Shown here: in pieces, positions 1-32,229 of the stretch
Numbering within the stretch: position 1 is the first letter of the stretch
How the letters are laid out: each line of letters begins with the position of its first letter
DNA from: Campylobacterota bacterium
GTDB taxonomy: Bacteria > Campylobacterota > Campylobacteria > Campylobacterales > Sulfurovaceae
Length of the DNA stretch: 32,229 nt
Direction: 5' to 3'
Assembly: GCA_011048515.1 (NCBI GenBank)
Contig: DSDW01000092.1
Location: 1-32,229, forward strand
Notes under the pieces: model-generated
What the model saw: only the letters and a program-made list of their open reading frames with translations
Told to the model about the DNA's origin: nothing
Databases searched by the model: none
Position numbers and translations under genes: made by a program

Positions 1-417
1 CATATACCATGCCGTATAATCCATCGAAATACCCAGGATAAAAAGCCCTATCAGAAAGGCTGTCTGGTTGCCTCTTTTTTTATAATAGTAGGCGATCCCC
101 AGCGGGAAGAGCCACTGAAACACCGTACCCATCGCCACCATGATAAACTTCGGACACGGCAGGATGTAGCACACCCCATGTCCCCCTTCATGCACGATAC
201 CCAAAGTCTGGTTGATAACAAACTGATAGAGGATAAAAAGAAATTCAAGAATCCCGTTGATCTGATGCGGGGTCATTGTATAAGGTTTGTAATTGACATA
301 AAGAATAAAGAAAAGTGTCAAGAGTATCAAAACTGCCTTTTTGGCAGATTTGGTAGGAAGGTGGTCCCGGTCAGTTTGTGTCTCTTGAAGAAGATGACTG
401 AACCTGGACTTTTTCAA
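1..417 (-). CDS. Membrane protein with HEGGH (HExxH-type) motif, 3' end cut off by the window
   Basis: The first 139 codons of a minus-strand gene are present and the frame stays open to base 1, so the C-terminus is missing. I chose the TTG at 417 because a good ribosome site (AAGGAG) lies five bases upstream and no ATG is equally well placed. The N-terminus is polar and basic (about residues 1-28). Hydrophobic segments follow at about 28-41, 55-75, 88-111 and 120-132. HEGGH at 76-80 sits inside a membrane-associated stretch followed by Cys and Pro residues. HExxH within membrane segments is typical of zinc site-2-type (M50-like) intramembrane peptidases, but the second zinc motif, usually NPDG-like, would lie beyond the window. 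It could also be a non-enzymatic membrane protein. The function assignment is an inference; that it is a real gene is well supported. Confidence 0.6.
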   Translation of the reverse strand, partial: MKKSRFSHLLQETQTDRDHLPTKSAKKAVLILLTLFFILYVNYKPYTMTPHQINGILEFLFILYQFVINQTLGIVHEGGHGVCYILPCPKFIMVAMGTVFQWLFPLGIAYYYKKRGNQTAFLIGLFILGISMDYTAWYM

Positions 418-443
418 GGGTGCTCCTTAAACATTCATACACT

Positions 444-533
444 CGTCATCCTCGGGCTTGACCCGGGGATCCATAGGTGTAGATTCCCGATGCCCGTAGG
501 GAATGCCCCTGGGGTGCGAAGTCGGGAATGACG
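444..533. repeat. Palindromic dispersed-type repeat (REP/MITE-like) between leuC and the membrane protein gene
   Basis: The ends are imperfect inverted repeats: CGTCATCCTCGGG at the left, and the complement of the right end reads CGTCATTCCCGAC. Inside there is a second dyad, ATTCCC(10)GGGAAT at 483-504. The left part translates in one frame as VILGLDPGIHR, a phrase that recurs in spurious translations of short bacterial repeats of this type. It starts five bases after the leuC stop. It has no coding capacity. No second copy is present in this window, so calling it dispersed rests on resemblance to known elements. Confidence 0.6.
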
Positions 534-538
534 GGTTC

Positions 539-1819
539 TTAGATATCGCGTGGATCTACGATCTTCCCGGCGATCGCAGAAGCAGCCGCGACTGCCGAGT
601 TTGCCAAGTAGATCTCAGAGGTTCTCGCACCCATACGGCCTACGAAGTTACGGTTGGTCGTTGCCACACAACGCTCTCCGTCACCAAGGATACCCATATA
701 CCCGCCAAGACACGCACCGCAGGTAGGGTTGGAGACGACCGCACCCGCATTGATAAGGATATCAAGGAGTCCCTCATGCTGTGCCTGAAGGAGGATCTTC
801 TGTGTTCCCGGCGTGACAATCATACGTGTGTGTTTTGCCACACGCTTGCCCTTCATGATCTCAGCAGCGATCCTGAGATCTTCGATACGTCCGTTCGTAC
901 AGGAACCGATCATGACCTGGTCGATCTTGATATCATCAGCTACTGCTGTTTCAACCGGCTTGCCGTTTTCAGGAAGGAACGGATAAGCAATTACAGGAGA
1001 GAGTGCTGCAGTGTCGATCGTGATCGTCTGGCAGTACTCTGCATCCGCATCAGCGTAGTGGATCTTCGGTTCCGCTCTAAGACCGCCGTTTTCAGCCTTT
1101 CTCTCTTCAAGGTATTTGAGTGTCACCTCATCCACTGCGAAGACACCGTTCTTTGCACCCGCTTCGATCACCATGTTTGCGATAGAGAACCTGTCTGACA
1201 TGCCAAGGTACTGTACTGCCTCACCCGTGAACTCGATCGCTTTGTATAGCGCTCCGTCCACGCCGATCATACGGATCAGCTCAAGGATAATATCTTTACC
1301 GTAAATGTGTTTGCCAGGTTTACCGGTCAATACCACCTTAATCGTTTCAGGCACTTTGAACCAGTTGCCCCCTGTGATCATACCAAACGCAAGGTCCGTA
1401 CTCCCCATCCCCGTAGAAAATGCGCCCAGTGCACCATGCGTACAGGTGTGGGAGTCCGCACCGATGATCACATCGCCGGGAACCACAAGCCCTTTTTCAG
1501 GAAGCAACGCATGCTCGATCCCCATATCCTTCTCATCAAAGAAGTACTTCATGTCATGCTTGTAGGCAAATTCTCTGCTGATCTTTGCCTGGTTTGCCGA
1601 AGCGATGTCTTTTGCCGGGATATAGTGATCCATCACGATACAAAAGTTATCCGGCCGTGCCAGTTTTGTCGCCCCGCTCTCTTCGAATGCCTTGATAGAG
1701 ATCGGCGTCGTGATATCATTACCGATGATCATATCGATATCTACTCTTACGATCTCTCCAGCCTTTACTTCACGACCTGCGTGCTCTGAAAAGATCTTCT
1801 CTGTAATAGTTTGACCCAT
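539..1819 (-). CDS. leuC: 3-isopropylmalate dehydratase large subunit
   Basis: A 426-residue aconitase-superfamily protein catalysing the 2- to 3-isopropylmalate isomerisation in leucine synthesis, together with LeuD. The three [4Fe-4S] cysteines are visible as C307 (GSCTNGR) and C367/C370 (NPTCGACLGG). Other family signatures are ADSHTCTHGALGAF near 121-134, and NRNFVGRMG near 389-397. At 426 residues it matches the shorter LeuC/homoaconitase-like subfamily rather than the roughly 466-residue E. coli form. The start at 1819 has an AAGGAT ribosome site. No leuD, leuA or leuB is in the window, so the partner subunit is encoded elsewhere. The gene is divergent from rqcH and ends five bases from a palindromic repeat. 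Confidence 0.95.
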   Translation of the reverse strand: MGQTITEKIFSEHAGREVKAGEIVRVDIDMIIGNDITTPISIKAFEESGATKLARPDNFCIVMDHYIPAKDIASANQAKISREFAYKHDMKYFFDEKDMGIEHALLPEKGLVVPGDVIIGADSHTCTHGALGAFSTGMGSTDLAFGMITGGNWFKVPETIKVVLTGKPGKHIYGKDIILELIRMIGVDGALYKAIEFTGEAVQYLGMSDRFSIANMVIEAGAKNGVFAVDEVTLKYLEERKAENGGLRAEPKIHYADADAEYCQTITIDTAALSPVIAYPFLPENGKPVETAVADDIKIDQVMIGSCTNGRIEDLRIAAEIMKGKRVAKHTRMIVTPGTQKILLQAQHEGLLDILINAGAVVSNPTCGACLGGYMGILGDGERCVATTNRNFVGRMGARTSEIYLANSAVAAASAIAGKIVDPRDI

Positions 1820-1855
1820 GATGTTATCCTTGATAGTACAGTGTAAATTACGCGA

Positions 1856-1861
1856 ATTATA
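1856..1861 (-). promoter_or_regulatory. Probable -10 box of the leuC promoter
   Basis: A perfect TATAAT on the minus strand about 37 bases before the leuC start codon. The upstream region is AT-rich without an obvious -35, which is usual for housekeeping promoters in Campylobacterota. Confidence 0.6.
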
Positions 1862-1875
1862 TCGAAATTTTTTTA

Positions 1876-1884
1876 TGTTAGAAT
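1876..1884 (+). promoter_or_regulatory. Probable extended -10 of the rqcH promoter
   Basis: TGTTAGAAT, an extended -10 form (TGn plus a near-consensus hexamer), lies 29 bases before the preferred rqcH start and follows a T-run. It faces the leuC -10 with 17 bases between the two hexamers. Confidence 0.5.
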
Positions 1885-1913
1885 TTCACTATCATTTCCA
1901 CCAAGGTAACTCC

Positions 1914-3257
1914 ATGAAATTGTACGAACTACAGGCCATCGCCAAACGACTGAACGACTTTAGTTTCATCAGCCGTGCAAGACGCGTGGAGGACAACACC
2001 ATAGAACTTGTCTTCGATAAAAACGAGAGCTACTTTTTCACGATGACCAGAGGGCACAGTTTTGTATACAAAGCCCCTTCCCAGAGACCGATGCAGAGCT
2101 ATAATGCCCCCTTTGACACCCTGCTTCACTCACTGCTTTCAGCCAGCAAGATCCTCTCTGTCGAAGTGCCAGGGAACGACCGTATACTGCGCATCAAAAT
2201 CGCTCCCAAAAGCTCCTACAAAGATAAGATCGTAGCGCTCCAACTGGAGTTTACAGGGAAAAATACCAATGCCATACTGCTGGATGAGTACGGGATCATC
2301 ATCGAAGCACTCAGACATATCGATGCACAAAGTTCCTTCCGGGTGATACGCCCCGGCGTGGAGCTGCTTGACCTCCCCTCGTTTGAGCGCAAAGAGGAGG
2401 AGGGGGAGCTGAGCGATGTCGATCGGTTCCTCGAAGAGAAATATACGCTGGTTCAGGCCCAAAAACTCAGAGAGCTCAAAAAGCAAAAGCTGGCCGCAAC
2501 GCAAAAAAAGATCGATAAACTCGAAGCGCTGCTTGCACAGCTGCCAAGCGAAACGCAGCTTGAAGCCCAGGCAGTCCAATACGCCAACTATGCCAACCTC
2601 ATCCTCGCAAACCTCTACCAGATCAAAGCCTACGATACAAAACTCGAGACCTATGACTTTGAGGGCAATCAGGTGAGCATCCCTTTCCCGAAAGGGATAA
2701 AGATCAACAGACTCTCAGACCACTACTTCAACCTCTCCAAGCGTGCCAGGAATAAAGCCAAAAACATCCATATTGAAAAAGACAACCTGGAGAGCAAAAA
2801 AGCGTTCTATGAGAATATCTGCTATGCCCTGCAGCAGGCCCGCACCCCTTATGAACTCGAGCTCCTCGTACCCAAACGTGCCAAGTCCCTGCGAAAAAAA
2901 GAGAAACTCAAAGAGGGGGAACTCTTCTGGATCGAAAACTACAAGGTATTCGTCGGGCGCAACAGCACCGAAAACCAAAAACTGCTCCAGCTTGCCAAGG
3001 CCAACGATGTCTGGATGCATATACGGGACATCCCCTCTTCCCATGTCATTATCCGCACCGACAAACAAAATCTGCCCGAATCGGTCATCCGGGCCGCAGC
3101 CAAACTCTGTGTTGACTTTTCTGTCAAGAACCCGGGAGATTACGAAGTCGACTATACGCAGCGTAAATTTGTCAAAGTTCAGGAGGGTTCCAATGTACTT
3201 TACAATAAATACAACACCATCCATGTGACCAAAGAGGGTGTGGAAATCAGAGTATAA
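1914..3257 (+). CDS. rqcH: RqcH/NFACT family ribosome quality control protein (fibronectin-binding-protein-like)
   Basis: A 447-residue NFACT protein. In bacteria such as B. subtilis, RqcH binds obstructed 50S subunits carrying stalled peptidyl-tRNA and adds a C-terminal alanine tail that marks the chain for degradation. The N-terminal NFACT-N region (about 1-165) contains the conserved Asp-Arg pair, D89-R90 in GNDRIL. A helical, probably coiled-coil region runs at about 170-235 and again near 275-310. The C-terminal NFACT-R domain (about 330-440) has GRNSTENQKL (349-358) and WMHIRDIPSSHVII (367-380). It is shorter than the roughly 570-residue Firmicutes proteins. I chose ATG 1914 (AAGG at 1903-1906) over an in-frame ATG at 1818, which would add 32 residues translated from promoter sequence. 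Older databases call such proteins fibronectin/fibrinogen-binding. Confidence 0.9.
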   Translation: MKLYELQAIAKRLNDFSFISRARRVEDNTIELVFDKNESYFFTMTRGHSFVYKAPSQRPMQSYNAPFDTLLHSLLSASKILSVEVPGNDRILRIKIAPKSSYKDKIVALQLEFTGKNTNAILLDEYGIIIEALRHIDAQSSFRVIRPGVELLDLPSFERKEEEGELSDVDRFLEEKYTLVQAQKLRELKKQKLAATQKKIDKLEALLAQLPSETQLEAQAVQYANYANLILANLYQIKAYDTKLETYDFEGNQVSIPFPKGIKINRLSDHYFNLSKRARNKAKNIHIEKDNLESKKAFYENICYALQQARTPYELELLVPKRAKSLRKKEKLKEGELFWIENYKVFVGRNSTENQKLLQLAKANDVWMHIRDIPSSHVIIRTDKQNLPESVIRAAAKLCVDFSVKNPGDYEVDYTQRKFVKVQEGSNVLYNKYNTIHVTKEGVEIRV

Positions 3258-3266
3258 CTCACCATT

Positions 3267-3275
3267 TGCTATAAT
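3267..3275 (+). promoter_or_regulatory. Extended -10 promoter of the cdsA-dxr-hydrolase-tsaD operon
   Basis: TGCTATAAT, a perfect TATAAT with the TGn extension, sits 28 bases before the cdsA start in the short gap after rqcH. No clear -35 is visible. It suggests that cdsA and the following genes can be transcribed independently of rqcH. Confidence 0.65.
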
Positions 3276-3303
3276 ATAGCCATACTAACATCAGGACATC
3301 ATT

Positions 3304-4062
3304 ATGATACAAAACCTCTCAGAGTTTCAACAGCGCTTGATCACCGGTGTAGGACTCATCGCACTTGTTTTAGTTATTGGGTTGATCGACAGCTTTACGC
3401 TCGCCTGGGCATTTTTGGGGGTGGTGTATATCATCGCTTTTTTTGAAGCGATGAGACTCTTTGGCCTTCGTTCCAACAGTGCCTTTTTCTGGGCTGCTTT
3501 TATCTGGATCGTTGCCTATTTCTATCCAAATCCTGATGACCTCTTCTTCTTTGTTGCCGTGGTTTTTGGTGCCTCCATCGCCTATTTTCACAATTTTGAC
3601 AAGAGACTCCTCCTCCCCTTCCTCTATCCCGTCAGCGGAATGCTCTTTGTCCTGATGCTCTACCAGGATTTCGGCATCATGACGATGTTCTGGCTAGTTG
3701 TTGCCGTCACATTGACCGATACGGGAGCCTACTTCACCGGCAAAAAGTTCGGAAAAACAAAGTTCTCTGACACTTCTCCGAACAAGACACTCGAAGGGGT
3801 CTTTGGCGGTATCTTCCTTGCCACAGTGATCGGAAGTCTTATCGGTACCCTTGTCGTACCGTTTTGGATCGCTGTAATGGTCACACTCATCACTTCTGTC
3901 GCTTCTGTATTTGGCGACCTTTTCGAATCCTATCTCAAACGTGAAGCGGGGGTCAAGGACTCCGGGGATATCCTTCCGGGGCATGGCGGCGTACTTGACC
4001 GTATCGACGGCTACCTCTTTGGTGCCGTCATGATGCTGATCTCGATGAGAGCGTTGATCTGA
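3304..4062 (+). CDS. cdsA: Phosphatidate cytidylyltransferase (CDP-diglyceride synthase)
   Basis: A 252-residue integral membrane enzyme that makes CDP-diacylglycerol from phosphatidate and CTP, the branch point of phospholipid synthesis. About seven hydrophobic segments occupy residues 12-200. SPNKTLEG (158-165) and the C-terminal CDP-alcohol signature (about 209-235: SYLKREAG, VKDSG, LPGHGGVLDRID) are intact, including the metal-binding Asp residues. The start has an AGGA site at ordinary spacing. dxr begins two bases after its stop, so the two are very probably co-transcribed. Confidence 0.95.
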   Translation: MIQNLSEFQQRLITGVGLIALVLVIGLIDSFTLAWAFLGVVYIIAFFEAMRLFGLRSNSAFFWAAFIWIVAYFYPNPDDLFFFVAVVFGASIAYFHNFDKRLLLPFLYPVSGMLFVLMLYQDFGIMTMFWLVVAVTLTDTGAYFTGKKFGKTKFSDTSPNKTLEGVFGGIFLATVIGSLIGTLVVPFWIAVMVTLITSVASVFGDLFESYLKREAGVKDSGDILPGHGGVLDRIDGYLFGAVMMLISMRALI

Positions 4063-4064
4063 GT

Positions 4065-5141
4065 ATGCAGAGCATCGTACTCTTAGGCTCTACGGGCTCC
4101 ATCGGGGTCAATACACTGCACATTGCCAAGCGATACCATATCGCAGTCGAAACACTGGTGGCAGGAAACAATATCGACCTGCTCAACCGACAGATCGCAG
4201 AACACCGTCCCCGGAGAGTCGTTATCGCCAATGAAGCAGACATATCTAGAGTCAGACATCCCGATGTGCGCGCGGGCAGCGAAGCGATCCTGGAGGCGAT
4301 CGAAGAGAGCCAAAGCGATATGGTTGTCAATGCGCTCGTCGGGTATGTGGGACTGGCTCCCACACTGAAGGCAACAAGCCTCGGCAAGAGAGTGGCACTG
4401 GCCAACAAGGAGTCTCTGGTCGTTGCCGGAGAGTTCATCGATATCTCCCTGATCACCCCGATTGACTCGGAGCACTTCGGGCTCTGGTACCTGATGAATG
4501 AGCGCCCCTTCTCCAAGCTCTATATCACAGCCAGCGGCGGGGCGTTCAGAGAGTGGGAGATAAAAAAGATGCACAGTGCAAGCTTTGCAGATGCGCTCAA
4601 ACACCCTAACTGGTCGATGGGCGACAAGATCACGATCGATTCAGCGACCATGACCAATAAACTCTTTGAACTCCTGGAAGCCAAATGGCTTTTTGATACG
4701 ACCAAGATCGATGCCTTGATCGAAAAGAACTCCATTATCCATGCATTGGCCGAGTTCAAGGACGGTTCTACCACAGCACATTTTGCCGGAGTGGACATGA
4801 AACTGCCCATCGCTTTTGCCTTGCGGGGAGAAGTCAATGAGCCGATCCTGCCTCCTACGGATTTGCTGTCGATAGGGAGCATCGAGTTCCTGCCCATAGA
4901 AGAAGAGAGATACCCTATCTGGCAGATCAAAGAGCATATTCTGGCAAATCCCCACTTGGGAGCAGTAGTCAACGCAGCCAATGAAGAGGCGATCGAAGCC
5001 TTCAAACATGGTCGGTGCAGTTTCTTCGGGATGAGCGAAATGGTACTGGATGCCTATAAAAAATTTGAAAGCTTCAAAGCCGCAACGATCGAAGAGGTCA
5101 TTGCGATCGATAAAGAGGTAAGAGATTATGTTAAAAAGTGA
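4065..5141 (+). CDS. dxr: 1-deoxy-D-xylulose 5-phosphate reductoisomerase
   Basis: A 358-residue first committed enzyme of the MEP isoprenoid pathway, converting DXP to MEP with NADPH. The NADPH-binding GSTGSIG is at 8-14 and ANKESLV at 113-119. The divalent-metal ligands are D134 and E136 (PIDSEH) and E205 (LLEAKWLF). The substrate-binding TASGGAF is at 155-161, and a flexible-loop sequence with NWSMG is at 182-186. It is somewhat shorter than E. coli Dxr (398 residues), with the same domain order. The gene lies two bases after cdsA, and its last 14 bases overlap the next gene, indicating translational coupling. Confidence 0.95.
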   Translation: MQSIVLLGSTGSIGVNTLHIAKRYHIAVETLVAGNNIDLLNRQIAEHRPRRVVIANEADISRVRHPDVRAGSEAILEAIEESQSDMVVNALVGYVGLAPTLKATSLGKRVALANKESLVVAGEFIDISLITPIDSEHFGLWYLMNERPFSKLYITASGGAFREWEIKKMHSASFADALKHPNWSMGDKITIDSATMTNKLFELLEAKWLFDTTKIDALIEKNSIIHALAEFKDGSTTAHFAGVDMKLPIAFALRGEVNEPILPPTDLLSIGSIEFLPIEEERYPIWQIKEHILANPHLGAVVNAANEEAIEAFKHGRCSFFGMSEMVLDAYKKFESFKAATIEEVIAIDKEVRDYVKK

Positions 5142-5682
5142 TAAAGTCCTGATCTTGCACGGCTGGGGCGGGAGCGATGCCCCGCACTGGCAGGCTGAGC
5201 TGGCTGCCGAAGTAGCAAAAAACTACGGCACGGTCTCTTTCCCGCTTCTGGACAACTGCCACTTCCCAAGCAGGAACCGCTGGATCAAACAGGTGATGCA
5301 GATCCTTAAGGAGTTCAAACCCGATACCGTGGTCTGCCACTCCCTGGCAAATACACTCTGGCTCTGGCTCTGTGAAGAGGAGGAGATGTGTACGGTGGAA
5401 CGGCTCTTTATGGTCTCTCCTCCCAGTCTTCAGACAGAAGAGAAGACGATCAGGACCTTCTTCCCCGCACCGATGCCAGACTCCCTGCATGCCAAAGAGG
5501 TGCAGATGATCGTTTCTGACAATGATCCCTGGATAAAAGTGGATGAGGCAACAGAGATCGCATCCCATTACAGTATACCACTGAGTGTCATCAAAAACGC
5601 AGGACATATCAATGCCGACAGCGGATACGGAAAATGGGAACTGATAGAAAATCTGATAATGGAGAAAAACGATGATAAATAG
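5128..5682 (+). CDS. RBBP9/YdeN-type small serine hydrolase (alpha/beta fold)
   Basis: A 184-residue protein of the RBBP9/YdeN alpha/beta-hydrolase family. The oxyanion region reads LILHGWGGSDAPHW (8-21). The nucleophile is S72 in CHSLA, replacing the usual GxSxG first glycine with Cys. The acid is D133 (or D131) in DNDPW, and the base is H160 in NAGHIN. No signal peptide is visible, so it should be cytoplasmic. The substrate is unknown for most of this family. It begins inside dxr (14-base overlap) and ends 15 bases before tsaD, so it is embedded in a housekeeping operon. Nothing in the sequence ties it to isoprenoid or tRNA chemistry. Confidence 0.85.
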   Translation: MLKSDKVLILHGWGGSDAPHWQAELAAEVAKNYGTVSFPLLDNCHFPSRNRWIKQVMQILKEFKPDTVVCHSLANTLWLWLCEEEEMCTVERLFMVSPPSLQTEEKTIRTFFPAPMPDSLHAKEVQMIVSDNDPWIKVDEATEIASHYSIPLSVIKNAGHINADSGYGKWELIENLIMEKNDDK

Positions 5683-5697
5683 TAGAGAGGACTCCTG

Positions 5698-6711
5698 ATG
5701 ATCTTAAGCATCGAAAGCAGCTGTGATGACAGCTCAATAGCGATCACAGAGATAGCAACCAACAAGCTTCTCTACCACAAGAAGATCTCCCAGGAAGCAG
5801 AACATGCCTGCTACGGAGGTGTCGTGCCTGAGCTTGCTTCCAGACTGCATGCCGTGGCACTTCCCAAGCTGCTTGAAGAGACCAAACCCTACTTCGACAG
5901 ACTCAAAGCCGTAGCAGTCACCAACCAGCCCGGGCTGGGCGTCACACTCCTGGAAGGGATCGCTATGGCCAAGACCCTGGCATCCCTTCAGAAGATTCCA
6001 TTGATCTCTGTACACCATCTCAAGGGACATATCTACTCGCTTTTTATCGAAAAGGAGACCATCCTGCCTCTCCTGGTCCTGCTGATCTCCGGGGGGCATA
6101 CACAGGTCATACGGGTAGAGAGTTTTGAACATATGGAGATACTGGCGACCAGTATGGATGACAGTGTGGGAGAGAGCTTTGACAAAGTAGCCAAAATGAT
6201 GGGGCTGGGGTACCCTGGCGGTCCTATCATCGAAGCGCTTGCCCTCAAAGGGGATGAAGATCGTTTTGATCTGCCTGTTCCGCTCAGAAACTCGAAGCTC
6301 ATTGCCTTTTCTCTCTCCGGACTTAAAAATGCTGTGCGTCTGGAGATCGAAAAGCTCGGCGGCATCGAAGGGATGAGCGAACAGGACAAGTGTGACCTCT
6401 CGGCAAGCTTCCAAAAAGCACTCAAGCTTCACCTGCTGCAAAAGAGCAAAAAGATCTTCGCATCCCAGCCTGTCAAAGACTTTGCGATCGTGGGGGGTGC
6501 CTCGGCCAATCAATATATCAGAGGCGCCTACCAGAAACTCTGTGATGAGTTTGGTAAAACCCTCCATGTCGCACCGCTTCAATACTGCTCGGACAATGCC
6601 GCCATGATCGGACGCTATGCGCTCGATGCCTATCAGAAAAAACAGTTTACCGATCCTTATGAGATCGACATTGTCGTCACCAAAAAACAACAAGCCGGAA
6701 TGCTCCTCTAG
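5698..6711 (+). CDS. tsaD: tRNA N6-threonylcarbamoyladenosine transferase, catalytic subunit
   Basis: A 337-residue TsaD (formerly Gcp/YgjD). It transfers the threonylcarbamoyl group from TC-AMP to A37 of ANN-decoding tRNAs with TsaB and TsaE. The ASKHA-fold start [10 protein letters not shown] is at 4-13. The metal ligands are H107 and H111 (HHLKGH) and D299 (CSDNAAMIG). The phosphate-loop sequence [11 protein letters not shown] is at 265-275. Length is standard. No tsaB, tsaE or tsaC is seen here. A GAGAGGA-type site precedes the ATG at 5698. Confidence 0.96.
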
Positions 6712-6740
6712 CCTCGTTCTTCTCTATTTTCAGACTCTTC

Positions 6741-6765
6741 CCGGGAGTTGGGGTTTTACACCCGG
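6741..6765 (+). terminator. Possible terminator after tsaD
   Basis: CCGGG at 6741-6745 can pair with CCCGG at 6761-6765, followed by TTTCTAAGCACTTTTT. A competing GGG/CCC pairing is possible inside the loop. It is a weak but plausible end for the tsaD transcript. Confidence 0.35.
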
Positions 6766-6791
6766 TTTCTAAGCACTTTTTGGCTAAAATA

Positions 6792-6802
6792 TATACTATT
6801 AT
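6792..6802 (+). promoter_or_regulatory. Promoter-like AT-rich -10 region before gyrB
   Basis: TATACT (6792-6797) abuts TATTAT (6797-6802), 24-29 bases upstream of the gyrB start, after an A/T-rich tract. Either could be a -10. No convincing -35 is present. Confidence 0.4.
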
Positions 6803-6825
6803 AACCCCACAGAACGGAGTGCAAA

Positions 6826-9156
6826 ATGGCAGAATACGGTGCTAGTAATATCAAGGTCCTCAAAGGTCTCGAAGCGGTAAGAAAAAGACCGGGGATGTAT
6901 ATCGGTGACACCTCTGAAAAAGGGCTTCACCACCTAGTCTATGAAGTAGTCGACAACTCGATCGATGAAGCGATGGCAGGCTACTGTGATACGATCAAGG
7001 TCACACTCACAAAAGAGGGTTCGGCGATCATCGAGGATAATGGCCGCGGTATCCCGGTCACAGAACACCCGACAGAAAAGATCTCCGCGGCGACAGTCGT
7101 ACTTACCGTCCTTCATGCCGGCGGTAAATTCGACAAAGATACCTATAAGGTCTCAGGCGGACTTCACGGGGTTGGTGTCTCTGTTGTCAATGCACTTTCT
7201 AAAAAACTGGATATGACGATCTTCAAAGATGGACAGATCCACACACAAAGCTTCCAAAAAGGTATCCCCGTTGCACCGCTGGAATCAGGGGATACCACAA
7301 GAAAACACGGGACCAAGATCGAGTTCTGGCCTGACGAAACGATCTTCACAGAGTCGGTAAAGTTCAAGAAAGAGATCCTGATGAAGCGTTTCAAGGAACT
7401 CTGTTACCTCAATCCGAAGATCACGATCGACTTCAGGGACGAAAGAGACGGCACCAAAGAGCTCTTCCACTTTGAGGGCGGCATCCGTCAGTTTGTTGAG
7501 GATATGAACACAAAAGAACCTCTCTCCACTGCACAGTTCTTCAGCGGCAGCGCAGAAGACTCAGAGGGGGGAACTGTTGAGATCGATATTGCGATGATGT
7601 ACTGCAACTCAGATACCGAAAAGGTACTCTCCTTCGTAAACAACATTAAAACTCTGGAGGGGGGTACGCACGAAGCAGGATTCAGGGCCGGTCTCACCAG
7701 ATCACTGGCGAGCTACATCGCAAAAAATGCCAATGCCAAAGAGAAAAATACGAAAATCACCGGGGATGACTGTAAAGAGGGACTGATCGCTATCGTCTCT
7801 GTACGTGTACCGGAACCGCAGTTCGAAGGGCAGACGAAAGGAAAACTGGGTTCAAGCTATGTACGACCGCTTGTCCAAAAACTCTTTAGCGAAAACTTCA
7901 ACAAATACCTCGAAGAGACGCCGATCGAAGCCAAAGCGATCATGGACCAGGTCCTTCTTGCGGCCAGAGGACGTGATGCGGCAAAACGCGCAAAAGAGCT
8001 TGTAAAACGCAAAGACTCGATGAGCGTAGGAACACTGCCGGGCAAACTTGCAGACTGCCAAAGCAAAGACCCTGAGATCTCCGAGATCTACCTTGTGGAG
8101 GGTGACTCTGCGGGTGGTTCAGCAAAACAGGGACGTGACAGGGTATTCCAGGCGATATTGCCTCTGAAAGGTAAGATCCTCAATGTCGAGAAAGCCCGTC
8201 TTGACAAGATCCTCAAATCTGATGAGATCAAAAATATGATCACTGCGCTTGGCTGCGGTATCGGTGACGAATTCGACGAAGAGAGACTGCGATACCACAA
8301 GATCATTATCATGACCGATGCGGATGTCGACGGCAGCCATATCCAAACACTGCTGATGACCTTCTTCTTCAGATTCCTGAGACCGGTGATTGAAAAAGGG
8401 TATCTCTATCTTGCTCAGCCGCCGCTTTACCGTTACAAGAAGGGGAAAAACGAAATGTATCTCAAGGATGATGTAGAGCTGAACAGCTTCCTGATTGAGA
8501 ACGGTATTTCAGCGATCGAAAGCCAGACGATGGGAGAGAACGATCTCATTAACCTGTTCAAGCTTGTCGGACACTATAAAATGACCCTGAAAGATCTGGA
8601 GAACCGTTTCGCATTGACAGAAGTAGTGCGCTATATGATCGAGAACCCTGATATCATAGCAACATCAAATGAGACTCTCTTTAAGACCATCGAAGCCTAT
8701 ATCAACGCACTTGGCTATAATATTCTCAACCAATCGGTCACCGAAGAGCATATCCACCTTTATGTGCAGACCAAAGACGGACTTGAGGAGCTGGTCATTG
8801 ATGATGTTCTCTTTACCAACCCGCAATACAACAGTGCGATCGAGATCCATAAACGCATCAAAGAGCATGTTACAGATGAGTTTGATGACCGGGATCTGCT
8901 TGAACTTTTCGAACAGATAGAAAGCAACGCCAAAAAAGGTGCCTATATCCAACGCTACAAAGGTCTGGGTGAGATGAACCCTGAGCAGTTGTGGGAGACG
9001 ACAATGACACCGGAGAACAGAAAACTGCTTCAGGTGAAAATCGATGATCTCGAAACCGCAAGTGAAACCTTTACACTCTTTATGGGAGACGAAGTTGAAC
9101 CTAGACGTAACTACATCGAAACCCATGCAAAAGACGTAAAACACCTGGATGTCTGA
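6826..9156 (+). CDS. gyrB: DNA gyrase subunit B
   Basis: A 776-residue ATPase subunit of gyrase, which introduces negative supercoils with GyrA. The GHKL ATPase shows catalytic E40 and N44 (EVVDNSIDEA), D71 (DNGRGIP) and the lid GGLHGVGVSVVNAL near 111. The TOPRIM domain has E425 in YLVEGDSAGGSAKQGRDR and D498/D500/D502 in DADVDGSH. The C-terminus carries the GyrA-contacting RYKGLGEMNPEQLW. Length is normal for GyrB without the E. coli 170-residue insertion. The stop shares its last base with the next start (TGATG at 9154-9158), implying translational coupling to a signalling protein. Confidence 0.97.
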   Translation: MAEYGASNIKVLKGLEAVRKRPGMYIGDTSEKGLHHLVYEVVDNSIDEAMAGYCDTIKVTLTKEGSAIIEDNGRGIPVTEHPTEKISAATVVLTVLHAGGKFDKDTYKVSGGLHGVGVSVVNALSKKLDMTIFKDGQIHTQSFQKGIPVAPLESGDTTRKHGTKIEFWPDETIFTESVKFKKEILMKRFKELCYLNPKITIDFRDERDGTKELFHFEGGIRQFVEDMNTKEPLSTAQFFSGSAEDSEGGTVEIDIAMMYCNSDTEKVLSFVNNIKTLEGGTHEAGFRAGLTRSLASYIAKNANAKEKNTKITGDDCKEGLIAIVSVRVPEPQFEGQTKGKLGSSYVRPLVQKLFSENFNKYLEETPIEAKAIMDQVLLAARGRDAAKRAKELVKRKDSMSVGTLPGKLADCQSKDPEISEIYLVEGDSAGGSAKQGRDRVFQAILPLKGKILNVEKARLDKILKSDEIKNMITALGCGIGDEFDEERLRYHKIIIMTDADVDGSHIQTLLMTFFFRFLRPVIEKGYLYLAQPPLYRYKKGKNEMYLKDDVELNSFLIENGISAIESQTMGENDLINLFKLVGHYKMTLKDLENRFALTEVVRYMIENPDIIATSNETLFKTIEAYINALGYNILNQSVTEEHIHLYVQTKDGLEELVIDDVLFTNPQYNSAIEIHKRIKEHVTDEFDDRDLLELFEQIESNAKKGAYIQRYKGLGEMNPEQLWETTMTPENRKLLQVKIDDLETASETFTLFMGDEVEPRRNYIETHAKDVKHLDV

Positions 9157-10589
9157 TGCTCCTGTCCGAACTTGAGGAACGGGGAAGACGCTTTAAGCTT
9201 GCCCTCAGAGCTGCGATACCGATTCTTTTATTGGCTGCATTGGTTTTCTACACCACATTCCTCAAAGGGGAGATCGTTGATCTTAACTTTGAAAACAATA
9301 TACTCATCGCTGCGATGGTCTTTATCTCAGTCTACTTTATCTACTTCTTTCTTGAAAGGAGCGCAGAAGAGTCCCTGATAGACCCCGTTACGCACGGTTT
9401 CAATGAAAAAGCATTTTGGGACAAGCTCAAAAAGAAAAAATCCGATGTTTTGGCACTCATTGTTATCGATAACCTCTATTTGATCAACCAGAACTACAGT
9501 AACGAGCAGATTGATCTGCTCCTCTACAACCTGACACACAAACTCAACCATTATTTCCGGAACAAAGGAGTAAAAGAACCGTTGATCGCAAGACGTTACG
9601 GAGCAGAGTTTCTTGTAGGCCTGGAGAGTACTGATGGACCTATTGCAGACATTATCGATGCATTTATTGACAAATACAGCAGTATTGATAATATAGAGCT
9701 GGATTATCAGTATGCCGTAATCACCAATCCGGATCTGGACCACGAAAAAGATATCTCCCAACTTCGCAATATTTTAAATACGGGTCAACGCAAAGACAAA
9801 CCCTCCAGGGAAGCGGTAAAAGATGCCAAAGAGTATACCCAGATCGAACAGTCTATTGTCTCAGCTATGAAAAACGGGGAGCTTTCTCTCTCGTTCCGTC
9901 CGCTTCTCAATCTTCATACCGGCATCATAGACATCTATGAAATTGCCGTCAAACTCAAACATCCGGCCAAAGAAGATATCCCTCCCCGTATCTTTCTTCC
10001 CATCATCAATAAAATGGGGCTGGGAAGGGAGTATGATCTCCTGCTTCTCAAGCATATCGTCAAGCTGCTGCCTCTCATCGACCAAAAGATCTCTTTGACT
10101 TTCAATCTTTCACCTTTTTCATTGAGAGACACACAGTTTCAAGACCATTTCTTCAAACTGCTTGAAGCATCAGAGATCGATGCATCCAGACTCATCATAC
10201 AGCTGTATGAGAGGAAAACACACCATAACCTAAGCGGATACCTCAGAACGCTTAAACAGATACGTGCACAGGGTGTACGCATCTGTATCGACAATTTCGG
10301 TGCATCTAATGCCTCTATGGAGTACATGAAACACTTCTCTTTTGATATGATCCAGTTCGACAGGGAGTATGTCACCAAACTCTCTGACAAAACCACTCTT
10401 GCGATGCTGGACTCATTGATAAAAATGGCCAAAGAGCTTGGGATCACTACCGTTGCAAAATGGGTGGACAAAGAGGAACAGAAAGAGAAACTCAAGTCAC
10501 TGGGTATCGATTATCTTCAGGGGTTCGGTATTGCCAAACCGGTTGACGAATACCATCTGATAGAACAATACAATAAAGGAAACAAATGA
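9156..10589 (+). CDS. Membrane-anchored degenerate GGDEF-EAL protein (probable c-di-GMP receptor or structural protein)
   Basis: A 477-residue protein with two predicted membrane helices (about 18-36 and 46-66), a GGDEF-like domain (about 75-215) and an EAL-like domain (about 230-470). The GGDEF signature is reduced to RYGAEF (147-152), one residue short and lacking the signature Asp. In the EAL domain E262 (YEIA), N317 (FNLSP) and D379 remain. The metal/catalytic positions are changed: the EIT glutamate is Q349, DDFG is DNFG (N380), the catalytic Lys is Q400, and the AEGVE-type loop reads AKWVD (K435, D438). It should therefore neither make nor cleave c-di-GMP, though it may bind it. It is joined to gyrB by a one-base overlap and to queF by ATGA. 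Its target is unknown. Confidence 0.85.
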   Translation: MLLSELEERGRRFKLALRAAIPILLLAALVFYTTFLKGEIVDLNFENNILIAAMVFISVYFIYFFLERSAEESLIDPVTHGFNEKAFWDKLKKKKSDVLALIVIDNLYLINQNYSNEQIDLLLYNLTHKLNHYFRNKGVKEPLIARRYGAEFLVGLESTDGPIADIIDAFIDKYSSIDNIELDYQYAVITNPDLDHEKDISQLRNILNTGQRKDKPSREAVKDAKEYTQIEQSIVSAMKNGELSLSFRPLLNLHTGIIDIYEIAVKLKHPAKEDIPPRIFLPIINKMGLGREYDLLLLKHIVKLLPLIDQKISLTFNLSPFSLRDTQFQDHFFKLLEASEIDASRLIIQLYERKTHHNLSGYLRTLKQIRAQGVRICIDNFGASNASMEYMKHFSFDMIQFDREYVTKLSDKTTLAMLDSLIKMAKELGITTVAKWVDKEEQKEKLKSLGIDYLQGFGIAKPVDEYHLIEQYNKGNK

Positions 10590-10963
10590 AATACGGTGAA
10601 AAAGAGATACGCGAATTTGACATTAATGCCCAGGAGAACTTCTGGCCAAACGAACATGATAAAAACTATACGATCAATATAGAACTTCCGGAGTTCATGT
10701 GTATGTGTCCACGCTCGGGATATCCTGATTTTGCTACGCTGAGACTCTCCTATCAGCCTGACAAAAAAGTGATCGAGCTCAAAGCGCTCAAACTCTATAT
10801 CAACTCATTTATGCACAGGTATATCTCCCATGAAAATGTTGCCAATGAGATATACGATACACTTCATGGCAAACTTCAGCCAAAGTCTATGAAACTGGTC
10901 GCAGACTTCAACCCGCGCGGGAATGTACATACGGTCATAGAGATCGATAGCGAGAAGTGTTAG
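10586..10963 (+). CDS. queF: NADPH-dependent 7-cyano-7-deazaguanine reductase (QueF)
   Basis: A 125-residue unimodular QueF, which reduces preQ0 to preQ1 in queuosine tRNA modification. It shows the catalytic Cys C41 in CPRSGYPDFATL with the following D48, the QueF motif ELKALKLY (64-71) and the SFMHRYISHE region (74-83). A second Cys (C39) precedes the nucleophile. Length and layout match the B. subtilis-type enzyme (about 165 residues), but shorter at the N-terminus. It overlaps the preceding degenerate GGDEF-EAL gene by four bases (ATGA). No other queuosine gene is present locally. Confidence 0.93.
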   Translation: MKYGEKEIREFDINAQENFWPNEHDKNYTINIELPEFMCMCPRSGYPDFATLRLSYQPDKKVIELKALKLYINSFMHRYISHENVANEIYDTLHGKLQPKSMKLVADFNPRGNVHTVIEIDSEKC

Positions 10964-11038
10964 GCAGACAAACACTGACTCCTGTAGAGCACAACACTCC
11001 AACAGCGGAACCGATCGCACGATAGAGGTTCCACGATA

Positions 11039-11057
11039 ATATGTCAATGTGACATAT
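11039..11057. promoter_or_regulatory. Operator-like perfect dyad upstream of the small HTH gene
   Basis: ATATGTCA, three bases, then TGACATAT: eight-base arms with perfect symmetry. It lies 26 bases upstream of the putative -10 of the HTH gene, around the -35 region, where a repressor would block RNA polymerase. Autoregulation by the adjacent HTH protein is the simplest inference. Confidence 0.5.
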
Positions 11058-11083
11058 ATTCTCTGCTGCCTAAAAAAATCTAT

Positions 11084-11089
11084 TATGAT
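11084..11089 (+). promoter_or_regulatory. Probable -10 of the small HTH gene
   Basis: TATGAT within TATTATGATAT, 17 bases before the ATG and directly upstream of AAAAGGAG. An alternative hexamer TATTAT overlaps at 11081-11086. Confidence 0.45.
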
Positions 11090-11106
11090 ATGCCAAAAGG
11101 AGTTGC

Positions 11107-11334
11107 ATGATAGATTTTTTGGAAGTCAGTGAACGTATCCGTACAATCCTGCACACCACACTGCAAAAAGAAAAGATTTATGACAGGGACATTGCTCATG
11201 CCCTCGATCTCGACCCCCAATACTATGCCGTGATCAAAAAACGCAAAAAGATCCCTTATGAAGCCATAGCACGCTTTTGCCAAGACCATCATGTGAGCAT
11301 GAACTGGATCCTTTTTAATCAAAAAATTAATTAA
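11107..11334 (+). CDS. Small stand-alone CI-like helix-turn-helix protein
   Basis: A 75-residue protein that is almost entirely one phage-repressor-type HTH domain. The HTH spans about residues 24-47 (DRDIAHALDLDPQYYAVIKKR), followed by KIPYEAIARFC and the VSMNWILFNQ ending. This resembles the N-terminal domain of CI-like regulators in Campylobacterota, which often carry a C-terminal S24 peptidase half. Here the protein ends right after the HTH, so there is no self-cleavage domain. The ATG at 11107 follows AAAAGGAG. A perfect dyad lies upstream. DUF2853 follows 56 bases later with its own promoter. The regulated genes are not known. Confidence 0.8.
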   Translation: MIDFLEVSERIRTILHTTLQKEKIYDRDIAHALDLDPQYYAVIKKRKKIPYEAIARFCQDHHVSMNWILFNQKIN

Positions 11335-11352
11335 TATCATAGAATAATTTTA

Positions 11353-11361
11353 TGCTATAAT
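11353..11361 (+). promoter_or_regulatory. Extended -10 promoter of the DUF2853 gene
   Basis: TGCTATAAT, a perfect extended -10, lies 29 bases before the DUF2853 start and just after the HTH gene stop. Confidence 0.65.
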
Positions 11362-11390
11362 TAAAATCACATCATAAAAAAGGAGTGAAG

Positions 11391-11729
11391 ATGAGCAAGT
11401 TAGAAGAAAAAATACTACACTATTCCCAAGAGGCCAAAAAACTGGGTTTGGATCTTAGTGACACCCTGATCGCAAAGGCTACAGAATCACTAGTGCCGGC
11501 GATCTATAACCAGGATTCTGAAACCGTATCCTGTTCGGACCAGTCAGAGCTTGAAACGATTAAAAAGAACTTTTTACAAAAAAAACTCGGTCTGGAGAAT
11601 GATGCTGAGATGGATCATGCGATACAAAAGGTATGTGAAGCAATGGGCAGCTCAAACAGACATAAATACAGAGCGATCTTCTATGCACTTTTGGTTCAGG
11701 AGTTTGGGAAAGAGTCATTATATCTATAA
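11391..11729 (+). CDS. DUF2853 family protein
   Basis: A 112-residue soluble, probably all-helical protein. It shows the features I associate with DUF2853: an N-terminal helix with LGLDLSDTLIAKAT, the central AIYNQDSETVSCSDQSEL, then FLQKKLGL, VCEAMGSSNRHKYRAIFYALL and a terminal FGKESLY. The family is common in proteobacteria and has no established function. I took ATG 11391 rather than the GTG at 11385 because the GTG lies inside the AGGAG ribosome site. It follows the small HTH gene but has its own promoter. Confidence 0.85.
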   Translation: MSKLEEKILHYSQEAKKLGLDLSDTLIAKATESLVPAIYNQDSETVSCSDQSELETIKKNFLQKKLGLENDAEMDHAIQKVCEAMGSSNRHKYRAIFYALLVQEFGKESLYL

Positions 11730-11837
11730 CGAGAAGCGTAAATCCAACTGCATTCATCTATTTGAGAAGGTTGCCAAGCAGATTATTCGAAAGGATTTAC
11801 TGACTGACTTTCCAGACAGAGAAGAGATAATACGGAT

Positions 11838-11864
11838 GAAGAAGGAGATATTGGTCTCTTCTTC
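11838..11864 (+). terminator. Possible terminator after DUF2853
   Basis: GAAGAA-G-GAGA pairs with TCTC-TTCTTC around a six-base loop, with one bulged G. The right arm itself supplies a pyrimidine tract. The rest of the 182-base gap (11730-11911) holds no recognisable gene. An open frame continues through it from an out-of-frame reading of DUF2853, but it has no start of its own and no family resemblance. Confidence 0.35.
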
Positions 11865-11911
11865 TTGCCGCTCGTAAAAGCTTCTAAACGGAAAGCAGGA
11901 TAACAAATACT

Positions 11912-12709
11912 CTATTTTAAAACACGTTTGAGAAGATCAACGGTTGCAGGATGTAAAATCATATAGCGCGGGAGCGCCATAATGGGTTGATTTCTATCAG
12001 CATGTTTACGCTCTATTGTAAAAGCTGCCTTATACCCTGCTTCTTTTGCCTTGCGCTGAAGCTCTTCATCATAGATGCCAAATGCCCATGCCAAATACTT
12101 TATTTCATGGCCCATTTTTGCTTCCAGTATATGTTTGGATTCGCCCAGTTGCATTGTTACAAATTGATCATATGCTTCAGCAGAAAGCCTTTTTTTATCT
12201 TTTTTAAAATTTGGATGCCAATAGGTGTGAGATTCTACATGAAATAGCTCTGTCTCCTCAAGCTCATGCAACTGTTCCCAGGTTAGAGCATAACGAGCAT
12301 TGGAAATTGCACTTGGGTAAATAAAAAGGGTAACGGGTACCTTATAATATTTCACAACAGGCAGCATCTCAAAGTAGACACTTTTATGGCCATCATCAAC
12401 TGTAATTACAACCGGTTTATCCGGGATGTTACCCCTTTCTCCTTTGAGATACTGTGCAGCGGTATCAAGTGAAATCACCGTATATCCATTTTCCTTCAGC
12501 CACGCAAGTTGTTTCACAAAATCTGCAGTTTTTACCGTCATCTCATCATTGATCTGTGTTGCGAACCGATGATAACATAGAATAGGAATCTGCGTAGAAG
12601 TATCATTTGATTGAGCAAAAGAGCTATGAGAAAAAGAGAAAAAAATCACAAACAGCTGATATAAGAATTTTCCGATCTTACCACCACTATCCCTGTCCAA
12701 GAAGATCAT
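11912..12709 (-). CDS. Exported NodB-type polysaccharide deacetylase (PgaB N-domain-like)
   Basis: A 265-residue carbohydrate esterase family 4-like protein. A signal peptide is likely: a basic stretch near K11-K14, a hydrophobic core at 15-28, and possible cleavage after SSFA (about 32). NodB motifs are TVDDG (103-107, D105 and D106), HTYWH (161-165, the two zinc His residues) and LAWAFGIYD (206-214). The opening PILCYHRF (42-49) is typical of PgaB/IcaB-like deacetylases acting on N-acetylglucosamine polymers outside the cytoplasm. The start overlaps the stop of the upstream glycosidase gene by four bases (ATGA), so the two are translated together. The substrate (PNAG-like exopolysaccharide, peptidoglycan or another) cannot be read from the sequence. 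Confidence 0.85.
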   Translation of the reverse strand: MIFLDRDSGGKIGKFLYQLFVIFFSFSHSSFAQSNDTSTQIPILCYHRFATQINDEMTVKTADFVKQLAWLKENGYTVISLDTAAQYLKGERGNIPDKPVVITVDDGHKSVYFEMLPVVKYYKVPVTLFIYPSAISNARYALTWEQLHELEETELFHVESHTYWHPNFKKDKKRLSAEAYDQFVTMQLGESKHILEAKMGHEIKYLAWAFGIYDEELQRKAKEAGYKAAFTIERKHADRNQPIMALPRYMILHPATVDLLKRVLK

Positions 12710-13956
12710 TTCTCAATGCCCTCTGCCGAGTATCTGTTACCTGCATTCCATAACATCCACCCATTGCTTCCGAAATCTTCACTTGCACGTATCTGTTCAC
12801 TGATCTCTTTTTTACCGTAATTACGTCTGTCAAAGGCATAATCTTTAAATGCCTGCAGCCAGGGGCGGTAAGCGAGCGGAGAACCGCTCGATTTCTCCAA
12901 TGCCTTATCCAATGAGTGTTTCACAATCTGATAATTGGCTTTTACAGGATTCGGATATCCCGGGATACCTACCTGAAAGCTGCTGGGATACAGCATCGGT
13001 GAAATATAATCCACATAAGGGGCCATAGCATCCACGCGCTGCCCTATTCCAAGATCAGCATCATTCCAACAGACATATCCAAAGATATCTATAGAAATAA
13101 ATACATTGTAGGGAATCAAACGAAACCTTGCATACTCCAGAAATTCCGTAATGATGCGTACACGTTCCGACTGTCTGTTTTTCACAGAGAAACTCAACCC
13201 TCTTTTGTCCGGGAAACGCACATAGTCAAACTGTATCTCGTCAAATCCCGCTTTTGCACTCTCTTCTGCTATTGTCAAAAGATATTCCCATGCTTGTTTA
13301 TGTGAGGGATCGATCCAATAGGATCCTTCCCTGTCTCTATAGAGTGTGCCATTGGGATACTTTGCCCCCAATTGGGGAAAAGCCCTGACAAAAGTGGTAT
13401 CCTTGAAACATACAACACGTGCTATGGTATAGACACCCTCCTCTTTCAGTTCACCGATAAAATCTTTCAGCTGAGGGAAAGATACCCTTTTTTGTGCACC
13501 GATCTCTTTTGCGACAGGGCTAGAGGAATCATAGGCTATCTCTCCCCTATCCGTTTTCACATCGATCACCAAGGCATTGATCTGCGTAGTACGGATAAGA
13601 TGCTTGGCATTGCCCATGATTTTTTTATTGGCTGCCCCATAGCTGGAGAGATAGAGTGCCTTGGGATGAAACTTCTTGAGATAGATTTTTCGCTTAAAGT
13701 GTGTAAAGATACGTTCATAGCCTGCTGCACGAATACCGATGATATCGGTATGAGGGATCTGATAATGGCCTTCTCGATCTGTACGGTACATCTTGCCGTT
13801 GGCAGTGATGATCGCAGATGCGATCGGTTTATCGGTCGATTCATCCAGGATCATACCCTCCATAGCAGCAACAGATGTAGAGAAACAATGAATGACAAAA
13901 ACAAAGAGTATATATCGGATAGTCATCTCTCTATAATGACTGAGAAAAGTAAGCAT
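12706..13956 (-). CDS. Exported DUF4015-type putative glycoside hydrolase with N-terminal beta-sandwich domain
   Basis: A 416-residue protein. A signal peptide is apparent (hydrophobic core about 15-30, VAA near 29-31). It is followed by a carboxypeptidase-regulatory-like domain (about 33-92; GMILDESTDKPI, then YRTDREGHYQI), then a TIM-barrel domain of the putative glycosidase family DUF4015 (about 98-416). Barrel signatures are ALVIDVKTDRG (128-138), YWIDPSHKQAWEY (214-226) and FDEIQFDYVRFPD (238-250), whose acidic residues are candidate catalysts. I chose ATG 13956, preceded by GGAGGGAGG, over an in-frame ATG at 13989. MTIRY at residue 11 is a further alternative. It is coupled by ATGA overlap to the deacetylase. 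The substrate is unknown. Confidence 0.8.
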   Translation of the reverse strand: MLTFLSHYREMTIRYILFVFVIHCFSTSVAAMEGMILDESTDKPIASAIITANGKMYRTDREGHYQIPHTDIIGIRAAGYERIFTHFKRKIYLKKFHPKALYLSSYGAANKKIMGNAKHLIRTTQINALVIDVKTDRGEIAYDSSSPVAKEIGAQKRVSFPQLKDFIGELKEEGVYTIARVVCFKDTTFVRAFPQLGAKYPNGTLYRDREGSYWIDPSHKQAWEYLLTIAEESAKAGFDEIQFDYVRFPDKRGLSFSVKNRQSERVRIITEFLEYARFRLIPYNVFISIDIFGYVCWNDADLGIGQRVDAMAPYVDYISPMLYPSSFQVGIPGYPNPVKANYQIVKHSLDKALEKSSGSPLAYRPWLQAFKDYAFDRRNYGKKEISEQIRASEDFGSNGWMLWNAGNRYSAEGIEK

Positions 13957-14015
13957 ATTTCCTCCCTCCTGTTGCATTGTGCTCTTCACATTGTAGCTAG
14001 TTATGCATTAAGTGT

Positions 14016-14021
14016 ATAATA
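14016..14021 (-). promoter_or_regulatory. Possible -10 of the glycosidase-deacetylase operon
   Basis: TATTAT on the minus strand, about 60 bases before the glycosidase start and after a T-rich tract. A plus-strand TATAAT overlaps it at 14015-14020, but no gene follows on that strand. Confidence 0.35.
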
Positions 14022-14078
14022 AAAAATTAATTTAATGAATTCGAAATATCTTTTTAATAAAGTCTATGCGATCAAGTC

Positions 14079-14444
14079 TCAAAGCTTGATAAAAAAGAAA
14101 TATTTCTTCTCCTCTACAGACCTGCCAAACCCTATCACTTCAATATCACTATGCTGATGGTTTACATATACTCTTACTTCATACATCATTTTATCCATAT
14201 CATAGATCAAAATATACTTGATCAGCTCTCCGATCGTTAAGCTGTCAGAGGAGCCGTCAATCCTCATTATAAGTCTTCTTCCCGCTTCATCCAAAGTAAA
14301 ACTGTTAAGAGCTGCTTCACCGCCATAGATCAGCTTCTCTGGATCATTGGCATCTTCTTTAAGCAACATAGCGTGAACGGTAAAATCAGGCTCATTGCCT
14401 ATCTCTGTCCTGATATCTTCGATAAGGTCGATAATGAATTTCAT
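14079..14444 (-). CDS. Hypothetical protein, 121 residues
   Basis: I do not recognise this family. The preferred start is the ATG at 14444 (MKFIIDLIEDIRTEIG), preceded by AAAAGGGA. Further upstream the frame runs into AT-rich intergenic sequence and a palindromic repeat, so longer versions are unlikely. The protein is soluble and acidic, with an amphipathic N-terminal helix (about 1-15). Probable alternating strands follow (VHAMLLKED, LIYGGEAALNSF, RRLIMRID), then a helix (TIGELIKYILIYD) and a C-terminal strand pair. No signal peptide, membrane segment or metal motif is visible. It lies between fusA and the glycosidase operon with its own promoter-like sequence. Confidence 0.75.
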   Translation of the reverse strand: MKFIIDLIEDIRTEIGNEPDFTVHAMLLKEDANDPEKLIYGGEAALNSFTLDEAGRRLIMRIDGSSDSLTIGELIKYILIYDMDKMMYEVRVYVNHQHSDIEVIGFGRSVEEKKYFFFIKL

Positions 14445-14460
14445 AAAATCCCTTTTAAAT

Positions 14461-14466
14461 ACTATA
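14461..14466 (-). promoter_or_regulatory. Possible -10 of the 121-residue hypothetical gene
   Basis: TATAGT on the minus strand, 16 bases before the start codon, in strongly AT-rich DNA. Further TATTAT-like hexamers lie upstream, so the exact site is uncertain. Confidence 0.3.
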
Positions 14467-14560
14467 CTATTTCTATTGAAAATAAAAATAAGATAATATT
14501 TAAAAAATCCTTTTGTGTAATGTTTTGGATTTTGTAGAAGTTTTTTGTAGGTTAGAAGGT

Positions 14561-14657
14561 TTTGAAGAAGGAGCGTACTTCCAGTACGTGACTGAGACAC
14601 TCCTTCAAAGATGCAGGTACCCCCGTCGCTAAAGCGAAAGCGGGGTAAAAGTCCTGC
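14561..14657. repeat. Branched palindromic element just after fusA (two nested hairpins)
   Basis: Part one (14561-14609) has outer arms GAAGGAG (14567-14573) and CTCCTTC (14600-14606) enclosing a perfect hairpin, CGTACT-TCC-AGTACG (14574-14588). Part two (14613-14657) has outer arms GCAGG/CCTGC, middle arms TACCCC/GGGGTA and inner TCGCT/AGCGA (626-637 of the 14 kb block). It begins six bases after the fusA stop. It looks like a non-coding repeat family or a transcript-end structure. It could act as a terminator for fusA, but lacks a U-run immediately after the stems. The remainder of the gap to 14444 is AT-rich. Confidence 0.6.
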
Positions 14658-14663
14658 GAGAAA

Positions 14664-16754
14664 TTATCCGTTTCTCTTTTCGATGATCTCTTTTGCAACG
14701 TTCGTAGGAACTTCTTCATAGTGATCGAATTCCATAGAGTATGTCGCACGACCCTGAGTCATCGATCTAAGGTCAGTTGAATAACCGAACATTTCTGAAA
14801 GTGGTACAAACGCGTTCACGATTTTGTTACCTGCTCTGTCATCCATACCGTTGACTTGACCACGTCTTTTTGACACGTCACCGATCACGTCACCCATGTA
14901 CTCTTCAGGAACTTCAACTTCAACTTTCATCAATGGTTCAAGGATAACAGGGTTAGCCATTTTAGCACCCTCTCTGAATCCCATAGAACCAGCAAGTTTA
15001 AACGCCATCTCAGAGGAGTCAACATCGTGGTAAGATCCATCGTAAAGTGTTACTTTAACATCTTCTACAGGATAACCCGCCTGGATACCTCTACCCAGCG
15101 CTTCCTGGATACCTTTATCAACAGGTGCGATGAACTCTTTAGGAATAACCCCACCTTTGATCTCATCGACAAACAGATAACCAGCACCTGGCTCCTGAGG
15201 CTCGATTCTGAGGTATACGTGACCGAACTGTCCGCGACCACCTGATTGTTTTGCGTACTTGTACTCTTTTTCAACAGATTTTCTGATCGTTTCACGGTAA
15301 GCAACCTGTGGCGCACCAACTTCTGCTTCTACCTTAAACTCTCTTTTCATACGGTCAACAATGATCTCAAGGTGCAATTCACCCATACCGGAGATAATCG
15401 TCTGACCGGACTCTTCGTCTGTAGAAACTCTGAATGATGGATCCTCTGCAGCAAGTTTACCCAGTGCGATACCCATTTTTTCCTGGTCAGCTTTAGTCTT
15501 AGGCTCAACCGCAACAGAGATAACAGGTTCCGGGAATTCCATTCTTTCAAGAACCACTTTATCTTTATCTGAACAGAGTGTATCACCGGTAGTAGTATCT
15601 TTAAGACCTACAACTGCAGCAATCTCACCAGCATAAACTTCTTTTACCTCTTCACGTTTGATCGCGTGCATCTTCATGATACGACCGATACGCTCTTTTT
15701 TGTTCTTTGTAGAGTTAAGCGCGTATGAACCTGATTCGAGTACACCTCTGTAGACACGGATAAATGTCAATTGACCTACAAACGGGTCAGTCATGATCTT
15801 GAATGCGAGCGCAGCAAATGGTCCATTGTCGCTAGACTCAACTATCACTTCTTTGGTCTCATCATCCATCATTGTACCACGGATATCAGCAACTTCTGTC
15901 GGAGCCGGAAGATATGCAACAACGGCATCAAGAAGTGTCTGTACACCTTTGTTTTTAAATGAAGTACCGCAAACCATTGGTACGATTTCCATACCGATTG
16001 TCGCTTTTTTGATTCCAGCCATGATCTCTTCGTTGGTTAACTCTTCACCCTCAAGGAATTTCTCCATAAGCTCATCGTTACCCTCAACGCCGGAGATCGC
16101 TTCGATCATTTTTTCGCGATACTCTTCAGCTTTTTCCTGAAGTTCAGGACGGATATCCTGCTCATGGTATGCTGACCCCATCGCAGCATCAGCATCCCAT
16201 ACGATCTCTTTCATTTTTACAAGATCGACGACACCTTCAAATGTATCTTCTGCACCGATCGGGATTTGAAGAGGAACAGGGTTACCTTTCAGTCTTTCAC
16301 TGATCTGTCTTTCAACCTCATAGAAGTCTGCACCTGTTCTGTCCATTTTGTTTACATAGACGATTGATGGTACGCCATACTTATTTCTTTGTCTCCATAC
16401 AGTTTCAGACTGAGGCTGAACCCCGCCAACCGCACAGAATACAGAAACGGCACCGTCAAGTACCCTCATTGAACGCTCAACTTCGATCGTAAAGTCAACG
16501 TGACCCGGAGTGTCGATGATGTTGATCTGTTTACCGTCCCATGTACATGTCGTCGCAGCAGAAGTAATCGTAATACCTCTCTCCTGCTCCTGCTCCATCC
16601 AGTCCATAGTAGCAGCACCATCATGAACCTCACCGATCTTGTGCTCAACACCTGTATAGAAAAGGATTCTTTCTGTTGTTGTCGTCTTACCTGCATCGAT
16701 GTGTGCAGCAATACCGATGTTTCTTACGTCTTCAAGTTTATGCGTTCTTGCCAT
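14664..16754 (-). CDS. fusA: Translation elongation factor G
   Basis: A 696-residue GTPase that drives translocation and, with RRF, ribosome recycling. G1 is AHIDAGKTT (17-25), G3 is DTPGHVDF and G4 is NKMD. Switch-[11 protein letters not shown] and the domain IV tip region are intact. Length is standard. It is the last gene of the rpsL-rpsG-fusA (str) cluster, 11 bases after rpsG. tuf is not next to it, as in E. coli, but lies about 14 kb upstream beside the tRNA cluster. No fusidic-acid-type rearrangement is evident. Confidence 0.98.
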
Positions 16755-16765
16755 AATCTATTTCC

Positions 16766-17236
<471 letters not shown>

Positions 17237-17308
17237 TTACCTCTTCAATCTTAAATTGTTGATTTACTCAAGTCTTGTCCACGAAGGTTCACTGACAACA
17301 CCTGCATA

Positions 17309-17324
17309 AGCCTGATAGCAGGCT
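17309..17324 (-). promoter_or_regulatory. Intercistronic hairpin between rpsL and rpsG, candidate S7 autoregulatory site
   Basis: AGCCTG-ATAG-CAGGCT gives a six-base-pair stem in the rpsL-rpsG gap (17234-17351). In E. coli, S7 represses its own translation by binding the S12-S7 intercistronic RNA. Here only position and the presence of a stem support that role. Confidence 0.35.
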
Positions 17325-17351
17325 AACCTCTTTTAAGTTTTTATCCTAAAA

Positions 17352-17726
17352 TTATTTTTTAGGTCTCTTAGCACCATACTTAGATCTTGCAACCGTTCTG
17401 TTTGCAACACCTGAAGCATCCAATGCACCACGTACAATGTGATACTTAACACCCGGTAAGTCTTTTACCCTACCACCACGTACAAGTACGATAGAGTGCT
17501 CTTGAAGGTTATGACCTTCACCACCGATATAAGCGATTACTTCGAATCCACTTGTCAATCTTACTTTAGCAACTTTTCTAAGTGCTGAGTTTGGTTTCTT
17601 TGGAGTAGTTGTGTATACTCTTGTACAAACACCTCTTCTTTGAGGACAGTTTACAAGCGCAGGTGATTTTGATTTTTTAATCACTTTTTTACGCTCTTTA
17701 CGAATCAATTGGTTAATTGTAGGCAA
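17352..17726 (-). CDS. rpsL: 30S ribosomal protein S12
   Basis: A 124-residue S12, a decoding-centre protein. [21 protein letters not shown] (40-51) and [13 protein letters not shown] are conserved. The lysine of the streptomycin site (K43 with Met counted) and the adjoining residues are wild type, as is D89, the methylthiolation position. The start codon is TTG at 17726, with AAAGGA upstream; no nearby ATG gives the conserved N-terminus. It opens the str operon with its own promoter about 100 bases upstream. Confidence 0.97.
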
Positions 17727-17829
17727 TCGTAATCCTTTCTGTGTTATTTTGAATTGAATCTTGGGATAATCCCATCTTAAAGCACAAATATGCTCTAAAA
17801 TCGAATAAAGCCCAGAAAAATGGAGGCAT

Positions 17830-17835
17830 ATTATA
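17830..17835 (-). promoter_or_regulatory. Probable -10 of the rpsL-rpsG-fusA promoter
   Basis: A perfect TATAAT on the minus strand in the 196-base rpoC-rpsL gap, predicting a leader of roughly 95 bases. The leader contains a 13-base palindrome, TGGGATAATCCCA, at 17762-17774. Confidence 0.6.
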
Positions 17836-17897
17836 CTGAAACTATCTTAAGATTTTTTTATAGATGTTTTTACGCTATCTAATGTAAAGGAGAACTC

Positions 17898-17919
17898 AAG
17901 AACCACCGAAGTGGTTCTT
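17898..17919 (-). terminator. UUCG-capped hairpin immediately after rpoC
   Basis: In the mRNA sense AAGAACCAC-UUCG-GUGGUUCUU: nine perfect base pairs closed by the very stable C(UUCG)G tetraloop, starting three bases after the rpoC stop. It lacks a following U-run, so it may protect or define the 3' end after processing rather than terminate by itself. Confidence 0.6.
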
Positions 17920-17922
17920 CTG

Positions 17923-26626
<8,704 letters not shown>

Positions 26627-26689
26627 TTAAAGTTTATGGTTAATATCGCTGTATGTAAAATTTACGTAACTAATACATTATGTTTAGTT

Positions 26690-26761
26690 AGATACACCAA
26701 GAAACTATTAGAGGAGGGTATGAAAATGTCTCATCTCCGAATAGTTTATCACTGTATCTAA
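26690..26761 (-). promoter_or_regulatory. Long stem-loop in the rplL-rpoB gap, candidate RNase III site
   Basis: Nested complementary arms are TAGATACA (26690-26697) with TGTATCTA (26754-26761), AAACTATT (26703-26710) with AATAGTTT (26741-26748), GGAG (26714-26717) with CTCC (26736-26739), and ATGA with TCAT at the tip. This makes one interrupted helix about 72 bases long. E. coli has an RNase III processing stem at the same point of this operon. Confidence 0.65.
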
Positions 26762-26774
26762 CGAAGGTAGTTGT

Positions 26775-26796
26775 AAGCCGGGCCAAAGCCCGGCTT
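26775..26796 (-). terminator. GC-rich hairpin after rplL, candidate attenuator
   Basis: AAGCCGGGC-CAAA-GCCCGGCTT: nine perfect base pairs, 19 bases past the rplL stop. On the minus strand it is followed by ACAACTACC, not a U-run, so partial termination or stability control is more likely than full termination. rpoB lies downstream. Confidence 0.55.
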
Positions 26797-26815
26797 TAGA
26801 GTAAAGTAATACCGA

Positions 26816-27187
26816 TTACTTAAGCTCACAAGAAGCACCAGCTTCTTCAAGTTGTTTTTTGATATCTTCAGCCTCTTCTTTAGAAGCACCTTCTTTAAGT
26901 ACAGTAGGAGCGTTTTCAACTGCATCTTTTGCCTCTTTAAGACCAAGACCTGTCACAGCTCTAACTACTTTAATAGTGTTGATTTTCTTCGCACCACCGT
27001 CAGTAAGTACTACGTTGAACTCAGTCTGCTCTTCAGCAGCCTCAGCAGCAACACCAGCACCAGCAGCTACTACAGTAGCTTGTGCAGTTACACCAAATTT
27101 TTCTTCGAACTCTTTTACAAGCTCAGAAAGCTCAAGTACAGAAAGGTTAGAGATAAACTCAATTACATCTTCTTTTGTGATTGCCAT
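26816..27187 (-). CDS. rplL: 50S ribosomal protein L7/L12
   Basis: A 123-residue stalk protein that recruits translation GTPases. The N-terminal dimerisation helices (1-32) are followed by an alanine-rich hinge (about 38-52) and the C-terminal factor-binding domain with [21 protein letters not shown] (75-95). Length is standard. It is preceded by rplJ with an 80-base gap containing a hairpin, and followed by the attenuator-like stem before rpoB. Confidence 0.98.
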
Positions 27188-27237
27188 AATATTTTCCTTT
27201 TTCTATTATGCTGAAATCTTATACGATTTACTTATAA

Positions 27238-27256
27238 GAGAGCAGTGGCTGCTCTC
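27238..27256 (-). promoter_or_regulatory. Hairpin in the rplJ-rplL gap
   Basis: GAGAGCA-GTGGC-TGCTCTC, a seven-base-pair stem starting 11 bases after the rplJ stop. It may help set the higher output of L12 relative to L10, since four L12 copies or more are needed per L10. That role is an inference. Confidence 0.4.
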
Positions 27257-27267
27257 ACCACCCGCTA

Positions 27268-27756
27268 TTAAGCCTCTTCTTCTCTCTTTTTTCTCAATGC
27301 GTCCAGACCGATCGTAAAGTTCTGAACCGGTGCATTCCAGACATTGAGAAGCATACCAAGAAGCTCGTCTCTTGTAGGAAGTTTAGCCATTGCGTTGATT
27401 GTCGCAAAATCAGCAGCTTTTCCTTCGATGAGACCAGTTTTGATAGAAAAGTGATCCTTGTTGTCAGATGCAGCTTTATCAGCTATCTTACATGGAAGTA
27501 CTTGTGTCTCACCCCAGATAAAGATATTTGTATCTGTAAGGGCAAGCTCTTCACATCCGGCTTCTTTGATCGCCAGCTGTGCAAGTTTGTTCTTCACAAC
27601 TCTCACTTTACACTCTTGCTCACGTGCATTGTTTCTTACTGCCTCAAGTGCTTCAACTGTCATACCTTTGTAGTCACAAACTACAACGGCACCAGCCGCC
27701 TTGAACTCAGCAGCCAACTCTGCAACGATCTGTGCTTTTTGTGCTTTCGTTAACAT
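27268..27756 (-). CDS. rplJ: 50S ribosomal protein L10
   Basis: A 162-residue base of the L12 stalk. It shows the start MLTKAQKAQIV, the YKGMTVEALEAVRNNAREQ region, RVVKNKLAQLA and a C-terminal helix that holds the L12 dimers. I start it at ATG 27756, which follows GAAAGGAG. A longer frame to 27804 runs into the leader. In many bacteria the L10-L12 complex represses its own translation through the leader RNA, and a structured leader is present here. Confidence 0.96.
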   Translation of the reverse strand: MLTKAQKAQIVAELAAEFKAAGAVVVCDYKGMTVEALEAVRNNAREQECKVRVVKNKLAQLAIKEAGCEELALTDTNIFIWGETQVLPCKIADKAASDNKDHFSIKTGLIEGKAADFATINAMAKLPTRDELLGMLLNVWNAPVQNFTIGLDALRKKREEEA

Positions 27757-27946
27757 ATTTTCTCCTTTCGACCTACAACAGGGTATGGGATTCCACCCGT
27801 ACAACCCTTCGGTTATACTAATTAAGCTTTCGCCCCTATTGTCTATGACCTAAATTTGAGAATACTATTCTCAACCAAAAGCTAGGGTAGCGCTTGATTG
27901 AAAATAGTTCAAGCACAGCTGATGCTGTGACTTGAAAAATGTATGA
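27757..27946 (-). promoter_or_regulatory. rplJ leader region, candidate L10-L12 autoregulatory RNA
   Basis: A 190-base non-coding gap between rplA and rplJ, unusually long for this operon. It contains a 19-base perfect palindrome, TTGAGAATACTATTCTCAA (27856-27874), plus GGGGCGAAAGC and AACCGAAGGGTT segments nearer rplJ. Position and structure fit the ribosomal protein L10 leader family. I cannot confirm the consensus by eye. Confidence 0.5.
27908..27936 (-). terminator. Stem-loop after rplA, possible terminator or attenuator
   Basis: TTCAAG plus CACAGC pairs with GCTGTG plus CTTGAA around a TGAT loop, with one bulged A. It lies ten bases past the rplA stop. On the minus strand CTATTTTC follows, a weak U-tract. 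Confidence 0.5.
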
Positions 27947-28651
27947 TTATTTAAGTTCCATAAGTTCTGCAGCATTCAGTGTCACTGAAGGACTCATTGT
28001 AAGTGATACTGCCGCATTCGTAATATATCTACCTTTTGCAGAAGCAGGTTTAGCTTTGTTGATCGCTCTTACAAACGTGATAAGGTTCTCTTTGATCTTA
28101 TCGTTCTCAAAACTTACTTTACCGATACCTGCGTGAATGTTACCTTTTTTGTCAACTCTGTAGTTCACCTGCCCGCCTTTAGCGTTTTCAACAGCTTTAG
28201 CGACATCCATAGTTACAGTACCTGTTTTTGGGTTAGGCATCAAACCTTTTGGCCCGAGAATTCTCGCTACTTTACCGAGTACACCCATCATATCAGGCGT
28301 TGAAATAACGATATCAAAATCGATGTTTCCTGCCTGGATCTGCTCGATAAGATCATCGCTTCCTACAAGATCCGCTCCTGCAGCTTTTGCTTCATCCGCT
28401 TTTGCATCTTTTGCAAATACAGCAACTCTTACTGTTTTACCTGTTCCGTTAGGCAATACAACTGAACCTCTGATCATTTGATCCGCATGTCTTGGGTCAA
28501 CATTAAGGTTAAGTGCCACTTCAACAGTCTCGTCAAATTTAGCTGATTTAAGCTCTGGCAATGTAGCGATCGCTTCATCAACACTGTATACTTTGTTCGC
28601 ATCTATCTTTTTGAGTAGTGCTTCTCTTCTTTTACTTACTTTCTTTGCCAT
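27947..28651 (-). CDS. rplA: 50S ribosomal protein L1
   Basis: A 234-residue protein of the mobile L1 stalk, involved in E-site tRNA release. Characteristic parts are the start [49 protein letters not shown] and [16 protein letters not shown]. In E. coli L1 also represses the rplK-rplA mRNA. It follows rplK by 65 bases. Confidence 0.98.
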
Positions 28652-28716
28652 ATATTCTCTCCGCTTTTATGCTCCCACATCCGAACTATGTGGTAATGAT
28701 TTATTTTGAACTCGTA

Positions 28717-29142
28717 TTAGTCTACGATGTCAACACCCATACTTCTACACTGGCCAGAGATGATTTTAGCTGCCATCTCTCTGTCATTTGTGTTAAGGTC
28801 TGCAATCTTCTGATCTACGATCTCGTCAAGTTTTGCTTGACTGATAGTAGCAATTTTGTTTTTAAGCGGATTATCAGAACCCTTGTTGATTCCCGCAGCT
28901 TTCATGATAAGTTGGGATGCAGGCGGCTGCTTAATTTCAAATGTGAAACTTTTATCACTGTATACTGTGATAATCACAGGAACTTTGAATCCCATCTTAT
29001 CTTTTGATTTTTCATTGAATGCTTTACAGAACTCCATAATGTTCAAACCACGTTGACCCAGTGCTGGTCCAACCGGCGGTGACGGGTTCGCAGCACCAGC
29101 AGCAATGATCATTTTGAATTTACCTGCTATCTTTTTTGCCAT
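28717..29142 (-). CDS. rplK: 50S ribosomal protein L11
   Basis: A 141-residue protein of the GTPase-associated centre. [24 protein letters not shown], the thiostrepton-region proline pair and the C-terminal [10 protein letters not shown] are all present. Length is standard. Its 135-base leader after nusG contains two small hairpins. Confidence 0.98.
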
Positions 29143-29175
29143 CTCTTTGTCCTTCTATGTTAATTTCTTCTTGAA

Positions 29176-29225
29176 GACAAGCAAAGCTCGTCATCAATTC
29201 ATCTCACTAAAGCTTCGGATGAAGC
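29176..29225 (-). promoter_or_regulatory. rplK leader hairpins, candidate L1 target
   Basis: Two stems lie in the nusG-rplK gap (29143-29277). One is GACAAGC-AAA-GCTCGTC (29176-29192), fully paired on the minus-strand RNA if one G-U pair is allowed. The other is GCTTC-GGAT-GAAGC (29212-29225). In E. coli L1 represses from the leader of this mRNA. The assignment here rests on location. Confidence 0.35.
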
Positions 29226-29277
29226 CTCAGAAAGATAAATTGTGTTAAGCCTTTTACTTCTCTTCTGATAAAAAGAT

Positions 29278-29808
29278 TTAGATAATCTTTTCTACTTGTG
29301 TATACAGTATCTCTACCGGTGTGTTTCTACCAAAAATAGAAACATTCAGCTTCAACTTACCATGGTCAAGGTCAAACTCCTCGACAAGCCCGGTAAAGTT
29401 CGCAAATGATCCATCAATGATACGTACCATTTCACCTTTTTCAAAATCGACCTTAGGTTTAGGAGCAGATTTTTTCTCCATTTTTTCCAAGATGTTTTTG
29501 ATGTCTGCCTCAGAGAGTGCAGTTGGAGTCTTTTGTTCACCGATAAATCTAGATACACGTGGCAAAGACTGGATCTTATGCCATAAATCCGTATCCAGAT
29601 CTATATGTGCAAATACATATCCTGAATAGAGTGTTCTCTCGGTGATTTTTTTCTGACCGTTTTTGACTTCGATTACTTCTTCAGTCGGGACTACAAGATC
29701 TTTGACTTTATCTTCAATTCCATGATCAACTGCCATCTGCTTAATTGCTCTTTTTACAGATTGTTCGCTTCCTGCATAAGTCTGAATTGCATACCATTGA
29801 TAAGCCAT
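29278..29808 (-). CDS. nusG: Transcription termination/antitermination factor NusG
   Basis: A 176-residue protein. The NGN domain (about 1-110) starts YQWYAIQTYAGSEQSVKRAI and contains ERTLYSGYVFAHIDL, which binds the clamp of RNA polymerase. The C-terminal KOW domain (about 125-176: GEMVRIIDGSFANFTGLVEEFD) contacts Rho or S10. It lies eight bases after secE, the standard arrangement. Confidence 0.97.
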   Translation of the reverse strand: MAYQWYAIQTYAGSEQSVKRAIKQMAVDHGIEDKVKDLVVPTEEVIEVKNGQKKITERTLYSGYVFAHIDLDTDLWHKIQSLPRVSRFIGEQKTPTALSEADIKNILEKMEKKSAPKPKVDFEKGEMVRIIDGSFANFTGLVEEFDLDHGKLKLNVSIFGRNTPVEILYTQVEKII

Positions 29809-29816
29809 CTTCTATC

Positions 29817-29996
29817 CTATAATACTGATGAAACGATTGATGACATTATAAGGTCAACCAATGCTAAAAATATTGAAATAACAGTCACTACAAGAATAAC
29901 TGCTACAAATGCTTGTCTAACTTGTACTTTAGTTGGAAATATTACTTTATGTATCTCTGCTTTCGCATGTGCAATAAAAGTTGAAAGTTTTTCCAT
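29817..29996 (-). CDS. secE: Preprotein translocase subunit SecE
   Basis: A 59-residue single-span SecE. The N-terminal amphipathic helix contains AEIHKVIFPTKVQVRQAF, followed by one membrane helix (about residues 31-54). This is the short form without the two extra helices of E. coli SecE, normal outside the Gammaproteobacteria. The start at 29996 gives MEKLSTFIAHAK; a longer frame would read through the tRNA-Trp gene. It is paired with nusG. Confidence 0.95.
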   Translation of the reverse strand: MEKLSTFIAHAKAEIHKVIFPTKVQVRQAFVAVILVVTVISIFLALVDLIMSSIVSSVL

Positions 29997-30013
29997 TTTG
30001 TATACCTTTTCAG

Positions 30014-30089
30014 TGGCAGGCCAAGAGGGACTCGAACCCCCAACACTCGGTTTTGGAGACCGATGCTCTACCATTGGAGCTATTGGCCT
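30014..30089 (-). tRNA. trnW: tRNA-Trp (CCA)
   Basis: A 76-base cloverleaf with CCA encoded. The acceptor stem is AGGCCAA/TTGGCCT, the discriminator is G, the anticodon loop CTCCAAA reads CCA, and the T-arm contains GGTTCGAGTCC. It lies between rpmG and secE and is presumably cut from the same transcript. Confidence 0.97.
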
Positions 30090-30113
30090 AGATTTGAAAA
30101 AGAGGCAAAGCTA

Positions 30114-30266
30114 TTAGAGCTTCATCTCTTTATGAACAGTGTGTGTTTTACACCACTTGCAGTATTTTTTAAGTGCAAGTTTCTCTGTTGTATTTTTTTT
30201 GTTCTTTGTTGTGTGGTAGTTACGTCTTGTACACTTCTCACAACCCAGGTGAACAGTTTCTCTCAT
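30114..30266 (-). CDS. rpmG: 50S ribosomal protein L33
   Basis: A 50-residue protein beginning [17 protein letters not shown], with C-terminal [18 protein letters not shown]. Four cysteines in two CxxC pairs (C9/C12 and C37/C40) mark the zinc-binding form of L33, usually found where zinc is not limiting. There are tandem ATG codons; I prefer 30266 over 30269 because it gives the better six-base spacing from GGAG. It sits between tuf and tRNA-Trp, a common placement in this cluster. Confidence 0.95.
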
Positions 30267-30285
30267 CATATTCTCCTATGATGTA

Positions 30286-30308
30286 TGCAAGGGAGGGAAC
30301 CCCTTGCA
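30286..30308 (-). terminator. Hairpin between tuf and rpmG, candidate attenuator
   Basis: TGCAAGGG-AGGGAAC-CCCTTGCA, an eight-base-pair stem starting five bases after the tuf stop. No U-run follows on the minus strand. It may lower transcription from the very strongly expressed tuf into rpmG and beyond. Confidence 0.5.
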
Positions 30309-30313
30309 GACAA

Positions 30314-31525
30314 TTATTCGATAATTTTTGCTACGACACCGGCACCAACTGTTCTACCACCCTCACGGATCGCGAACTTAGTACCTTGCTCAAGTGCTAC
30401 CGGAGCGATAAGTTCAACGTTGATTTTAACGTTGTCACCTGGCATAACCATCTCAGTACCTTCTTGAAGCTTGATTGAACCAGTAACGTCAGTTGTACGT
30501 ACGTAGAACTGTGGTCTATAGTTGTCAAAGAATGGAGTGTGTCTACCACCTTCCTCTTTAGTAAGTACGTATACTTCTGCTTCAAACTTGCTGTGTGGAG
30601 TGATTGAACCCGGCTTACAAAGAACCATACCTCTTTGTACTTGGTTTTTGTCGATACCTCTGATAAGAACACCACAGTTATCACCAGCCTCACCACAATC
30701 CATCTCTTTACGGAACATCTCAACACCAGTTACAGTTGTTGTCATTGTGTCTTTGATACCAACGATCTCAACAGTGTTACCAACACATACAGTACCTCTG
30801 TCAACTTTACCAGTTACAACTGTACCACGACCTTGGATAGTAAAGATATCTTCGATTGGCATCAAGAAGTCTTTATCAGTCTCTCTTGTTGGCTCAGGGA
30901 TATACTCATCTACTGCATCCATAAGTGCAAAGATCTTCTCAGACCATGGTCCAAGGTTACCAGATTTTGCTTCTTCAAGTGCTTGGTATGCAGAACCAGC
31001 GATAATTGGTGTATCGTCACCTGGGAAGTCATATTCAGAAAGAAGTTCTCTTACTTCCATCTCAACGAGTTCAAGCATCTCTTCTCTATCTTCGTCATCA
31101 AGTTGATCTTCTTTGTTCAAGAATACAACGATGTATGGTACACCTACTTGCTTGGAAAGAAGGATGTGCTCTCTTGTTTGAGCCATTGGTCCGTCAGTTG
31201 CAGCGATAACTAGGATCGCACCGTCCATTTGAGCAGCACCAGTAATCATGTTCTTAACGTAGTCAGCGTGACCTGGACAGTCTACGTGAGCGTAGTGTCT
31301 TGATGCAGTTTCGTACTCTACGTGAGAAGTAGCGATCGTGATCCCTCTTTCTCTCTCTTCTGGAGCGTTGTCGATTTGATCGTAATCCATTGCTTTACCT
31401 GAACCACTTTTGAGGTTAAGACACATAGTGATTGCAGCAGTCAGAGTCGTTTTACCGTGGTCAACGTGACCGATAGTACCGATGTTAACATGCGGTTTCG
31501 TACGCGTAAATTTTTCTTTAGCCAT
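30314..31525 (-). CDS. tuf: Translation elongation factor Tu
   Basis: A 403-residue EF-Tu, which delivers aminoacyl-tRNA to the ribosome. G1 is GHVDHGKT (19-26), switch-I ends in [17 protein letters not shown]3 is DCPGH (82-86) and G4 is NKED (137-140). Domain III ends [15 protein letters not shown]. Against the usual bacterial NKCD/NKxDMVDD text, the G4 segment reads [14 protein letters not shown], slightly longer than the common form, and the protein has several extra cysteines (C35 and others). It is a single copy in this window, with its own -10 and a stem-loop upstream. Confidence 0.98.
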
Positions 31526-31562
31526 GCTTTTCTCCTAGCTTGATTATGTTTTGAAAGGCATT

Positions 31563-31568
31563 ATTATA
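31563..31568 (-). promoter_or_regulatory. Probable -10 of a tuf promoter
   Basis: A perfect TATAAT on the minus strand, 37 bases before the tuf start, with AT-rich sequence upstream and no good -35. It suggests tuf can be transcribed separately from the tRNAs. Confidence 0.55.
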
Positions 31569-31598
31569 CCTAAAATTTCTTATGACCCCATAAACCCA

Positions 31599-31640
31599 TA
31601 TGGACAAAACTATTACAGCCCTGTAACACTTTTGTCCATA
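31599..31640 (-). terminator. 42-base stem-loop between tRNA-Thr(GGU) and tuf
   Basis: Perfect outer arms TATGGACAAAA (31599-31609) and TTTTGTCCATA (31630-31640), a three-by-three internal loop, then TTACAG/CTGTAA closing on CC. It starts nine bases after the tRNA 3' end and ends before the tuf -10. It could terminate the tRNA transcript or be a processing site. A U-run is absent after the stem. Confidence 0.6.
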
Positions 31641-31649
31641 CTTTTGGAG

Positions 31650-31724
<75 letters not shown>

Positions 31725-31804
31725 AAAATATTATCTAAAATCTTTCGTCACAATATTAGGACATTTTAAAAAAATAAGAGTGTTTGATTGTGTAGTAATG
31801 TGAA

Positions 31805-31821
31805 GTAAAAACGGTTTTCAC
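31805..31821 (-). terminator. Weak hairpin after tRNA-Gly
   Basis: GTAAAA with TTTTCAC can pair in the 118-base gap between tRNA-Gly and tRNA-Thr(GGU), with U-rich sequence in the right arm. The rest of the gap (31725-31842) is AT-rich, without a gene. Confidence 0.25.
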
Positions 31822-31842
31822 ATCAGCTCCCAGATCATACCA

Positions 31843-31919
31843 TGGAGCGGGAAACGGGACTCGAACCCGCGACCCTCAGCTTGGAAGGCTGACGCTCTAG
31901 CCAACTGAGCTATTCCCGC
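31843..31919 (-). tRNA. trnG: tRNA-Gly (UCC)
   Basis: A 77-base cloverleaf with CCA encoded. The acceptor is GCGGGAA, and the anticodon loop CTTCCAA reads UCC. It stands between tRNA-Tyr and tRNA-Thr(GGU), as in E. coli glyT. Confidence 0.97.
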
Positions 31920-31933
31920 GTCTATTTGGTAAA

Positions 31934-32018
31934 TGGTGGTGAGTGGAGGATTCGAACCTCCGAAGACGTAGTCAGCGGATTTACAATCCGCCCTCGTTGG
32001 CCGCTTGAGTAACTCACC
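31934..32018 (-). tRNA. trnY: tRNA-Tyr (GUA)
   Basis: An 85-base class II tRNA with a long variable arm and CCA encoded. The acceptor is GGTGAGT/ACTCACC, the discriminator is A, and the anticodon loop TTGTAAA reads GUA. GUA is a queuosine-type anticodon (GUN), linking it to QueF function. Confidence 0.97.
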
Positions 32019-32072
32019 AAAAATCATTTGGTATAATGAATGTTATTTCTGGTCAAACACTGATAAATTTTA

Positions 32073-32149
32073 TGGAGCTGGTAAAGGGACTCGAACCCCC
32101 GACCTGCTGATTACAAATCAGCTGCTCTAGCCAACTGAGCTACACCAGC
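32073..32149 (-). tRNA. trnT: tRNA-Thr (UGU)
   Basis: A 77-base cloverleaf with CCA encoded. The acceptor is GCTGGTG, and the anticodon loop TTTGTAA reads UGU. It is the first gene of the tRNA-tuf cluster, 38 bases from the -10 of a consensus promoter. Confidence 0.97.
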
Positions 32150-32187
32150 ACCATCATTTCAAGTAGTTCCACTTAAAATGGACGGGA

Positions 32188-32216
32188 ATTATAGACAAAA
32201 AAGTTTTGATTGTCAA
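32188..32216 (-). promoter_or_regulatory. Consensus sigma-70 promoter of the tRNA-tuf cluster
   Basis: TTGACA (32211-32216) and TATAAT (32188-32193) on the minus strand, both perfect, with an ideal 17-base spacer. The sequence after the -10 is TCCCGTCC, a C-rich discriminator of the kind associated with stringent control of stable-RNA promoters. Confidence 0.85.
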
Positions 32217-32229
32217 GAGTTTTTTTGAA

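Follow-up and report, generated by a model that had tools for sequence, protein, structure and literature searches.

An overlapping NodB-type deacetylase and DUF4015 gene pair in Campylobacterota with the predicted fold combination of PgaB

Two overlapping genes in the window, by which we mean the whole 32,229-nucleotide stretch that was analysed, encode a NodB-type polysaccharide deacetylase and a DUF4015 glycoside-hydrolase-like protein. They probably form an exported PgaB-like module assembled from two proteins, with peptidoglycan as its most likely substrate. More tentatively, we propose that DUF4015 may be a new glycosidase family, present in several phyla, that needs GlcNAc to be deacetylated by a dedicated partner before it can cut peptidoglycan. 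If true, this would provide the first function for the widespread glycosidase-like DUF4015 proteins and link the design of PgaB to cell-wall turnover.

Organization of the gene pair

The pair and its local features are located as follows.

12706..13956, minus strand: DUF4015 glycoside-hydrolase-like gene, 416 aa (PF13200, E=6.4e-108)
11912..12709, minus strand: permuted NodB/IcaB/PgaB-N-type polysaccharide deacetylase gene, 265 aa (PF01522, E=8e-21)
12706..12709, minus strand: ATGA overlap, the TGA stop of the DUF4015 gene lying within the ATG-A start of the deacetylase gene (sequence)
13216..13242, minus strand: DEIQFDYVR signature, residues 239-247, barrel strand 4 (72-protein alignment and model)
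13960..13965, minus strand: Shine-Dalgarno-like GGAGGA, 5' of the DUF4015 ATG (sequence)
11730..14078, strand not applicable: pair block, found complete or wholly missing (empty sites in genomes of the same genus)

The first-pass annotation had placed a coupled pair at 11912-13956. Both ends are right, and the two genes were confirmed, both on the minus strand, with the DUF4015 gene as the upstream member and the deacetylase gene as the downstream member. The four-base overlap that it reported is seen in the sequence and suggests translational coupling. The signal peptides that it assigned correspond to a hydrophobic leader helix at the start of each AlphaFold2 model, and both proteins are predicted to be exported.

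The pair block is bounded by a DUF2853 gene (ending at 11729) and a gene for a 173-aa protein (ending at 14079). The window neighbours, most of which were named by eye from their sequences, are housekeeping genes, including gyrB, a GGDEF/EAL-type gene, queF, the DUF2853 gene, the 173-aa gene, fusA, rpsG, rpsL, rpoC, and rpoB. In agreement with the earlier reading, no polymer synthase or porin gene was recognised among the genes of the window. PADLOC gave no hits for defence systems. In the interval 6826-10963, gyrB, the gene for the GGDEF/EAL-type membrane protein, and queF overlap by 1-4 bp, and the latter two remain neighbours throughout the genus of the window. The 173-aa ORF (14079-14600) adjoins fusA, has no Pfam match and is kept across the genus at about 45-79% identity; its real start is probably internal (MKFIIDLIEDIRTE).

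Folds and conserved residues of the two proteins

The DUF4015 protein matches PF13200 over the entire profile (361 bits, positions 1-313 of 313; gathering cut-off 27). It consists of a leader (about residues 1-31), a beta domain (about 32-93), and a TIM-type barrel (100-409). The beta domain, correctly recognised at first pass as preceding the glycosidase, gives a weak CarboxypepD_reg-like match under the cut-off, and several clear copies of such a domain are found in Chloroflexi DUF4015 homologues. The top PDB match of the AlphaFold2 model (pLDDT 95.8) is 4s1a, an uncharacterised member of the same family. The next is the C-terminal glycosidase domain of PgaB (E=2e-12 and several entries, TM about 0.6 by target), which is the best characterised fold for this protein, and the spore cortex-lytic enzyme SleL is among the matches ranking after it. 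The hhalign comparisons with PgaB-C (E=0.02) and DigH (E=0.006, probability 6%) were too weak for use, and support for these links was taken from the fold comparison only.

In an alignment of 72 DUF4015 proteins from several phyla, D186, E240, D244, and D316 are invariant, and D132, D290, and D301 are nearly invariant. The model and the alignment place acidic residues at the strand ends of the TIM-type barrel. Strand 4 is formed by residues 240-244, with D244 at its end. In the model, D244 would occupy the position expected for PgaB D474 and the GH13 nucleophile, to judge from the PgaB study (PMC5933820), and it is likely the catalytic residue of the barrel. Because conserved acidic residues line the barrel, the objection that it might lack acids in the active-site cleft falls away. 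No measured activity for any DUF4015 protein was found in the literature searched.

The deacetylase model (pLDDT 91) is most similar to the N-terminal domain of PgaB (3vus, E=5e-17), followed by PplD, BC0361, and others including IcaB. PgaB and IcaB are also its top-scoring family models, and the relation to PgaB was confirmed with hhalign (E=8e-37). H47, D105, D106, H161, and H165 are invariant in 34 deacetylase sequences. The first four align with PgaB H55, D114, D115, and H184, whereas the second His of the pair has a spacing unlike that of PgaB H189. The protein holds the catalytic Asp-Asp, the His motif pair, and the N-terminal His of permuted IcaB-PgaB-type CE4/NodB enzymes, and is predicted from these residues to have CE4/NodB deacetylase activity. 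Residues 207-211 read WAFG, WTFG, or WVFG in most Campylobacterota members of the group and WPFG in most homologues from other phyla; within the window's group, most deacetylases have WAFG in place of the usual WPFG.

The combination of a permuted NodB deacetylase and a TIM-barrel glycosidase is common to PgaB and the pair, for which export is predicted. The structure comparison with PgaB suggested at first pass returned its C-terminal half for the DUF4015 protein and its N-terminal half for the NodB protein as the best characterised folds, and the deacetylase motif residues align. In contrast, PgaB is a single protein, and the window has two genes in reversed order. The window barrel belongs to DUF4015 and is preceded by an extra N-terminal beta domain, whereas the barrel of PgaB belongs to GHL13. 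The pair has no pgaA, pgaC, or pgaD nearby, and its partners in other phyla are PBP4B-like and NamZ domains. Against TIGR03938, the PgaB equivalog model, the window deacetylase scored 112.6 bits over the deacetylase part only and missed the cut-off of 321.9. The GHL13/GH153 domain (PF14883) matched neither protein of the pair; a genuine PgaB (L220) used as a control gave E=2e-145. One genome with the adjacent pair, G294, encodes a complete canonical PgaB beside PgaC, away from the pair; among the pair-bearing genomes with PgaC, the check for a complete PgaB was fully done for this one. The description of the pair as PgaB in two genes is right as a likeness of modelled folds. As a family assignment it is wrong: GHL13 is missing, and a true PgaB stands separately in G294.

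Conservation of the pair and its partners

The search for conserved adjacency in Campylobacterota that had been recommended found the pair in nine genomes, far above chance, on the same strand, with the DUF4015 gene first and in at least two chromosomal settings. Five genomes of the window's genus (the window's and four others) carry it at the same site, and it is also present in three genomes of genus g25 and one of g27, the last with other neighbours. On a small contig (L097), the neighbours of the pair are unlike the fusA-gyrB site. The 37 genomes of the window's genus comprise five with both genes, 31 with neither, and one with a distant DUF4015 gene alone in another setting. Twelve pair-less genomes of the genus were inspected. 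In eight, the 173-aa gene comes straight after the DUF2853 gene: the alignment ends are 12-43 bp apart, where the window holds the 2.35-kb pair; two also lack the DUF2853 gene, and two are unreadable at the site. The eight clean empty sites indicate that the pair was gained or lost as a whole block.

Both orthologues are also present, far apart, in family f16 (genus g53, which falls together with records named Sulfuricurvum). Among 397 genomes in the class, both orthologues occur in 15, DUF4015 alone in two, and the deacetylase alone in one (Fisher p=4e-24, a value that counts related genomes as independent). The DUF4015 proteins of other campylobacterotal genera show 35-46% identity and have other neighbours. 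In f16 (L194-L201, L221), the unlinked deacetylase gene lies mostly upstream of an aminotransferase-like gene and in several loci also of a murC-like gene, both identified by eye, which is no more than suggestive; genes for an RND-type efflux set adjoin it on the opposite strand. Genus g23 of the window's family has a different DUF4015 gene, which lacks the beta domain (L090:6839-9352, L092, L094, L095, L096). At most a few bases separate it from a downstream gene of about 406 codons, which in L090, the one tested, encodes an MFS transporter, a possible uptake partner. Band_7 and PRA-CH/PRA-PH genes lie close to these loci.

A scan of public genomes was evaluated for its best 80 loci, which are biased to near relatives. 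Among these, Nitrospirota, Acidobacteriota, and several classes of Proteobacteria have a close relative of the deacetylase immediately upstream of DUF4015, the two genes mostly overlapping or almost touching. Of the 33 loci in this related DUF4015 clade outside Campylobacterota, 26 have the order NodB then DUF4015 and seven have no adjacent NodB; in 14, a neighbouring gene encodes a PBP4B-like PF00144 domain fused to both NamZ domains. Many other DUF4015 proteins are solitary. The gene order of the window, already noted as reversed relative to PgaB, is also reversed relative to most other lineages. In an unbiased sample of 300 genomes from one proteobacterial order, drawn independently of the query, seven have DUF4015, with NodB adjacent in six of the seven and PBP4B-like/NamZ adjacent or fused in six of the seven. 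Trees place the campylobacterotal pair beside the NodB-linked DUF4015 clade. The window pair has the DUF4015 subclade and the adjacent NodB orthologue of these operons; the PBP4B-like and NamZ protein was not found in its genome, which is about 90% complete.

Gene fusions join DUF4015 to each kind of partner. L222 encodes a polypeptide of 1183 aa containing DUF4015, PF00144 (PBP4B-like), NamZ_N, and NamZ_C, and an Anaerolineales protein (L164) combines DUF4015 and a deacetylase in the order of the window. The two kinds of fusion and the joint gain or loss make a shared substrate, as first supposed, likely. Chance adjacency is ruled out by the conservation, the empty sites, and the fusions. In Rokubacteria and Chloroflexi (L148, L152, L153, L162), the gene after DUF4015 encodes a deacetylase from a different subfamily, matching the gene order of the window; this pairing apparently arose independently.

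Substrate and possible mechanism

The first-pass annotation left both a PNAG-like polymer and peptidoglycan open as substrates. Of these, peptidoglycan is better supported, because the linkage to NamZ and PBP4B-like domains in other phyla favours it over PNAG. MurNAc, the sugar that NamZ removes, is characteristic of peptidoglycan. NamZ attacks chain ends and can do so only once the preceding GlcNAc has been removed, as known from NagZ, AmiE, and NamZ of B. subtilis. An exported route for GlcNAc removal is therefore needed, and the deacetylase and the DUF4015 protein would supply it. NamZ is named as an exo-N-acetylmuramidase in Pfam and in a reference cited in PMC10936207. E. coli PBP4B is located in the murR-murQ-murP MurNAc cluster, and the fused PF00144 domain is 34% identical to it.

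In the pair-bearing Campylobacterota tested, which include the window's genome (about 90% complete) and not G034 and G036, no NamZ was found, and a PF00144 protein is absent in 16 of 17, the window's genome again included. Therefore, the strongest link to peptidoglycan comes from homology and not from the window's own genome, where the pair must act alone. A GH3/NagZ-like gene is kept in most Sulfurovaceae-type pair genomes and absent in the f16 g53 genomes. The pair is thus not a simple replacement of NagZ, an idea that we rejected because the two show no clean complement. It counts against peptidoglycan that the best family models and the best fold of the deacetylase are those of PNAG enzymes. 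Also weighing against the proposed module are the WAFG form of the usual WPFG motif, PgaC in most f16 genomes with unlinked orthologues, the seven clade loci lacking an adjacent NodB, and the solitary DUF4015 proteins.

From these comparisons, we infer the activity of the pair, its peptidoglycan substrate, and deacetylation preceding cleavage. Both proteins would exit the cytoplasm, and the barrel would cleave the chain next to the glucosamine produced by deacetylation, D244, which ends strand 4, probably serving as the catalytic residue. In many other phyla, the PBP4B-like serine hydrolase and NamZ protein would subsequently process the peptide and free MurNAc; the lineage of the window would use only the pair, perhaps for trimming at the septum or in turnover. 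Deacetylation is usually viewed as shielding peptidoglycan from hydrolases. If the proposal is true, deacetylation can also mark the glycan for cutting, through a conserved deacetylase-glycosidase module tied to MurNAc release. In PgaB, deacetylation is required for cleavage, and the barrel cuts the polymer treated by its own deacetylase (PMC5933820). The DUF4015 route would be a parallel "deacetylate, then cut" form of wall turnover, distinct from lytic transglycosylases, NagZ, and DigH.

Several known systems share parts of this arrangement. In E. coli, denuded strands are deacetylated by SddA (PMC12440217) and hydrolysed by DigH (PMC12288456). These two enzymes resemble the pair, whose substrate is presumed, as a periplasmic GlcNAc deacetylase and glycosyl hydrolase acting on the peptidoglycan glycan, but they belong to other families (PF04748 for SddA; a weak DUF4015 match for DigH), and their genes are unpaired. 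The muropeptide rescue cluster of B. subtilis, murQ-murR-murP-amiE-nagZ-ybbC(namZ) (PMC5061867), likewise provides exported enzymes that dismantle muropeptides or peptidoglycan. This cluster and the DUF4015 operons found in other phyla have NamZ in common, but the cluster lacks DUF4015 and NodB, and the window's genome lacks NamZ. The PBP4B-like half of the other-phyla protein may correspond to AmiE. Cthe_0052 (PDB 4s1a) is of the same DUF4015 family (phmmer E=5e-48) but is uncharacterised, has a partial structure, and has no known deacetylase partner. In Bacilli, YkyA/PdcF-linked deacetylases and YkyA-DUF4015 fusions are described, so that one helper domain is joined to either a polysaccharide deacetylase or DUF4015 (PMC12700454). 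These bacteria are Gram-positive and a direct NodB-DUF4015 pair is not reported in that work, but the shared helper domain is an independent hint that both enzymes act on the same wall.

It is unlikely that the pair acts on another self-made GlcNAc/GalNAc surface polysaccharide, unrelated to peptidoglycan or PNAG. Hydrolase and deacetylase are commonly paired in exopolysaccharide systems such as PgaB, PelA, and the fungal GAG cluster, and glycosyltransferases scoring below the PgaC cut-off occur elsewhere in the genome. However, a check of the neighbourhoods, also called for at first pass, found no glycosyltransferase, polymerase, or export gene recurring beside the pair, and the partner that does recur releases MurNAc. 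Trimming of a PNAG-like (beta-1,6-GlcNAc) polymer in the manner of PgaB, with a synthase elsewhere in the genome, is quite unlikely. The PgaB and IcaB family models and the PgaB folds of both proteins agree with such a role, and PgaC is present in seven of the eight genomes with unlinked orthologues (f16). Against it, PgaC over the cut-off is absent in eight of the nine adjacent-pair genomes, including the window's (about 90% complete), and none was recognised among the window genes; for this reason a PNAG operon at the window was rejected. The exception, G294, keeps its complete PgaB next to PgaC and apart from the pair, and the NamZ and PBP4B-like partners of other phyla would be senseless for PNAG.

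That the pair serves feeding, breaking down peptidoglycan or chitin fragments of other organisms and not the cell's own wall, is very unlikely. Its patchy distribution by gain or loss as a block, a LysM domain on one Chloroflexi DUF4015 protein (L167), and the coupling of DUF4015 to an MFS transporter gene in g23 would suit this role, but the hosts appear chemolithotrophic, judging from named relatives, and the pair here has neither a NamZ step nor a linked transporter. Finally, the C-terminal half of PgaB was initially regarded as a binding domain (PMC5933820) and DUF4015 resembles it only weakly in sequence, but a role of DUF4015 as a glycan-binding partner that presents polymer to the deacetylase, and not as a hydrolase, is highly improbable given its invariant acidic residues, which are as expected for an enzyme.

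Campylobacterotal DUF4015 proteins of the window's clade were also found in DYPS01000001.1 (L113, titled Desulfosporosinus) and CAMCYD010000082.1 (L112, titled Helicobacter pylori), and the names of both records look wrong.
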